A stretch of 56,349 nucleotides of DNA from a virus, in the IMG/VR virus record IMGVR_UViG_3300050821_012381, positions 1 to 56,349 of that record. One strand, written 5' to 3'. A model generated the notes under the pieces. The model saw nothing but the letters and a program-made list of their open reading frames with translations, ran no database searches and was not told where the DNA came from. The position numbers were made by a program, and so were the translations under genes. This document shows, piece by piece, positions 1 to 56,349 of this stretch (positions are counted from its first letter, which is position 1; every line of letters starts with the position of its first letter).

Positions 1-455
1 GGCAGTTGGATCTGGGCGAGTCCGGAGGCAATGGCTGCCTCCGACTGCGCGTACCACTGCTCGGTCGGCCAAAGTCCACGGATGGTGGCTAGCGATTTTG
101 GGGCTGACGGGTAGGCCACTGGCCCGACAAAGGCAGCGGCGAACAGACTCGCGATCTGCCCCGCGCGTTGCGCAGCCCATTGTTCGGGTAGCCACGACGC
201 TCGAATCGCCGCCAATACGGTCGGATTGGTCGCTGCGATAGCGACCGGAGGAACGAACGGGGCGGCAAATTGAGCCGCCACGATCGCACCAGTCTGAGCT
301 GCCCATGCTTCGGGCATCCACATGGACCGGATCGCGTCGAAAGCCGCGCCCGACCCAATCGGGTTGGGCGGGATATTGGACTGCGCCGCCGCGTTCGGCG
401 GGGCATGAACGGCTGCCGGCTGCGGAGGCGGCGGGTTGTAGAACCAGCCGGCCAT
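1..455 (-). CDS. Late protein with W-P-E-x-W repeats, main part (crosses the window ends)
   Basis: Starts with ATG at 455 and is still open at base 1. Joined to bases 56349-56322 it ends at a TGA and makes a 160-residue protein, so this entry is the N-terminal 151 residues. The first 35 residues are rich in Pro, Ala and Asn. After that a unit of about 40 residues occurs three times, each with a core like MWMPEAWAAQ, SWLPEQWAAQ and LWPTEQWYAQ followed by an Ala-rich helix. I recognise no family. It lies in the late tail operon between a 162-residue protein and the large internal virion protein, so a virion role is inferred. Confidence 0.65.
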   Translation of the reverse strand, partial: MAGWFYNPPPPQPAAVHAPPNAAAQSNIPPNPIGSGAAFDAIRSMWMPEAWAAQTGAIVAAQFAAPFVPPVAIAATNPTVLAAIRASWLPEQWAAQRAGQIASLFAAAFVGPVAYPSAPKSLATIRGLWPTEQWYAQSEAAIASGLAQIQL

Positions 456-471
456 GCCGTCCCCTCAAAAG

Positions 472-960
472 TTACGCGGTCTCGCGGAAGATCAGACCTG
501 CGTTCCAGTTGCCCAAACTGCCTGGAGCTGCTGGAAAGTGCAGGCCCATGCCGGAGGCTGCACCCGCATTCAGGGTCAGCGTCTCAGCCGGCGTCGGTAC
601 CCAGAGCCAGCCATTCACAATCGAGAAGGCGTCCGGATACAGGATTGTTTTCGCGCCAGCTCCCTCCGCCGAGGCGTTGATCCCAGCCGTGCCCGCGGCG
701 CCCGCCGAACCGCCCGTAATCTGGGAAGCCGGATCCAAAAGCCATTGCTTGGTCGGCGTCTGGGACGTCAGGGTCGGGAATGCCGAGACCTGAGTATTGA
801 TCTGCACGCGCTGCTGCGCCGTGTTGTTCGAGCTCGACTGGCTCGCCCACATGCGCAGAAACTCCAGAGAGGTCGTGGTGCCCACGTTGCAGAAAACCAG
901 CGTTACGGCCTGGTTCGCCAGAGTAATGTTTGCGGCTGGCACCGCGTAAGTTCTCGCCAT
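472..960 (-). CDS. Putative tail or virion surface protein, 162 aa
   Basis: Starts with ATG GCG AGA at 960 and ends 17 bases before the repeat protein. It is rich in Thr, Ala and Gly with short beta-like segments, and has no signal peptide or membrane segment. Composition and position in the late tail block suggest a small virion protein. No family is recognised. Confidence 0.6.
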   Translation of the reverse strand: MARTYAVPAANITLANQAVTLVFCNVGTTTSLEFLRMWASQSSSNNTAQQRVQINTQVSAFPTLTSQTPTKQWLLDPASQITGGSAGAAGTAGINASAEGAGAKTILYPDAFSIVNGWLWVPTPAETLTLNAGAASGMGLHFPAAPGSLGNWNAGLIFRETA

Positions 961-972
961 AAGTAATTGATC

Positions 973-1131
973 CTAATGGGTTTTTTCAGGAGAAAGGTGT
1001 TTCCAAGTCCTACCACTGAGTAATTGCTGCATGCCTCCATAAGACATGCCTACTTCCTTGGCGAGTGCGCGCATGCTGATGCCGCCCGAAGATCTGAGAT
1101 TTTCAAGAATTTCATGGCAGATGGCAGAGTA
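973..1131 (-). pseudogene. Helix-turn-helix fragment downstream of an in-frame TAG
   Basis: Directly after the TAG that ends the 93-residue gene, the same frame stays open for 52 codons. It reads as a helix-turn-helix: one helix, then MRALAKEVGMS, then a recognition segment ending in LSGRTWKHL. There is no ATG, GTG or TTG before the first Met at 1074, which would start only the last 33 residues and leave out the first helix. It may be the end of a gene broken by the amber codon, a read-through extension, or a 33-residue protein. The motif resembles DNA-binding tails of phage HNH or regulatory proteins, which is odd among tail genes. Confidence 0.4.
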
Positions 1132-1413
1132 CTAGGCAAAGCTACGTCCTGTCCACCTACGCCAGCCGTCGACGGTGAAAACACGAATTTTGCCGTTACG
1201 GCGTTCGATCCGAGAAGCCACCGCGCCCGTGGGCGCCCCGTTACGCAGGACCGAAAATGCGTACTCGCCAAAGGGACCTGGCTGCATGTCGTTGCCGAGG
1301 CACCATACCGCTCCCGTCTCATCAAAGATCGTGAGAGCTGGCGGACTCGAGACATAGCTCTCAGTGAGGTGGAACTGCTCCTTGGGGGGGAGCATGTAGG
1401 GTTGGATAATCAC
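1132..1413 (-). CDS. Hypothetical protein, 93 aa, in the tail operon
   Basis: The chosen start is the GTG at 1413, which overlaps the TGA of the upstream 231-residue gene as GTGA; an ATG six codons further in is an alternative. The central part has alternating hydrophobic residues (LTIFDETGAVWCLG) and the end is basic (RRWTGRSFA). No family is recognised. The frame continues past its TAG into a helix-turn-helix segment, so the gene may once have been about 145 residues long. Confidence 0.5.
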   Translation of the reverse strand: MIIQPYMLPPKEQFHLTESYVSSPPALTIFDETGAVWCLGNDMQPGPFGEYAFSVLRNGAPTGAVASRIERRNGKIRVFTVDGWRRWTGRSFA

Positions 1414-2105
1414 ATGCACACCTGTACGTTCATGCCGCCGAGGGAAGTCGGCGGGAAAGGGATCGGTGCGGCGGAAGCCGGCAGAAACACAGCAGCCACT
1501 CCTGTGCGTGAATTGGCCACATCCGTGGTGGCCGTGAATGTCCCGGCTGTGATCGAAGTCGCAGTTGTCTGGATCGCGTACTCCCACAACATGCACATGC
1601 CAGCCGTGGCGTGACTCTCAGAAATCTTCGCCGTGAAGGGTGCCGGTACGTTCCAGCCGAAGGAGTTCGAGGGCTTCGACGCCAACGCGATCACGAGGCA
1701 ATTCGGCACCGTGATGGTGAGTGCTGGATATGGCAGCGTTGCCGCAGATCCACCACCCGCCGTGTTCGTCGTGTGGATGTTGCCCGTGAGGGTCGTGGGC
1801 CCTCCGGTAAAGGCACACATCTGCGAGTAACACTGACCGCTGTTGGTGCTGCGTGTGAGGGTCATGGTCCCCGATTCAGTGCCGTTCGCGATCTTCCAAT
1901 ACAGGTACATGCTGCCGCTGCTGGTACGGTTGACCACGGGTTGAAAGTCCGTGTCCGCCAACGTCGGTGCCGCCTGTCCGATGGGACCTGCGGCGTTAGC
2001 CAAGAAAATTATGTCCCCCGCATTCACCGTTGGATAGGGCACATTCTGCACCTGCACCACATCGGCTTCGACAGAGGCGGCGACGTTGGAGAATGCCCAG
2101 GCCAT
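1410..2105 (-). CDS. Putative beta-sandwich tail protein, 231 aa
   Basis: The ATG at 2105 overlaps the TAA of the upstream fibronectin protein as TAATG. The protein is dominated by Thr, Ser, Ala and Gly beta strands with a central YLYWKIANGTES segment, a layout seen in jelly-roll adhesins of phage tails. The 234-residue protein at 5537-6241 has the same layout (LYWQIAAGG), so the two are probably distant paralogues. The role as a host-surface binding or structural tail protein is inferred. Confidence 0.55.
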   Translation of the reverse strand: MAWAFSNVAASVEADVVQVQNVPYPTVNAGDIIFLANAAGPIGQAAPTLADTDFQPVVNRTSSGSMYLYWKIANGTESGTMTLTRSTNSGQCYSQMCAFTGGPTTLTGNIHTTNTAGGGSAATLPYPALTITVPNCLVIALASKPSNSFGWNVPAPFTAKISESHATAGMCMLWEYAIQTTATSITAGTFTATTDVANSRTGVAAVFLPASAAPIPFPPTSLGGMNVQVCM

Positions 2106-3976
2106 TACCAACTACTCGGACGGGCAGTGTTGAGTAACTTAATTCCAGCTGTCACGCCGTTTACAGCCACATTTCCACCTAGAGCAGCAGAGGCGATGAA
2201 GTCGAGCGCATTGGGGTGAGTGACCGGGTTGAAGTTGTTGCGCGAGGGGCCGACGAAGTTCTGATACATCCAGGTGGCATCGGTTGCGCCCAGGCGATTC
2301 ATCTGGTTCACGATGTGCCACATCGAGCCATCCGCCAGATACCGCTGACCTGTAGGGACGGCGCCTACGGGCTTGTTCTGATTCGGAGCGGGCTGCGGAT
2401 TGTTATCAAAGGTCAAATCCTCTGGCTCCACGATGCGGCTCTGATGCATCTGACCGAAGTAGTTCGTGACCCCAGGCTGAGGCGTGCCTCCGTTGGGAAT
2501 TGCCGCGTTGTAACCGAGGTAGCGATAGTCCGCGGATATGGAGCGGAACTGGCCCCAGCTCGATCCACCCGGATCGGAAGTTGATGTCGCGAGCACTTCG
2601 TTGCAGGTATCAGGGCCGCCTGTCGACCAGCGATTCGCCTTCAACTGCGGAAAGTACAGATCCAGGTTGGTGTTGCCGTCACTACCGTTGGAGACGTAGT
2701 TCAGGTAGTAGCGCAGTTGAGTCGTCGGAAACGACTGCCGGGCAGAGGCAAAGAACCCCGTGGCGCCAAACAACGTGCCCATGGCGGCCGGCTCATTGTA
2801 GCCAGGGACCGCAGGAATTGAGGACTCATCCCAAAAACTGATCTGCAGAAGATTAGGATGCGAGTCGAACTTGGGGCCGTACCATGCTGCACGATTCTTA
2901 TAGAGCTGCATGACGCGCGAATCCCAGTAACGCACGTAGTATCCGAAGCGAACGCTGTTAGGTGTATAGCAATTGGCCCAAATGGCGCCCCACAGGCCAT
3001 TGGTAGCCGGAGAGATCGTGCCGTAGTTGGTCGAATTCCAATATGCAGGAGCGAAGCCCGTCGGAAAATTGGTCGCCGACTGCGACCCACCATTCGGGAA
3101 CGAGCCCGGGATGCCGCCCCAGGCAGAGAAGTCGTGTGAGGCGAATGTGATGCCGAGTGCGGCACACTCGTCGAGCCAGCGCTGCATGAGACGGCCACCG
3201 CGCAGGTTGCCGATCTGAGTTTGGTCGCCGGTCCCCCAGGACCCATCGTATTGGGCATCCCCGCCGACAAGGGCTGGGTTTTCCCAGATGGCCGGATAGC
3301 TGAACTTCTCGATCCCCCGCAGGCCCGGGTATGCTGCTTTGATCTGCTTCGTCAGATTCAACGCCGTCTGCATCGACGTGTTCTGATCGAACGTGATCCG
3401 GAATATGGACGGATCGAATTTGATCTGGCCACCAACCGCTGGCTGCGTGGTCGCGGACGCCGGATTTGAGAACGCGCCGCGCCCCCCGGCTCCATTCGCC
3501 GCCACCGTGTATGTGTACAAGGTGCTGGCCGTCAGTCCCGTGTCCGTGAAGGCGTTCGTGGCTGGAGTGCCTACCGGATTACCGTTGCGGTCCACTGTAT
3601 AGGTGCTGGCGCCCGGTGTCGCCGTCCACACGGTCCCAATCGAGCTCGAACTGAGAGCCGTTGCCACCAGCCCAGTCACTTGAGCGGGGGGTGTCGTCGC
3701 GCTCGCTGGCGCTGACGGCTGGCCGGGGCCGTTGCCATTCACCGCCCGCACGGCATATGAATAGGTCGTTGCGGGCGAAACTGTCGTGTCCGAGAAAGTA
3801 GTCCCCGATGGGGAACTGAACAGCGCGCCATTGCGCAGTAAAATATAGCCCGTCGACCCCGGCACCGCGGTCCATGACAAGTCAATCCGGCCGGCATTCA
3901 CCACCGTCGCCGTCAGCCCAATCACCTGATTGGGCAGCGGCGCGCCTGTTCCTTTCTGCCCCGGAAAACTTGCCAC
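2105..3976 (-). CDS. Tail protein with two fibronectin type III domains and a glycosidase-like C-terminus
   Basis: A 623-residue protein. Residues about 17-95 and 97-180 are two fibronectin type III domains, visible from the paired patterns VIGLTATVV...IDLSWTAVPG...YSYAVRAVNGNG and VTGLVATAL...YTYTVAANGAGG. FnIII domains are common in phage tail and receptor-binding proteins. The remaining 430 residues are rich in Trp, Tyr and Asn, with segments such as WLDECAALGITFASHDFSAWGG and ISFWDESSIPAVPG that resemble a TIM-barrel glycoside hydrolase, but I cannot assign a family or catalytic residues. The likely site is the tail tip, acting on surface glycans. It is coupled to the 231-residue protein downstream. 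Confidence 0.7.
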   Translation of the reverse strand: MASFPGQKGTGAPLPNQVIGLTATVVNAGRIDLSWTAVPGSTGYILLRNGALFSSPSGTTFSDTTVSPATTYSYAVRAVNGNGPGQPSAPASATTPPAQVTGLVATALSSSSIGTVWTATPGASTYTVDRNGNPVGTPATNAFTDTGLTASTLYTYTVAANGAGGRGAFSNPASATTQPAVGGQIKFDPSIFRITFDQNTSMQTALNLTKQIKAAYPGLRGIEKFSYPAIWENPALVGGDAQYDGSWGTGDQTQIGNLRGGRLMQRWLDECAALGITFASHDFSAWGGIPGSFPNGGSQSATNFPTGFAPAYWNSTNYGTISPATNGLWGAIWANCYTPNSVRFGYYVRYWDSRVMQLYKNRAAWYGPKFDSHPNLLQISFWDESSIPAVPGYNEPAAMGTLFGATGFFASARQSFPTTQLRYYLNYVSNGSDGNTNLDLYFPQLKANRWSTGGPDTCNEVLATSTSDPGGSSWGQFRSISADYRYLGYNAAIPNGGTPQPGVTNYFGQMHQSRIVEPEDLTFDNNPQPAPNQNKPVGAVPTGQRYLADGSMWHIVNQMNRLGATDATWMYQNFVGPSRNNFNPVTHPNALDFIASAALGGNVAVNGVTAGIKLLNTARPSSW

Positions 3977-3988
3977 GACCGAGGTTTT

Positions 3989-4240
3989 TTATGCCGGCGT
4001 CAGGGAGTCGCGCCGAACCTCTTCGCTGCCCACCACGGCACCTTCGGGAGTCACGTAGTTCACGACCACGTGTTCAGCCTTCAGCTTCTGGTCGGTCATC
4101 GACTGCAGCGCCTGCTTACCCAGATCGGTATGGGACGTGCTGTGTTTGGGATCATCGATCAGCGTGTGCGGATTCGCAGGCTTGGCGCCTTCTTGGATCA
4201 CGCAATGGCGGCCGTTTGGGGCTTTGAATTTCTGGGTCAT
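3989..4240 (-). CDS. Small hypothetical protein, 83 aa
   Basis: ATG at 4240 overlaps the TGA of the methyltransferase as ATGA. Hydrophilic, without membrane or signal segments; the end (VVNYVTPEGAVVGSEEV) could form a small beta sheet. Function unknown. It belongs to the same translationally coupled string as the methyltransferase and glycosyltransferase. Confidence 0.55.
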   Translation of the reverse strand: MTQKFKAPNGRHCVIQEGAKPANPHTLIDDPKHSTSHTDLGKQALQSMTDQKLKAEHVVVNYVTPEGAVVGSEEVRRDSLTPA

Positions 4241-4803
4241 GTCGCATCACCTCTTTTGGTCACAGTCACGATAAGGTCTTGGGCAAACTCCTTCCAGAAA
4301 GTTGCCGCATGCTGCACATATTGCACTGATCTGTTCAGAAGCTCAGGGTGGAAGTTGTAACCGCCGGCATGGTCGAAGTCGCAGGTGTAGCCCACATCGT
4401 TGTGCTTCCTGTCAGTGTGGGGTGCATTCTTGTTCCGCCACTCCTGATTCAGGTAGTAGTAGCTCATCTCACAGACGGGCGGCCACTGGTGAGTGAAATC
4501 GCCGTAAGCCCGGCCGGATGCCCAGTGCGGGGTGATGATCAGTGCTTTTCCATTGGGAATCAGCACCCGATACATCTCGTTGAACACGTGCACGCGCTGG
4601 GCGGCGGTGAAGTGCTCGAGGACGTGGGAGGCGTGAATTTCCTCCACGCTCGCATCTTCCCAGGGCCACTTCGCGCACAGGTCGGTGACGACATCCACCC
4701 CTTCGAAGGGGCGGCTATCGACTCCGATGAAGCCTGCTTTCTTGTTGGGGCCGCAGCCCAGATCGATTTTGATCAGAGTTTTTTCTTGGAGTTGTGCGTT
4801 CAT
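4237..4803 (-). CDS. Class I SAM-dependent methyltransferase
   Basis: A 188-residue protein with SAM-binding motif I near the N-terminus (IDLGCGPNKKAG), an acidic residue at the end of strand 2 (GVDSRPF), and the hallmark ASHVLEHF followed by a MYRVLIPNGKALIITP strand. This is the methyltransferase 11/type 11-like pattern, often acting on sugars, lipids or small molecules. The start is ATG at 4803; a GTG at 4809 overlaps the upstream TGA and is an alternative. It sits between a glycosyltransferase and a small unknown gene inside the tail operon, so a joint role in modifying a virion or host-surface glycan is inferred. Confidence 0.8.
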   Translation of the reverse strand: MNAQLQEKTLIKIDLGCGPNKKAGFIGVDSRPFEGVDVVTDLCAKWPWEDASVEEIHASHVLEHFTAAQRVHVFNEMYRVLIPNGKALIITPHWASGRAYGDFTHQWPPVCEMSYYYLNQEWRNKNAPHTDRKHNDVGYTCDFDHAGGYNFHPELLNRSVQYVQHAATFWKEFAQDLIVTVTKRGDAT

Positions 4804-4805
4804 AG

Positions 4806-5540
4806 TCACCACGTAAAGTCAGGAATTCCGCCAATTTTACCATCCAAATCGTAATGGCCTACTTTGACTGAGCAGTCGATCGCACAGCGATAGCCGTACT
4901 TCCTGAAATCGGTCCAGGCGTAAAGGTCCTGAGTGCTCACGCCCCCATCAACTTGGGTTTTGAACCACGGCTTTCGAAGGCGCTCATCCTTAAACATCGA
5001 AATCCGGAATAAATTGAAGCCCATCCCGGTGCCGTAGCACTCGACCAGGCCGCCGGCCGGGTCAGGCGCCTGTGGTCTGAAATTCAAAATCGGGTCTTTG
5101 ATATCCCCCCAGATCTGCGCACAGCCTCCCGGACCTTTGGTGAAATACAGGCCGCCGATACAGGCGAACTCTGGATGCTGCTCCATGCGCTCGATGAGTT
5201 TGATCACGCCATCCGGAGGGGCAAGGTTGTCGTGCTCGATGGTCAGCAGGTATTCCCACTGTGCGAGGTCGGCATTGGCGAGGATCTGCTCTATGGCTGA
5301 AGAGTAGGCATCGCCTACTTCCATGCCGAGGGCCGCCAGGCGCACCACGCCATTATTGGGCGGAAATGCGAGCGACCAGTGGGCGAGCGCCACTTTCGTT
5401 GGGATGGAATCGGCCGCCGGCAGCACGACGACGACCCTCTGTCGCTTCCACGAGCCGCCTCGCAGCAAACGAGAACGGGTCTGCTCCAGGTCTTTGTTGT
5501 GCTCACCGGCATGATCCAGTGTGACCAGTTGCGGCTTCAT
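4806..5540 (-). CDS. Putative glycosyltransferase (GT-A-like)
   Basis: A 244-residue protein whose ATG overlaps the upstream TGA as ATGA. It has a Rossmann-like start (RVVVVLPAADSIP), a segment ending in LLTIEHDNLAPPDGV where EHDN fits the metal-binding DxD position of GT-A enzymes, then ACIGGLYFTKG and, near the end, DLYAWTDFRKYGYRCAIDCSVKVGH, typical of family 2-type glycosyltransferases. No membrane anchor is seen. It is followed by a methyltransferase and lies inside the tail gene block. The acceptor could be a phage tail protein or host cell-surface sugar; the sequence does not decide. Confidence 0.65.
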   Translation of the reverse strand: MKPQLVTLDHAGEHNKDLEQTRSRLLRGGSWKRQRVVVVLPAADSIPTKVALAHWSLAFPPNNGVVRLAALGMEVGDAYSSAIEQILANADLAQWEYLLTIEHDNLAPPDGVIKLIERMEQHPEFACIGGLYFTKGPGGCAQIWGDIKDPILNFRPQAPDPAGGLVECYGTGMGFNLFRISMFKDERLRKPWFKTQVDGGVSTQDLYAWTDFRKYGYRCAIDCSVKVGHYDLDGKIGGIPDFTW

Positions 5541-6241
5541 GCGCTCACCCAAGCGATGCTGGCGCCTCCTGCGCCGGTCAATGCCTTGAAACCTATTGTC
5601 ATAGCAGCCCATTCTCCCGTCTGCCCCCACGTCTCTGGGGCGCTCTGGGCGCCACCGCCGGTGATCTCTTTGTAAGCGGTGATGCCCACGGCGTGATTCT
5701 GATTATTTTGCTGTATGTCCAGGGTCGTAAATCCGGAGATTGGATCAACTAGCCCAATGTTCGAATTGCTGTTGATCTGAGGTCCGGCGTAGACGACGAT
5801 AATCAACTCGGCAGACTGCGCAGGCACCCCTGAGGTGATCGTTCCGCTCGTGACTGGGCCTGCTGAACCGGTGAAGGCTGTCACGGCGGAGTCCTGCGGA
5901 CTGCTGGTCTGGTAGCCGGAGAATTCTGCAATCAGTGCATTGATCGCCCAAGCGCCCGAACCAGACGCATTGATCGCGGCTGATGCGCTACCCCCAGCGG
6001 CAATCTGCCAGTACAGTCCCACGCCCGTGGAATAGCCGCCCGACGCAAAACAGGCAAATCCTGATGCAGTGGCGCCCCCTGTCGTCCATCCGGCAGGCGC
6101 CCCCGGTGGTGATGTCGTCGCTGGATTGGACCAATATACCGGGCTGATGAGGAGATTGTTTCCGACAGCTCCAGAATAGGTCGGCGTGAGGTTGGGTACT
6201 CCGTAAGCAATCGCGACAGTGCCTTTATTGACGAATGGCAT
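5537..6241 (-). CDS. Putative beta-sandwich tail protein, 234 aa
   Basis: Starts at ATG 6241, overlapping the upstream stop as TGATG. Low in charge and rich in Gly, Ala, Ser and Thr. The pattern (PAGWTTGG, LYWQIAAGGSAS, ALIAEFSGY, PAQSAELIIVVYAG) matches phage proteins with a jelly-roll fold found near tail fibres. It shares its layout with the 231-residue protein at 1410-2105. A structural or carbohydrate-contacting role in the tail is inferred. Confidence 0.6.
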   Translation of the reverse strand: MPFVNKGTVAIAYGVPNLTPTYSGAVGNNLLISPVYWSNPATTSPPGAPAGWTTGGATASGFACFASGGYSTGVGLYWQIAAGGSASAAINASGSGAWAINALIAEFSGYQTSSPQDSAVTAFTGSAGPVTSGTITSGVPAQSAELIIVVYAGPQINSNSNIGLVDPISGFTTLDIQQNNQNHAVGITAYKEITGGGAQSAPETWGQTGEWAAMTIGFKALTGAGGASIAWVSA

Positions 6242-7599
6242 CAGGTCCTCGAGAAGCCCCAGTCGCCGAAATACACGCTGCTGGCGAACGGCTGACCCGA
6301 TGGCTGAATGTTGAACTTGTACTGATCGTGCCGATGAAATGCCCAGTTGAGACCAGTGGACGATGTGCTCAGACTGACGGGAGTACCGTTGTCAGGCGGG
6401 GCCGGGTTCCCGGTCCACAGAGTGAATGTTCCAATAGCTCCATTCTGGCCACTGGCGTGTACATAGGCCGGAACTGAGATACCTGGGCCGGTCACCCAAC
6501 CCCCATTGTCTACTCGACCGGCATTGCCAAACAAGTCCGTGCTGACTGCGGTCACCGTCAGCGTGCTTCCTGAAATGGAGCCCTGAACGGAGTTGTATCC
6601 CAGTGCGATATCCGCACACGGCACCTTGCGCAGGCTCCACGTGTTCGCCGTGACCGGCACTCCGTAGGAAGTGCTGAACAGATCGACGTTGCCGCCATAG
6701 GAGAACACATCGCCTTCGGTCGTCCGACACGGCGGCGGCCCCATGAGCATCTGCACGGCATTGTTGGTGCCGGGGTTGACCCAGATGAAGAAATACTTGG
6801 CCCACTGGATACAGGTCGTCCACTGGGCTGTGGTCATCACGTTGGTGGTCGGCTGAAAGCCTCCACCGGGATTGAATGAGACCTCGCAACAGCGGCCGGA
6901 TGGGAATGGCGGTGAGCCGTTGGTTGATATCCAGTTGGTCGTGACACCGCTGGAGAGGTCCGTACGGCTGTTGTTCGAATCTCCATTCTGGTACTGGTAG
7001 ATGGCCATGTTGGTGGAGAATGAACCCGTGCCAGCGCCGTTGCGGGTCGCCACCTGGTACCAGTAGCCCGTCGCAGGACTGTCGAAGAAAGGTCGCACCG
7101 CATTGGTCGCCGTGCTGTCCACAAAGAGATTGGCCGTGCAGACCGTAGACCCCAAGGTTTGGCTCACATTGGCCTGATAGGTGCCATTGCCGTTTCCGGA
7201 ACCGGTGAGCTGAGGCGCATTGATGAATGTGCCACTCGGGAGGCCAGAATAACGAACTCCAGGAAGTACCGTGCCGGCAGTCGCGCCGGTCACGGTCAAC
7301 GTGGTGCCAGACTGCGTGACCGTGAAACTGACCGGCTGCACGTTGGTAGCAACCGAGGTGGTCGCTCCAGTCACCGCATCGACGCGCTGTACGTCATAGC
7401 CCGTCGCGCCCGACACATCATCCCACTGGATTCCCAACACTGCGGTTTGCACCGCCGCCTGGTTGCCGATGGCGAGCGCAGGGCCGCCCTGATTGAACAT
7501 GTTCACATTGGCCGGAGCTGCGAGTGTGCCGCCTGAACCAATGGAGAAGACCCCGGCACCGCTGCCGAGGATCTTCCCGCCTGAAAGGATCACACTCAA
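6241..7599 (-). CDS. Putative tail protein, 452 aa
   Basis: A Gly/Ser/Thr-rich protein with a FnIII-like segment (IQWDDVSGATGYDVQRVDAVTG) near residue 55-80 and later beta-rich segments with scattered Cys. The likely start is TTG at 7599, overlapping the upstream TGA as TTGA; GTG at 7593 is an alternative. Neither has an obvious ribosome-binding site, so translation is probably coupled. The function as a tail or adhesin component is inferred from composition and neighbours. Confidence 0.6.
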   Translation of the reverse strand: MSVILSGGKILGSGAGVFSIGSGGTLAAPANVNMFNQGGPALAIGNQAAVQTAVLGIQWDDVSGATGYDVQRVDAVTGATTSVATNVQPVSFTVTQSGTTLTVTGATAGTVLPGVRYSGLPSGTFINAPQLTGSGNGNGTYQANVSQTLGSTVCTANLFVDSTATNAVRPFFDSPATGYWYQVATRNGAGTGSFSTNMAIYQYQNGDSNNSRTDLSSGVTTNWISTNGSPPFPSGRCCEVSFNPGGGFQPTTNVMTTAQWTTCIQWAKYFFIWVNPGTNNAVQMLMGPPPCRTTEGDVFSYGGNVDLFSTSYGVPVTANTWSLRKVPCADIALGYNSVQGSISGSTLTVTAVSTDLFGNAGRVDNGGWVTGPGISVPAYVHASGQNGAIGTFTLWTGNPAPPDNGTPVSLSTSSTGLNWAFHRHDQYKFNIQPSGQPFASSVYFGDWGFSRT

Positions 7600-7868
7600 A
7601 GGAGAGTGGCTCCGATGAGTACGACTTCATCCAACAGGCCAAACGAGTAACCGAAACTAGTCGTCAGGTAGTTTCGGACAGCCGTCTTGAGCGCAAGCTC
7701 AAATGTCGTGCCGGTGATCGTGACGCTCTGATCATGAAGAATCAGAGTCTGGGCACTCACTGCCTGCCCGCTGGCAATGCCCACGACGGTCATTGTGATA
7801 TCAACTTTCGTCTGATCCGTATTTCCTATATCCAACTGCTTGACATATGCGACGCCGAGAATAGCCAT
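7596..7868 (-). CDS. Small virion-associated protein, 90 aa
   Basis: ATG at 7868 is preceded by a purine-rich ribosome-binding site (AAAGGGAAAGGGGAAAC). The protein alternates beta-like segments (KVDITMTVVGIASG, LILHDQSVTITG) and ends in a hydrophobic stretch (LLDEVVLIGATLL). No family is recognised. It lies directly after the repeat fibre gene, and the strong ribosome-binding site suggests high expression. Confidence 0.6.
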   Translation of the reverse strand: MAILGVAYVKQLDIGNTDQTKVDITMTVVGIASGQAVSAQTLILHDQSVTITGTTFELALKTAVRNYLTTSFGYSFGLLDEVVLIGATLL

Positions 7869-7892
7869 GATAGTTTCCCCTTTCCCTTTGTT

Positions 7893-10070
7893 TTACCCTG
7901 TGGAACTCGCGAACATGAGCATTTGCATGTTCTGCGCGAGCGCGGTAACGCCATTTACCTGGGAGAATGCTATCGAAGCCGGCATACCTGAAGTGGCTGC
8001 AGAGTAGAATCCCTGGCCCAATGTAAACTGCTGACTGTTGTTCTGGGCGACCCCGAAGAATCCATTGAAGTTGTTCGAAGCGCTGTTGGCTGAATAGACA
8101 GCCTCAAGCGCATTTGAGTACGACCCATCAGCGCCTGCCGAAGAAGTCGATGATGCGAATGCCATCCAGTAACGACCAGCCGTTACGGTTCGAGTGCTGC
8201 CGATGCTGAAGTGGCGCATGCCTGAGAACAGGGAGTAGCTGCCCTGCGTGCCAGAATGGGTGACTGCTGTGCTGGCAGACGTGCTTCCCAACAGTGACAG
8301 TGTGGATGCATTTCTGGTGTACAGACCTACTGCGAATGTCAGTGAATGAGATCCGCTGCTGTTGTTTGTGTTCGTATTGAAGATCGGCAAAAGCACGCGG
8401 TCATACTGGAATGTCGGTACCAGATTCGGATCCAATAGCAGTGATCCCTGACCCAACTGGCTGATGACAATCGGAAGATCCGCATACGGATTGTAGCCAG
8501 ACTCCGTGGTTCCGGCATACCCGATGCTGATGGTGCTGCCGTTGGTGGAGATCGAAATTCCACCTGTCGCACTCAAGGAACTGGTCTGGGGAACTGAGAA
8601 TAGCGCCGACTGCGCGCCATTGCTGATGGTCAGCGCACCACCGGCTGCGGACATGACTACCGTACCGGAGGTGAATGTGCTGTTGCTGGCCGCAATCGCC
8701 ACTCCGCCACCGCCTCCAGCGGCAGAGGCTGTGATGGTCGAACCGTTGAGACCGAAGGACACACCATTGGAGTTGCTGAAGACGATCGAGCCCAAAGAGC
8801 CGCTGGTGGTGCCGGCGCTGACGCTCAGATTGGCGAAATTCGTGGTGGCGGGCCCCGAAATCTGAATCGTGCCACCGCTGTTACCCACGCTGATGATGCC
8901 GTAGCCGGCGAAAGCGAGATTGGAGAGTGCATATGCACTACTCGAACTCTGGCCGGTGGACTGGCTCTGAATATTGACCGTGGCCGACGCTCCGGCACCC
9001 GAGGCACTCGCGGTGATGGTGCTACCGGCCATGCCGAAACTCACGCCATTGGCGTTGGAGAAGACGACGGTTCCGTTACTGACACTGTTGCCTGCCGCGC
9101 TCAATGCGGCGCCACCTCCGCCTCCAGCAACGCCGGACAGAGCGAGGTTCAGTCCCGCCGTGTTCAGAGTCATGGAGGCGGAGATGTTCGTGCCGGCGAA
9201 GGTCGTGCCTTGCCCTGCGGCCGATGTGCTGTTGTAGCTCGCGACAACAGAGCCAGCGCTGTTGCTGAAAGTAACGCCATTGCTGTTGGCAAATCCGAGT
9301 GTCGAGAAAGTGCTCGAACCTCCGGATGCAGAAAATGCTTGCGCTGATTGGCTGTACGACCCCGTAATAGTCGAGCCGTTCATACCGAAAGCCAGGCCAT
9401 TGGAATTCGAGAAAACTACGTTTCCGTTGCTCTGACTCGAGCCAGCGGCCGAGACTGCTACTCCACTGCCAGCACCACCGGCCGCAGCCGACAGGGCGAG
9501 ATTGACTCCTGCGGTATTGAGCGTCATCGACGCAGAAACGTTAGTACCTGCGAAAGTCGAGCCTTGCCCGACGGCTGAGGTACTGTTGTAACTCGCGACC
9601 ACTGATCCGGCTGAGTTACTGAACGTGACGCCGTTACTATTCGCAAAACCGAGAGTGCTGAACGTGCTGGATCCGCCCGAAGCCGAGAACGCCTGAGCCG
9701 ATTGAGAGTAGGATCCTGTGACGGTGCCGGCATTCGTTCCAAAAGCCAATCCATTGCTGGCACTGAATACGAGCGCAGCAGCTATTGAAGCGGTCACTTG
9801 CGAACTGCCGGACAGCCCGAACGTGACACCATTGGAATTCGCGAACGCCAACGTCCCGGACGTCTGTGTTTGTGTACCGGCCTGGACCGCTGCTATACCT
9901 GCCGCAGGGCCTGGCGCAACAGAGGCAGTGAGAGTGCCGTTGTTTAGGCCAAAAGAAACTCCGTTCGAATTCGAGAAGATAATAGTTCCCGAACTCTGGC
10001 TCGCAGTGCCAGCGCTGAATGCTACGCCCACTCCGCCTACTCCTCCGCCAGGTATGTATGCATTTGGCAT
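7893..10070 (-). CDS. Repeat-rich tail fibre protein, 725 aa
   Basis: About two thirds of this protein is built from a 20-residue repeat of the form FSNSNGVSFGLNGSTITAS, present in about eight variants. A longer unit of about 77 residues occurs twice, with 44 consecutive identical residues encoded by very different codons (see findings). Such repeats are known from fibrous phage adhesins. The last 200 residues are non-repetitive with more aromatic residues and may form the receptor-binding tip. The start is ATG at 10070, just after the stop of the beta-helix spike gene. Confidence 0.75.
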   Translation of the reverse strand: MPNAYIPGGGVGGVGVAFSAGTASQSSGTIIFSNSNGVSFGLNNGTLTASVAPGPAAGIAAVQAGTQTQTSGTLAFANSNGVTFGLSGSSQVTASIAAALVFSASNGLAFGTNAGTVTGSYSQSAQAFSASGGSSTFSTLGFANSNGVTFSNSAGSVVASYNSTSAVGQGSTFAGTNVSASMTLNTAGVNLALSAAAGGAGSGVAVSAAGSSQSNGNVVFSNSNGLAFGMNGSTITGSYSQSAQAFSASGGSSTFSTLGFANSNGVTFSNSAGSVVASYNSTSAAGQGTTFAGTNISASMTLNTAGLNLALSGVAGGGGGAALSAAGNSVSNGTVVFSNANGVSFGMAGSTITASASGAGASATVNIQSQSTGQSSSSAYALSNLAFAGYGIISVGNSGGTIQISGPATTNFANLSVSAGTTSGSLGSIVFSNSNGVSFGLNGSTITASAAGGGGGVAIAASNSTFTSGTVVMSAAGGALTISNGAQSALFSVPQTSSLSATGGISISTNGSTISIGYAGTTESGYNPYADLPIVISQLGQGSLLLDPNLVPTFQYDRVLLPIFNTNTNNSSGSHSLTFAVGLYTRNASTLSLLGSTSASTAVTHSGTQGSYSLFSGMRHFSIGSTRTVTAGRYWMAFASSTSSAGADGSYSNALEAVYSANSASNNFNGFFGVAQNNSQQFTLGQGFYSAATSGMPASIAFSQVNGVTALAQNMQMLMFASSTG
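9231..9362 (-). repeat. Fibre repeat copy A (44 codons)
   Basis: Encodes 44 residues from GSYSQSAQAFS to SVVASYN, identical to copy B at 9585-9716. Of 44 codons 31 differ between the copies, all synonymously. Flanking residues are also similar, giving a repeat of about 77 residues. Confidence 0.9.
9585..9716 (-). repeat. Fibre repeat copy B (44 codons)
   Basis: Partner of copy A at a distance of exactly 118 codons. The protein sequence is the same, while the DNA is recoded at most synonymous positions, including several AGC versus TCN serine switches. Confidence 0.9.
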
Positions 10071-10074
10071 GGGC

Positions 10075-11913
10075 TTACTTCTTAGTGACCCTGACTACCC
10101 AACTACCCGAGGCCAAATCTACAGTGCCAGCGGTAGAATTGAACAATGCCACTGTAACTGTGTTAGCTGAAGAGACATACCCGGTGCACTGGATTCCTTG
10201 CAGATCATAAGGGGCATACACATCGACATGGTCACCCAACGCTGCACCAGTTACGGTCGTTGTCGTGCTCGTAGGTGTTAGCGTCAGCATGCTGGCAGGA
10301 TCGTATGTGAATGTCTTGGTGTAGTGCCACGGACATGGAACGAAGTAGAATCCGTCTACTGTAGTAGCTTCCGCATTGCCGGCTCCGGTCGACACCCGTA
10401 GACGATCCGATCCGCTGTTTCCCATGATGGACAGTAGGTCATTGGTTACATCAAACCAGACCAATCCGAATGTCGTGGATGGGGCATTCAGAGCTGTAAA
10501 TGTTGTAGTGTTGACCTGCAGATTAACAGTTCCAGCACCACTTGCTGATTTACACCGTACACCCAATCTGATAGATCCTGGGAATCCTTGGAAGGGGGGC
10601 ATCGGGAAACTGATCAGAATCGTACTTGCGGCTGAAGAGCTTATGACGCTCTTGGTCGTGGAATAGGATGTAGAGTCAATAGTGAACGACTGAGGGCCAA
10701 TATCGCCCAGCCGGTCTACTCCTACAAATCCATTCAGCGCATTCTGAGAATGGTGAAAACTCTGGTTCAGATCTGACTGAATCGCGCTGTTTACTGGATA
10801 TTCGAATCGGCACGCACGACCGCTGGCGTTATTAACAAGACCCAAGACGTTTGTGCCGCTTTGGGTGTTTTTCTCGAATTTCCCCGTCGTCGAAACGCCC
10901 TGGGTATCGATATACGCAGTGCTCGCGTCGATAGCACTGATACTATTATCGGATACATCGTAGTCAGCGAATGCGGTGCTCGCCGCGGTGTCTCCAAACT
11001 TGAATATTTTGCTAAACCCGTTCGCGCTGTTGAATCCGTGTATCGTGTTTGTTCGAAACTGGGCAGTCAGCCCGTTCTTCATGTCGAAGACCGGGAACGG
11101 ACCCGTGACAGCGGCTCCGATCTCGAATTTTGAATTAACCACGCGCCATATAAACAGGTTGCTGTCTGACGCAGCGGTCATCAATGCGCCATTGTTAGTC
11201 TCCATGTGAATCTGGTCGAACGTTAGGTTGTTCACGTTCTGGTTGTTGTCCGAATTGAATCGGGAATCGATATTTATAACAGTCGGGACCGTTGCGCCGG
11301 ATGCATTCACATTTCGGAACATGGTTGTCTGAATTTTAGAGTCCCAAAGCTGTCTTACGCGAAGACCTTGACCGACCACATTGTGGAATCCGCAATCGCG
11401 CATGGTCAGCAAGGAAACTCCCTGCATGGCCACCAGTGAATCTGAGCACGTGAAGCTTCCCCCGTGAAAAATCACGCCTTGAATGAGAATTCCATTAATA
11501 GTTGGGCCTGCGTTATTGAGCCCGTTCCAATTGAACAGGTTGGCTGCATTCTGGCTCAACTTGAATTGAGGAGTACTAGTCGTCCAATCCTCTCCGCCGC
11601 CAATCGCGAACATGTTGAATCGCTGCGTGACTGAGTGGGCGCCTGTAGTCAAATAAATGCCAGGATACAGAAGCCCGTACCCAACGCGCTGACAGACATT
11701 TATCCACGTGTTGATAGCAGCAGTGTCAAGCGTGACGCCGTCCCCGGCTGCGCCATAACGGCGCAGATCATATGGCTCATATTGCAGAGTCAGATTCTGA
11801 GAGGTGAGCCCAGCTGCTGTTTCTGCAGAAGTGACACTAGAGAACGGATTTGCAGGCGAACTCGGTCCGCCCCCACTTGTGTCAGGTACATACGCATTAA
11901 CGCACGCTGACAT
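10075..11913 (-). CDS. Tail spike with pectate-lyase-like beta-helix
   Basis: A 612-residue protein. Residues about 47-95 carry the pectate-lyase-3 signature seen at the start of many tail spikes (DLRRYGAAGDGVTLDTAAI, then YPGIYLTTG). A long stretch rich in Asn, Gly and Val follows, as expected for right-handed parallel beta-helix coils (GILIQGVIFHGG, LTMRDCGFHNV). The C-terminal 150 residues are beta-rich and may serve trimerisation or binding. Such spikes bind or cleave surface polysaccharide. It is the first tail gene after the 214-residue protein; the fibre gene follows after 4 bases. Confidence 0.8.
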   Translation of the reverse strand: MSACVNAYVPDTSGGGPSSPANPFSSVTSAETAAGLTSQNLTLQYEPYDLRRYGAAGDGVTLDTAAINTWINVCQRVGYGLLYPGIYLTTGAHSVTQRFNMFAIGGGEDWTTSTPQFKLSQNAANLFNWNGLNNAGPTINGILIQGVIFHGGSFTCSDSLVAMQGVSLLTMRDCGFHNVVGQGLRVRQLWDSKIQTTMFRNVNASGATVPTVINIDSRFNSDNNQNVNNLTFDQIHMETNNGALMTAASDSNLFIWRVVNSKFEIGAAVTGPFPVFDMKNGLTAQFRTNTIHGFNSANGFSKIFKFGDTAASTAFADYDVSDNSISAIDASTAYIDTQGVSTTGKFEKNTQSGTNVLGLVNNASGRACRFEYPVNSAIQSDLNQSFHHSQNALNGFVGVDRLGDIGPQSFTIDSTSYSTTKSVISSSAASTILISFPMPPFQGFPGSIRLGVRCKSASGAGTVNLQVNTTTFTALNAPSTTFGLVWFDVTNDLLSIMGNSGSDRLRVSTGAGNAEATTVDGFYFVPCPWHYTKTFTYDPASMLTLTPTSTTTTVTGAALGDHVDVYAPYDLQGIQCTGYVSSANTVTVALFNSTAGTVDLASGSWVVRVTKK

Positions 11914-11916
11914 GTC

Positions 11917-12561
11917 TTAACGACTCGCAACGTTGTACTGGATCACTTTCATGGCAACTGAACCTGTACCGCTATTGAGTAGCACACGCACAAATGTTGG
12001 TGTAAACAGGAAATTAGACTGCACAGAGCCGGTGGCATTCACTGCGTTGGTGTCGTTCGTGTTGATCCACTGCATGGCGGAAGGCGAAACACGATTCGTA
12101 GTCCCGTCCGGATCGTCATATGTCGATTGCAGTGTGTAGTTTACGGTTCCAGTCACGTCACACTGAATACCGACCGGGGGACTCGCCCACTCATCCAGTC
12201 GAACCCAGGACGTGGTCCCAATTCCACTGGTTCCGACGGTCACCGTTCCGGTGGCTGCCCCTGAGATAACGATCGATGACACCTTTGAATATGACAGCAC
12301 GGAGGTCGCACTTGTGCCGTTGCCTGTCACCGTTTCGGTCAGCAGAGAGCCGGTCGACGTGGCGCCAGTGATTGTAAACGTGTGCGTCGTATCGGTCGTC
12401 GTGATCGTGATGAACTGGTGGTTGCCAATGACGGCGACGCCATTAGAGACCAATGAGCCATTGAGTGTCAGCGGACCTGCCGCGCCCGGCGTCTGGGACA
12501 GCGCGATGTTGTTCGCACTCTGCGCGGTCAGCGGTCCAATGGTCGCCGTGATGGGTCTCAT
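11917..12561 (-). CDS. Putative virion structural protein, 214 aa
   Basis: Starts at ATG 12561, preceded by GAGGACGAAAAGAG as ribosome-binding site. It is dominated by Thr, Ser, Gly and Val beta strands (FITITTTDTTHTFTITG, VSSIVISGAATGTVTVG), then a more globular end. The pattern resembles small head-tail or adaptor-type structural proteins of podoviruses, but no family is certain. It is the first gene after a terminator-like hairpin. Confidence 0.6.
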   Translation of the reverse strand: MRPITATIGPLTAQSANNIALSQTPGAAGPLTLNGSLVSNGVAVIGNHQFITITTTDTTHTFTITGATSTGSLLTETVTGNGTSATSVLSYSKVSSIVISGAATGTVTVGTSGIGTTSWVRLDEWASPPVGIQCDVTGTVNYTLQSTYDDPDGTTNRVSPSAMQWINTNDTNAVNATGSVQSNFLFTPTFVRVLLNSGTGSVAMKVIQYNVASR

Positions 12562-12583
12562 CTCTTTTCGTCCTCGGTCAAAC

Positions 12584-12608
12584 AAAAACGGGAGCGCTAG
12601 GCCCCCGT
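12584..12608 (-). terminator. Rho-independent terminator-like hairpin
   Basis: Read leftward: stem ACGGGGGC, loop CTAGC, stem GCTCCCGT with one G-T pair, followed directly by a run of five T. It lies between the 110-residue gene and the 214-residue gene, so it may split the late block into head and tail transcripts. Confidence 0.65.
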
Positions 12609-12652
12609 TCAAGTGCCCCTATGGGCTACGAACTAACGCCTGCGACAACGTC

Positions 12653-12985
12653 TCAAGTTTCCCCGAAACCCTCTTCACCCTTCATCACCTCGCGCCCTGC
12701 CGGCTGCTTGCCGGTGCGCGCGCTGGTGAAAGGATTCGCATCCGAGCTCGCTCGGCCTCCGCTCTTGCGCGGCTTGCGCCCCGCATGCATCTTTTCCTTG
12801 TGTCCCTCGATGTGACCGACTTCGGTCTTGCCACCGCTCTTGCGCTTGGCACGGCCACCCTTCTTCATCTCCTCGGCCTCTGAGTCGATCTTCTTCGCGT
12901 TCGTGCGAGACTCGGGCTTGTCCTTCAGGTCCTCTTCGGCTTCGTTCACGCCGCCTGTGTTCCGGGACTTTCTGCCGCCTTTCAT
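12653..12985 (-). CDS. Basic Gly/Lys-rich protein, 110 aa
   Basis: Very rich in Lys, Arg, Gly and Glu with repeated K-x-G-G or K-S-G-G motifs (MKKGGRAKRKSGG, RKPRKSGGR). Likely disordered. The same motif style is found in the 285-residue protein at 18282-19139. A role in binding DNA or other virion proteins is possible but not shown. Confidence 0.55.
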   Translation of the reverse strand: MKGGRKSRNTGGVNEAEEDLKDKPESRTNAKKIDSEAEEMKKGGRAKRKSGGKTEVGHIEGHKEKMHAGRKPRKSGGRASSDANPFTSARTGKQPAGREVMKGEEGFGET

Positions 12986-12999
12986 GCTCTATCTCCCAC

Positions 13000-13587
13000 T
13001 CAGCTCGCCAAATTGATTGAAGGGATGTACTCAACCGTCAGCGTACCTACGCCCGTGCCCGTGTTGGTGGACAGCAGAACAATCTGGATATCCTGCGTGC
13101 CGACATTATCCCAATTGCCGATCGCAGTCGCGTTCGTTCCGGGTGTAATAGACACTCGGCCCAGAGCGCCTGAGGTCACGATTGCACCAGCGGCAGTCAG
13201 CGCAGTGGCCGATGCACCAGTGCCCGCGCCCAGTGTCGTCGCACCACCCGACCATGCCGTCGTCACCATCAGATCCATGCGCAGAATCTTGCTCTGCGCA
13301 GGAATCACAATCGGGCAGACGAACTGGCCTGCGCTGCCGGAGTTGGTCGCCTGCGTGACTACACAGGCTTGTGCCATCACGGCGAAACCTGCGTTCGCGG
13401 TACCGCCGCTCATCGCGCCGACACCGGCGAGATTGCCCGTCCCATCGCTCGCGATGATGTTTCCGGCGATCAGAGGGCCCATGAAGGTCGTGCCAGGCAG
13501 CGCCGGATCGCCGTTGCTCGGGGTCAACTGGCCGCCCGTGATATCGGGAAGCGTTTGGCCGCTGGTCGGTACGATGTACTGAGTCAT
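13000..13587 (-). CDS. Putative head decoration or structural protein, 195 aa
   Basis: Low-charge protein rich in Gly, Thr, Ala and Val with a clear alternation of beta strands and turns, ending in GVGTLTVEYIPSINLAS. It follows the major capsid gene by 17 bases. Position and composition suggest a decoration or minor head protein; no family is recognised. Confidence 0.55.
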   Translation of the reverse strand: MTQYIVPTSGQTLPDITGGQLTPSNGDPALPGTTFMGPLIAGNIIASDGTGNLAGVGAMSGGTANAGFAVMAQACVVTQATNSGSAGQFVCPIVIPAQSKILRMDLMVTTAWSGGATTLGAGTGASATALTAAGAIVTSGALGRVSITPGTNATAIGNWDNVGTQDIQIVLLSTNTGTGVGTLTVEYIPSINLAS

Positions 13588-13604
13588 GCTGGATCCTCAG
13601 TCAG

Positions 13605-14519
13605 TTACGACGTCGGGAAGGAGCCGTAAATGCTGCGCCAGTTGAAATAGTTGCACGAGTATCTTTCGTACGACTTCACCAGAAGGTTGTCGGTAACGAA
13701 ATCGACCTGCATGTCGCTCTCGTACGGAATGCGCTCCATGTAGGCCAATCCCGGGATGTTGGTCAGCCCGAACCACGCAAATTGCGAGGTCAGGAAGTCC
13801 ATCGTCATGTAGCCCTCGGGAACGCCGCCGGCCGTCGACAGGATCGCATTGACGTCGTTGTCCGCCGTGCCGGGGCGCAACTCGGTCTTGGTCAGGCGAA
13901 TCGCGGTCGGCTCCAACTGCGGTGGGATGATCAGTTTTCGGAAGCGCGCGAACATCTTCAGTCCCGCCTGGTCGCGGAAGTTCGTGCGCACCGCCACCAT
14001 CGCGTTGAGCAATGTGGCTTCGTTCAGGTCCACCTGCGTGGTGGGCGTGTTCGCGATGGTATTGCCGTCAATTGGATGGGTCGTGGCGCACAAGGCCACG
14101 CCGTCGCCGCCGACCGAGGCGTTGTAGGTCGTCGCGGTGTTCAGGACATTCGCGGCGTAGATCTCTTTGAACTGGTGGAATGACTCCATCAGCCCCAGGT
14201 TCGACGGGTGGAACTGGGTCTTGTACAGGTTGTCGTCGATCGCCTTGCGCGTGATCGCGTAGCCCAGGCCGATCTCGATGTGCTCCTGGTTGTAGACGTA
14301 GCGCTCGCCTGCGTTGTTGTCGAAGCCGGTCTGGCCGCCTTCAGTCTTGAGCTGCGCCAGCCCCAGGTACCGCATCTCAGCGGTTCGCTCCAAGGCCAAC
14401 TTCGAGTTGAACTTGGTGAAGACCTTGTCGTACTGAGAGGGTATCTGCTCGTACTTCCCGGTGATCCCGCGAAGTCCCGGCAGGAGCAGATCTTTGATAG
14501 CTGAAAGATTGACGGCCAT
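13605..14519 (-). CDS. Major capsid protein (Mu gpT-like)
   Basis: A 304-residue protein with the size and pattern of the Mu gpT / HK97-fold capsid family: an N-terminal helix region, YLGLAQLKTEGGQ, a central ARFRKLIIPPQLEPTAIRL strand, and the end YERYSCNYFNWRSIYGSF. It forms the shell of the icosahedral head. It lies between a 208-residue and a 195-residue structural gene and downstream of the portal and scaffold-like genes, the usual order. No cleavage site or protease gene was recognised. Confidence 0.75.
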   Translation of the reverse strand: MAVNLSAIKDLLLPGLRGITGKYEQIPSQYDKVFTKFNSKLALERTAEMRYLGLAQLKTEGGQTGFDNNAGERYVYNQEHIEIGLGYAITRKAIDDNLYKTQFHPSNLGLMESFHQFKEIYAANVLNTATTYNASVGGDGVALCATTHPIDGNTIANTPTTQVDLNEATLLNAMVAVRTNFRDQAGLKMFARFRKLIIPPQLEPTAIRLTKTELRPGTADNDVNAILSTAGGVPEGYMTMDFLTSQFAWFGLTNIPGLAYMERIPYESDMQVDFVTDNLLVKSYERYSCNYFNWRSIYGSFPTS

Positions 14520-14537
14520 TGCGTATCGCTCCCGCCC

Positions 14538-15164
14538 TTAAGTGTTGGTCGCCGTTGCGTTGATGCCTTCAACATTGTTGAAGGAAACGACGGCCAGATT
14601 GAAGGCACCCGCCTGCGTGCCATTCGCCCCGGGAGGGTTCAGTACCAACTCCTGGAAGCGGAAAGGATAGCCCGCGGTCACCGCGCCGGTGTGAATCAGG
14701 AATGCACCCGAGAGTCCGTTGGCCGCTGTGCCCGTGCCGATGTTGAAGTCGAGGTTCGCGCCGACATCCGCCTGCACCAGGCCGGTGGAGTCACTTTGCG
14801 CGACGAACTGCGCGTTCGTGTCGGTGATCACGTAGGCTTCGATCGTGGACTGGTTGCCACTGGTGACAGGGCTGCCGCCCGGCCAGTAATTCGACCATTC
14901 GGTCTTCTTGGTCACCGTGGAGAGATATTTGCAGCCCTGGAAGATGCCGGCGAGGCTGACTGTGCTGCCGCCTGCGGAACCTGCGGCGCGCACAAGAGTG
15001 CCGTCACCCGTACCGGCCCTGACTACGGGGTCGCCGTTGTAGATCGCCGTGGCGTTGAAGTCGATTCCGCCATTCCCGAACGTAACCTGTTCGTACGACG
15101 GCGTTGTGCCGCGACCGCGGTACTGGCGAAATCCGAAGGGTGCATTCACATTTGCCACAGGCAA
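14538..15164 (-). CDS. Head-associated structural protein, 208 aa
   Basis: Starts MPVANVNAPFGF and contains YNGDPVVRAGTGDGT and GIFQGCKYLS, a pattern I associate with podovirus structural proteins encoded beside the capsid gene. Gly/Thr/Ala-rich and beta-like, with no membrane segment. Probably a decoration or minor head protein. Confidence 0.6.
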   Translation of the reverse strand: MPVANVNAPFGFRQYRGRGTTPSYEQVTFGNGGIDFNATAIYNGDPVVRAGTGDGTLVRAAGSAGGSTVSLAGIFQGCKYLSTVTKKTEWSNYWPGGSPVTSGNQSTIEAYVITDTNAQFVAQSDSTGLVQADVGANLDFNIGTGTAANGLSGAFLIHTGAVTAGYPFRFQELVLNPPGANGTQAGAFNLAVVSFNNVEGINATATNT

Positions 15165-15302
15165 ATACTCCGCGTGGAGGTCTGCCTGGGCTGCCGAAGC
15201 TCGGTGGGACCGGGGGAACTAAATCAGAAGCTACACCGGGTAGCTGGTTGTAGGACTTATCTCACACGCGAAAATGCAGTGTCAAGCTTCTGTATGAGTT
15301 TT

Positions 15303-15325
15303 ACGACGTGGTCGTCTGTTATATG
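15303..15325 (+). promoter_or_regulatory. Palindrome and -10-like box before the 115-aa gene
   Basis: A perfect inverted repeat, ACGAC GTG GTCGT (15303-15315), lies five bases before TATATG (15320-15325), a good -10 box. The -35 region is weak (GTTTTA). A repressor bound to the palindrome would block this promoter. Start of the gene is 15334. Confidence 0.4.
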
Positions 15326-15333
15326 CTCGCCGG

Positions 15334-15681
15334 ATGCGTATCGATGTTTATGTGCATTCCGTTCACGATGCCTCATCACATGAGGCCAATCCATTACTCC
15401 AGGCAATCCTGGACAAGGTGACTAAGATGGCTGTTGACCTCACTGCATTGCAAGCCGCCGTCGCGGCAGAAGACACCGTCATTGATTCGGCGATCGCGCT
15501 GATTCAGGGCATTCCGCAGGTTGTTTCCGATGCGGTCAAGGCCGCACTAACGGCAGCCGGTACCGCCGATGCAGCGGCCCAAGCTGCCGCGGACGCCGCA
15601 GCGGCAGACATTCAGGGCAAGACCAACGCACTGCAGTCTGCGCTGACTGCCAATACGCCGACGCCGCCCGTCACCCCGTAA
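15334..15681 (+). CDS. Ala-rich helical protein encoded against the late operon, 115 aa
   Basis: The only rightward gene inside the leftward late block. It starts RIDVYVHSVHD, then MAVDLTALQAAVAAE, then a long Ala-rich helix and ends in TANTPTPPVTP. A Met at 15427 is an alternative start, but the N-terminal part resembles other phage proteins of this kind. Likely a coiled-coil oligomer. Its own promoter-like region and opposite strand suggest it is expressed separately from the head genes. Function unknown. Confidence 0.6.
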   Translation: MRIDVYVHSVHDASSHEANPLLQAILDKVTKMAVDLTALQAAVAAEDTVIDSAIALIQGIPQVVSDAVKAALTAAGTADAAAQAAADAAAADIQGKTNALQSALTANTPTPPVTP

Positions 15682-15709
15682 CCAATCGCCTATCTAGGAC
15701 AGGGATGTC

Positions 15710-16126
15710 CTACGCGACCGGCTGTGAAGTAGTAGTCACTGGAATGGTCTCGACCGACGTCACAACAGGTGACAGCGGAGCGGGAGCAGGCGGTGCGACT
15801 GGGGTAGATGCCGGAGGCGGAACTACCGGGTTCGCAGCGGCCGAAAATGGAGACGGTTCTGCCTTCACGGGCCGTCCACCATCAGGAATCCACTCTGCGT
15901 AGTAGCCATTCTCAGGCGACTCATCACCCGCCTGAATGAACGGTACTCGTTCCATCGAGTGACACGCGCCGTTACCGTCAAATACTGCGAGATTCACCCG
16001 GCCATCGGGCAAAACCGCTGCCACGATCGCGGCGCAAATCGATGCGGGCGCAAAGGCGTGGTTGGCCGAGTTGTACGGCGGGTTGAACCAGACGGTTTTG
16101 CCGACAGTGGGATCGATTTTCGACAT
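15710..16126 (-). CDS. Hypothetical protein with Pro/Ala/Val-rich tail, 138 aa
   Basis: The first 85 residues form a compact domain (GKTVWFNPPY, GRVNLAVFDGNG, YYAEWIPDGG). The last 50 are a low-complexity Pro/Ala/Val/Thr tail. Members with the N-terminal pattern occur next to head genes in several phages. The function is unknown. Confidence 0.55.
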   Translation of the reverse strand: MSKIDPTVGKTVWFNPPYNSANHAFAPASICAAIVAAVLPDGRVNLAVFDGNGACHSMERVPFIQAGDESPENGYYAEWIPDGGRPVKAEPSPFSAAANPVVPPPASTPVAPPAPAPLSPVVTSVETIPVTTTSQPVA

Positions 16127-16132
16127 GCTCGG

Positions 16133-16684
16133 TTACTCCGGAATCGGGACGTGTTCGAAGGTCTTTCTCACCTTCACGAGGGACTGGTCTTTATTTGAAC
16201 GCTCGAACGTGCCAGTTGGTGCCCCGCCCAGTTGCTCTTCCTTGCCTCGCACCTGAGCACGCGCAATGCGCTGGTCCCGTGCCTGCGCCTCCTGAGTGAT
16301 TTCCAGCGGTCGCTCCATGAGCACCATTCCCTCCCGCTCGATGGTCTCGCCCTGATAGTTGATCGGCATCAGGTGAGGATGGCGGGAACGCGGGACCGCT
16401 TCCCAACCCTTGTGCGCCATCGCTACCTGGTAAGACGGATTCTCCTTGCCGAGCACGGTGAAGGTCTTCCATTCGTAGGACCAGCCGTCCGGAATCATCT
16501 TCGGATCGATGTAGAACTTGTCCATTCCGTCGTCATCGGAGGTCGACTGCTCGCGCAGCTCCATCGCGCGGCGCGCGGCGCGGGCCCGGGGATCTTCCTC
16601 GCGCGGCTTCGGAGGCGGAGAGGATGCGGCACTCAAGCCAGCGGCGACTGCACTGGCGACGGTCTGCTTTGGATCAGCACTCAT
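16133..16684 (-). CDS. Head-region protein, 183 aa
   Basis: Hydrophilic, with a charged N-terminal helix (REEDPRARAARRAMELRE), then YIDPKMIPDGWSYEWK and a C-terminal basic helix (ARDQRIARAQVRGKEEQ). The ATG overlaps the TGA of the scaffold-like gene. It is likely a virion or assembly protein by position; I recognise no family. Confidence 0.55.
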   Translation of the reverse strand: MSADPKQTVASAVAAGLSAASSPPPKPREEDPRARAARRAMELREQSTSDDDGMDKFYIDPKMIPDGWSYEWKTFTVLGKENPSYQVAMAHKGWEAVPRSRHPHLMPINYQGETIEREGMVLMERPLEITQEAQARDQRIARAQVRGKEEQLGGAPTGTFERSNKDQSLVKVRKTFEHVPIPE

Positions 16685-17628
16685 GACAATTTTCCTTCTC
16701 TCTTCAGCGCCACTTTGTTGCGCGCGTAGTCCTCGACGGTCATTCCCATCATCTCAGCCATTTCCACTTCCTGTGGAGTGAGCCTCACCACGTTGGGTCG
16801 GTTGCCGTGAGAACCATTGCTGCGACTCACGGGCGCCGCGGCGGGCGCGCCACGGCCGCCAACCACCTGAGCGGCGTCCGCTCCCGCATCCGCCTCAGGG
16901 TCGACTTTTGTAACCGCTGGGGCGGTGATATCCAGGGTCTTCTCCACCGAGGCGAAGTACTCGGGGGTATCGGCTTTGTGTCCGCGGGCGAGCGCGAGCT
17001 CATGAGCGGCGATCATCTGACGATTCTTGTGGGGATCGCGCACAAACTCGGGATGTGCGCGGACCCAAGTGGCGGAAGCGGGCGACAGTGCCGACGCAAA
17101 CTGCTCCACTGGGTCGGACGGCGCGCGCGGCACTGGCTTGGGAGCCGATTCGAGCGCCTTTTTGCCGGCTTCGAGCTGCGTCAGCTTGGAGGCATTGTCT
17201 GCCATCTGTCGCTGGACCTTCGCGGCGGCTTTCCAATCGCCTGCGGCGGCGGCATCCGCGTATTGGCTCTCCAACATGTCACTGGACTCGGTCAACCGCT
17301 CGATTGCACCCTTGACGAGGTCCAATTGCGAGGTCTGGACCTCTCCGCGCGCTGCGGCTTCGGCGCGCGACGCATCATTTGCACGTTGCTCGGCTGCCAA
17401 TCGACCCGTGCGCTCGTCTTCGAGTTGCTTTTTGAGCTTTTCGAGCCCTTCGTCCGTCGAAAGCGCCGTTTTTTCGGCCGCGGGAGTCTCTGCGGCGACT
17501 TTTTCGACCTTAACTTCAGGCGCATCGACCTTAGTATCGTTCCCGCCACCATTTTTGGCGGCTTTCTCGGCCGCTTTGGCATCCGCTGCCTCTAAATCGA
17601 CTGAAATTTCGTCTGTTGGTGTTGTCAT
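16681..17628 (-). CDS. Putative scaffolding protein, 315 aa
   Basis: Acidic and Ala/Glu/Lys-rich, with a long predicted coiled coil at residues about 55-165 (LEKLKKQLEDERTGRLAAEQ and on) and a C-terminal motif TPQEVEMAEMMGMTVEDYAR. Capsid scaffolds typically have a coiled-coil middle and a short C-terminal capsid-binding helix. It lies between the portal and capsid genes, where scaffolds are found in podoviruses. Confidence 0.65.
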   Translation of the reverse strand: MTTPTDEISVDLEAADAKAAEKAAKNGGGNDTKVDAPEVKVEKVAAETPAAEKTALSTDEGLEKLKKQLEDERTGRLAAEQRANDASRAEAAARGEVQTSQLDLVKGAIERLTESSDMLESQYADAAAAGDWKAAAKVQRQMADNASKLTQLEAGKKALESAPKPVPRAPSDPVEQFASALSPASATWVRAHPEFVRDPHKNRQMIAAHELALARGHKADTPEYFASVEKTLDITAPAVTKVDPEADAGADAAQVVGGRGAPAAAPVSRSNGSHGNRPNVVRLTPQEVEMAEMMGMTVEDYARNKVALKREGKLS

Positions 17629-17631
17629 AAA

Positions 17632-18075
17632 TTACCAAACCACTCCGGGGTGCGGAATTTTTGCGCGAATGTCCTTGTCGTGGACCAGTCGGCATGGAAC
17701 GAAGTCCTTTTTAGACAGTGTTTCAGAACGCATGTTGATATCGAGCGCCCATGTGTCGGAAGGACGAACTACGACCCAGTCATGAAGTGAAATCGGAATG
17801 CCTGTTTTGATGTTGGTATACGGGTCAACATGCTCAATCTGACAGTGCTCGCCGATCTTTACAACCAAACCAACCTTCCCTTGGTAGATATCTTCCTTCA
17901 GAGTCTGGCTGGCAAGCACAATTCCGCCTGCTGTCATCTCAGGACGCTGATAAATCGCGAGCAGAATCTCGTTCTGCGCAATTTCAAACTCGGAAACATC
18001 GCCAATTTTCGCCAGGATATCCCGCTTGAGTTGAGATGCGGGGTCATTCTGTTTGCTTTTGAGCACTGCTGACAT
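17632..18075 (-). CDS. GroES-like co-chaperonin
   Basis: A 147-residue protein whose residues 36-80 match the co-chaperonin fold: ILLAIYQRPEMTAGGIVLAS, where GGIVL at residues 50-54 is the mobile-loop hydrophobic anchor that contacts GroEL, followed by KVGLVVKIG. Host GroES is about 97 residues, so this one has N- and C-terminal additions. Phage co-chaperonins such as T4 gp31 replace GroES to fold the phage capsid protein in the GroEL cage. It lies four bases upstream of the scaffold-like gene, which fits that job. Confidence 0.7.
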   Translation of the reverse strand: MSAVLKSKQNDPASQLKRDILAKIGDVSEFEIAQNEILLAIYQRPEMTAGGIVLASQTLKEDIYQGKVGLVVKIGEHCQIEHVDPYTNIKTGIPISLHDWVVVRPSDTWALDINMRSETLSKKDFVPCRLVHDKDIRAKIPHPGVVW

Positions 18076-18078
18076 GGG

Positions 18079-18282
18079 TTACCGTTTGTTGAGTGTTGTG
18101 TTGACTTCGTCGCAATAGGTCTCATGCACCAACTTCAAACTTTGAAACTCACCCTGATAGCGGCGATAGTCGGCGTAGTCTTTTATCGCCTGCCCATCGC
18201 ACAGAATATCGGCGATGTCAGCCATGCGGGCGCTGACCAGTTTCTTCAGCTCAAATTCGAACTGGGTGTTGAGAGAGGACAT
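18079..18282 (-). CDS. Small helical protein, 67 aa
   Basis: ATG at 18282 overlaps the TAA of the Gly/Lys-rich gene as TAATG. It is nearly all helix and rich in charged residues (LKKLVSARMADIADILC, YADYRRYQGEFQSLK). Similar small helical genes are common next to podovirus portal genes. Function unknown. Confidence 0.6.
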   Translation of the reverse strand: MSSLNTQFEFELKKLVSARMADIADILCDGQAIKDYADYRRYQGEFQSLKLVHETYCDEVNTTLNKR

Positions 18283-19139
18283 TAGCCGTACGCCTTCGCC
18301 TTCTCCAGTCTCCCGAGTCCGCCGCCAGCGCCCGACTCGATGGGGTACGAGCCGCGCTTGGCCATCTTGCCGCCGTCCTTATCGACCGTTCGGCCGCCAG
18401 ACTTGCGTGCCATCGGCGGCGCGCCGGGGCCCATCACCGCAGGTGGCGGAGCACCTTGGTGCAGGCCCACTGGACCGCCAGGCGGTGGCATCGCCCCAGG
18501 CGGGGGCATCGCCGGGGCCCCCATGCCGCCGGGTTGCGTGATGATGATATTGACGTTGGTCTTGCCCTTGGTCCGACCACCGCCCTTGCGCGCCAGCCGA
18601 CCGGCCACGGGGCGAGTGCCGCCATAGATGGCCTTGCTGACCGAGCCGCCTTCCTTACGCCCGACCCGGCCGCCGCTGCACTTCGCACAGCCACAGCCGG
18701 AGACGTGCACCTTGCCGCCATCTTTGCGACCCATCACGGTGGGAGGCATGGGGTCACTGCCTGTGTTCTGGATGAGGGGCCCCCCGCCCAGTTTTCCGGC
18801 GCGACCACCACTCTTGTATCCGCCCTTCAGGTGAATGCCATCCCGGTCGGCGTTGGCTTCCTTCTCGTCTCGGTTCATGTACGACACCGGGGTGATTGGA
18901 GCCTTGCCGCCCGTCGCTCGGGGCTTGCGGTCGGCACGTGCTTCGGCGGCCTCGCCTGAAATTTTGCCACCGCGCTTATAGGCGCGCTTCGAAACTGGCA
19001 TCATACCGGTATGGGAGTTGGAGTCGATGGCATCCTCCGCGGTGAAGTCAGATGCGTCGACGCGCGTTTTACCGCTGCGGACTAGCCGCTCGGCCTTCGC
19101 TTTCGCAGCCTCGCGGGCATTCTTTGACTCTGCGCTCAT
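18282..19139 (-). CDS. Gly/Lys/Arg-rich repeat protein, 285 aa
   Basis: Low-complexity protein with many K-x-G-G-R/K units (YKRGGKISG, KGGYKSGGRAG, GRKDGGKVH, ARKGGGRTKG, ARKSGGRT), a Cys cluster (SGCGCAKCSGG) at residues about 147-156, and a Pro/Gly/Met-rich part. Very basic and likely disordered. The ATG overlaps the upstream TGA as ATGA. Such proteins occur beside portal genes in some podoviruses; DNA or capsid binding is possible. Confidence 0.6.
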   Translation of the reverse strand: MSAESKNAREAAKAKAERLVRSGKTRVDASDFTAEDAIDSNSHTGMMPVSKRAYKRGGKISGEAAEARADRKPRATGGKAPITPVSYMNRDEKEANADRDGIHLKGGYKSGGRAGKLGGGPLIQNTGSDPMPPTVMGRKDGGKVHVSGCGCAKCSGGRVGRKEGGSVSKAIYGGTRPVAGRLARKGGGRTKGKTNVNIIITQPGGMGAPAMPPPGAMPPPGGPVGLHQGAPPPAVMGPGAPPMARKSGGRTVDKDGGKMAKRGSYPIESGAGGGLGRLEKAKAYG

Positions 19140-19357
19140 ACGGGATCTCCTGACAATTTTTGGCCGTCCTCAAACACTGCCAATTCGGCCGGAATACGTG
19201 TCGAAAGCGACAGTTTCAGTGCGAACTCGTGGGCCTGCCGCAGTTCATCCAGCTCGAAATTCATCACTGGTTCCCATTGGCTGACACACCAGCGCTCCAC
19301 ACGTAAATTCGCGGTTGAACTCGTGGAGTCCGGCCATCGGATCAACCTGACTCTCAC
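19136..19357 (-). CDS. Small hypothetical protein, 73 aa
   Basis: GTG at 19357 overlaps the portal TGA as GTGA. A Met at 19264 is an alternative start that leaves only the helical end (MNFELDELRQAHEFALKLS). Function unknown. It is coupled between the portal and the Gly/Lys-rich gene. Confidence 0.5.
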   Translation of the reverse strand: MRVRLIRWPDSTSSTANLRVERWCVSQWEPVMNFELDELRQAHEFALKLSLSTRIPAELAVFEDGQKLSGDPV

Positions 19358-21741
19358 TGGATGCCTCGGTCCACATCCTGAATGATCTCGTGAGCCTTCT
19401 TGCCCACATTGCCCACGTCGATCGGCTTGCCGGTGACGGGGTGGGTCGGCGCGCGGATCACGTCCGATGCCAACTTGATCGCCGCCTCGCGCTCACGGGC
19501 GACCCGATCTTGGTCCCGATTCTGATCCTCGGTCTGCGCCTCGCGTTCGTGCACCGCCGCCTCGCGGGCCCGAGTATGCGCGTCGATGAGTTTGGCTGTC
19601 GCCTCAGCTTTGTCCACCGGCGTGTCGACCTGCTGAGAGCCGCCCAGGCCGGTCGCCTCCTGCTTCGGCACGTGGGCGCCGACCGCGATCTTGTTCTGAG
19701 TTTCGGCCTCGGCCGCTTTCGCTTCGATGAGGTCCGCCTGCGCGCGCATCGCATCGGCGTCAGCCTGCTTACCCTTGTTCGCCATCTCCGCTTGCATCTG
19801 CAGTAGCTGCGGGGGTGGGTTCGCGCGGGCGGCGGGGGGCACGAAGAACTCGTCGGGATTCGACCAACCCAACGCATTGAGCGCTGCGGTATCGCACTTG
19901 ATTGGATCGTACAGGTTCGGGCTCGCCTGCTGCAGTTGCTTCAGCCCCATGACTTTCATCAGTCGCTGGCCACTCGAAGAAGTGTTTGGATCCGCCTGCG
20001 GAACCAGATCACAGTTGTTGAGCGCGGCAAGAAATTTGGCTTCGTCCCATGGGGTCTTGGACTTGCACCCGCGCTGCCAGAATGTCTTCGGGTTCTCTTT
20101 GAACTCACGCTTGAGCAACTGGAATTCTTCGGCCTGGGCGGCATGCATGCGTTTGTGCACCGCGTTCATCACTTTGACGGCCTGATCGATCATGGCCATC
20201 GTCGTGCCCACCGGCACGTCCGCCCGGCCCTCGCCCACCTGCACTTCCGCAGTGCCGCCGATGCGCCGGCCAGTCTCGGCCATGTCCTGCACGAGGGCCA
20301 TCAGCGCCGGCATTTGCTGGGTGCTGTACGGCAGCGGCATGATCGCATCCCGGATCGGGACGCCGTTGGTCTTCACTGGCGCGCCGCCGCCGGGCGGGAC
20401 GCGAAAAATGTTTGTGTTCTGTCGCCCGGCGTTATCCTGCATCAGGAAGCCGGGGAAATTGGCATACATGCCGTTGTCCAACATCTCGCGCCAGGCGGCC
20501 GTGATTGCGTTGGTAGAGTTGCCCAGAATGTGCAGCAATCCGATACCGTAGAACCCCAGGCCCGGCACGAAGGGAAACTTCACGAAGCGTTGGCGCGCGA
20601 CAGGCAATTTCTCGGTCTCTTCGTCGAACCTACGAACTACGGAGAGCGCCTCGCGCGAGGACTTGTCGATAGTCACCACGTAGGGGATCGCCAGGCCCGT
20701 CACCTTGCCGTTGTGCTTGTGCTCAAAGCCCGCGATGTCGAGCTCGCAGCAGCACTCATAAATTTCGCGCTCGCGATCAAGCGGCCGGCGCATGGTGTCA
20801 TCGGATAGTCCCTGCTGCGCCTTCTCTTCCTGTTGCAGCGCATCCGGGGTAGGCATCACCGCATCACCGAGCGGGATATCTCGATACACACCGAGGATTT
20901 GCATCCGCTTCAAGGTCGACGGCCGCATATAGACGCGATGAGTGACGCGCTGAGCATTGGCCAGATCGGTGGCCGACTGATTGACGATCAGATCATCCGC
21001 GTCGACCGACTCCGAGACGGGGCGGTTGCGCAGCGGGCACGTGTAGACCTTTTTGAATCCGTCACCGCCAAACCCCGTCATGAACAGCATGCGATCAGTG
21101 TCGGGGTAATACTCGGTTGCTACCGCGGTCAGGTAGTGATTGAAGTCCTGTTCGAGCGCGTTGGCCATCTGGTCGAGTGGCACAGTGGGCGATGTGGAGT
21201 CGTTACGGATCTTCACCGGCCCATCAGTCGGCAGCAGCTCTGACCGCGCGTTCGCCTGGAAGCGCAGCACCGCCTCGAGCAGCAGGGGGTGGCGGACCTT
21301 GCTCATGCCCTCCACTGGCGCGCCATCCGAGCCGCCGGCCACGTTGGGGAGCTCGATCTTCAGCCCCAGGAGTTTCACTCCGAGCGCGCGATCCTCGATC
21401 CACTCCTGTCGGGACTGCAGGTCATCGGCAATGCCCTGCAGGAGCTCCTCGGTGATCCGTGACAACTCGTCGGAGCCGATCTTCTCGGCGAGATTGCTGA
21501 ACCACTCGGTCGGCCCGTCATTGGCCGGGTTCACATTCCCGAGCGGCTGGCCATCCAGTGAGACCGTGATCGCCCCGTCGCCGTGGGTGATCCTGAGAAT
21601 ATTGCCGCTGTCGTCTATATCGGGACTATCGGCTTGGTCGTCAGACACATCGACGACAACTTTGGCCGCCTGGGGCAGCGCCGGGTCCGGCTCGCCCACG
21701 ATGCGCAGATTGGCGTTGTTCATGCCGGCGAGGCCGCTCAT
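19354..21741 (-). CDS. Portal protein (podovirus type)
   Basis: A 795-residue protein. ATG at 21741 overlaps the upstream TGA as ATGA, so longer readings are rejected. An acidic N-terminal part is followed by the portal core: FQANARSELLPTDGPVKI, YCECC-type region (EIYECCCELDIAGFEH), FKFPFVPGLGFYGIGLLHI and AAWREMLDNGMYANFPGF. The C-terminal 200 residues are a Lys/Glu/Ala helix with QAQADL-like repeats, as in other portals with a long barrel. It forms the dodecameric DNA channel at the head vertex and works with the terminase encoded just beyond. Confidence 0.85.
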   Translation of the reverse strand: MSGLAGMNNANLRIVGEPDPALPQAAKVVVDVSDDQADSPDIDDSGNILRITHGDGAITVSLDGQPLGNVNPANDGPTEWFSNLAEKIGSDELSRITEELLQGIADDLQSRQEWIEDRALGVKLLGLKIELPNVAGGSDGAPVEGMSKVRHPLLLEAVLRFQANARSELLPTDGPVKIRNDSTSPTVPLDQMANALEQDFNHYLTAVATEYYPDTDRMLFMTGFGGDGFKKVYTCPLRNRPVSESVDADDLIVNQSATDLANAQRVTHRVYMRPSTLKRMQILGVYRDIPLGDAVMPTPDALQQEEKAQQGLSDDTMRRPLDREREIYECCCELDIAGFEHKHNGKVTGLAIPYVVTIDKSSREALSVVRRFDEETEKLPVARQRFVKFPFVPGLGFYGIGLLHILGNSTNAITAAWREMLDNGMYANFPGFLMQDNAGRQNTNIFRVPPGGGAPVKTNGVPIRDAIMPLPYSTQQMPALMALVQDMAETGRRIGGTAEVQVGEGRADVPVGTTMAMIDQAVKVMNAVHKRMHAAQAEEFQLLKREFKENPKTFWQRGCKSKTPWDEAKFLAALNNCDLVPQADPNTSSSGQRLMKVMGLKQLQQASPNLYDPIKCDTAALNALGWSNPDEFFVPPAARANPPPQLLQMQAEMANKGKQADADAMRAQADLIEAKAAEAETQNKIAVGAHVPKQEATGLGGSQQVDTPVDKAEATAKLIDAHTRAREAAVHEREAQTEDQNRDQDRVAREREAAIKLASDVIRAPTHPVTGKPIDVGNVGKKAHEIIQDVDRGIQ

Positions 21742-21953
21742 GGCTTGACCAGACCGCTCGGGCTGCTCGACATCAATGCACAGTCGACCATTTGCCGCAG
21801 GCACTCGCGAATTGAGTCGTATTCCGCCTGGGTGATCTCGCGATCCGTTGCGAACTCGCCGGGGCTCGTGACCCGCGAGATTTCGACGCGGCCAGCAGGC
21901 AAATCGAGGACGGCGCGGGCCGTGCCGTAGACCTCGCGCACGTACTTGCTCAT
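21738..21953 (-). CDS. Small hypothetical protein upstream of portal, 71 aa
   Basis: ATG at 21953 overlaps the upstream TGA as ATGA, and the end overlaps the portal ATG. It has a short beta part (GTARAVLDLPAGRVEISR) and a helical part (ITQAEYDSIRECLRQM). Function unknown. Confidence 0.6.
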   Translation of the reverse strand: MSKYVREVYGTARAVLDLPAGRVEISRVTSPGEFATDREITQAEYDSIRECLRQMVDCALMSSSPSGLVKP

Positions 21954-22222
21954 GCGATCCTCGCCTGAGGCGCCACACTCGCCATGCCGGGAATCTGTCG
22001 GCCGAACTGAGACACGAACAACTCCATGCCCTTCATCGCCGCGGCATCATCTGACTCCGCCGCGATTGGATAGACACGCACGTATGCGTGGGGGAACTCG
22101 CCGGTCACTGTCACCTGAAACACATACGGCCGCTGTGTCTTGGAGACCAGTTTCACGGTCGCCTTGCAGCGGGGGGTGGCGTTCTCGAGCGTGAGGATCG
22201 TCACAGGTGCCTGAATAGCCAA
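21950..22222 (-). CDS. First gene of the leftward late block, 90 aa
   Basis: Starts with TTG at 22222, preceded by GGCGAGAAC. Beta-rich N-terminal half (VTILTLENATPRCKATVKLVS) and a helical end (AAAMKGMELFVSQFG). Function unknown. It opens the late block and points away from the terminase gene, 53 bases off. Confidence 0.55.
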   Translation of the reverse strand: MAIQAPVTILTLENATPRCKATVKLVSKTQRPYVFQVTVTGEFPHAYVRVYPIAAESDDAAAMKGMELFVSQFGRQIPGMASVAPQARIA

Positions 22223-22275
22223 GTTCTCGCCGGATGTTACGATCTAGACCCATGTTGCGCAAATCGGCTCTCTAA

Positions 22276-23892
22276 ATGCTCGAACTGCCGCCGAATTTTG
22301 ACCGCGAAGCCCAGTTACTGGATCTGGACCGGGCCGACTGCGAGGAGTCGCTCTACACCTTCCTCAAGTCCGGCTGGCGATTCATCGATCCAGCTCCCTG
22401 GAAGGACGGCTGGGCTGTCGATGCGATCTGCGAGCATCTGCAGGCCGTCGTCGACGGGCAGATCAAGAAGCTGCTCATCAACTGCCCACCGCGGATCGGG
22501 AAGTCCAACACGGTCTCGGTCGCCCTGCCCGCCTGGACTTGGGCGCAGCCCAACCCCACGCCCACCTCAGGTCCGGGCGTTCCGTTCCTGTACGGCTCCT
22601 ATGCCGACAAGTTGAGTCTGCGTGACTCCGTCAAATGCCGCCGGTTGATCGAGTCTCCCTGGTATCAGGCCCGCTGGGGCAATCGCTTCAAACTCACCAT
22701 CGATCAAAACACCAAGTCGCGCTTCGCGAACGACCGAGGCGGTGAGCGGCTCATCACCAGTATCGGCGCAGGCGTCACCGGCGAGGGCGGCAATATCATC
22801 GTGGCAGACGATCCCAACGCCGCGAACGATATCTCGAGCGATGCCGCGCTCGAATCGACGATTGAGTGGTGGACGACCGCCATGCCAACTCGACTCAACG
22901 ATATCGAGAACGGCGCCTTCATCATCATCCAGCAGCGCCTGGCCGAAAATGACCTGACCGGCCACATTCTCGAGCACGAGGCCGACGGCTGGACACATTT
23001 GTGCCTGCCGGGCCGCTATGAACCCGAGCGCTCCTATCACACCGTCATCGGCTGGAAGGATCCGCGCACCGAGCCCGGCGAACTTCTGTGGCCCGAGCGG
23101 TTCAGCGACTCGGCCCTGAAACGACTCGAAGTGGTCATGGGCCCGTACACCTTCGCCGGCCAGATCCAGCAGCGTCCGGAGCCCAAGGGCGGCGGTATCA
23201 TCAAGCGCGACTGGTGGAAACTTTGGGAGCACGACTCCTACCCACCGATGGACTTCGTGCTGGCGACGCTAGACACGGCGTTCACCGAAGATGAGATGAA
23301 CGACCCGAGCGGCATGATCATCTGGGGAATCTTCTCCGGTGACGTCAAGGCCGCCACCACGCGCATCATCTCTCAGGATGGGGCTCCCCGCCGGATGGAT
23401 TCGACCTATTCGGAATTCGCACCGCACGTCATGTGCATGTATGCGTGGACTGCACGACTGGAACTTCACGAGCTGGTCGAGAAGGTCGCGCAAACGTGTA
23501 TCAAGCTCAAAGTCGACACGCTGTTGATTGAGAACAAAGCCTCCGGCATCAGCGTGTCCCAGGAAATCCGCCGTCTCTACTGGCGCGAGCGCTTCGGCGT
23601 CGAGTTGTTCGATCCGAAGAGTCAGGACAAAGTCGCGCGACTCTACAGTGTCCAACACCTCTTCGCCGAAGGCATCATCTATGGACCCGACCGGCCGTGG
23701 ATGGATGCCGTCATCACGCAGGTCGGCGCCTTCCCGCGCGGGCGCCATGATGAGTTTGTAGACCTTACAAGTATGGGATTGAGAAAGCTCAGGGATATGG
23801 GATTGTTAGTTCGACAACCCGAGAGAGAAGCCGATAACGAAGCTGCAAAAATCTACCCGCGAGGTCAGGACGCACCATTGTATCCCGTTTGA
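22276..23892 (+). CDS. Terminase large subunit
   Basis: A 538-residue packaging motor. Residues 67-77 hold a Walker A-like motif (LINCPPRIGKS), residues about 173-181 the Walker B (GGNIIVADDP), and LATLDTAF near 330 begins the RNase-H-like nuclease domain. IIQQRLAENDLTGHI is the coupling segment seen in this terminase family. The ATG follows directly on the TAA of a seven-codon in-frame mini-ORF (22252-22275), so no longer start is possible. The last 45 codons are visibly richer in A and T than the rest. Confidence 0.9.
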   Translation: MLELPPNFDREAQLLDLDRADCEESLYTFLKSGWRFIDPAPWKDGWAVDAICEHLQAVVDGQIKKLLINCPPRIGKSNTVSVALPAWTWAQPNPTPTSGPGVPFLYGSYADKLSLRDSVKCRRLIESPWYQARWGNRFKLTIDQNTKSRFANDRGGERLITSIGAGVTGEGGNIIVADDPNAANDISSDAALESTIEWWTTAMPTRLNDIENGAFIIIQQRLAENDLTGHILEHEADGWTHLCLPGRYEPERSYHTVIGWKDPRTEPGELLWPERFSDSALKRLEVVMGPYTFAGQIQQRPEPKGGGIIKRDWWKLWEHDSYPPMDFVLATLDTAFTEDEMNDPSGMIIWGIFSGDVKAATTRIISQDGAPRRMDSTYSEFAPHVMCMYAWTARLELHELVEKVAQTCIKLKVDTLLIENKASGISVSQEIRRLYWRERFGVELFDPKSQDKVARLYSVQHLFAEGIIYGPDRPWMDAVITQVGAFPRGRHDEFVDLTSMGLRKLRDMGLLVRQPEREADNEAAKIYPRGQDAPLYPV

Positions 23893-23953
23893 ATGTTGGT
23901 AAAATAAAAGGGCCACGGATGCTATCAACATCACGAGGCCCAAAGTGTCATAG

Positions 23954-24622
23954 ATGTATGGGAGTACATCCGACGTGTCCGATTCTACGCTCGAAATGCG
24001 CAAGTGCAAAACTTGTGGCCAAGAGAAGCCATTATCGGTTGATTTCTTTCGCATCTATCTTCGGAAGGGTCGACGATACATGGATTATCAGTGTCGTAGT
24101 TGCGACAGCCAAAGAGCCAAGGAGTGGAATCGCAAGAATTCCCAACATGTCAGTGCTCGAGATCGAGAAAAATATTGGTCAGATCCGCAAAAAGCACGCG
24201 CTGAGGGAAGTGCCACCTATTGGCGTACGCGCGAAAAACGACTAGCGCACGCGGCGGTCCGTCGCAATGGACCCGAAGGTGATCACATGCGCGCATTGGA
24301 TGCGGAAAAGGCCAGACGTTGGCGCGCTGCGCATCCCCTAGAAGCACAAATAGGTCCGAACAAACGTCGTGCGCTCAAACGAAGCGTTCAAGTTGAACCA
24401 GTCACTCAGAAACAACTCGACGAGTTACTTGCGAAGCAGAAAGGAAAGTGCGCAATCTGCAAACAGAAACTCGCGAAGAAACACCTAGATCACATCAAGC
24501 CATTGAAACTCGGCGGCGAACACGGGGTAAAGAATTTTCAGTATCTCTGCCCACGATGCAACCTCTCAAAACGGCAGCATGACCCAATCGACTATATGCA
24601 GACGCGAGGCTATCTTCTGTAA
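23954..24622 (+). CDS. HNH endonuclease with N-terminal zinc finger
   Basis: A 222-residue protein. A CxxC...CxxC zinc-binding pair (CKTCG, then CRSC) lies at the start, and the HNH core at the end: CAICKQKLAKKHLDHIKPL, then CPRCNLSKRQ. A Met at 23996 is an equally good start. The gene is more A/T-rich than the terminase. HNH enzymes near terminases can take part in packaging cleavage or be free-standing homing endonucleases; here the composition and the place after the terminase fit either. Confidence 0.8.
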   Translation: MYGSTSDVSDSTLEMRKCKTCGQEKPLSVDFFRIYLRKGRRYMDYQCRSCDSQRAKEWNRKNSQHVSARDREKYWSDPQKARAEGSATYWRTREKRLAHAAVRRNGPEGDHMRALDAEKARRWRAAHPLEAQIGPNKRRALKRSVQVEPVTQKQLDELLAKQKGKCAICKQKLAKKHLDHIKPLKLGGEHGVKNFQYLCPRCNLSKRQHDPIDYMQTRGYLL

Positions 24623-24623
24623 C

Positions 24624-24884
24624 TCAACACCCACGCCGCAACCACGTCTCCAAATCCCGCGTCTGCTCCTTCGTCAACGTCCGCCACATTGGCCGCTTGC
24701 ACTTCTGCCACAGCCACACCATTGGCACCAGCACGACGTAGAAAAAGACCCCGACCGCGACGTCAATCAGGTCGCTGAAAAAGTCCAGGGTCGTTTTCAC
24801 GAGCCGCAGCGCCAGCGAGTAAGCCGCGACCACGCCCAGCAGGACGGATACCATGATGAACAGTTGCCAGGCGAGGTGGATCAT
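24624..24884 (-). CDS. Small membrane protein, 86 aa
   Basis: ATG at 24884 overlaps the upstream TGA as ATGA. Two hydrophobic segments (LFIMVSVLLGVVAAYSLAL and VAVGVFFYVVLVPMVWLW) followed by a basic end. Last gene of the recombinase cassette; convergent with the HNH gene, from which it is separated by one base. Function unknown. Confidence 0.6.
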   Translation of the reverse strand: MIHLAWQLFIMVSVLLGVVAAYSLALRLVKTTLDFFSDLIDVAVGVFFYVVLVPMVWLWQKCKRPMWRTLTKEQTRDLETWLRRGC

Positions 24885-25153
24885 TCGTCGTTCCAGCATT
24901 GGCATGGACTGGCAGGATCTTGGGAGCGTCCACATCCCCGGCACCGCACGCCTTCGTCGATCTCGATCAGCCGGTTGATATACTCGACATTGGCCTGCGC
25001 CTCTTGCGTAGTTGGAATTTGGCCTTTCCTGCCTGGAGCGTCGAATAGCACGTGGCCGGGGTCATGGATCGGATTCGCCAGCATCACGCGGAGTCCCTTC
25101 GCTGGTGAGTTCACTTCTTCCCTTCCCGCTTCGCCCGAAAATAGGGTGTTCAT
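24881..25153 (-). CDS. Small protein with Cys-rich end, 90 aa
   Basis: ATG at 25153 overlaps the upstream TGA as ATGA. The C-terminus carries CRGCGRSQDPASPCQCW, a likely zinc knuckle. A similar Cys motif closes the 76-residue protein at 30278-30508. Function unknown. Confidence 0.55.
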   Translation of the reverse strand: MNTLFSGEAGREEVNSPAKGLRVMLANPIHDPGHVLFDAPGRKGQIPTTQEAQANVEYINRLIEIDEGVRCRGCGRSQDPASPCQCWNDE

Positions 25154-25368
25154 GGAACCGCCTTCACCTTGAGTCGAATTGTAGCATTGCGATTTACACT
25201 GCTGGCCAACCACCCGGAAATGAAATCATCGAAAGAGTCTTGCCACTGTTGGGTGGATCGATCACATCGCTTGTCAGCATGCTCCGCAGCAGCCATTCGC
25301 ATGACCGTCCTACGAAAGTGTCGTTTTGGCGACGCGGTCCAACTGGATTTCTTGATGCGCGCTTTCAC
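25150..25368 (-). CDS. Small basic protein, 72 aa
   Basis: GTG at 25368 overlaps the upstream TGA as GTGA. Rich in Lys and Arg (MKARIKK, KRHFRRT), no membrane segment. Possibly nucleic-acid binding. Not recognised. Confidence 0.45.
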   Translation of the reverse strand: MKARIKKSSWTASPKRHFRRTVMRMAAAEHADKRCDRSTQQWQDSFDDFISGWLASSVNRNATIRLKVKAVP

Positions 25369-25553
25369 GGCCGGTCATACCCCAGCACCGGCCATCCTTC
25401 CGTGCACGAAGGCCACCACTGCACGTCGTCATCCTCAATCGAATAGTACGTTGGAATGCCTACGAGATCTGGATTATTCTCACGGATGCGCGCCATCTCG
25501 GCTGGCCTCACGCAAGCGATTTGGTTATTGTCAGTCGGCAATGGTTCGCTCAT
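25365..25553 (-). CDS. Small hypothetical protein, 62 aa
   Basis: ATG at 25553 overlaps the recombinase TGA as ATGA. Acidic with several Trp and Pro (DDDVQWWPSCTEGWPV). Function unknown. Confidence 0.5.
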   Translation of the reverse strand: MSEPLPTDNNQIACVRPAEMARIRENNPDLVGIPTYYSIEDDDVQWWPSCTEGWPVLGYDRP

Positions 25554-26344
25554 GACGTCCCCAACATCCGCTTGATCGACTGCGGCCCGTACACCTTGCC
25601 GGAGGCTGCGCGTATATTCTTCTCAGCCAGTTCGGCCGCAATCTTACGTAGACTCAGCCCTCGGGCATACGCATCCCGTGCCGCCAAAATCGCATCCGGA
25701 TTCCTTAACGCCTTCCAGTCTCGCCGCCCCTCCACCCGCTCACCCATCATCGCGCTCTTGCGATCGCGAGCTCCGCGCAGCTTTTGCACCAGCATCGTCT
25801 TTTCCAATTGCGACACCGCCCCGAGTACCTGGCGAATAAATGTCGCAGTCGGCGTATCAGATATGAAACTGTCAGGGGAGTCGGATGCAATCAACTCGAT
25901 ACCTTTCGCCTTCAGCATCTGATAACCGGTCTCCTGCACAATCAAATCACGCGCGAACCGGCTGGCATTCTCGACGATAATCGTGCGCGCACCGTTTCCC
26001 AACATGTACTTCATCAATTCGGGAAACTGCGGTCTGGCATCGATTGGATCCGCTCCACTCACCGCCGCATCGTAAAACTCGCGCACAATGTGCAGACCTC
26101 GGTTGGCCGCATACCCCCGTACCGCCTCCTGCTGCCGTATCAACGAGTCCTTATCAGAGTGAAGGGGCTCAGATTTGGCATATGCCGATGCGGTGCACTG
26201 GTACCCGTCTTGGGGGGACCCGCACCGCAGCAAGGGGGGGTCCGGGGGTGATTTTTGCCTAATAGAGACCTGGCCGACGTTCGTGGCGGAGCTCGTGCGG
26301 TAGTAGGCCACCGCGGTGCGTTGCTTGTGTGCTGTCTCGACCAT
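25550..26344 (-). CDS. Serine recombinase (resolvase/invertase family) with an in-frame insertion
   Basis: A 264-residue protein. The N-terminal catalytic domain begins VAYYRTSS, where Ser18 is the likely nucleophile, and continues with LIRQQEAVRGYA, YDAAVSGADP, TIIVENASRFARDL and RQVLGAVSQLEK. The C-terminal part is a helix-turn-helix (GLSLRKIAAELAEK). Between VG (residue 24) and SDKDSL (63) lie 38 residues, PPDPPL-containing, that the family as I know it lacks. The start is ATG at 26344, six bases after a -10 box, so the mRNA would be leaderless. It heads a five-gene leftward cassette. Confidence 0.8.
   Translation of the reverse strand: MVETAHKQRTAVAYYRTSSATNVGQVSIRQKSPPDPPLLRCGSPQDGYQCTASAYAKSEPLHSDKDSLIRQQEAVRGYAANRGLHIVREFYDAAVSGADPIDARPQFPELMKYMLGNGARTIIVENASRFARDLIVQETGYQMLKAKGIELIASDSPDSFISDTPTATFIRQVLGAVSQLEKTMLVQKLRGARDRKSAMMGERVEGRRDWKALRNPDAILAARDAYARGLSLRKIAAELAEKNIRAASGKVYGPQSIKRMLGTS
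26159..26272 (-). other. 114-bp in-frame insertion within the serine recombinase
   Basis: Encodes residues 25-62, between two blocks that are contiguous in the family as I recall it. The segment has runs of G/C (seven G in a row on the plus strand near 26235) unlike the surrounding gene, and is a multiple of three. It reads without stops, so the product is a longer protein rather than a broken one. Confidence 0.45.
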
Positions 26345-26350
26345 GTGCGC

Positions 26351-26379
26351 ATCATGGCACATCGGAGCCAGAGTGTCAA
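26351..26379 (-). promoter_or_regulatory. Sigma-70 promoter of the recombinase cassette
   Basis: Read leftward: TTGACA (26379-26374, a perfect -35), 17 bases, then CATGAT (26356-26351, four of six for -10). The recombinase ATG at 26344 begins six bases further on, so transcription would start at or next to the start codon. Confidence 0.55.
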
Positions 26380-26401
26380 CTGTCTTCAGTAAGTGGACAG
26401 A

Positions 26402-26905
26402 CTATTCCATTGTCCCGCTCGTACTTCCATCCGAATCAATGACTTGCGCAACAGCCAACCCCACATGCTCCAGCGCATTGGCCGGCTGCTGCTCGATGAG
26501 AGCTGGATCGGACTGCGCCAACATCAGCCTCAGCTGCTCGCGCTGGTCTGCAGTGAGCTGCGAACTATCCAGGATGCGGCTGTCCTTTGGCGGCTCCTTC
26601 ACCACTTCGCGGCGCGAGAGCTTGGGCACGTGGTACTCGATCACGGATTGGAACAGGACGAATGCCTTCTCAGGATTGGGAGGGACAATCCATTTGCCCG
26701 GGATCACGGTCGGATTGCCGTTCGCGTCTGGCGGTCCAGGAAGGTCAGGCTCTCTGAGACCGTCTGAGATCGTGTTTAACCAGCGCTGGAGTTTGTGTGC
26801 ATTCCCGTCCACGAATTTGGCGATCGCCTCTCTGGCGTCACGCTTAATGCGGTTGGGCTTACCTTTACGGGAGCCTTGGAGTTTGTGTCCTGGCTGGAAT
26901 GGCAT
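26402..26905 (-). CDS. Putative small terminase subunit or related DUF5681-type protein, 167 aa
   Basis: Begins MPFQPGHKLQGSRKGKPN, a basic leader I associate with phage proteins of the DUF5681/small-terminase type, followed by a helical domain (DAREAIAKFVDGNAHKLQRWL) and a C-terminal Gln/Leu helix (LTADQREQLRLMLAQSD). ATG at 26905 has GGAG six bases before it. In packaging, the small subunit recognises DNA and feeds the large subunit. It lies 2.5 kb from the large subunit gene on the other strand, so the call is tentative. Confidence 0.45.
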   Translation of the reverse strand: MPFQPGHKLQGSRKGKPNRIKRDAREAIAKFVDGNAHKLQRWLNTISDGLREPDLPGPPDANGNPTVIPGKWIVPPNPEKAFVLFQSVIEYHVPKLSRREVVKEPPKDSRILDSSQLTADQREQLRLMLAQSDPALIEQQPANALEHVGLAVAQVIDSDGSTSGTME

Positions 26906-27008
26906 ATGACTCCATATCACTTGAAGCGTGGCCATGGAGTCAAGGCACTCGGTTACGGTCTACGGTCTCTACGGTCGGTTACACGTGTTTCCAATAGGGC
27001 TCAGAATT

Positions 27009-27030
27009 TATACAGTGTGAGTACTGTATA
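27009..27030. repeat. Perfect inverted repeat, 8-bp arms
   Basis: TATACAGT, six bases, ACTGTATA. The left arm overlaps a TATAAA on the minus strand, so bound protein could block transcription towards the 167-residue gene. Confidence 0.7.
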
Positions 27031-27142
27031 GCGATGTAATTGCCTCGTGTATATACAACATATATATATCGTAACTATCGTAGAGACCATAACTATAGTA
27101 GAGGAGACAATGACTTGCGAGGTGACGGTCTTGGTGAGCGGT

Positions 27143-27159
27143 TACGGTCTCAGACCGTA
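27143..27159. repeat. Palindrome TACGGTCT-C-AGACCGTA
   Basis: Eight-base arms around one base. Its half-site TACGGTC also occurs three times at 26954-26976. It lies 16 bases before a TTGACA box facing right. Confidence 0.75.
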
Positions 27160-27237
27160 GAAACGACCAAAAGATTGACAAATATTGATAATTAGAATTA
27201 AGTGAGTTGTGTCACGTGAAACATGGCAGGGTGCACA

Positions 27238-27471
27238 ATGAACAAGATGTGGTTTCACGAAAGCAGTCAGCGATTTCTCATCGCAAGATCGCGCACTGTG
27301 ATCAAGCGGGTGATGGAGATACCACCGGCTGAATTGCATTTGATGTCGCGCGAGGAAGTGCTCGATCACATTACGAACGTGGAGGCCACTCCTCGATTCA
27401 CGCTGGTCGAGCGTGGAGGGACGCGGTACGACTTTGAGGTTATCGAACGCGGGGCTTCGCCCAAACCCTGA
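27238..27471 (+). CDS. Small hypothetical protein next to the control region, 77 aa
   Basis: ATG at 27238 follows GGCAGGG; an upstream in-frame ATG at 27223 is an alternative. Basic helix near the start (FLIARSRTVIKRVME), then LMSREEVLDHITNVEATP and a beta end. Its last 32 bases overlap the convergent primase-helicase gene. Could be a regulator or replication accessory protein; not recognised. Confidence 0.5.
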   Translation: MNKMWFHESSQRFLIARSRTVIKRVMEIPPAELHLMSREEVLDHITNVEATPRFTLVERGGTRYDFEVIERGASPKP

Positions 27472-29623
27472 CGGACAGGCCGTCTCGTTTGCTGACGACA
27501 TTGAGCCAGCCGGCATCGCGCAAGATCGCGGCAACGCGGAGTTTTTCCTTCTGGCTCTGGTCTTTCAGCTGCATGTCGAGCGCATTGAGCAGAACGTCTG
27601 CGCAGGTGATTTCATCGCGCGACTGGGCATAACTGAGCACCCGCTCGCCCCACGGATCATCATCGCGTCGGTCAGCCTGCTCTTTGATCGTGTCGGCTTC
27701 AGGCACGGTGTGCCACGGTGAAGACTTGTGAAACTCGTGCACGGCCTCAGCGAAGAGCTGGTCGCGGGCTTGGGCGAAAGCTTCCAGATCAATGTGCTTG
27801 GTGCGCAACGGCCAGAACCGGCGAATACCGCGGCTGTCGGAAAGATAGTCGTCATTTTCACTCGTGGCCGCGAACACGCAGGTGCGCGCGTGATCGACGA
27901 CATGACGCCCATAGGGAGGCCTGAAGCGATCGGTTCGGATCGTGATGGTGGCGATGATGTGGCCATGCTCGCGACGGTTGAAATTGGCGAGGTCCGGCAT
28001 CTCCATGAGCCAACAGCCGATGATCTGTTGGAGAAACTCCCGGGAGCCGAACGACTCGGTTGCTGCCGAGTACCACTGACCGCCCAGGAGCTCGAGGAAG
28101 CTCGTCTTGCCCTTACCCATAGAGCCTTCGAGCACCGGCATGTGATCGACCTTGCAGCCAGGCACATAGGCGCGCGCGACCATACTGATGAGCCAGTTGC
28201 GAGCGATCGCCATGGAGTAGGGCGTCTTCTCGACGCCTAAGTAATCACTCAGCCAGTCTTCGAGCCGTGGCGTCTGGTCCCATTCCAGACCGCCCAGATA
28301 CTCCAGCACCGAGTTGCGACTTTGGTTGGTTGCGTGCGCAATGACCGACTGCGCCACCGTCTGCACGGGCATTTTGTGCAGCCCGATCTGCTGTTGCATC
28401 CATATTGTGAGCGCAAGGTCATCTCCGTCCGACCACTCTTTTTCGGTGCCTTTGAGCGTGTGGAAGATTCGCTGTCGGAACGAGTCGAACCAGATTTTAC
28501 CGGCCAGTTCGGGGTGATTTTTCAGAACTTGCGAGGCATTCGCGATATTGGCATGGGGCTCGCCATTCGGCTTTTTTTCGAGCGCGAGTGCTTCGTGAAT
28601 GACCGAAAGAGACGCACCGGGTTGAATGAGATTGGTCTGTGCATCGATGACGACCGAGCCCTCGGCAGGATGCTGCGGATTGGCTCGATTGATCTGCGAG
28701 ACCTTCGGCCGGGCGGACCTAGGCGGCTTCCAGCCATTCTGCTTGGCCAGATGAAAGATGGTGCCGGCGCCTGATTTCGGATCCTTGGTGCCGCGCCAAG
28801 TCTTCTCGGCGATTTTGTCCTGGTGCTTTGAGGACTTTGCAGACCAGCGCATCCAGTCACTGTGGCCCGCATCGCCCAAGGCGCCTTTGATGGCATAGGC
28901 CATCTGCACCCAGGCGTCGTAGTCCATGTCATTAGGGATGGCATCGAGCGCCGATCGGAACGAGTCGACGTCATTGGCGCGCTGCGACCCGTTGGGCACG
29001 TGGGGCTTGGAGTCTAGGACGGTGCGTGCTTGGGCGCTCAGAGCCCGGCCAGAGGCGGATAAAATCCCGTCCGCCCACTGGATGTAGTCGAGCAGTTGCT
29101 CGCGCGTGACCTCGGAGAGCCGCGCGACGGGGGTGTCGAGCAGGTCGCCGTGGCCATTCCATGTGTAGGGCTTGCCCGTCTTCTGGTGACGATTCCAGCC
29201 GACGAACTGCTGGCCCTTGGCCAAGACCTCAACCTTGTGCGCGTCGTCGTCAGGCTGGTCGCTGGGCAGCCGGTAGGAGGCGGTCTGCAGCTTGGTGAAG
29301 GGGTCGCCTAGGACCTGATAGACCAGCAGCACCTTGGGCGCCTGGCCGATGCGCGCCGGTGCGAGCCCCAGGTTCTCCTCGGCGTGGCGACGCATCTGTT
29401 CGGCGAGCGCTGGCTCTCGCACATCGATATCGAGCCCGACGATCGAGCCACAGAGGATACCGGTCCCCCAAGCATCGTAGCCGTGCTCGGTGTCCTGGTA
29501 GACGAACTCGGGCCATCCTTCTATGCCCGGAGACTTCTTGCCCAAGGGAATCGGCAGCGGGCGATATCCATTGGCGACGAGTTGGCCGGCGATCTCGCCA
29601 AAGCGCGGGAAATTGTTGGCCAT
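27440..29623 (-). CDS. Primase-polymerase / VirE-type replicative helicase
   Basis: A 727-residue protein with three parts. Residues 1-180 are a bifunctional primase-polymerase domain (YRPLPIPLGKKSPGIEGW; metal-binding LDIDV near 63). Residues about 215-300 look like a PriCT-2 domain (DYDAWVQMAYAIKGAL). From about 440 on is the VirE/superfamily-3-like ATPase, with Walker A EGSMGKGKTS near 500, an acidic WLMEMPDLANF Walker B region, and SENDDYLSDSRGIRRFWPL. It would prime and unwind phage DNA. It is the last gene of the leftward early block and ends 200 bases from the candidate origin. Confidence 0.85.
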   Translation of the reverse strand: MANNFPRFGEIAGQLVANGYRPLPIPLGKKSPGIEGWPEFVYQDTEHGYDAWGTGILCGSIVGLDIDVREPALAEQMRRHAEENLGLAPARIGQAPKVLLVYQVLGDPFTKLQTASYRLPSDQPDDDAHKVEVLAKGQQFVGWNRHQKTGKPYTWNGHGDLLDTPVARLSEVTREQLLDYIQWADGILSASGRALSAQARTVLDSKPHVPNGSQRANDVDSFRSALDAIPNDMDYDAWVQMAYAIKGALGDAGHSDWMRWSAKSSKHQDKIAEKTWRGTKDPKSGAGTIFHLAKQNGWKPPRSARPKVSQINRANPQHPAEGSVVIDAQTNLIQPGASLSVIHEALALEKKPNGEPHANIANASQVLKNHPELAGKIWFDSFRQRIFHTLKGTEKEWSDGDDLALTIWMQQQIGLHKMPVQTVAQSVIAHATNQSRNSVLEYLGGLEWDQTPRLEDWLSDYLGVEKTPYSMAIARNWLISMVARAYVPGCKVDHMPVLEGSMGKGKTSFLELLGGQWYSAATESFGSREFLQQIIGCWLMEMPDLANFNRREHGHIIATITIRTDRFRPPYGRHVVDHARTCVFAATSENDDYLSDSRGIRRFWPLRTKHIDLEAFAQARDQLFAEAVHEFHKSSPWHTVPEADTIKEQADRRDDDPWGERVLSYAQSRDEITCADVLLNALDMQLKDQSQKEKLRVAAILRDAGWLNVVSKRDGLSVRVWAKPRVR

Positions 29624-29626
29624 GGG

Positions 29627-29746
29627 TCAGCCTTCCCGGAAGGCGCGATAGCGGCGACGCAACGCAGCACAGATCCGCTCGCAAAAGCCGAAGGGAATAA
29701 CGCCCTGCTGATAGAGACGCATCAGCGCGCGCTTGATGAAAGGCAC
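29627..29746 (-). CDS. Micro-protein, 39 aa
   Basis: GTG at 29746 to TGA at 29627, filling the gap between the 73-residue gene and the primase gene. The sequence is helical and basic (FIKRALMRLYQQGVIPFG, AALRRRYRAF). Codon phase fits tight packing of this operon, but no family supports it. Confidence 0.4.
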   Translation of the reverse strand: MPFIKRALMRLYQQGVIPFGFCERICAALRRRYRAFREG

Positions 29747-29751
29747 CGGAT

Positions 29752-29973
29752 CTAGCCCACGGCACGTGATTGGATCAACTCTCGCCCGCGTCCGTGCTCC
29801 AATTCGAGCTCGAGAAGTCGCAACATCTCCTCAGGCATCTCATAACGCCCGGTGCGCCACATACTCACATAGTCCGAATGGCGGTAAAGCAAACTCCCCA
29901 CGGCGGGGCAAGTCAGGTCATGCTCGCGCATGAGGCGCAGCAATGCTTGGCGTCGAGCTGTTGGGCTACGCAT
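29752..29973 (-). CDS. Small DNA-binding-like protein, 73 aa
   Basis: Starts MRSPTARRQALLRLMREHDLT and continues with VGSLLYRHSDYVSMWRTGR, which fits a helix-turn-helix as in Cro/phage regulators. Acidic helical end. Likely a regulator or accessory protein for replication. Confidence 0.55.
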   Translation of the reverse strand: MRSPTARRQALLRLMREHDLTCPAVGSLLYRHSDYVSMWRTGRYEMPEEMLRLLELELEHGRGRELIQSRAVG

Positions 29974-30035
29974 ATGAAACCACCCCGTAATTATCTCTGG
30001 AGAGCGTAGCTTGGCAGGAGTGCCAGAGCAATGGG

Positions 30036-30278
30036 TTATGTCAGATTATTTTCACTGATGTCAGTGACCAACGGCGCGGTGATCCACCTTCGCCATACTG
30101 CGATGATGCTGGTGTGATCCAGCTCACAGTTACCCAAGATAGGCGCCGTGAGCGCGGTGTGCAGATCGTGGCCGGCGTTGAGGCGCTCTCTGACAGTGGC
30201 ATAGGCAATGTTGAATTCGAGAGCCCAATGCTTCAGGCACTGCGTGCGGCCGGCCAGAGTGTAGGGCTTGCCTCTCAT
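30036..30278 (-). CDS. Small protein with SWATC-like DNA-binding motif, 80 aa
   Basis: ATG at 30278 overlaps the upstream stop as TGATG. Residues 5-45 (LAGRTQCLKHWALEFNIAY, then RLNAGHDLHTALTAP) match the small helix-turn-helix motif that precedes or follows phage nucleases and regulators (W-x3-x-I-x-Y-x-T-V-x-x-R-L-x-x-G-x-x-x-x-x-A-L). Probably binds DNA. Confidence 0.6.
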   Translation of the reverse strand: MRGKPYTLAGRTQCLKHWALEFNIAYATVRERLNAGHDLHTALTAPILGNCELDHTSIIAVWRRWITAPLVTDISENNLT

Positions 30279-30508
30279 CAGTCAACCTCTGGCTCACATC
30301 CAATCATCATCAACTGCATGGGCTTCCAGTGTTGGCAAGGCTCTTCCGAGCGACCGCAGTCTGTGCAGCCAAAGCGCTTTGGAATGGATTGGCTAGCCCA
30401 GCCATAGAAGCTCAACATCGGCCGGCCTGGAGCGGTGATCACTTCACCATTGGTGAGGAATCCGTCTACAGACGTCCACGTGGGCAGCGGATTCGCGGCA
30501 CCGTTCAT
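30278..30508 (-). CDS. Small Cys-containing protein, 76 aa
   Basis: ATG at 30508 overlaps the upstream TGA as ATGA. A segment CTDCGRSEEPCQHW resembles a zinc knuckle and the end of the 90-residue protein at 24881-25153. Function unknown. Confidence 0.55.
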   Translation of the reverse strand: MNGAANPLPTWTSVDGFLTNGEVITAPGRPMLSFYGWASQSIPKRFGCTDCGRSEEPCQHWKPMQLMMIGCEPEVD

Positions 30509-30708
30509 TCGCCCACCTTCACTTCCCAAAAGTCTGGTGTGAGTTGCAAAAGTCTGCGCTCGACAGCGGCCGACATAGAGATCCGATAGCCGTAATCGGT
30601 CTTTTCGATGTAATCGACATTCACATATTCACCGCCCGTGTGCCGACTGTGCTCATCCAGAATGCACAGGCGACTGTTAGTGGTGTCCAGGTAGATGGGG
30701 CGACTCAT
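30505..30708 (-). CDS. Small hypothetical protein, 67 aa
   Basis: ATG at 30708 overlaps the TGA of the 28-residue gene as ATGA and starts MSRPIYLDTTNS. Beta-like N-terminal half (RLCILDEHSRHTGGEYVNVDYI). Not recognised. Confidence 0.5.
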   Translation of the reverse strand: MSRPIYLDTTNSRLCILDEHSRHTGGEYVNVDYIEKTDYGYRISMSAAVERRLLQLTPDFWEVKVGE

Positions 30709-30791
30709 GGATATTTCTCCAAGCATACAAAGCCGATATAGACGAGTGTGATGACGAGCGCGGCGAGCAGATAGGGCAATGCGCGTTTCAT
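30705..30791 (-). CDS. Membrane micro-protein, 28 aa
   Basis: ATG at 30791 overlaps the nuclease gene as ATGA and the end overlaps the 67-residue gene as ATGA. One membrane segment (ALPYLLAALVITLVYIGFV) after MKR. Double coupling supports translation. Function unknown. Confidence 0.55.
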   Translation of the reverse strand: MKRALPYLLAALVITLVYIGFVCLEKYP

Positions 30792-31177
30792 AATTCACCT
30801 AGAATTCGTCGCGCATCTTCAACGGAGCGTGCAATGCCCGCGCGGCCGCCCATTTTGAGAACCATATCAAGAAATGCTTGTTGAGCTGGCGATACTCGCC
30901 CGGTCTTAGTCTTGCCTTCTATTCCGGTATAGACCGCGATAGAACGGCCGACCATGTCCGCGGTGATGATCTCAGAAACCAATCCGCCGATGTCGCTGGT
31001 GCCTTCAGGAGCCAGCTTGATGGCGTAGTATGGGCTGAGTACCAAGCGGCTGTGATCCTGAGACACGATCCTGCCTTGCCATGCGGTGCCTGAATTCTGT
31101 CTCCACAACCTAACATTGCCACGGCTGTGCGCCAACAGGATGTCGGCGAGTAGTTGGGCCTCACTCACGTGGAGCAT
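30788..31177 (-). CDS. VRR-NUC domain nuclease
   Basis: A 129-residue protein with the VRR-NUC layout: SEAQLLADILLAHSRGNVRLWRQNSG, then GTSDIGGL as the catalytic Asp strand, and SIAVYTGIEGKTKTGRVSP with the expected E-x-K-type residues. Stand-alone VRR-NUC enzymes cut branched or unpaired DNA during repair and recombination. It overlaps the sigma factor gene by 17 bases. Confidence 0.8.
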   Translation of the reverse strand: MLHVSEAQLLADILLAHSRGNVRLWRQNSGTAWQGRIVSQDHSRLVLSPYYAIKLAPEGTSDIGGLVSEIITADMVGRSIAVYTGIEGKTKTGRVSPAQQAFLDMVLKMGGRAGIARSVEDARRILGEL

Positions 31178-31775
31178 TCGCAGCGTAGCCCACGTGCCGA
31201 CCGAGAATGCGTGACAAATTCCTCGATGCGTGGCCTATGTGCTGCTCGACCGTGTTCTCGGAGATTTTCAGCCTGTGAGCAATTTCCTTTTGGGAGTATC
31301 CGTATATTTTCCTCAGCACGACGACTCGACGCTGACACTCAGGAAGTGACTGGACTGCCTCAACAATCACCCGCAGTTCATCGTCTGCCTCAATCAGTCG
31401 CGCCGGATCGAGATTGACTAAGCTAAACTCCTCTAGCACTTCTTCTTCACACTCATCGAGTGTGGCCACCAGCTCCTCGTTGGCCCTGTACGTATGGTTG
31501 GCGAGGTCAATCGCGCGGTTTCTGGTTAATGTCACCAACCACGCGGTGGGAGAAAATACGGCATCTGTGCTAGTGCACGTGAGGATCGATACGCGCACAT
31601 CCTGCAAAATCTCGTTGATCAGGGCATGTCTTTTCACAAACCGCTTTGCAGTGTTATACAGAATAGGCTGTATCTTGATGCTGAGTTTGATCAGGTCCTC
31701 GGCACTCAAAGGCTGGTGCTGAGCATTCACGGCGCGGCCTGCAATGTTGGGATCTTCCAGAAACACCGCAGACAA
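31161..31775 (-). CDS. ECF (FecI-like) RNA polymerase sigma factor
   Basis: A 204-residue protein. Region 2 spans residues about 30-105 (FVKRHALINEILQDVRVSIL, SPTAWLVTLTRNRAIDLA, which matches the region 2.3/2.4 pattern), and region 4 spans about 145-195 (SLPECQRRVVVLRKIYGYSQKEIAHRL, then SENTVEQHI). It has no region 1 or 3, as in ECF sigma factors. No anti-sigma gene was seen next to it. It could direct host RNA polymerase to phage promoters. It overlaps the 36-residue gene upstream and the nuclease downstream. Confidence 0.8.
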   Translation of the reverse strand: MSAVFLEDPNIAGRAVNAQHQPLSAEDLIKLSIKIQPILYNTAKRFVKRHALINEILQDVRVSILTCTSTDAVFSPTAWLVTLTRNRAIDLANHTYRANEELVATLDECEEEVLEEFSLVNLDPARLIEADDELRVIVEAVQSLPECQRRVVVLRKIYGYSQKEIAHRLKISENTVEQHIGHASRNLSRILGRHVGYAANAPRE

Positions 31776-31837
31776 AACCGCGGCTTGTTACGCGGCAAGT
31801 CTGCGGTGAACCGGAAGCATGCGCGGCAGGCTTTCAC
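31727..31837 (-). CDS. Zinc-knuckle micro-protein, 36 aa
   Basis: GTG at 31837 overlaps the upstream TGA as GTGA. It reads KACRACFRF near the start and FCLRCFW in the middle, a CxxC...CxxC pair. The last 49 bases overlap the sigma factor gene. Too short for homology, but the motif and coupling support it. Confidence 0.5.
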   Translation of the reverse strand: MKACRACFRFTADLPRNKPRFCLRCFWKIPTLQAAP

Positions 31838-31983
31838 CGTGCGCCCTCATAGCAAACACCTGTATTTGAAATGTTGCACGGCACTTCGACGATGTGTGAG
31901 TTTCCATTCAGTGCCAGGATCGCGATAGCGGCGAATATCACGCAGCCCAGCAACAGAGGCAAATAAGGTAGAAAATTCTTCAC
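31834..31983 (-). CDS. Membrane micro-protein, 49 aa
   Basis: GTG at 31983 overlaps the upstream TGA as GTGA. Membrane segment at residues 4-25 (FLPYLPLLLGCVIFAAIAIL) followed by a short Cys-containing tail. Function unknown. Confidence 0.55.
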   Translation of the reverse strand: MKNFLPYLPLLLGCVIFAAIAILALNGNSHIVEVPCNISNTGVCYEGAR

Positions 31984-32216
31984 TGAAGTGTCTCCTTTTC
32001 CTCGAATACGCGCTGACTCATCGGTGTTTTGATCATGGCGCGGTTGAACTGCTCGCGGTCGTCAATGAATTCCTCACTTAGGACAGGCTGTGGAGTTGGG
32101 AACTTGGGGCGCGTGTATCGGCACATGAAGTGATCGAAGCGCCCGGTGTGATACTCGAACCACATCCCTACCAAAACGGCTATTGCGACGGCGGCGACAA
32201 CAAGCATCGTGGTCAT
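31980..32216 (-). CDS. Single-pass membrane protein, 78 aa
   Basis: ATG at 32216 is preceded by GGGAGAATAAC. An N-terminal membrane helix (TMLVVAAVAIAVLVGMWF) is followed by a hydrophilic, acidic tail. Function unknown. Confidence 0.6.
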   Translation of the reverse strand: MTTMLVVAAVAIAVLVGMWFEYHTGRFDHFMCRYTRPKFPTPQPVLSEEFIDDREQFNRAMIKTPMSQRVFEEKETLQ

Positions 32217-32267
32217 GTTATTCTCCCAATCAGATGTGCGCACCCTCGCACAGACTCGGCGCGAGAG

Positions 32268-33668
32268 TCAAGCAGATTTCTTTGCTGCGCGTGCGGCTAA
32301 TACGTGCCGCGCTCTGCCCAGAAGATCTCCCTTGTATCCACGCTTGCGAAATACCTCAGCCAACTGTTCTGGCGTCTTGGCCTGAGACTGCTCGAATCCG
32401 AGACGACGTTTCGCCTGGCGCCGCGCCACTTCTTCAGGTGTGATCTCGGCGAGCGTCCCCTCCCGCTGTTCAACCTCGCGAGGTTTCGGTGCGAACGCAT
32501 GGCCGCACTCCGGGCATTTGCGTGATTCGGAGCGCATTGCGGCCCAACAGAGGGGGCAGGTTTTAACCGAGGTCGCCTTTTTCTTTTTCTGCCGATCCTC
32601 GCCTTCGAGCGTCCAGGGCGTCGAGCGGTCCCAGTGTGGCAGGCCAAAGCGCTCCCAGTTGCGTACGTGATCGAAGAGCCACGCCCGCTCTTTGCCCGGC
32701 TCGGGCCGCAGGATACGCCCGCACTGCTGGCGGTATATCACTTCGGATTGGGTGGGCCGGAGCATCAATCCAACGTGCACGCCAGGGCAGTCGAATCCTT
32801 CTGAAAACAGCTCGGCGCTACTGAGCATGGCAATCTTCTTCGCGCGAAAGTCGGCCACCACGCCGCGGCGAATGTCGCGATCAGTGCCCCCGTCGAGGGC
32901 CATGGCTGGGTATCCGGCCTCGCGGAATTGCTTGGCGACGTCGTGGGCATGCTGCACAGAGACGCAGAACGCGAGTGCCGGTAGGCCATCTGTCTTGCCG
33001 CGGTACATCTCGAGCGCGCTGCCGGTTATGGCTGGGGTATTGACCAGTTCCTCGGACTCCGAGGTGACGAACTCCCCGGCTCGCGTGTGCAGTCCGCTGG
33101 TGTCGACCGTCTCCGGCCCGAACACCAGAGGCTGAACGAGCCAGCCGCCCGCGATGAGTTCGAGCGGCGACGGCCCCACAATGAGCTTGTCGAATATCGT
33201 GCCGAGCCCCTCGCCTGAGGGACGCATGGGGGTAGCAGTGACGCCGAGCAGTTTCGCCTGGGGCCAGTGACGGATCACGGACTCCCACGTCGCGGCGCGC
33301 GCGTGGTGCGCCTCGTCGATGATGATCAGATCCGGCGCTGGCGTGTCGCCGAGCCGGCGCACCAGTGTTTGGATATTGGCGACGTATGTGCGAGCTGGCC
33401 GTACCGGGTAGCCTGCAGCGATAAAGCCGTGCTCGACGCCCGTGTTGGCGAGCGATGTAGATATCTGGTCGACCAGCTCAATCCGGTGCGTCAGGATGAG
33501 CACGCGGTTGCCCTTGGCTTGGGCGCCGTGGGCAATGTGACTGAAAATGACTGTCTTGCCGCCGCCCGTGGGCAGTACATACAGCGGCGCGCGGCATTGG
33601 TCGGGCCCGAACGCTTGGCGTATGCGCGCGATGCCGTCTAACTGGTAGGGGCGGAGGGAAATTTGCAC
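32268..33668 (-). CDS. DEAH-box helicase (superfamily 2, SSL2-like)
   Basis: A 466-residue protein with motif I LPTGGGKT (32-39), motif II DEAH (118-121), motif III GVTATP (142-147) and motif VI QCGRILR in the second RecA fold. Near the C-terminus CPLC...CPEC forms a zinc knuckle. The start is taken as GTG at 33668, giving ISLRPYQLDGI, the Q-motif region; the gene overlaps the upstream gene by 31 bases. Such phage helicases assist replication, repair or recombination. Confidence 0.85.
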   Translation of the reverse strand: MQISLRPYQLDGIARIRQAFGPDQCRAPLYVLPTGGGKTVIFSHIAHGAQAKGNRVLILTHRIELVDQISTSLANTGVEHGFIAAGYPVRPARTYVANIQTLVRRLGDTPAPDLIIIDEAHHARAATWESVIRHWPQAKLLGVTATPMRPSGEGLGTIFDKLIVGPSPLELIAGGWLVQPLVFGPETVDTSGLHTRAGEFVTSESEELVNTPAITGSALEMYRGKTDGLPALAFCVSVQHAHDVAKQFREAGYPAMALDGGTDRDIRRGVVADFRAKKIAMLSSAELFSEGFDCPGVHVGLMLRPTQSEVIYRQQCGRILRPEPGKERAWLFDHVRNWERFGLPHWDRSTPWTLEGEDRQKKKKATSVKTCPLCWAAMRSESRKCPECGHAFAPKPREVEQREGTLAEITPEEVARRQAKRRLGFEQSQAKTPEQLAEVFRKRGYKGDLLGRARHVLAARAAKKSA

Positions 33669-33910
33669 GGCGCGCAAATGGTATAGCCGTGGGCACAGAC
33701 ATTGAGCGTCGGATACGGAATAAAGTTGGCGGCGTTGAGCGCCGCGGCGATCTTCTCTGCTCTCGCTTTCTGATCCTCCATGGTGCCGCCTTCTAGTCTC
33801 ATTTTTTCGGCACCGAACCAGCCCCATGATGGCGCGGGGACGCCGTAGCAGACCGAGACTTCACACATTCCGTCTCCGATCTTGACGTGTGCGACCCACT
33901 GCTTATCCAT
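33638..33910 (-). CDS. Small hypothetical protein, 90 aa
   Basis: ATG at 33910 lies nine bases after GGAAGG; ATG at 33916 is an alternative. Mixed alpha/beta (VAHVKIGDGMCEVSVCYGVP, then QKARAEKIAAALNAANF), with CAHGYTICAPC near the end, a possible metal site. Not recognised. Confidence 0.55.
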   Translation of the reverse strand: MDKQWVAHVKIGDGMCEVSVCYGVPAPSWGWFGAEKMRLEGGTMEDQKARAEKIAAALNAANFIPYPTLNVCAHGYTICAPCKFPSAPTS

Positions 33911-34184
33911 TTCCATTCGCCTTCCGATCCTTAATCATCCAGTTCCACAACTCTTGAATCGTCCTCACGTCCGTCAGTCCCTTGCGGTGCACAATGTATG
34001 CGTTGATGCGCTCACGCCGTAAACCAACAGCCTCGGCGATCTCTGCTTGGCGCCCTGTCGAGTTCTCGGCGAGGTAGTCTAGGACGGATTCGCGCATCAT
34101 TTGCCACAGAGTGATCAACTCCCCTTTGGGTTCTCGACGATTGAGCTTCTGGGCTGATTTATTTAGCGATTGGACTGTTCTCAT
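33903..34184 (-). CDS. Helix-turn-helix regulator, 93 aa
   Basis: First gene of the leftward early block. After a basic start (NKSAQKLNRREPKG) comes a helix-turn-helix: RESVLDYLAENSTGRQAEIAEAVGLRRERI split over three helices, then a wing-like segment. It borders the divergent control region and is a candidate Cro- or repressor-like switch for the two early blocks. Confidence 0.55.
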   Translation of the reverse strand: MRTVQSLNKSAQKLNRREPKGELITLWQMMRESVLDYLAENSTGRQAEIAEAVGLRRERINAYIVHRKGLTDVRTIQELWNWMIKDRKANGNG

Positions 34185-34261
34185 GGCGCGACATTACCGC
34201 ATGTGATGGACAGCACGCAAAAATATTTGCATTCGACTTTGGACTGTGCGAGGCTGCGCGC
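34185..34261. promoter_or_regulatory. Divergent early control region
   Basis: 77 bases between the leftward helix-turn-helix gene and the rightward block. TTGGACTGT occurs at 34239-34247 and, in the same orientation, at 34170-34178 inside the first codons of the leftward gene. An A/T-rich stretch (AAAAATATTTGCATT) lies in the middle. No strong sigma-70 promoter is visible in either direction, so a phage-specific sigma or activator is possible. Confidence 0.45.
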
Positions 34262-34429
34262 ATGAAGAAATGCGCAACATCACAAGAGCTGATCGCACGT
34301 AAGAAAGCCTATTCATTCTTGGTAAGAGCTTACGAAGCGGACCCATCTCAAAAACTGTTTGTCGATCAGATCCGGCGCGACACAGACGCGGCTCACAAGT
34401 GGCTGCAGAATCAAACGAGGACAAAATGA
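34262..34429 (+). CDS. Small helical protein, 55 aa, first rightward early gene
   Basis: ATG at 34262 to TGA at 34429, overlapping the next ATG as ATGA. Basic and helical (MKKCATSQELIARKKAYSF, then LFVDQIRRDTDAAHKW). Function unknown. Confidence 0.5.
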   Translation: MKKCATSQELIARKKAYSFLVRAYEADPSQKLFVDQIRRDTDAAHKWLQNQTRTK

Positions 34430-34644
34430 CAAAGACCGCTCCGACCCGTCACTACATCGTTCGTGACAAGACCACGAAAGCGCCCGTCGCGCTGATCGAG
34501 GCTACTAGCGTTGCCCAAGCGCGCTCACACTTCGCACACAGCCGGCATACAGTGGAATATGCCGAGCAGACGGCACTGATGCAAGCGGTCAAAGCAGGCA
34601 TCGAGCCTGAGAAAGCCGGCGACACGGACGAGCCGGCCACATGA
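34426..34644 (+). CDS. Small hypothetical protein, 72 aa
   Basis: ATG at 34426 overlaps the upstream TGA, and the end overlaps the LuxR-type gene as ATGA. Reads as RHYIVRDKTTKAPVALIEATSVAQARSHFA split into a beta hairpin and a helix, a layout common in small phage proteins of unknown function. Confidence 0.55.
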   Translation: MTKTAPTRHYIVRDKTTKAPVALIEATSVAQARSHFAHSRHTVEYAEQTALMQAVKAGIEPEKAGDTDEPAT

Positions 34645-34874
34645 ACGCCGAGCTGACGGAGCGTCAACGCCAAGTGTTGAAGGGCATTGCCAAGGGATAC
34701 AGCAACCAGAAGATTGCTGAGCAATTGGAGCTGTCTTCTAAAACCGTCAAGGCCCACGTCACCGCAATCTTCAGAGCACTCAAAGTGAGCAATCGGACCG
34801 AGGCTGCGCTGGCGGTCATGACCGACTCACACTGCGCAACCTGCACTTGTAACAGTCCCGCGAACGCGCCCTAG
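34641..34874 (+). CDS. LuxR/GerE-type helix-turn-helix regulator, 77 aa
   Basis: Residues 4-60 are a full LuxR C-terminal DNA-binding domain: LTERQRQVLKGIAKGYSNQ, then KIAEQLELSSKTVKAHV and IFRALKVSNRTEA. No receiver or ligand domain is present, so it acts as a bare DNA-binding module. A Cys-containing tail (CATCTC) follows. It may regulate host or phage genes. It lies 25 bases upstream of csrA. Confidence 0.8.
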   Translation: MNAELTERQRQVLKGIAKGYSNQKIAEQLELSSKTVKAHVTAIFRALKVSNRTEAALAVMTDSHCATCTCNSPANAP

Positions 34875-34899
34875 TTCAGACACGCAAAAGGAGTTCCCA

Positions 34900-35097
34900 A
34901 TGTTGATTCTAACAATCAGAGACGGCGGCTCATTCCAGATCGGCAATCATGTCAAGGTGCGTGTTCTCGGCACACGCGGCCACCAGACCCGTATAGGCAT
35001 CGAGGCGCCCAAAAACATTCCCGTCCATCGCACTGAGATCGCCGACAAGATACGGGCTGAGAACGGTGGCACCATCCCAGGCAAGGAGGTCGAGTAG
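34900..35097 (+). CDS. csrA: CsrA-family RNA-binding translational regulator
   Basis: A 65-residue protein, the normal CsrA length. It starts MLILTIRDGG, continues GNHVKVRVLGTRGHQTRIGIEAPKN in two parts, and has VHRTEI, the region with the RNA-contacting Arg44. Arg6 of the usual LTRR is Ile here, while the following Arg is kept. The ribosome-binding site AAAGGAG is strong. CsrA dimers bind GGA motifs in 5' leaders and repress or stabilise mRNAs; a phage copy could reset host carbon, motility or biofilm control. Confidence 0.85.
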   Translation: MLILTIRDGGSFQIGNHVKVRVLGTRGHQTRIGIEAPKNIPVHRTEIADKIRAENGGTIPGKEVE

Positions 35098-35375
35098 TGG
35101 ATACCCTGGAATTCCCAGGCGGCCGGATCAAATTGCTGCCCAATGACTGCATCAGCATCAGCTTTGAAGGATGGTCTATCACAGGCAGAATATTCACGGT
35201 CATGCACTCACTCCAACGTGGTCAAAATCAGATGAATGATGAACGGAGGCGTCTCGCCGCCTTGGCCATGCAAGGCTTCATCGGCACACACAATGAAATT
35301 GCATGGACATATGCGGGGATAGCAAAAGCGGCCACCGAGTGTGCCGACGCGTTGCTGAAGGAGTTGGCCAAGTGA
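35097..35375 (+). CDS. Hypothetical protein, 92 aa
   Basis: GTG at 35097 overlaps the csrA TAG as TAGTG. The second half, from MNDERRRLAALAMQGF (35232) to ADALLKELAK, matches a very common small phage protein, which suggests that ATG 35232 may be a second start or that two pieces are fused. The first 45 residues are beta-like. Confidence 0.5.
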   Translation: MDTLEFPGGRIKLLPNDCISISFEGWSITGRIFTVMHSLQRGQNQMNDERRRLAALAMQGFIGTHNEIAWTYAGIAKAATECADALLKELAK

Positions 35376-36283
35376 ATGCGCGCCTACTCAACCTGACTCC
35401 TGATCAGTATCGTAGCGGACCTATCAATACACCATGGCTTTCGCAATCCTACGCACACATTTTGATTTCCAAATCGCCTCTACATGCTTGGGCAGCGCAT
35501 CCTTTGCTGGGTGGTGTATCCAGACCCAGCACCGACGCATTGACTGACGGTACGATAATTCACAAATTCATTCTGGAGAAAGGCGCTGACGTTGCAATTG
35601 CACCAGCAGAGTGGCCGGACGCTAAGGGGAAAATGCTGCCTGCGGTTGAGTGGCGTACCAACTCCGCCAAGGAATGGAAGGCGAATGCGCTAGCGGAGGG
35701 CAAGCTCCCATTATTACAGCATGAAGCGGAAGCTTTTATTACTGCCGCTGAAGCGATCAGTACCCGGTTCCATAGGTTCGACATCCCTCTGGATGTTGCA
35801 GAGAAAGAAGTCTCCATCACTTGGGATGAGCAAGGTAAATATGGACCCGTGCATTGCTGCGCAATGCTCGACTTGCTGGTCTTGGAAAATGGAGATATTT
35901 TCGATTTCAAATCCACGCGTTCAGCGACTCTTAAGTCATGCCGAAGGGCTATGACTGACTATGGTTACTATCTGCAAGATGTTGTGTACCGTCGCGCTGT
36001 CAACGCGCTGAAGCCGGAACTCGAAGGCCGCGGAAAAATGTGGTTTGTGTTCGCTGAACTGGAGCCGCCATACGCTGTAGCAAAGCCGCGCGTAACCAGC
36101 AATGCCATGCGCGAGATGGGTGAACGAGATTGGCGGCGAGCGGTACTGACGTGGGAGGAATGTTTGCGTACTGGCAAATGGCCAGGGCCGGACGAAGATG
36201 GAACTGGCGTGCTTGAGCCAATGCCGTATGCGCTGACGGATGCGATGGAGCGGGAGACGGAGGAGGAAAGCGGTGAACGGTAA
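35372..36283 (+). CDS. PD-(D/E)XK exonuclease (RecE/Exo VIII-like)
   Basis: A 303-residue protein. GTG at 35372 overlaps the upstream TGA as GTGA. Nuclease features are DGTIIHKFIL near residue 60, then MLDLLVLENGDIFDFKST at about 163-181, which gives the D...D-x-K active site, and MTDYGYYLQDVVYRRAV with the Q-x-x-x-Y motif of RecB/lambda-exonuclease-like enzymes. It probably makes 3' single strands for recombination. The RecA-like ATPase gene is its partner downstream. Confidence 0.75.
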   Translation: MNARLLNLTPDQYRSGPINTPWLSQSYAHILISKSPLHAWAAHPLLGGVSRPSTDALTDGTIIHKFILEKGADVAIAPAEWPDAKGKMLPAVEWRTNSAKEWKANALAEGKLPLLQHEAEAFITAAEAISTRFHRFDIPLDVAEKEVSITWDEQGKYGPVHCCAMLDLLVLENGDIFDFKSTRSATLKSCRRAMTDYGYYLQDVVYRRAVNALKPELEGRGKMWFVFAELEPPYAVAKPRVTSNAMREMGERDWRRAVLTWEECLRTGKWPGPDEDGTGVLEPMPYALTDAMERETEEESGER

Positions 36284-36488
36284 AACCATCGGCCCACATT
36301 GGATCTCGATGGGAGAGCCGCCGCCTAAGCGCGGATTTTATTGGCTTCTGAGCGATCAGCGGTTTCGCTTACTTGCGCATGTCGATCATCATGGAAAATG
36401 GCATGGTGTTGATCAAAATGGGTACTTGTTTGAAGTGACGGATCTATATACGCATTACACGCCAATCTGGGAGCCGTCACTATCATGA
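36273..36488 (+). CDS. Small protein between exonuclease and ATPase, 71 aa
   Basis: GTG at 36273 follows GGAGGAGGAAAGC, a strong ribosome-binding site, and overlaps the exonuclease end. Rich in Trp, Tyr and His (RGFYWLLSDQRFRLLAHVDHH). Not recognised; may assist the recombination pair. Confidence 0.55.
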   Translation: MNGKTIGPHWISMGEPPPKRGFYWLLSDQRFRLLAHVDHHGKWHGVDQNGYLFEVTDLYTHYTPIWEPSLS

Positions 36489-37474
36489 CCATCGACTTCA
36501 AACCCGCCGTCCGCGAGTCCATCGGATTGATCATCGGCCTAGCTGCCGGCACGGGGGGTGGGAAAACAAAAACCGCCATGGAACTCGCGACCGGGATGTC
36601 AGATGGCAAGCCATTTGCCGTCATCGACACTGAGCGGCGTCGAGCTCTCCACTACGCGCCGCCGCCGGGCAGGAAAGCCGATGGCAAGGTCACTTACGAT
36701 TTTCAACACTTGGAGCTCAATCCTCCATTTCGTCCAAAATCATACGCTGAAGCAATCATGGCTGCAGACGAGGCTGGATTCCCCGTTATCATCGTAGATT
36801 CTGCCTCGCATGAGTGGGCCGGTGAAGGCGGCATCATCGAGTGGCAGGAGGAAGAAAATCATCGGATGGCCGGCGGCGATGAGAATGCTTCCGACTACTG
36901 GAAGCGCAAAGAAGCCACAAAAATGGCCGCTTGGATCAAACCCAAGACCAACCATAAGAAGATGGTTACACGCATGTTGCAATTGCGTGCGCATCTTATC
37001 CTTTGCTTTCGCGCCGAACCGAAAGTTGAAATGGTGAAAGACCCAGATACCGGGAAAACAGTCATCGTTCCCAAGAAGACCCGAACAGGGCTCGATGGCT
37101 GGGTGCCAATCTGTGAGAAAAATCTTCCGTTTGAACTGACGGCAAGCTTTCTATTCACCGAGGATTCGCCTGGCGTGCCGAAGCCAATCAAACTTCAGGA
37201 GCAGCACAGGCCGTTTTTCCCATTGGATAAACCAGTCACGCGTGAAGCCGGAAGGCTGCTAGCTGAATGGGCGGCTGGCGGCGCTCCAAAGTCGATCGAC
37301 ATTGCTGCCATGACCGCTCAGTACACCGACTGTGAGACCCAGGCAGAGTTCGATCAGCTCGAGGTTGAACGGGCGAAGGCATGGAAATCGATCCCGAAGG
37401 GAGAAGCCAAGGAACAACTGGCGGCAGCGAGTGCCGCTGCTAAGGCGCGACTTGCATCTAGTAATTCTGTGTGA
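36485..37474 (+). CDS. RecA-like phage ATPase (AAA_24/Sak4-like)
   Basis: A 329-residue protein with Walker A GTGGGKT (22-28), Walker B FPVIIVDSAS (about 98-107), and ERRRALHYAPP. The RecA-like core resembles the phage nucleotide-binding proteins classed near Sak4 recombinases. The tail is Ala/Lys-rich and helical. With the upstream exonuclease it would form a recombination system for repair or genome circularisation. ATG overlaps the upstream TGA. Confidence 0.7.
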   Translation: MTIDFKPAVRESIGLIIGLAAGTGGGKTKTAMELATGMSDGKPFAVIDTERRRALHYAPPPGRKADGKVTYDFQHLELNPPFRPKSYAEAIMAADEAGFPVIIVDSASHEWAGEGGIIEWQEEENHRMAGGDENASDYWKRKEATKMAAWIKPKTNHKKMVTRMLQLRAHLILCFRAEPKVEMVKDPDTGKTVIVPKKTRTGLDGWVPICEKNLPFELTASFLFTEDSPGVPKPIKLQEQHRPFFPLDKPVTREAGRLLAEWAAGGAPKSIDIAAMTAQYTDCETQAEFDQLEVERAKAWKSIPKGEAKEQLAAASAAAKARLASSNSV

Positions 37475-37507
37475 TACTCTGCGCACATACTGAAAACGGA
37501 GATTCGT

Positions 37508-37732
37508 ATGCCGACTCGAAAAATAGATCCGCCAAGTCTGACGCCCGATGAACTTGCGGCCATCCACTGGTTCCTAGATCACCAGTCGTTTTCGGACTAC
37601 CTCGAATCGGTGCCGCCTCACTTGGGCAAGGACGCCTGCACTGATAAGGCGTACGAAATTCGTGATGCGCTCGGCAAGTTGCAGTCGACTCTGCTGCCAT
37701 CACGGTCCGGTGACTGGATGTACCGGTCATGA
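37508..37732 (+). CDS. Small hypothetical protein, 74 aa
   Basis: ATG at 37508 is preceded by GGAGATTCGT. One helix-rich domain (LTPDELAAIHWFLDHQSFS). The end overlaps the next gene as ATGA. Not recognised. Confidence 0.5.
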   Translation: MPTRKIDPPSLTPDELAAIHWFLDHQSFSDYLESVPPHLGKDACTDKAYEIRDALGKLQSTLLPSRSGDWMYRS

Positions 37733-38025
37733 GCGCCCAAGGTACCTGCCCCGTCTGCAATGGCACCAAGCGAGTGCCGTATACCGGCGAGTACGCCCAC
37801 ATCACGGCGGGTTACGACAAAACTACAGGCACGATTCCATGCGGAAACTGCGGCGGCCAGTACATGAGCATGTCGGCAACCGGTCTGGTCCCGATGCGCC
37901 CAGACGGCACCCCGTGCACGCATGCCTATCAGGAAACCGGCCCCGTCGATCAGCGCCGTCGCGGTTGGCACGAGTACACGTGTACGGGTTGCGGTGATCA
38001 TTATTCCATTGATTCGGGAGATTGA
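37729..38025 (+). CDS. Zinc-ribbon protein, 98 aa
   Basis: Contains CPVCNGTKRVPY, CGNCGG and CTGCGDHY, so three Cys pairs in the style of DnaJ-type zinc ribbons. No other domain is present. Probably a small metal-binding adaptor for nucleic acid or protein. Confidence 0.6.
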   Translation: MSAQGTCPVCNGTKRVPYTGEYAHITAGYDKTTGTIPCGNCGGQYMSMSATGLVPMRPDGTPCTHAYQETGPVDQRRRGWHEYTCTGCGDHYSIDSGD

Positions 38026-38029
38026 GCGA

Positions 38030-38266
38030 ATGAAAAGATCCATGAAAGTCGCTCTGTTCCAGGACCGGTCCGGCCACGTATATCCGGGCGGAGAGAATAT
38101 AGATAAGTACGTGAAGCAGGACATTCGCATCACCGACTTCGTGGACGTCCAGTTTACCGAGATCGAAGGTGAGCACTTACAGGACGCTATTCGCCGCGCC
38201 CGTCAGGCGGATATCGAGTATCACCAGAAGCAACTCGAAGCTCTGCTTCGCGAGGGCGGTTTATGA
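38030..38266 (+). CDS. Small hypothetical protein, 78 aa
   Basis: ATG at 38030 starts MKRSMKVALFQDRSG. Mixed beta start and a long C-terminal helix (LQDAIRRARQADIEYHQKQ). The end overlaps the next ATG. Not recognised. Confidence 0.5.
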   Translation: MKRSMKVALFQDRSGHVYPGGENIDKYVKQDIRITDFVDVQFTEIEGEHLQDAIRRARQADIEYHQKQLEALLREGGL

Positions 38267-38454
38267 TCCACTGGTGGCAAAGTCTCTCCTTCAGCGCAGC
38301 TTTCCTGTGGCTGTTTCTAGCCATCGGAACCCTCGTTCTTCTCTCAGTCCTGATGCGTGCAGCTGGGCAGCGCCGTCCGGATGTGCTGGATCCCCCGCAC
38401 TGGAGTACACGCCGGGACTCACCCGAAGCTGCTGGAAAGGTGCGTCGTGGCTGA
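38263..38454 (+). CDS. Single-pass membrane protein, 63 aa
   Basis: One strong membrane helix at residues 10-32 (SAAFLWLFLAIGTLVLLSVL) and a basic, Pro-rich cytoplasmic-type tail. Function unknown. Confidence 0.55.
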   Translation: MIHWWQSLSFSAAFLWLFLAIGTLVLLSVLMRAAGQRRPDVLDPPHWSTRRDSPEAAGKVRRG

Positions 38455-38639
38455 GAGCCGTACAGCTTATCACCGTGAGTTTCGTCGGCGCACCGCACCT
38501 CGGCGCCGTCATCTCCAGAATCTGCGCTTGGCCTGTATGCGCTCATGCCAGTGGATTCTCGATAGTCTTTATGCTGATGGCGTGTTGATGACCTCATACA
38601 GTATCAAAGCGTCTCACGCACTGAATTTACGGCGTTCGC

Positions 38640-38660
38640 GTGCAGAGCAACACTCTGCAC
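38640..38660 (+). promoter_or_regulatory. Perfect hairpin abutting the integrase start codon
   Basis: GTGCAGAG, five bases CAACA, CTCTGCAC: an 8-bp perfect inverted repeat that ends directly before the ATG at 38661. In mRNA it would cover the ribosome-binding region; in DNA it could be an operator or recombinase site. Confidence 0.6.
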
Positions 38661-39635
38661 ATGGACACCAACACAACACCGAGCACGGCGGTAACCGTCG
38701 CAGAAATCCTCTGGCGCTACGAGCGAGACTGTCTTCAGGATCTCGCACCGCGAACGCAGATCGACTACGGCCGGCATGTGGTCACCCTGAGGCAGACCTT
38801 CGGACACCGAATCGTCACGGAACTCGAGCCGAAGGACTTCGGGCCCTTCCTGGCGGTGAGGAAAGGCAAGGTCCAGCGGGTCAAGCAACTCGCGGTGCTG
38901 TCTGCCGCGTTCACCCAGGCGGTGAGCTTCTGGTACTGGATCCCGCGCAACGTCCTCAAGGATGTCGCGCGACCGAAGTTCAAGCCGCGGGATCGGCTGG
39001 TCGAGCAGCAGGAGTTCGACGCGGTACGAGCGCTCGCGCCCTATCGCGTGAAGTTGGCGATGGATCTGGCCGTCATGACCGGCCAGCGCCAGGGCGACAT
39101 CCTCAATTTCCGCTGGTCGGACATCAAAGACTGTCCGGAGCCCATTGTCGATCCGATCACCGGCGAGGAAGTGACGTCCGAGCTTCACGTCTACCAGTCG
39201 AAAACCGGGAAGCGCTTGGCGATCGGCATCTCGAAGGATCTCGAGAACACGCTCGACCAGTGCTGGAAGCTGCCAAACCGGGGCGAGTTTGTTCTGTCGT
39301 CCCGCTTCTCACAGCAATTCACAGGCGAAGGCTTTCGCGCGATGTGGCAGCGGGCACTGAGGAAGTACGCCTCCCGGGGCTTCAAGAGATTTACATTTCA
39401 CGATCTGCGCGCGTTGGCTGCGACTCGATGCCCTACTCCGGAAATCGCCATGCGGTTGCTAGGGCATACCAATATCTCAATGACGCTCCGGATTTATCGG
39501 CGCGGAGTAGAGAGGGTTCAGGCGCTGGGATTGCAGCCCCAGCAGAAGCGAGTCTCGCATGAGAACCCCATTTCAATGGATAGCCGGATTGCTCCTCCTC
39601 GGAGCGACGCTGTGGCTGTCTCACTGCAAGTTTGA
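38661..39635 (+). CDS. int: Tyrosine recombinase / phage integrase
   Basis: A 324-residue protein with an N-terminal SAM-like domain (TQIDYGRHVVTLRQTF) and a complete catalytic set: Arg in TGQRQGD (about 143), Lys in QSKTGKR (about 181), FHDLRAL with His and Arg (about 247 and 250), LLGHTNI (His about 272) and RIYRRG (Tyr about 282). It would integrate and excise the genome at att sites. ATG 38661 is preferred; the GTG at 38640 lies in the hairpin. The last 77 bases overlap the next small gene. Confidence 0.9.
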   Translation: MDTNTTPSTAVTVAEILWRYERDCLQDLAPRTQIDYGRHVVTLRQTFGHRIVTELEPKDFGPFLAVRKGKVQRVKQLAVLSAAFTQAVSFWYWIPRNVLKDVARPKFKPRDRLVEQQEFDAVRALAPYRVKLAMDLAVMTGQRQGDILNFRWSDIKDCPEPIVDPITGEEVTSELHVYQSKTGKRLAIGISKDLENTLDQCWKLPNRGEFVLSSRFSQQFTGEGFRAMWQRALRKYASRGFKRFTFHDLRALAATRCPTPEIAMRLLGHTNISMTLRIYRRGVERVQALGLQPQQKRVSHENPISMDSRIAPPRSDAVAVSLQV

Positions 39636-39720
39636 ACCGATCTCGGCGGCAACAATCGACCCGCGCTCGTTCCATTGCGCGCGGGAGTTATCCCTGCCGT
39701 GTGATGGAGAACGTCAATGA
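39559..39720 (+). CDS. Small membrane-anchored protein, 53 aa
   Basis: ATG at 39559 lies inside the end of int. Signal-anchor-like helix (FQWIAGLLLLGATLWLSHC) followed by a 30-residue tail with Cys pairs. Ends in ATGA overlap with the next gene. Confidence 0.5.
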   Translation: MRTPFQWIAGLLLLGATLWLSHCKFEPISAATIDPRSFHCARELSLPCDGERQ

Positions 39721-39803
39721 AACGCCTGTTGGAATGGTTGAAGCGCGACTGGCGTGAGTCCCAGGCCTGGCGGGATGAGCCGATTGAGTGGGGTGAGTGG
39801 TGA
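39717..39803 (+). CDS. Micro-protein, 28 aa
   Basis: ATG overlaps the upstream TGA as ATGA, and the end overlaps the next GTG as GTGA. Amphipathic, Trp-rich helix (MKRLLEWLKRDWRESQAW). Supported by double coupling only. Confidence 0.4.
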   Translation: MKRLLEWLKRDWRESQAWRDEPIEWGEW

Positions 39804-39889
39804 AAGACCGTGGGCCCTTTGCCGGCATCGCCAACGCTCTGATGCTGAGCGCCCCGATCTGGCTGCTGTTGTATTGGGCGCTGAAGTGA
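39800..39889 (+). CDS. Membrane micro-protein, 29 aa
   Basis: GTG at 39800 overlaps the upstream TGA. A single hydrophobic helix (IANALMLSAPIWLLLYWAL). The end overlaps the next GTG as GTGA. Confidence 0.4.
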   Translation: MKDRGPFAGIANALMLSAPIWLLLYWALK

Positions 39890-39933
39890 ACGCTCCGGAC
39901 GAATTAGATCAACGAGTTAGGAGAATAACGTGA
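39886..39933 (+). CDS. Leader-like mini-ORF, 15 aa
   Basis: GTG at 39886 to TGA at 39933, overlapping both neighbours as GTGA. It carries the ribosome-binding site TTAGGAG for the next gene within its end. It may serve only to couple translation. Confidence 0.3.
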   Translation: MNAPDELDQRVRRIT

Positions 39934-40130
39934 ATGAACCGATTGATGTGGGGGTGAGGGAGCCGGTAGGACCGACCTATTTGGGAGACGGGGTATACGC
40001 ATCGTTCGACGGCTATCACATCTGGCTACATCTCGGCGCACATGACAACCCGGCACTGATTGCCATCGAGCCACAGGTCTACGACGCCTTGAAACACTAC
40101 GCCAAAAGAATATGGGGAGAGAAAGCGTGA
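39930..40130 (+). CDS. Small phage protein, 66 aa
   Basis: GTG at 39930 follows TTAGGAGAATAAC. Contains YLGDGVYASFDGYHIWLHLG, a pattern very common in small phage proteins of unknown function. The end overlaps the next gene as GTGA. Confidence 0.6.
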   Translation: MNEPIDVGVREPVGPTYLGDGVYASFDGYHIWLHLGAHDNPALIAIEPQVYDALKHYAKRIWGEKA

Positions 40131-40636
40131 ACGCGCAAGTGACCATCATCGAACCCGAGCAGCTCCGTTACCTACCAGCCAAGACGCTATTGCGCCTGGT
40201 CGAATCGGCGCAGAAAGCTGAGAAGAACGCCAAAGCCTTCCGGCTGACAGTGGGCACATTCCCGGACTTGTTCAGGGCATTCGAGGAACTGGACCTGAAT
40301 CTGAGTTTCTGCGTCGATAACGAGTACATGAGTCTCTCGTTTGCCGGCGATGGGGAGAAGCTCAAGACCGTCTGGGGCCATATGCGCCGCGCTGGCTTCA
40401 ACACTCGCCAGCGGCCAGCCAAGGGGGATACCACCTTCAATGCCTTCTGGCGACAGGAAGGCTACGCGGACATCTTCATGATGTTCTCCAGCACGATGTG
40501 CCGCCGGGTCAAGGTTGGAACCGAGATGAAGGAGGTCCCGATCTACGAGACTCAGTGCGGCGAGCTGCCCGAGATCGAGTCGGAGGACAAGCCAGTTGCG
40601 GTTGTCGAGGAGTACACCGATGACGTCCCGTTTTGA
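40127..40636 (+). CDS. Hypothetical phage protein, 169 aa
   Basis: GTG at 40127 overlaps the upstream TGA. Helical N-terminal part (LPAKTLLRLVESAQKAEK), an alpha/beta centre (CVDNEYMSLSFAGDGEKLK) and an acidic end. The end carries the next ATG. No family is recognised. Confidence 0.55.
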   Translation: MNAQVTIIEPEQLRYLPAKTLLRLVESAQKAEKNAKAFRLTVGTFPDLFRAFEELDLNLSFCVDNEYMSLSFAGDGEKLKTVWGHMRRAGFNTRQRPAKGDTTFNAFWRQEGYADIFMMFSSTMCRRVKVGTEMKEVPIYETQCGELPEIESEDKPVAVVEEYTDDVPF

Positions 40637-40832
40637 ACCCGGGCAGCACGTCCGATACGTGCCCTACCACGCCCACGGAGACGCCTCGCACCCCGATTGT
40701 GAAAACGGGATCGTCAGCAGCGTCCGCACTCACTCGCCTGTTGACGGCTCTCCAATGGACCCACCGATCATCTTTGTGCGCTTCGGTGGCGGAGAGACTG
40801 GCCAAGGCTGCAACCCGGACCAACTCATATGA
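40620..40832 (+). CDS. Small hypothetical protein, 70 aa
   Basis: ATG at 40620 overlaps the upstream end by 17 bases. FEPGQHVRYVPYHAHGDAS, then NGIVSSVR and IIFVRFGGGETGQ read as a small SH3-like beta barrel. Not recognised further. Confidence 0.55.
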   Translation: MTSRFEPGQHVRYVPYHAHGDASHPDCENGIVSSVRTHSPVDGSPMDPPIIFVRFGGGETGQGCNPDQLI

Positions 40833-40879
40833 GCACCGTTGATCGCATGGCCGATTTCCGTACGGAATGTTCCCGATGA
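40829..40879 (+). CDS. Mini-ORF, 16 aa
   Basis: ATG overlaps the upstream TGA as ATGA, and its TGA overlaps the next ATG (40876) as ATGA. Probably only a coupling element. Confidence 0.25.
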   Translation: MSTVDRMADFRTECSR

Positions 40880-41286
40880 GGAAGAAGCAGGTGTGGCGCT
40901 ACTACTGCGACTTCTGCAAGAAGGCCAGTTGCTCAGCGGGCGCTCTGAAGTCTCACGAGCGAAGCTGCACCGCGAATCCGAATCGGGTTTGCCGGATGTG
41001 CGAGAAAGGCGAATACACCCCGGCTCCGCTGCCTGAGCTGATCAAAGTATTCGAAGGCATTGGACGCCCGACTGACATGGAAGACATCTACCACTTCAAG
41101 AGCGACGTTCTGGAGTCTCCGGTGAGGCGATTGAGGGAGCTGGCTGACGGATGCCCCTGCTGCATCTTCGCGGCCATTAGGCAGGCAGGCTTCGCCCCAG
41201 TGAGCACTTTCAAACTGAAAGACGAGATCAAAAGCGTGTGGCCCGACATAAACGACACACAGAACGCGAGGGAACATGGCTACTGA
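40876..41286 (+). CDS. Zinc-finger protein, 136 aa
   Basis: Begins RKKQVWRYYCDFCKKASC, then a C2H2-like second half (HERSC) and CRMCEKG, so two Cys pairs in the first 50 residues. The rest is helical with DGCPCCIFAAIRQAG near the end. Possibly nucleic-acid or protein binding. ATG 40867 is an alternative start. Confidence 0.6.
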   Translation: MRKKQVWRYYCDFCKKASCSAGALKSHERSCTANPNRVCRMCEKGEYTPAPLPELIKVFEGIGRPTDMEDIYHFKSDVLESPVRRLRELADGCPCCIFAAIRQAGFAPVSTFKLKDEIKSVWPDINDTQNAREHGY

Positions 41287-41500
41287 AGCAAACCGAACGC
41301 ACACCACTGATTTGATCACCGACCTCTGTGAGGACTGCGACGAGCGTCCGATCACAGGACTCGACGCCCGGTGCGATACCTGTCGGCAGAACGCCGATGA
41401 GTCCGCCTATGAGCGATCACTGGGCGAGTGCTACCGCGGCAGTGAGGCTGCCGGCGCCCTGGCTGAGTCGCAGGACTGGATCCAGAGGAATCTGAAATGA
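41276..41500 (+). CDS. Small zinc-ribbon protein, 74 aa
   Basis: Two Cys pairs (CEDCDERPITGLDARCDTC). It overlaps both neighbours. Acidic helical C-terminus. Function unknown. Confidence 0.55.
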   Translation: MATEANRTHTTDLITDLCEDCDERPITGLDARCDTCRQNADESAYERSLGECYRGSEAAGALAESQDWIQRNLK

Positions 41501-41694
41501 ACGTTGAGGAAGCGTACCCGACCGCCTGCCGTCAGTGCGGGGCCTCGTTCATGCAGTGGCGTGAAATCCCACCAGGGATGGGTCGCTGCACGAAGTGCCG
41601 ACATTCCGGATTGCGCGGTTGGTTGTTGGCCCCCGCGTTCCTGATGGTGCGGACCATCGGCTTCTGCGCTGGCTTTTTCGGGAGGAAATCATGA
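41497..41694 (+). CDS. Zinc-ribbon membrane protein, 65 aa
   Basis: ATGA overlap with both neighbours. CRQCGASF and CTKCRHSG give a zinc ribbon, and WLLAPAFLMVRTIGFCAGFF is a membrane segment. Function unknown. Confidence 0.55.
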   Translation: MNVEEAYPTACRQCGASFMQWREIPPGMGRCTKCRHSGLRGWLLAPAFLMVRTIGFCAGFFGRKS

Positions 41695-42083
41695 GCGTGG
41701 ATCGGGCTGCAGAAACTAACCACGCACGCAATCGATACTGCGGTGGCCTCCGGTGCGAGCATTCGGACGCCGAGTTGGAGATGGAGCAAAGTTACAACGG
41801 CTGCATCCTATGCGAGAACGCACGACTTCAGAATCTATTGAAGCGCTTTATGGCATGCAGACTCACGGCGCATGGGGGCTGGCGGATTTCATCCGGCAGC
41901 GAGGCTGGAGATTCGCTCAGCAAGGTTTACACCGACGTGAGCGCTCTGATCGTCGGGCCGCCCGATGACCCGGAGCCCGTAAAACGCTATCGCATGACGT
42001 TTGGGGAAGCCTGGAACGGCGACATGGATATCGAAGCGGTTGAAGATCCGAATGGCCCGTGGGTTCCTTACGGTGGAAAGTGA
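41691..42083 (+). CDS. Hypothetical protein, 130 aa
   Basis: ATG at 41691 overlaps the upstream TGA. Contains CGGLRCEHSD and CILCENARLQNLL, a Cys-pair segment followed by a coiled-coil-like helix, then a mixed domain. Not recognised. Confidence 0.5.
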   Translation: MSVDRAAETNHARNRYCGGLRCEHSDAELEMEQSYNGCILCENARLQNLLKRFMACRLTAHGGWRISSGSEAGDSLSKVYTDVSALIVGPPDDPEPVKRYRMTFGEAWNGDMDIEAVEDPNGPWVPYGGK

Positions 42084-42084
42084 T

Positions 42085-42282
42085 ATGAACGAACAACGGT
42101 CAACGCTCTCATCGGATGTGCGTTCGCCGCCGCCGCTGTTATGTCGTGTTCTTGGCCACCGTTGGCAGCTTTGTCATGTCCGAACAAAGGACGATCAGAA
42201 TCGCGAGATCTGGGCCTACGTCGATCACACGTGCACGCGCTGCTATATCACCGAGAAGAGGAATTTATGGACAAGCCGATAG
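42085..42282 (+). CDS. Small hypothetical protein, 65 aa
   Basis: ATG at 42085 follows GGTGGAAAG. Contains LLCRVLGHRWQLCHVR and HTCTRCYITEKR, the pattern of the short C-x-x-G-H-x-W zinc-type proteins common in phages. Overlaps the next gene. Confidence 0.55.
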   Translation: MNEQRSTLSSDVRSPPPLLCRVLGHRWQLCHVRTKDDQNREIWAYVDHTCTRCYITEKRNLWTSR

Positions 42283-43337
42283 TTGAGGGGTTCGCGGATT
42301 TGTCCAAATATGAGGCTCGCCCTGCCCAACTCACCTCAAATGAGAACACCAAGGTCTCTGACGAGAGCTTAGGCGAATTGATTGCTTGGGTGGATAAGCT
42401 GAGCGCAGCTTCTGAGCATGAGATTCCGCGCAGTCTATACAGGCAGATTTATCATGCGTTGAGCGAACTTCAGAATGTACGCGCAAATGCATCAGTTTTG
42501 GATGCAGCTTCCGGCGAAAGAATCAGGCCACAGAACCCCGCAATGCTGGATGGTGGTACTCCGAGTAGCCGGGAGCAGCTCAACATATGTGACCATCCTG
42601 ATTCCAAGTGTTACGCGGCATCTGCTTGGCGTTGCGATTGCGGCGCTCTACTTCCGATGGATGATGCCGCGAACACTCACGAGACGGGAGAATGTCATAT
42701 CCGTCCGCACGACTTCTGCAGCGCTGGCACCTGTAAGGTTTGCGTCGATGCTGCCCGATATAGATTCATCCGTGAAGTGACGCCAGGACTCGTTAAATGG
42801 AATATCCCTGCTGCGCTAGACACCGCTGTGGACGAGGCCATGCGCGAACAGAACACGAAACCGCAACAGACGATTCAGGATATTGGTTGGTGGCAGTGTC
42901 CGTGCTGCCAGAGTTACTACACGCCGGAGCGCCTCGTCTGTCCAGTCTCTGGTGATAGTCGTCCTACTCCGAAAGCCTCCGAGCAATGTCAGCACGATCT
43001 GCTGAAGCCGGACACGACGGTATCCGTTATCGCGTGGAACCATGCCAAATGTAGAGTGTGCAAAAACGAATGGCATTCCGCCCCGGACAAGAGTGGAGGA
43101 GCACAGCAGTTAGCGAAGGACGCGGTTCGCGATATCGCTTGCTGCGATACCTTCGTGCGGGAGTCGGCCAGCGAGTTCTGTGCAACGTGCGGTTACACCA
43201 ACCTCGACCATCTACGCAAGCGTAGTTCGCAGGGCAAGAGCGAACCACTCAGCCTTGTGTATCACCAGCCGGGCTGCGAAGCGCTTTCGGGCGAGATTGG
43301 GGCAGTCTGCAAACCATGCACGTGTGGTGCCGAATGA
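42267..43337 (+). CDS. Multi-zinc-ribbon protein, 356 aa
   Basis: ATG at 42267 follows AGAGGAA. At least five Cys/His clusters: CDHPDSKC...CDCG, HDFCSAGTCKVC, CPCCQSYY...LVC, CRVCKNEW and CATCGYTNLDH, ending in CKPCTCGAE. Such reiteration is unusual in one phage protein and may come from fusion of several small zinc-ribbon genes like its neighbours. Function unknown. Confidence 0.6.
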   Translation: MDKPIVEGFADLSKYEARPAQLTSNENTKVSDESLGELIAWVDKLSAASEHEIPRSLYRQIYHALSELQNVRANASVLDAASGERIRPQNPAMLDGGTPSSREQLNICDHPDSKCYAASAWRCDCGALLPMDDAANTHETGECHIRPHDFCSAGTCKVCVDAARYRFIREVTPGLVKWNIPAALDTAVDEAMREQNTKPQQTIQDIGWWQCPCCQSYYTPERLVCPVSGDSRPTPKASEQCQHDLLKPDTTVSVIAWNHAKCRVCKNEWHSAPDKSGGAQQLAKDAVRDIACCDTFVRESASEFCATCGYTNLDHLRKRSSQGKSEPLSLVYHQPGCEALSGEIGAVCKPCTCGAE

Positions 43338-43417
43338 ACTGGCATCTGCTCGCCTACATTTGTATCGGGGTGTTGGCCGTGTGTTTCTTGGTCCTTGTCA
43401 TCCGTAACGACATCTGA
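43334..43417 (+). CDS. Membrane micro-protein, 27 aa
   Basis: ATG at 43334 overlaps the upstream TGA as ATGA. One helix (HLLAYICIGVLAVCFLVLVI). Function unknown. Confidence 0.45.
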   Translation: MNWHLLAYICIGVLAVCFLVLVIRNDI

Positions 43418-43429
43418 GAGCGAGCCAGA

Positions 43430-43654
43430 ATGACTACTTTCTGGGCATTCGATGCTGACTCAAGCCGATGCACTATCTACGGGCGTGAGCCGTCCGTTGA
43501 GACGCCAATATTTGAGACGTTCAAGTTCAACTTCGAACAGGCGTTGCATCTTGCGGAGGCATTCGACAAAGTTTACAGGCAAGGAATTGAGCGCGGAATG
43601 AGTAACGTAGCGGCCGAAACCAGAGCGACACTCGACAGGCTCGTTCCCGTATGA
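43430..43654 (+). CDS. Small hypothetical protein, 74 aa
   Basis: Starts MTTFWAFDADSSRCTIYGRE; helical rest (FNFEQALHLAEAFDKVYRQG). The end overlaps the next ATG as ATGA. Not recognised. Confidence 0.5.
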   Translation: MTTFWAFDADSSRCTIYGREPSVETPIFETFKFNFEQALHLAEAFDKVYRQGIERGMSNVAAETRATLDRLVPV

Positions 43655-43899
43655 CTTACGGTGTGCGTCTCTGTTACTTCTGCGATGCCATTGGCGAAGG
43701 CGCGGACATCAATGGGCGCGTGTGGCGCTGGGAGTTCAGCAAGCAGTTCGGCCCAGTTTTCATAGACAAAAAGAACGGCGACCCGCTGGATGTACAACCA
43801 GCCGAAAAGAGCCCAGCGTGGCCGGTATTCGAGCACTGGTTGGCCGAATACAAACCGCCTTCTCAACAGCACTTACATGTCACTTCGGAGGAAACATGA
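43651..43899 (+). CDS. Small hypothetical protein, 82 aa
   Basis: Contains RLCYFCDAIGEGADINGRVW, then WEFSKQFGPVFID, an alpha/beta pattern. Overlaps both neighbours as ATGA. Not recognised. Confidence 0.5.
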   Translation: MTYGVRLCYFCDAIGEGADINGRVWRWEFSKQFGPVFIDKKNGDPLDVQPAEKSPAWPVFEHWLAEYKPPSQQHLHVTSEET

Positions 43900-44228
43900 T
43901 TACCTATCAAATCGATATTCTCGATGTGGAGTCCGGCGATGTGAAGCGCGTTGACTCACTCGTTGGCTGGACAGAGTTCTCGCCCAAGGTCTACCGCGAG
44001 GGGATGTGCGATTGCAATCTCGCCGGGATGCGGAATCGAGAGATTCGCAAAACCATTGAGGGAATGCACATCGAAGACGCTAATCACGCCGCGTTCAAAT
44101 GGCGCCGAGAGAACGGAGGCTGCGATCACAGCATGCCGCCGAAACACTTTCGGGCAGTCATGGCATACCTACAGGACGGGCGCATCTACGACTTCAAAAA
44201 GAGCACCTTTCAGAAGGCTGCAGCGTGA
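43896..44228 (+). CDS. Hypothetical protein, 110 aa
   Basis: ATG at 43896 follows CGGAGGAAAC. Beta-like start (ITYQIDILDVESGDVKRV), Cys at CDCNLAG and CDHSMPP. Not recognised. Confidence 0.5.
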   Translation: MITYQIDILDVESGDVKRVDSLVGWTEFSPKVYREGMCDCNLAGMRNREIRKTIEGMHIEDANHAAFKWRRENGGCDHSMPPKHFRAVMAYLQDGRIYDFKKSTFQKAAA

Positions 44229-44259
44229 GTCATTCGTCTACATCCTTTGAGGATCAGTC

Positions 44260-44481
44260 ATGAGCATCTACGACAATTGCCTACAGGGGCTGAGCACGTA
44301 CCCCGCCTTCGCGCTTCGACGGCGTGTCATGGCAGCGATCCCCGACAGTTGGCTCGACCCGCTGTTGAGCGGTAGAGACGCGGTCAATTTCCCGCTGAAA
44401 TGCCCGGATGTGGAGCGGCTGGTCAACGGCATTCGCGAACGGGTGAGGCACGCTCTCAATGGAGACGAATCACGTGGGTAG
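44260..44481 (+). CDS. Small hypothetical protein, 73 aa
   Basis: ATG at 44260 follows GAGGATCAGTC. Helical protein (FALRRRVMAAIPDSWLD). A 12-codon reading frame lies in the short gap before it. Not recognised. Confidence 0.5.
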   Translation: MSIYDNCLQGLSTYPAFALRRRVMAAIPDSWLDPLLSGRDAVNFPLKCPDVERLVNGIRERVRHALNGDESRG

Positions 44482-44755
44482 ACAACACATGCGTGACGAC
44501 GACGAAGAGGCGGACGACTACTGCGGCGCCACTGCGGATGAGGTTATCGAGTCACTTCAGGAAGAAGTCCGCGACCGTGACGAGCAGATCAAATGGCTGC
44601 GGAAGAATGTCGGCGCCATGCGGCGCTGGATCGCCCTGCACGACTGTGGGGACCTGTCCGCCAAAGCCGCGTTCGAGCAGATCGGCATGGACATTGACCG
44701 CATCGCCGGACCGAACGCTCACAGCGCACCCGATCAATCATCAACAGGAGAATAA
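44474..44755 (+). CDS. Acidic coiled-coil protein, 93 aa
   Basis: GTG at 44474 follows GGAGACGAATCAC; ATG at 44459 and 44489 are alternatives. Acidic start (MRDDDEEADDY), then a coiled coil (IESLQEEVRDRDEQIKWLRK). Function unknown. Confidence 0.5.
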   Translation: MGRQHMRDDDEEADDYCGATADEVIESLQEEVRDRDEQIKWLRKNVGAMRRWIALHDCGDLSAKAAFEQIGMDIDRIAGPNAHSAPDQSSTGE

Positions 44756-44756
44756 C

Positions 44757-45011
44757 TTGGACGCAATGGCACAGACGCAGCAAGCGGCAGGCCAGATGGC
44801 CATGAGACTGAAGACCTTCGACGAGATGGACGACGCCCAGAAGATCGCCTACCTACACAGTGAACTCAAGGGGCTGATCCAAGCCAATCGCTTCCTGCAG
44901 CAGCGCGTAGCGGCGCTGGAGAGCCATCGGCATGGTCCCGAAGGGTCACTGCTGGTGCCGATCAACCACGCCAATCAGGTTGGCGGAATGCTCGGCGGTT
45001 ATGGGTACTGA
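44757..45011 (+). CDS. Small coiled-coil protein, 84 aa, TTG start
   Basis: TTG at 44757 lies seven bases after CAGGAG, which makes it a better start than the ATG at 44766. Contains AQKIAYLHSELKGLIQANRF as a helix and a Gly-rich end. Function unknown. Confidence 0.5.
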   Translation: MDAMAQTQQAAGQMAMRLKTFDEMDDAQKIAYLHSELKGLIQANRFLQQRVAALESHRHGPEGSLLVPINHANQVGGMLGGYGY

Positions 45012-45044
45012 CCGCCCAAGGTTAACCGTGGACGAACTACGATC

Positions 45045-45932
45045 GTGAAAGGTTGGGTAGATGGCTTGGCTGAATGGACCGAAGGCGAGACGGCCTACCT
45101 GTCGATCGCCTTTACCTGGAAGCTTGCGGAAGCCCGCGATCGCGCCCGGAGTTACGCGGCCTTGGGATATCGCGTTGTGGCCGGTGGTCCAGCACTCTTC
45201 CTGCCTTCCAGTCGGCGCTACCTGGAGCCAGATGTGTCCGAGATCGGGGCCACCTACCCTGACGTAGTGACCAAGCATCATCCACTGGCGACAATTGCCA
45301 GCCGCGGATGTCCGGTGAATTGCTGGTTTTGTACGGTTCCCAAGATGTGGGGTACGACCTTCACGCTGATTCCGGACTTCCCGGTGCGGCCGATCCTGTG
45401 CGACGACAACCTGTCCGCACTCCCTGTGGAATATCAGCAGCACATCATCGAGCGTTATGTTGCCGAAGGGGTGCCTCTGCTCGATGCCAACTCAGGATTC
45501 GAGCCTCAAACTTTTGATGGGGGTACCTTAGAGCGCTGGTCGAAGATCATGCGAGGACCTTACCGCTTCGGGTACGACGAGCTCAAAGAGCGGGAGCCAG
45601 TTCGAGCGATGATGAAGACCCTGCGCGATGGAGGCGTGAAGCCCCGCAATATGCAGGTCTATTGCATGATTGGACACGAGCCGATCGCTGACTGCCTGAC
45701 GCGGATTCAGGAGATCATCGCCTGGGGTGGTGAGCCCTACGTTCAACGCAACATGAAGCTTAATGCGTTCGACAAGGTTCCTTGGGTTCGTCACGACTGG
45801 ACTCTGCAGAGTCTTGCGCATATGGCCCGCTGGGCCAATCGCCGGATCTGGCGATATGCTCGATTCGAAGACTACGATGCCAATGCAAAGACTTCCCGGC
45901 AGAAAAACCCCGACCAGGCAGCCCTGGTATGA
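45045..45932 (+). CDS. Radical SAM enzyme
   Basis: A 295-residue protein with the iron-sulfur motif CPVNCWFC (Cys89, Cys93, Cys96), then GFEPQTFDGG and KLNAF near the end, in the usual TIM-barrel order. The N-terminal part (LSIAFTWKL, GYRVVAGGPALF) resembles the end of a cobalamin-binding fold. It starts with GTG at 45045; no ribosome-binding site is clear. Similar proteins occur in other phages, but I know of no assigned substrate. It lies 1.8 kb upstream of an ATP-grasp enzyme. Confidence 0.8.
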   Translation: MKGWVDGLAEWTEGETAYLSIAFTWKLAEARDRARSYAALGYRVVAGGPALFLPSSRRYLEPDVSEIGATYPDVVTKHHPLATIASRGCPVNCWFCTVPKMWGTTFTLIPDFPVRPILCDDNLSALPVEYQQHIIERYVAEGVPLLDANSGFEPQTFDGGTLERWSKIMRGPYRFGYDELKEREPVRAMMKTLRDGGVKPRNMQVYCMIGHEPIADCLTRIQEIIAWGGEPYVQRNMKLNAFDKVPWVRHDWTLQSLAHMARWANRRIWRYARFEDYDANAKTSRQKNPDQAALV

Positions 45933-45966
45933 AGTGTCAATCGCATAACTCATTCGAAGGGTGATC

Positions 45967-46176
45967 ATGAGAACTGAACTACAACGCGATGCAGACGGGC
46001 TGGATTGCACCCTGTATCGGGTCATCAGCGGCGTGGAAAGTCTCTACTCCAAGGCCGAGAGCCAGCGTAATCGCGAGCTGATGGCAACCCTCAGGAATGC
46101 CCTGATAGGTTTGCGCTCGGCTCGTGGAGAGATCCGCAGCCTGATGAGCGAAGAGGATCGCAAGGTAACATCATGA
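45967..46176 (+). CDS. Small helical protein, 69 aa
   Basis: ATG at 45967 follows GAAGGGTGATC. All helix (YSKAESQRNRELMATLRNAL). Overlaps the next gene as ATGA. Not recognised. Confidence 0.5.
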   Translation: MRTELQRDADGLDCTLYRVISGVESLYSKAESQRNRELMATLRNALIGLRSARGEIRSLMSEEDRKVTS

Positions 46177-46970
46177 CAAATGAGAAGCTCGACGAAGCAT
46201 TGGCGATACTGGCAATCGCCCTACCCGGCCCGCGTCCGTGGCCAACAGAGGGTGCGGAGGCTAAGTTACGGATATATCGCAACATGGCCGAAGACAGATG
46301 CCGCACGCGGGATCAGGTCGGCGATCTGGCTATTGAGATTGCGCGGCTGCAGGAGCGTGATATCGCTGTCCGTGCTGAGTTTGAGAACTTCCGCCGTGGC
46401 CTGTGTAACTTCGGTGAGTTGGCCAGCGCGATCGAAGGAAGCGCTCACGAGACGCGGGCAACCGATGCTCAATGCTCAAATGAGTTTACTCACGCTGGCA
46501 GTTGGGACTGCGACGCCATGCTTGCCAAGGTGATTGAGGCAGACCGGACTTTGCTGCAAGTAGCCGACGAGCATGACGGCCAATTCTTGGTGTTCACGGT
46601 AAAGGAGGCTCAGAGCTTCCGAGACTGGCTCAATCGAGTACTGCCCACTCACAAACCGTTACAGGTCGGATCGTTCCCGGTGAAGGTTGTTATAGACCCC
46701 AAGATGCCACCCGGTGAGATGGTTATGAGCAACTCGCTCGGGCAGTCTGTTCGGGTCACTGGCCTGCGCGACCCGCTCCCACCCGAGATCCTGGCCGATG
46801 CCCTGCAGGATGTGGTGCACACCGATCCGGGACCGGTGCGGACGGGACGTGCTGTGAAATCGGAAGCGTGCGGTAGCCATGGACCGAACGACGTCATCGG
46901 CTGCGAGCTTCCGAAGGGCCACGGTGGATTATGTGACTACGAAGACCCACGAGCGGACTGGGAAAAATGA
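46173..46970 (+). CDS. Hypothetical protein, 265 aa
   Basis: N-terminal helices with a coiled coil (DLAIEIARLQERDIAVRAEF), then FTVKEAQSFRDWLNRVLP and a C-terminal segment with CGSHGPNDVIGCELPKGHGG, a possible metal site. Not recognised. Confidence 0.55.
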   Translation: MTNEKLDEALAILAIALPGPRPWPTEGAEAKLRIYRNMAEDRCRTRDQVGDLAIEIARLQERDIAVRAEFENFRRGLCNFGELASAIEGSAHETRATDAQCSNEFTHAGSWDCDAMLAKVIEADRTLLQVADEHDGQFLVFTVKEAQSFRDWLNRVLPTHKPLQVGSFPVKVVIDPKMPPGEMVMSNSLGQSVRVTGLRDPLPPEILADALQDVVHTDPGPVRTGRAVKSEACGSHGPNDVIGCELPKGHGGLCDYEDPRADWEK

Positions 46971-46996
46971 ACACTCTGAGAACCGGAGAGTAATTT

Positions 46997-47326
46997 ATGT
47001 TCCCTGAATACAAAATGGGCATCGATCCAATCAAGCCCGCTGGTGAGTTTCCACCTCCTACGTTCGGTGAGATGCGCGTAGCGATCGACCGCGGTCGGCG
47101 GGATAGTGCTGTGATTGCACAGGCATTGAGGCAGGCGGAGCACATGGGGCTCAGCGGAGAGGACAAGTACGTGCTGCTGGCGTATTACGCCCTGACCCAC
47201 CTCGAGGACACGCACAAGCGGCTCATGAAGATGGTGAGCCTTACACCTTCGTCCACGACGTTCATCATGCCCGACGGGGTACCGAGGACGCCAACGGATA
47301 CTCTGCGTCGAGGAGATGAACGGTGA
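46997..47326 (+). CDS. Hypothetical protein, 109 aa
   Basis: ATG at 46997 follows CCGGAGAGTAATTT. Helical (MRVAIDRGRRDSAVIAQAL, HLEDTHKRLMKM). The end overlaps the next GTG as GTGA. Not recognised. Confidence 0.5.
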   Translation: MFPEYKMGIDPIKPAGEFPPPTFGEMRVAIDRGRRDSAVIAQALRQAEHMGLSGEDKYVLLAYYALTHLEDTHKRLMKMVSLTPSSTTFIMPDGVPRTPTDTLRRGDER

Positions 47327-47568
47327 CCGTCGCTGATCTGATCAAGGCTTTGGAGAAGATGCCTCCCACCGCTGAGGTATGGCACGTATGGGATGGCGCT
47401 CTGCGTACGCAGATCAACCATGTATGGCTAGCGCGTAGTGGCGCTGTCGCAACTGCTGACGATGGTGAGGTGTGCTACGACACGGAGGATAGACCGGCAG
47501 ATGCCCCGACCGAAGAGGAGGATCAATATTGGAAGGCTCCATCGCATAGCGGAGGAGATCCACGATGA
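47323..47568 (+). CDS. Small hypothetical protein, 81 aa
   Basis: GTG at 47323. Reads VADLIKALEKMPPTAEVWHVWDG, a pattern common in small phage proteins (LIxxLxxxPPxxEV). Overlaps the next gene as ATGA. Confidence 0.55.
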   Translation: MTVADLIKALEKMPPTAEVWHVWDGALRTQINHVWLARSGAVATADDGEVCYDTEDRPADAPTEEEDQYWKAPSHSGGDPR

Positions 47569-47726
47569 ATGACCCAATCAGCGATGAGCGATTGGCAGAG
47601 CTTTACGAGGTCTTTGCTGAACGCGCCGCGACGCCTACGACCGGCATGAAGGAAGACATCGATGTGATGCGCGCATTGGCCGAACTTCAGGACCGTCGAT
47701 CTCAGTCGAGAGACGATCAACGGTGA
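47565..47726 (+). CDS. Small helical protein, 53 aa
   Basis: ATG at 47565 follows GGAGGAGATCCAC. Acidic helix (ISDERLAELYEVFAERA). The end overlaps the ATP-grasp GTG as GTGA. Confidence 0.5.
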   Translation: MNDPISDERLAELYEVFAERAATPTTGMKEDIDVMRALAELQDRRSQSRDDQR

Positions 47727-48448
47727 AATTGCTCCTGTCACCGCGAGTCAGTGAAGACTCCATCACCGTGCGCGACGCGGCTATCAAAGCCGGCTGGGAG
47801 GTCGTGCGGTTGCAGGGTTGGCGAACAGAGCTCGTAACTGACGTGGGCGCGATCTACGGCGAGACGCTGTGGGCCCGCGCCGTTGCCTCTCAGGTTGGTC
47901 GCGTCCTGTTGGAGCCGCCGCTGGACTGGCTGACGAGGCTACCGCACGAACGGCTCAGGCGTTCCGTTCGATTCGGTACGCTCGATTCTCTCTGGCCGAT
48001 CGCGCTTCCCGCGTTCATAAAGCCCGCGGATGACAAACGATTCACGGCTGCTGTGTACCACACACTGGACTGGTCAGGCATCGAGGGGCCGATCTTGGTC
48101 AGCGACCCGGTCAATATTTTGGCGGAATGGCGTGTGTGGGTGCTCGAAGGATGCGCGGTTGCCTCAAGTCTCTACAAAGGCGACGCGGGCCGAGATCCGT
48201 CCCATTCTTTGGCCAGTGTCGAACTTGTTGCCGAACTGGCCTGCAAGGCCGCAGCCGAATGGACACCGCGCGCGCTGGTGGTAGATATCGGATGGACCGA
48301 TGCTGGCAACTTCGTGGTGATCGAGGCCAACCCGTGTTTCGGCTCAGGCATCTATGATGCCGACCCAGCAGAAGTGCTAGAAGTGCTTCAGGGGGCCTGT
48401 GTGGAGCAAGCGCCGGCAGGCTTCACACAGTCAGTGTCAATCGAGTAG
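47723..48448 (+). CDS. ATP-grasp domain protein
   Basis: A 241-residue protein. GTG at 47723 overlaps the upstream TGA. The ATP-grasp features are PAFIKPADDKRF, then ILAEWRVWVLEGCAVASS and VVDIGWTDAGNFVVIEANPCFGSG split over the metal-binding strands (Asp, Glu, Asn). It resembles the DUF4343-type ATP-grasp of phages. The family joins a carboxylate to an amine or thiol using ATP; the substrate is unknown. It closes the rightward block. Confidence 0.75.
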   Translation: MKLLLSPRVSEDSITVRDAAIKAGWEVVRLQGWRTELVTDVGAIYGETLWARAVASQVGRVLLEPPLDWLTRLPHERLRRSVRFGTLDSLWPIALPAFIKPADDKRFTAAVYHTLDWSGIEGPILVSDPVNILAEWRVWVLEGCAVASSLYKGDAGRDPSHSLASVELVAELACKAAAEWTPRALVVDIGWTDAGNFVVIEANPCFGSGIYDADPAEVLEVLQGACVEQAPAGFTQSVSIE

Positions 48449-48537
48449 GACCAGAATGACAGATCAGGCACGCCCCGACGGAGGCAGGCGACCGTGCTGG
48501 CCCTCGGTATTTCGGTATCCGTCAAAATCGATGAGTG

Positions 48538-49104
48538 TTACGGCACAAATCCCAGCGCATCAAACTCAGTGCTGTCCGTGGCCAGATTGACGCCCTGTCC
48601 CGCCTGATGTTGGAAACTCACCTTGTAGATGTCGAGCCCCGGCAGATTGCCATACGCACTCAACGGAATGACGTACGTGTTCCACTGACCGATCACCATC
48701 GGATTCGGGCCGTATTGCATGATGTTGACGCCACCGGGCTTGCTACCGGGAATTGGAACGTCACCAATCATTTCCATCCCTGAGATGAACGTCGAAGGCT
48801 GTGTGGGCCGGATTTTGATCGTGAGTTTGGTGTAGGGCTTGGTGTCGAGATTGTCGTTCGGCATGCGCGGTTGCCAAGCGGCATCGCCTTTCAGGAGCAC
48901 CGTCGTTCCATACTTCAGCGACCACGGTTGGTTGCCGTAGCTGTAGTCCTTGTTGCCGTTGGTCGCGACACCAGCGTTGAAGATGTAGAACGTACCTTTG
49001 GCCGGCGGAGTCACCACGGGTGGCTGAACTGGGGGCGTGACGGTTGTCGGCGTCAGAGTGTAGGTGCCTGGGCCCAAGGTGCCTGAAAGGGTAATGGTGA
49101 CCAT
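48538..49104 (-). CDS. Putative carbohydrate-binding-like virion protein, 188 aa
   Basis: ATG at 49104 (MVTITLSGTLGPG). After a Pro/Thr linker comes a beta-sandwich (FYIFNAGVATNGNKDY, LKYGTTVLLKGDAAWQP, KLTIKIRP, YKVSFQHQAGQGVN) like a carbohydrate-binding module. Last gene of the late block, convergent with the ATP-grasp gene at 90 bases; no terminator is seen between them. Confidence 0.55.
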   Translation of the reverse strand: MVTITLSGTLGPGTYTLTPTTVTPPVQPPVVTPPAKGTFYIFNAGVATNGNKDYSYGNQPWSLKYGTTVLLKGDAAWQPRMPNDNLDTKPYTKLTIKIRPTQPSTFISGMEMIGDVPIPGSKPGGVNIMQYGPNPMVIGQWNTYVIPLSAYGNLPGLDIYKVSFQHQAGQGVNLATDSTEFDALGFVP

Positions 49105-49111
49105 AGTAGCC

Positions 49112-49312
49112 TCAGTGGGGGAATGCGTGATGGCCCCAATATCCGTTCGCGGCATAGAGCAGGGCGATCAGCATGACGAGCCCCAGGACTGCCCAGACAA
49201 ACACCTGAGCACCTGCCGGAACGGCTGGCATGATAAATCGGGCGATGATGAAATAGGCCGCGGCCAGAATCAGAACGATGATCAGGAAGCCGATGAGCCA
49301 ACTGAAGTCCAT
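49112..49312 (-). CDS. Two-pass membrane protein, 66 aa
   Basis: Two hydrophobic helices (LIGFLIIVLILAAAYFIIA and VFVWAVLGLVMLIALLYAA). Size and place after the spanins fit a small holin or antiholin. Ends in Gly/His-rich tail. Confidence 0.55.
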   Translation of the reverse strand: MDFSWLIGFLIIVLILAAAYFIIARFIMPAVPAGAQVFVWAVLGLVMLIALLYAANGYWGHHAFPH

Positions 49313-49319
49313 AGATCAC

Positions 49320-49826
49320 CTATAACTGTGGCGTTATCTCAGCAATCAACGCTTGGAGGCGGCTGGCGTTCCGGCGGCACTCGTTGCGGGCGGCGATAAG
49401 TAGCTCTCCAGCTCGGTCAATGCCTGGGTCTCCGCTGGCTGTAGGAGCTGAGGATCGATCACCGGTTTGGGGCAACTGAGCACTCGCGGCGGCTCGGGTG
49501 GCTTGGGCGGCACTGAGCAACTGCTCAAGGCGATGCACGCGAGCGACAGTAGCGTCCCGGTCAGCAGCGGTCTGAACGTTTTCATTGGCGAGTACCACCA
49601 TGGCGGCTTGATTGTTTCGGGTCGTTTCCTGTGCTTGTGCGAGCTGATCTGAGAGCGTCTTTCGGACCGCCTCTTCACCTTTGGCCCTTTCTACCGCGTC
49701 GGCCGCTTGAAGGCTCGTATAGCGCCCATGCCAGGGATTCAGGTGATAGCCGGTATAGGTGCCCGCACCGAAAACCACCAGGACGGCGGCGATGTAGGGC
49801 AGATAGCGCAATAGAAGGACGCTCAT
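49320..49826 (-). CDS. Rz-like inner-membrane spanin
   Basis: A 168-residue protein with an N-terminal membrane anchor (LLRYLPYIAAVLVVFGAGTY) and a long periplasmic helix with coiled-coil heptads (AEAVRK, LSDQLAQAQETTRNNQAAM). Rz spanins join the inner to the outer membrane with an Rz1 lipoprotein and fuse them at the end of lysis. Its partner is encoded inside it in another frame. Confidence 0.75.
   Translation of the reverse strand: MSVLLLRYLPYIAAVLVVFGAGTYTGYHLNPWHGRYTSLQAADAVERAKGEEAVRKTLSDQLAQAQETTRNNQAAMVVLANENVQTAADRDATVARVHRLEQLLSAAQATRAAASAQLPQTGDRSSAPTASGDPGIDRAGELLIAARNECRRNASRLQALIAEITPQL
49346..49585 (-). CDS. Rz1-like outer-membrane spanin lipoprotein (embedded)
   Basis: A 79-residue protein encoded wholly within the Rz gene in a different frame. 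It has a lipoprotein signal (MKTFRPLLTGTLLSLAC...) with lipobox LSSC (Cys23), then a Pro-rich periplasmic part (SVPPKPPEPPRVLSCPKP). The embedded layout matches the lambda Rz/Rz1 pair. Confidence 0.8.
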   Translation of the reverse strand: MKTFRPLLTGTLLSLACIALSSCSVPPKPPEPPRVLSCPKPVIDPQLLQPAETQALTELESYLSPPATSAAGTPAASKR

Positions 49827-50128
49827 TGAGTTGGGCCCATTGGAGTTTGAACGTGCGTCACTACCGAGCTCGAAGCGAGCGTTCCGGGCGGAATAGGGTC
49901 TTCGGAGGTGCGCTGCCGGGAGAACCAGAAATTCATGAGGCTGCCGACTGAACCGCTCAAGATGCCCAGCAACGTAATCATCATGTCGTGATATTCGCCA
50001 GGGACCTTGACGATCCCGAACAGGAACAGAGTCAGCACAAAGAAGTATCCCAAGATGAATACAACCGAGAGTGTTGCTTGAAAGTAGGCGGTCCCTCGGT
50101 GCGTTAGAGGCTTTATTTGAGTCGTCAT
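49823..50128 (-). CDS. Putative holin, 101 aa
   Basis: ATG at 50128 overlaps the endolysin TGA as ATGA. Two membrane helices (VVFILGYFFVLTLFLFGIV and MITLLGILSGSVGSLMNFWF) with a Lys-containing start and a Pro-rich end, matching many phage holins. It releases endolysin by making membrane holes. Confidence 0.65.
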   Translation of the reverse strand: MTTQIKPLTHRGTAYFQATLSVVFILGYFFVLTLFLFGIVKVPGEYHDMMITLLGILSGSVGSLMNFWFSRQRTSEDPIPPGTLASSSVVTHVQTPMGPTQ

Positions 50129-50586
50129 GCTACCGCCCCGCCCGACTGTGTGTAAGCCGACTGGAGTGATGCCAATGTGTTCTGGTGCTGACCGTAGCTG
50201 TTGCCCGGCAGGCTGGCCCATATGCTCGTGCACTTTGCCACCGCTGACTCAAGCCGGCCCGCAGTCACATCCTCCAGCGCATGCCGCTCGCGGATCATCT
50301 GGGTTGCTATAGCATCCTGGGATGCGGGGCTGAAATCCGGTAAGTGCAGGCTGGCCTTATAGGCATCGTAGAAGCGTTCGAGGATCTGATAGCGGCCGGC
50401 CGCGGTACTGGTGAGGGTTGGCGAGAGGCGTACTGCAATCCGCGGATGGTCGGCATAGCTTGCGAACAAATGCGGATGGGCCGGACTGCTTCCCACGATA
50501 CAGTTGTATCCGTGATCCCCGATAAACTCGGTGCCCTCGCTAATGGCAATCATCGTCAAAAAGGCGTCCAGGTTGCTCACGATCAT
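50125..50586 (-). CDS. Endolysin, lambda R-like lytic transglycosylase
   Basis: A 153-residue protein that follows lambda R closely in pattern: FLTMIAISEGTEF with catalytic Glu17, HGYNCIVGSS, ADHPRIAVRLSPTLTSTAAGRYQ, DFSPASQDAIATQMI and WASLPGNSYGQ. It cleaves peptidoglycan. There is no signal peptide, so it depends on the holin. ATG overlaps the upstream TGA as ATGA. Confidence 0.9.
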   Translation of the reverse strand: MIVSNLDAFLTMIAISEGTEFIGDHGYNCIVGSSPAHPHLFASYADHPRIAVRLSPTLTSTAAGRYQILERFYDAYKASLHLPDFSPASQDAIATQMIRERHALEDVTAGRLESAVAKCTSIWASLPGNSYGQHQNTLASLQSAYTQSGGAVA

Positions 50587-50792
50587 AAAGCCTTCGCCTT
50601 GTTGGCATCTGCGGTGCCTTGAAGGTATGCGGCATCCCCGGTGGCCTTGACTAGGGCATCTTTCATGCTGTTGGTAGCTTTCTCGATCTTCTGGATGTTG
50701 AACCCGTTCCTCAAACTGAGGATCGCACTCGTCAAAGACGTGATCAGCGTCGCTGTCGATGCCATGACCAGTGCGACCTCAGTAGTTGTCAT
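50583..50792 (-). CDS. Small membrane protein near endolysin, 69 aa
   Basis: One hydrophobic segment at residues 5-26 (EVALVMASTATLITSLTSAI) and a helical, Lys-rich end. It may be an antiholin or a tail-associated protein. Confidence 0.5.
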   Translation of the reverse strand: MTTTEVALVMASTATLITSLTSAILSLRNGFNIQKIEKATNSMKDALVKATGDAAYLQGTADANKAKAL

Positions 50793-50793
50793 A

Positions 50794-50994
50794 TCAACAA
50801 TTACTGGCGATCCAGTGGAAGGTTTTTGACACCTTGTGTGTTTCCTTCTCGCTCCAGTCGTTCACATCCTTGGCCAGGATCGCATCGACTGCATCCACCT
50901 CATTGGTGGGTATCAGGCCGTGTACGAGAGGATTCTGCAATGCCGTCTTCATGGCATTTCTGATGATGATTGTTCCGCCGCCACCCATGTTCAT
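50794..50994 (-). CDS. Small hypothetical protein, 66 aa
   Basis: Gly-rich start (MNMGGGGTIIIRNAM) and a helical end (VDAVDAILAKDVNDWSEKE). Overlaps the upstream gene as ATGA. Not recognised. Confidence 0.5.
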   Translation of the reverse strand: MNMGGGGTIIIRNAMKTALQNPLVHGLIPTNEVDAVDAILAKDVNDWSEKETHKVSKTFHWIASNC

Positions 50995-51482
50995 TTCTCC
51001 TTCAGGGTTTTTTGCAGGCCATAGGCCTCGATGAGTTTTTGGTTCACGGCCACCTCGGCCTTCAGATCCGAGAATTCATGGGTCTTGAACCAATCCAGAT
51101 TGTACTGTTTCAATCGCTCCTCGGTGCCAGCATCGCGAATGACGGATATGCACCAGACATTCACACTAATGGACAGTGCCAACAGGAGCGCCACCATGAT
51201 TTCACGGGGATCTTTCGGGAGCGTGAAACGGGTCACTTGGACCGGAGCACTGTTGCCGTGAATTGAATCGTTCGATGACGAGTCTTTCATGGCGTGCTGC
51301 TGCTCCCACAGCTCTTTTCTGGCTTCGAAGGCGGTGGATGCCTCGGCGCGCAACTCGTCCGACTTGGTTGGATCATGTTCGTGTCTAGCATCTTCATGCA
51401 GATGAGTACCCCAGAATTGCAGAGCGTTGAGAGCTGCAACTATGTGTTTGAATTTTAACCAGACCTTGATCCGCTGATCCAT
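50991..51482 (-). CDS. Membrane protein, 163 aa
   Basis: Hydrophilic N-terminal 85 residues, a membrane segment at about 93-115 (IMVALLLALSISVNVWCIS), then a helical end with QKLIEAYGLQKTL. Possibly a virion-associated or lysis accessory protein. Confidence 0.5.
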   Translation of the reverse strand: MDQRIKVWLKFKHIVAALNALQFWGTHLHEDARHEHDPTKSDELRAEASTAFEARKELWEQQHAMKDSSSNDSIHGNSAPVQVTRFTLPKDPREIMVALLLALSISVNVWCISVIRDAGTEERLKQYNLDWFKTHEFSDLKAEVAVNQKLIEAYGLQKTLKEK

Positions 51483-51498
51483 TGACGTTCCATGGCCG

Positions 51499-51888
51499 CT
51501 ATTTCCGAGTGTGATGATTTCTTAACTTCGGGATCGACAACGTTTCCGCAACTCCGGTTACGCGGTTCCTCCAATCTTCGAAATCATTGATGTTGCCACT
51601 CACTGTCTTCAGGTCACCTTTCATCTCAATCTGAGCGTCGGATACCTGCCGAACCTCGCCGCGCATTTCTTTTACCTCGATGGTCAGGTCGGAGACGCTC
51701 TTGGCGAGCATCTCCTGATCTGCCTGCCGGTGCCCCATTGTGACGCTGACACTAATCAGGCTGGAAGCGATTGCGATCAACCCGCCGCCAGCCCATGGAA
51801 CCAAGGAGCGCCAATTGTCTGCAGCACGCCGGAGAAGTGGTGTGACGATGGTGTCTTCTTCTGGCATAACTAACTTTACGCTGTTCAT
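51499..51888 (-). CDS. Membrane-anchored coiled-coil protein, 129 aa
   Basis: ATG at 51888 overlaps the upstream stop as TGATG. A membrane segment (WAGGGLIAIASSLISVSVTM) at about residues 32-51, then a coiled coil (LAKSVSDLTIEVKEMRGEV). Function unknown. Confidence 0.5.
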   Translation of the reverse strand: MNSVKLVMPEEDTIVTPLLRRAADNWRSLVPWAGGGLIAIASSLISVSVTMGHRQADQEMLAKSVSDLTIEVKEMRGEVRQVSDAQIEMKGDLKTVSGNINDFEDWRNRVTGVAETLSIPKLRNHHTRK

Positions 51889-52079
51889 CAAGAATTTGAA
51901 ATCGTCTTGAATACAGCGGTTCCACCTCCGCTGCCCGCCGTGGTGCAAACCCACTCGAACACATTGCCAGAAACGGGGCCGCTGTTTCGAATCACATCCC
52001 CAATCGCCCATGCAAGTTTCCTTTTTATCTCCCTTTTATAGTCCGGTCGCAAACCATTGAAGAGATCTAGGCATGTCAT
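51888..52079 (-). CDS. Small hypothetical protein, 63 aa
   Basis: ATG at 52079 overlaps the spike TGA as ATGA. Reads YKREIKRKLAWAIGDVIRNSG, then GNVFEWVCTTAGSGG, a small beta segment. Function unknown. Confidence 0.5.
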   Translation of the reverse strand: MTCLDLFNGLRPDYKREIKRKLAWAIGDVIRNSGPVSGNVFEWVCTTAGSGGGTAVFKTISNS

Positions 52080-54058
52080 GCCACGAAATATCGCGCGCTT
52101 ACACAGACAGAAACGTTAGGCCCTACTGAAAACGCCGGCATTCTGATGCTGTTTGTCCCAGCTTCAATGAATCCGGCGCCAATTGCCGCGCTAGTTGCCT
52201 CATTGGCCACTAGTACCATGGCTGAACGGCGTAAGGCTACCGCCGGCAATCCTGTGATTGTCTGCCCTGAGGATGCCGATATGCCAACCGTATCAGTCAT
52301 CACGAATTCAACGTCAACTTGATTGCCATTGAACAAGCATCTGGTTTCATTGATGGTCAATATGCCACCGTGCGTGACCGTCCCCAACACTGGAGACCAA
52401 CTTTTATTAGTCGTTCCGGAGTCTATCCAATTGTCATTACTACGGGTGCCGATAGTCCAACGGCTACTGTCTCCAATCAACGTGTTGTTTGAGGACGTCC
52501 CTGGAACCGTGAGAATTGTGGAGACGGAATCCACTACTGAAAACTGCAATGCGGTCACCACCTGTATGCCATTGGAGGTAACCTCGATGACATTTCGGAT
52601 GTGGAAATTGTCCAGCGTTATACCCGCTTGCGCTGAAATCGCACGAACCTGAGTAGGGAGTTTGCAGCCGTCGATAGTCCAGCCGGTGTGGATAGACGAC
52701 CCTGCCCCAAAGAGAATTCCGTAATTTGGATTTGCTACCCCTCCTGCATTCTCTCCTTCGATGCCATAGAGTTGGACTTGGACTGTTGGTGCATTGGCAG
52801 GGTCGACGAAAATGAGTGACCGGCCGCCGACAGTTTCTGTTGTGCAACCGATCCACGTACCGAATGCCTTAAATGGGCCAGATAGCCCATCAAAACGCCA
52901 GCAATCCGCCTGTGCATTGGTGGATAAATTGATCCAATTGCCGCCCAAAATCTGGTGATCAATAGTGGAAACACTGCCGGTTGGAATAGTCTGGAATGAA
53001 GAAGTCAGTAGATTGATGTTGAACGAGGTCCATATGCCAGCAGCAGCCGAGCCGCTCGTGAAGGTATTCTGGTAGTAGCCGCCAATCCACTTGCAGCTCT
53101 CGGCTCCGTAGTCATACAAAACCGAAACCGTGAAATTGCCAGCCGCCGTACAATTGAGAAAGCTATGCGAGCCAGCCCCTCCTCCGGTGCTGTTCCTAGA
53201 TAGGAACCAGCAGGTCTGCGGATTTAATACGCCAGTACGAACCGCGACGTATTCAAAAGCAATTCCCTGAGTCCCCGTGCAATCGAATACATGATCATTG
53301 TGATTGGCAATGAGCGTGGCGCCACCAACACCTGCATTGATGGTAGGCCCTGCATCATTTCGGATAGTAATCCCGGGCAGATTAGGCTGATCTGAGGTCG
53401 TGAGATTGAGTGGGCCGTTGAGCAAATAAGGCGCGGTTGATCCATAGTGGACAGTCCCTCCCGCTACCATCGCCACCTCAATCGCAGTATTGAAGGCTGG
53501 CGCCATGTCAGTAGCGCCCGGAGAGGAATTTGTAGCGTAGCGATCCACGTACATTGGCGGATAGAAAAAGTTTATTGCAGTTGCCCCAACGGAAGTTTCT
53601 AACGCTGTTTGCGGATACAGAGTTGATGTTGATAGAAACTGATTGAAAAGAGCCTGGGTAAATACAGGATTTGCCAATGAAACATTTACACCGTCGCTGA
53701 CGATCAGCGTCCGACCTGACCCCAGGATGAGTGAGTTTCCGGTGACTATGGAAAAAGCCAGAGTGAACGAGCCCGTTGTCGCGTTGTTGATACTCCACAG
53801 TCCGCCAACTCCAGTAGGAATCTGATAGTTCAGGTTGGCCGTCATCGTGCCCGTAAACACGATATTGAGAGATCTATATTGAGACAGGGTAAGAGTTGTG
53901 ATGGGTGCTGTAATGCCTGTGACCGAAATCGATGTTGTGCCACCGAAAGCAACATCTATTGCAGACCAGTTCGCGTTGACAGGCGAGGCCCACGCATTGA
54001 CGTAGTCGCCTGATGCTGGCTCTTCGAGTCCCTTGTTGGTTGAAAACGTTGACGTCAT
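52076..54058 (-). CDS. Second beta-helix tail spike, 660 aa
   Basis: Starts MTSTFSTNKGLEEPASGDY, an N-terminal head-binding type start, followed by a beta region (LSQYRSLNIVFTGTMTANL). From about residue 170 the protein shows beta-helix features (GGTVHYGSTAPYLLNGPLNL, NDHVFDCTGTQGIAFEYVAV, FLNCTAAGNFTVSVLY). The C-terminal part (VDVEFVMTDTVGISASSGQ) resembles a trimerisation/chaperone domain. The genome thus has two separate spikes. Confidence 0.75.
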   Translation of the reverse strand: MTSTFSTNKGLEEPASGDYVNAWASPVNANWSAIDVAFGGTTSISVTGITAPITTLTLSQYRSLNIVFTGTMTANLNYQIPTGVGGLWSINNATTGSFTLAFSIVTGNSLILGSGRTLIVSDGVNVSLANPVFTQALFNQFLSTSTLYPQTALETSVGATAINFFYPPMYVDRYATNSSPGATDMAPAFNTAIEVAMVAGGTVHYGSTAPYLLNGPLNLTTSDQPNLPGITIRNDAGPTINAGVGGATLIANHNDHVFDCTGTQGIAFEYVAVRTGVLNPQTCWFLSRNSTGGGAGSHSFLNCTAAGNFTVSVLYDYGAESCKWIGGYYQNTFTSGSAAAGIWTSFNINLLTSSFQTIPTGSVSTIDHQILGGNWINLSTNAQADCWRFDGLSGPFKAFGTWIGCTTETVGGRSLIFVDPANAPTVQVQLYGIEGENAGGVANPNYGILFGAGSSIHTGWTIDGCKLPTQVRAISAQAGITLDNFHIRNVIEVTSNGIQVVTALQFSVVDSVSTILTVPGTSSNNTLIGDSSRWTIGTRSNDNWIDSGTTNKSWSPVLGTVTHGGILTINETRCLFNGNQVDVEFVMTDTVGISASSGQTITGLPAVALRRSAMVLVANEATSAAIGAGFIEAGTNSIRMPAFSVGPNVSVCVSARYFVA

Positions 54059-56325
54059 AGAGTCAGGCTCCGCCCCGCAATATCCAGCGCTCGAATGATC
54101 GATGCGTCAGGTGTTTTCAAAAGTGTTTCCGTACCCGCGTCGTTCATCTTTTTCGCGGTCTTATAGCGCTGTACCAATCTGCCCAGCAACGCCTCATGAT
54201 CGACCTTGCCGCCTGTAGCCCGGGTGATTATCGTCGAACTGGTAGGAGTATGAATGCCTGCTCCGGGCGCGGTGGCGTCCCGGGCAAATTTCAGTTTTGC
54301 CTCTTGTGTGGCCTTGATAGCCTTGGCGTCTTTGGAGTCCTTCAGTAACTTCGATCCAATCTTTTTGGCCGCGTAACCCACAGGGCCGACGTGGGCGGCG
54401 ATCAGATCAGCGCCATAGTCAGCGAGCGTACCTTTAATGCCAGGCGTTTCCGGGTACTGCGCACCGTACCTTTGTAATGTCAGGGCCGTGTTTGAGCGGT
54501 TTATAGTGGACGCTTTGCCTTCGTGGCCAACGTCATCCGACACACGCCGCAGATGTTCAACGTGTTGAACCGTGCTAGGGCTCATCAGAACGTCGGCCTT
54601 GTTAGACATGGCCTTGTGCGTATTGCGGAAATTCGCGTGGGCGAATTGTCCCTCATCAAACTCGTCCAACTTCGCGCTATCGCGCATTTTGTTCAGCGCG
54701 GATGCCTCGATAGCTGGCGAGAAATCCTGATTCTGTTGCATCACTTGTTTGAGACGCTCCACATAGGCACGCGATGCAGTTTGCCCATTGCCCAGAGCGT
54801 ATCGATCCATGAACGAGTCTGCCAGCGGAGAAGGCGCGCCTATGCGGTGCAGTCCATTGGGCGCCTTCGGCACATTGTCATTGACTGCAGCTTCATAAGC
54901 TGGATTTTGTTCGATGGTATCGAATCTCTTTTTCGCGGCGGCTGCAGCGATATCACGCAAACCCTTGAGTTTGGCCCCATCTTCGGTGAGAGGCATACTT
55001 TCCAACGCATTGCGCACGACCGTTGCGGCAGCGGCAGGACTACCCCTAGCACGTTGAACTTCGGCCAGATTGCTCAAAGCGCTGTTGAATGTCTCGAATG
55101 ACATGGGCTGCCCAGACGACAATGTGTCCATGACTTCCGAGATAGCCGGCTCATCAGCGGCGGTTTTGGTCAGTAGTTTTTGTTTCAACCGATCACGTAT
55201 CTGCTCGATGGTCTTGCCAGTATCGATCGGCATGGAGCCGCCCGCTGCATCCTCTAGCGCTTTGTACTTTGCGCGAGTATCCAGCACCGTTGCATTGTCC
55301 AGATCCTTTATGGCATCGACTGCTGTTTGGCCGTGATCGGCACTCGAGAGCTGCACGATGTCCGGGTTGGCGCGCCGACGAATCTCGCCCATGCTCATTC
55401 CGAGCTTTTTATTCTGATCGGTGATCGATTGAGAGAGAATCCCCTGCGTATCCGGATCGCCGCGAAGATTCTTCTCGTCTGAGATTTGCTGATCGTCTCG
55501 AGTAGCCTGTCCGTGGCGCAGTCGCAGCGGAGCCTCGCCCTCTGGCAGCGGTAGCGTATCTGCGTCAATGTGCCTCTGGAGAGCTTCCCGATTGTGATTG
55601 CTCGCCTTGGCTATCGCCCCCTTCAACTCAGGAGACACGCCTTCGAGCGACGGAGCCGCCTCGGCCGCGCCCATGTTGCCTTGAGATGCGGCTGCATTCT
55701 TCGCTAGGACTTCTTCGGCGGTCAGTGGCGCAACCGTAGGTCCCGCCCGACCCACTGGCGCGTATTTGTCGACGAATTTGCCGACCGCCTTAAATGGGGC
55801 TGCCGCTACGGTTTTGACGCCTGAAGCAGCTTCGCGTCCGCCTTTCGTTCCCAAGAGTGTAGCGACGTCTCCCACCACATCGGCAGTGCGTTCACCAGCC
55901 ACATTGGCAATTCCTTGGTGGACCAACTTCAGCCCAGCGGACACGGGAGAAAAGATGTGCCCGACCGTGTCAACAATGTCTTGACCACCCTGCGTGTGAG
56001 GTTGGTAGTTCAATATGGGATTGACGTCCTCGATTTTGCTCTTGATCTCGGCCCGGCCTTCTTCACCTGGCAACAGATCGTTGACGGCGTGATGGATTCC
56101 CTTCAGTGCACCTGATCCCAATGTGAGTCCCGCATCGCCGACATTCTTGGCCGCCTGAAGCCAGGTGTCGGGTTCTGGAGATTTCGGCGGCGGCGGTTTT
56201 TGAATTCCCTTAGGAACTTCGCCGGATGACAAAAAGTCATAGGTCGGATCGCTCGAAGTGGCAGGCACATCGCTCGGCTTTGCCGCGCCCGCTGCGAAAA
56301 ATTCGTATGTAGGATCATCGCTCAT
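54055..56325 (-). CDS. Large internal virion or ejection protein, 756 aa
   Basis: The N-terminus repeats DPTYEFFAAG and DPTYDFLSSG, a motif I associate with podovirus internal virion proteins. Helical throughout, with a hydrophobic stretch (AGLTLGSGALKGIHH) and Gln/Ala-rich helices (MRDSAKLDEFDEGQFAHANF). No lytic domain was seen. ATG at 56325 overlaps the TGA of the W-P-E-x-W protein if the ends join. Probably ejected with DNA. Confidence 0.6.
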   Translation of the reverse strand: MSDDPTYEFFAAGAAKPSDVPATSSDPTYDFLSSGEVPKGIQKPPPPKSPEPDTWLQAAKNVGDAGLTLGSGALKGIHHAVNDLLPGEEGRAEIKSKIEDVNPILNYQPHTQGGQDIVDTVGHIFSPVSAGLKLVHQGIANVAGERTADVVGDVATLLGTKGGREAASGVKTVAAAPFKAVGKFVDKYAPVGRAGPTVAPLTAEEVLAKNAAASQGNMGAAEAAPSLEGVSPELKGAIAKASNHNREALQRHIDADTLPLPEGEAPLRLRHGQATRDDQQISDEKNLRGDPDTQGILSQSITDQNKKLGMSMGEIRRRANPDIVQLSSADHGQTAVDAIKDLDNATVLDTRAKYKALEDAAGGSMPIDTGKTIEQIRDRLKQKLLTKTAADEPAISEVMDTLSSGQPMSFETFNSALSNLAEVQRARGSPAAAATVVRNALESMPLTEDGAKLKGLRDIAAAAAKKRFDTIEQNPAYEAAVNDNVPKAPNGLHRIGAPSPLADSFMDRYALGNGQTASRAYVERLKQVMQQNQDFSPAIEASALNKMRDSAKLDEFDEGQFAHANFRNTHKAMSNKADVLMSPSTVQHVEHLRRVSDDVGHEGKASTINRSNTALTLQRYGAQYPETPGIKGTLADYGADLIAAHVGPVGYAAKKIGSKLLKDSKDAKAIKATQEAKLKFARDATAPGAGIHTPTSSTIITRATGGKVDHEALLGRLVQRYKTAKKMNDAGTETLLKTPDASIIRALDIAGRSLTL

Positions 56326-56349
56326 TGCGGAATCTGCCCGTTCTCAAGC
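56322..56349 (-). CDS. C-terminal end of the W-P-E-x-W repeat protein
   Basis: Continuing the frame from base 1 to base 56349 gives LPLENGQIPQ and TGA at 56324-56322, overlapping the next ATG as ATGA. These are the last nine residues of the 160-residue protein begun at 455. Confidence 0.6.

Follow-up and report, generated by a model that had tools for sequence, protein, structure and literature searches.

We find that two repeat units of a fibre-like phage gene, which share an identical stretch of protein although most of its codons differ, are ordinary, well-conserved repeat modules, held constant by strong purifying selection and shuffled among phages within a mosaic fibre-like protein. The gene lies in a 56,349-nt stretch of viral DNA (IMG/VR record IMGVR_UViG_3300050821_012381, positions 1 to 56,349), which we call the window. 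Very probably, the units are old copies of a fibre module and do not stem from a recent duplication in the window phage. Purifying selection would have kept the module's amino-acid sequence nearly constant, while its synonymous sites would have changed until they were saturated. The copies would have parted before the window phage diverged from the lineages of two related viral contigs, L019 and L020, or would have met by homologous exchange among related fibre genes (phage mosaicism). The constraint may be structural, acting on the beta elements of a fibre shaft that is probably trimeric, and phage recombination functions may carry out the exchange.

The fibre-like gene sits within a block of tailed-phage structural genes, the location of a phage tail fibre (Table 1). 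Its protein is composed of many short FSNSNGVSFG...TITAS elements; it has no family in Pfam or NCBIfam and weak matches only in PHROG. Modular fibre-like proteins with the same short NSNGVxFG...TITAS elements occur in uncultured tailed phages (IMG/VR loci L002-L029 and L034-L052), several of which have a related C-terminal domain. A tblastn search for homologues in cultured phages gave no match among 50,697 phage records, and none was confirmed in GTDB genomes. The C-terminal domain is predicted, with low confidence, to be all-beta (mean pLDDT 56). At E 0.001 its model resembles no fold in the PDB; it matches some predicted proteins of uncultured phages (BFVD A0A6J5KL09, E 2.5e-10); the domain is possibly the receptor-binding tip. 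The structure model of the repeat region is unusable (mean pLDDT 38.5). The same gene is found in a second assembly (L001, IMGVR_UViG_3300021406_000407) with 2 differences over 2178 nt, which opposes an assembly or sequencing error as the source of the recoding. In the window, the tail-spike-like gene separates the fibre-like gene from gene 11917-12612; in L019, the homologue of gene 11917-12612 is directly followed by the fibre gene.

Table 1. Features of the window, with positions numbered from its first nucleotide.
Feature	Position	Strand	Remarks
Fibre-like gene	7893-10070	minus	725 aa; rich in S/G/N/A/T
C-terminal domain of fibre-like gene	7896-8525	minus	common to relatives' fibres at 22-44% identity
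Unit copy 2	9111-9419	minus	residues 218-320; an older copy or one acquired separately
49-residue identical run, copy 2	9219-9365	minus	contains 9231-9362
Unit copy 1	9465-9773	minus	residues 100-202; position and DNA orthologous to the L019 single unit and the L020 first unit
49-residue identical run, copy 1	9573-9719	minus	contains 9585-9716
Tail-spike-like gene	10075-11913		phrog_19988
Capsid	13605-14519		phrog_371
Portal	19354-21978		phrog_1216
Terminase	22276-23892		phrog_38
RecE/exonuclease VIII-like gene	35303-36283	plus	phrog_412, E 2.8e-39; PDDEXK-like DUF3799
AAA_24 ATPase, adjoining the RecE-like gene	36485-37474	plus	27.5 bits vs cutoff 27; phrog_1366
Tyrosine-integrase-like gene	38640-39635		read by eye

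A first-pass annotation of the window had drawn attention to two 132-nt stretches (9231-9362 and 9585-9716). Both translate on the minus strand to GSYSQSAQAFSASGGSSTFSTLGFANSNGVTFSNSAGSVVASYN, the gene being read on that strand; frame 1 of the plus strand has stops in both stretches. The 44 identical residues, and the 31 of 44 codons that differ by synonymous changes only, are confirmed (37 nucleotide differences, 72% DNA identity), with corrections to the strand and to the length of the run, which extends by 5 further residues to 49, with 35 of 49 codons different. Three of the 13 serines in the 44-residue stretch switch between AGY and TCN codons. This protein match is not due to chance. The homologous units that contain it are about 103 residues long, with 89 of 103 residues identical between the copies, and the match stops past the unit ends. 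Within the unit, the changes that flank the identical run had been noted as conservative only; most are (V/I, V/L, S/T, A/G), but A/N, T/M, G/S and A/V changes are also present.

We compared this recoding with random synonymous choice by permuting codons among the synonymous positions of the fibre-like gene 5000 times. The 49-residue run has 35 codon differences, compared to 33.2 +/- 3.0 after permutation (P 0.35), and the whole unit has 63, compared to 59.4 +/- 4.0 (P 0.22). The longest exact DNA tract between the copies is 8 nt, compared to 10.7 +/- 3.1 nt (P 0.30). Codon differences match the random expectation and, consequently, the silent sites are saturated but not over-diverged. The three serine switches are fewer than the 7.4 expected at random (P 0.02), indicating that the copies still show a trace of common descent. 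Switching of serine codon boxes (TCN/AGY) at conserved serines is described as a known phenomenon in passages of PMC7954308 that cite Averof 2000 and Rogozin 2016; the situation here is the same, with protein-conserved serines encoded from the other codon box, whereas the low number of switches gives no sign of a special process.

The first-pass annotation had explained the recoding by two forces, strong selection on the protein repeat and a pressure against DNA identity, for example one that stops recombination from deleting fibre units. The first is well supported by the conservation of the module in many phages, together with silent sites near saturation. The second we consider very unlikely. 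There is no excess of codon differences for it to account for, and the same recoding is found between genomes. The unit is present in other viral contigs, with one full copy in L019 and two in L020. Over 81 compared residues, copy 1 and the single L019 unit have 98% amino-acid identity with 49% of codons different; copy 1 and the first L020 copy have 95% identity with 55% of codons different; and L019 and L020 have 98% identity with 58% of codons different. The window pair, with a fraction of 0.70 of codons different, exceeds these orthologues (0.49-0.58), as a deeper separation predicts. Other relatives also combine a conserved protein with recoded DNA. L022 and L024, from different phages, agree over 82 consecutive residues, 38 of which are differently encoded, and the modules of L022 and L026 have 39 of 40 residues identical (97.5%), 62% of codons different and serine boxes switched at 8 of 11 positions. 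Pairs in different genomes are beyond the reach of intragenic recombination, and therefore the pattern needs just protein constraint and time. Because modules of other phages, including a single-copy unit, are recoded in the same way, no special force that keeps DNA copies different is required.

Across the family, the median ratio of observed to expected codon difference is 0.85 for identical peptides of at least 20 aa between loci (n = 180), compared to 0.66 for identical peptides within genes (87 pairs). Within-gene pairs are thus the less recoded, which is opposite to what a pressure against DNA identity would produce. We also tested whether protein identity within genes exceeds that between genomes at matched codon difference, and found no consistent surplus. 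A keyword search of the literature found no paper that deals directly with recoded repeats of phage fibres. When repeat genes encode identical protein with recoded DNA, a comparison with random synonymous choice and with orthologues should precede any appeal to special pressure.

The strength of the protein constraint is typical of conserved structural genes in the same phages. The YN00 dN/dS is 0.065 for the unit pair and 0.038 for copy 1 and L019, to be set beside the NG86 values of the yardstick genes (capsid protein, 0.06-0.08 against three relatives and 0.115 against MW202675; gene 11917-12612, 0.06-0.12), in a comparison that mixes the two methods with dS near saturation, the NG86 dS of the unit pair being undefined because its sites are saturated. 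The earlier argument for a pressure on DNA also took for granted that drift after an ordinary duplication would change residues, a premise that does not hold when selection is purifying, as seen in the major capsid protein (91% amino-acid identity to L019, dN/dS 0.073), which keeps a 59-residue identical run, with 10 codons different, at a dS of about 1. Similarly, gene 11917-12612 and its L020 counterpart agree over 25 consecutive residues, 15 of them encoded by different codons. In other phages' copies, too, conservation is highest in the block that is identical in the unit pair, with a column identity of 0.90 inside and 0.72 outside.

We now turn to the origin of the two copies. Copy 1 has a DNA identity of 83% to L019 and 78% to the first L020 copy, compared to 71% to copy 2. 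It has 29 codons in common with L019 and not with copy 2, versus 8 for the reverse (p 0.0008), and 48 nucleotides versus 12 (p 3e-6). Serine-box switches, which are a slower clock, give the same order: 0 of 20 between copy 1 and L019 and 2 of 20 between copy 1 and the first L020 copy, versus 5 of 20 between copies 1 and 2 and 6 of 21 between copy 2 and L019. In trees, copy 1 groups with L019 and copy 2 is placed elsewhere, with moderate support (75-78). Because the DNA of copy 1 is nearer to that of other phages' copies than to copy 2, the two copies are best read as having parted before the window phage diverged from L019 and L020, or as having arrived separately, and the proposed pressure against DNA identity loses further ground. 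This relationship, and a dN/dS like that of conserved neighbouring genes, are the two outcomes that the first-pass annotation had named as refuting its reading. Copy 2 may be an old duplicate or may have been brought in by exchange; on either reading it parted from copy 1 before L019 and L020 diverged from the window phage. At the site of copy 2, L019 has a different N-terminal half. The single unit of L021 joins a copy-1-like upstream flank to a copy-2-like second half, as expected if recombination exchanges or fuses units.

Within its family the window pair stands at the extreme, which is why the first-pass annotation chose it: it has the highest codon difference of any module pair with 100% protein identity over 40 aa. 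A 49-residue run free of all 14 differences is improbable under even scatter (P 0.0007), and uneven constraint accounts for it only in part. In addition, both window copies have a Gly in STLGFANSN (GGT at 9648-9650 and GGA at 9294-9296, minus strand) that is absent from all 38 other copies, which mostly have Asn. The shared Gly is not simply explained by the tree of the copies; it could reflect substitution in parallel, conversion over a short tract or units that co-evolve, alternatives that one site does not separate. We give very little credence to a general form of co-evolution, whereby units in one fibre change together in protein, residue by residue and with dissimilar DNA, since they must match when assembled.

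The same two features, the unusual Gly and a protein identity that is the family's highest at such codon difference, would also be expected from a recent duplication within the genome, followed by very fast synonymous change in one copy, for example through a targeted mutagenic process. Even so, this is the least probable account and is extremely unlikely, given that the DNA of copy 1 is significantly nearer to the L019 and L020 copies, that slow serine-box changes set copy 2 apart from copy 1, L019 and the first L020 copy alike, and that the GC3 of both copies (0.62 and 0.65) matches the gene (0.63). Purely synonymous change across 49 codons would moreover require selection anyway. The GC3 values also rule out foreign codon usage in one copy.

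The proposed pressure against DNA identity supposes that recombination can delete fibre units, and unit loss is indeed seen in the family. The fibre genes of L009 (7400-8400) and L011 (5000-5240) are otherwise identical and differ by a clean, in-frame deletion of a 708-bp unit, with L011 matching L009 for 1844 nt ahead of the junction and in all compared sequence beyond. The junction lies in register inside a 44-residue identical repeat with 83% DNA identity, and has a 5-bp exact overlap, which assembly collapse would hardly produce. The sequences thus point to unit loss by recombination between diverged repeats, and the divergence of the repeats (83% identity) failed to prevent it. According to De Paepe et al. 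(2014, PMC3945230), phage annealases tolerate a divergence as high as about 17%, in agreement with this event. That study describes mosaic exchange, and fibre modules are likewise common to otherwise different genes here; it concerns E. coli phages, whereas the recombination functions of the window phage are known from profiles alone. Recoding is neither a necessary nor a secure barrier to recombination.

The window phage itself appears, from its RecE-like gene, to carry its own recombination functions, which would give a pressure against DNA identity something to act against. The neighbouring AAA_24 ATPase, which like the exonuclease was identified by profile, is possibly a Sak4-like annealase, though its match is weak. 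With the integrase-like gene in the same region (35303-39635), the phage is probably temperate.

If DNA identity were selected against, exact repeats should be scarce. The window gene has no exact 15-nt repeat, but its synonymous shuffles average only 0.9, which gives low power alone. In 27 family genes, some of them close mutual relatives and those with low expectations giving little power, 15 exceed at least 99% of their own synonymous shuffles in exact 15-nt repeats, and a deficit was not detectable in any. The excess can be large (418 observed versus 6 shuffled in L022; 367 versus 9 in L009). Repeats within one gene can be nearly identical in DNA (31 aa with 0 codons different in L009; 48 aa with 1 in L008), which again opposes a pressure against identity.

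A related explanation leaves codons unselected and proposes survivorship, in which near-identical units are quickly lost by recombination and diverged units persist. The observed unit loss is consistent with it, as is the near absence of exact repeats from the window gene and its nearest relatives (L019, L020 and L021), when other family genes have many. We still regard survivorship as unlikely, because it is superfluous for a window pair whose codons are at equilibrium, and because many family genes have kept near-identical repeats. Long-standing purifying selection on the protein, with saturated silent sites, is sufficient for this pair.

The relatives' fibres share a 40-aa FSASGGSSTF-TL-FANSNGVTFSNS module in 1-5 copies. 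A query with the 40-residue module had no match among the 50,697 phage records. Across different uncultured phages (L022, L024, L025, L026 and others), the 40-residue module SQSNQAFSASGGSSTFQTLNFANSNGVTFSNSGGSVVASY is nearly fixed while its DNA is heavily recoded, which points to a structural element under tight constraint whose structure would merit determination.
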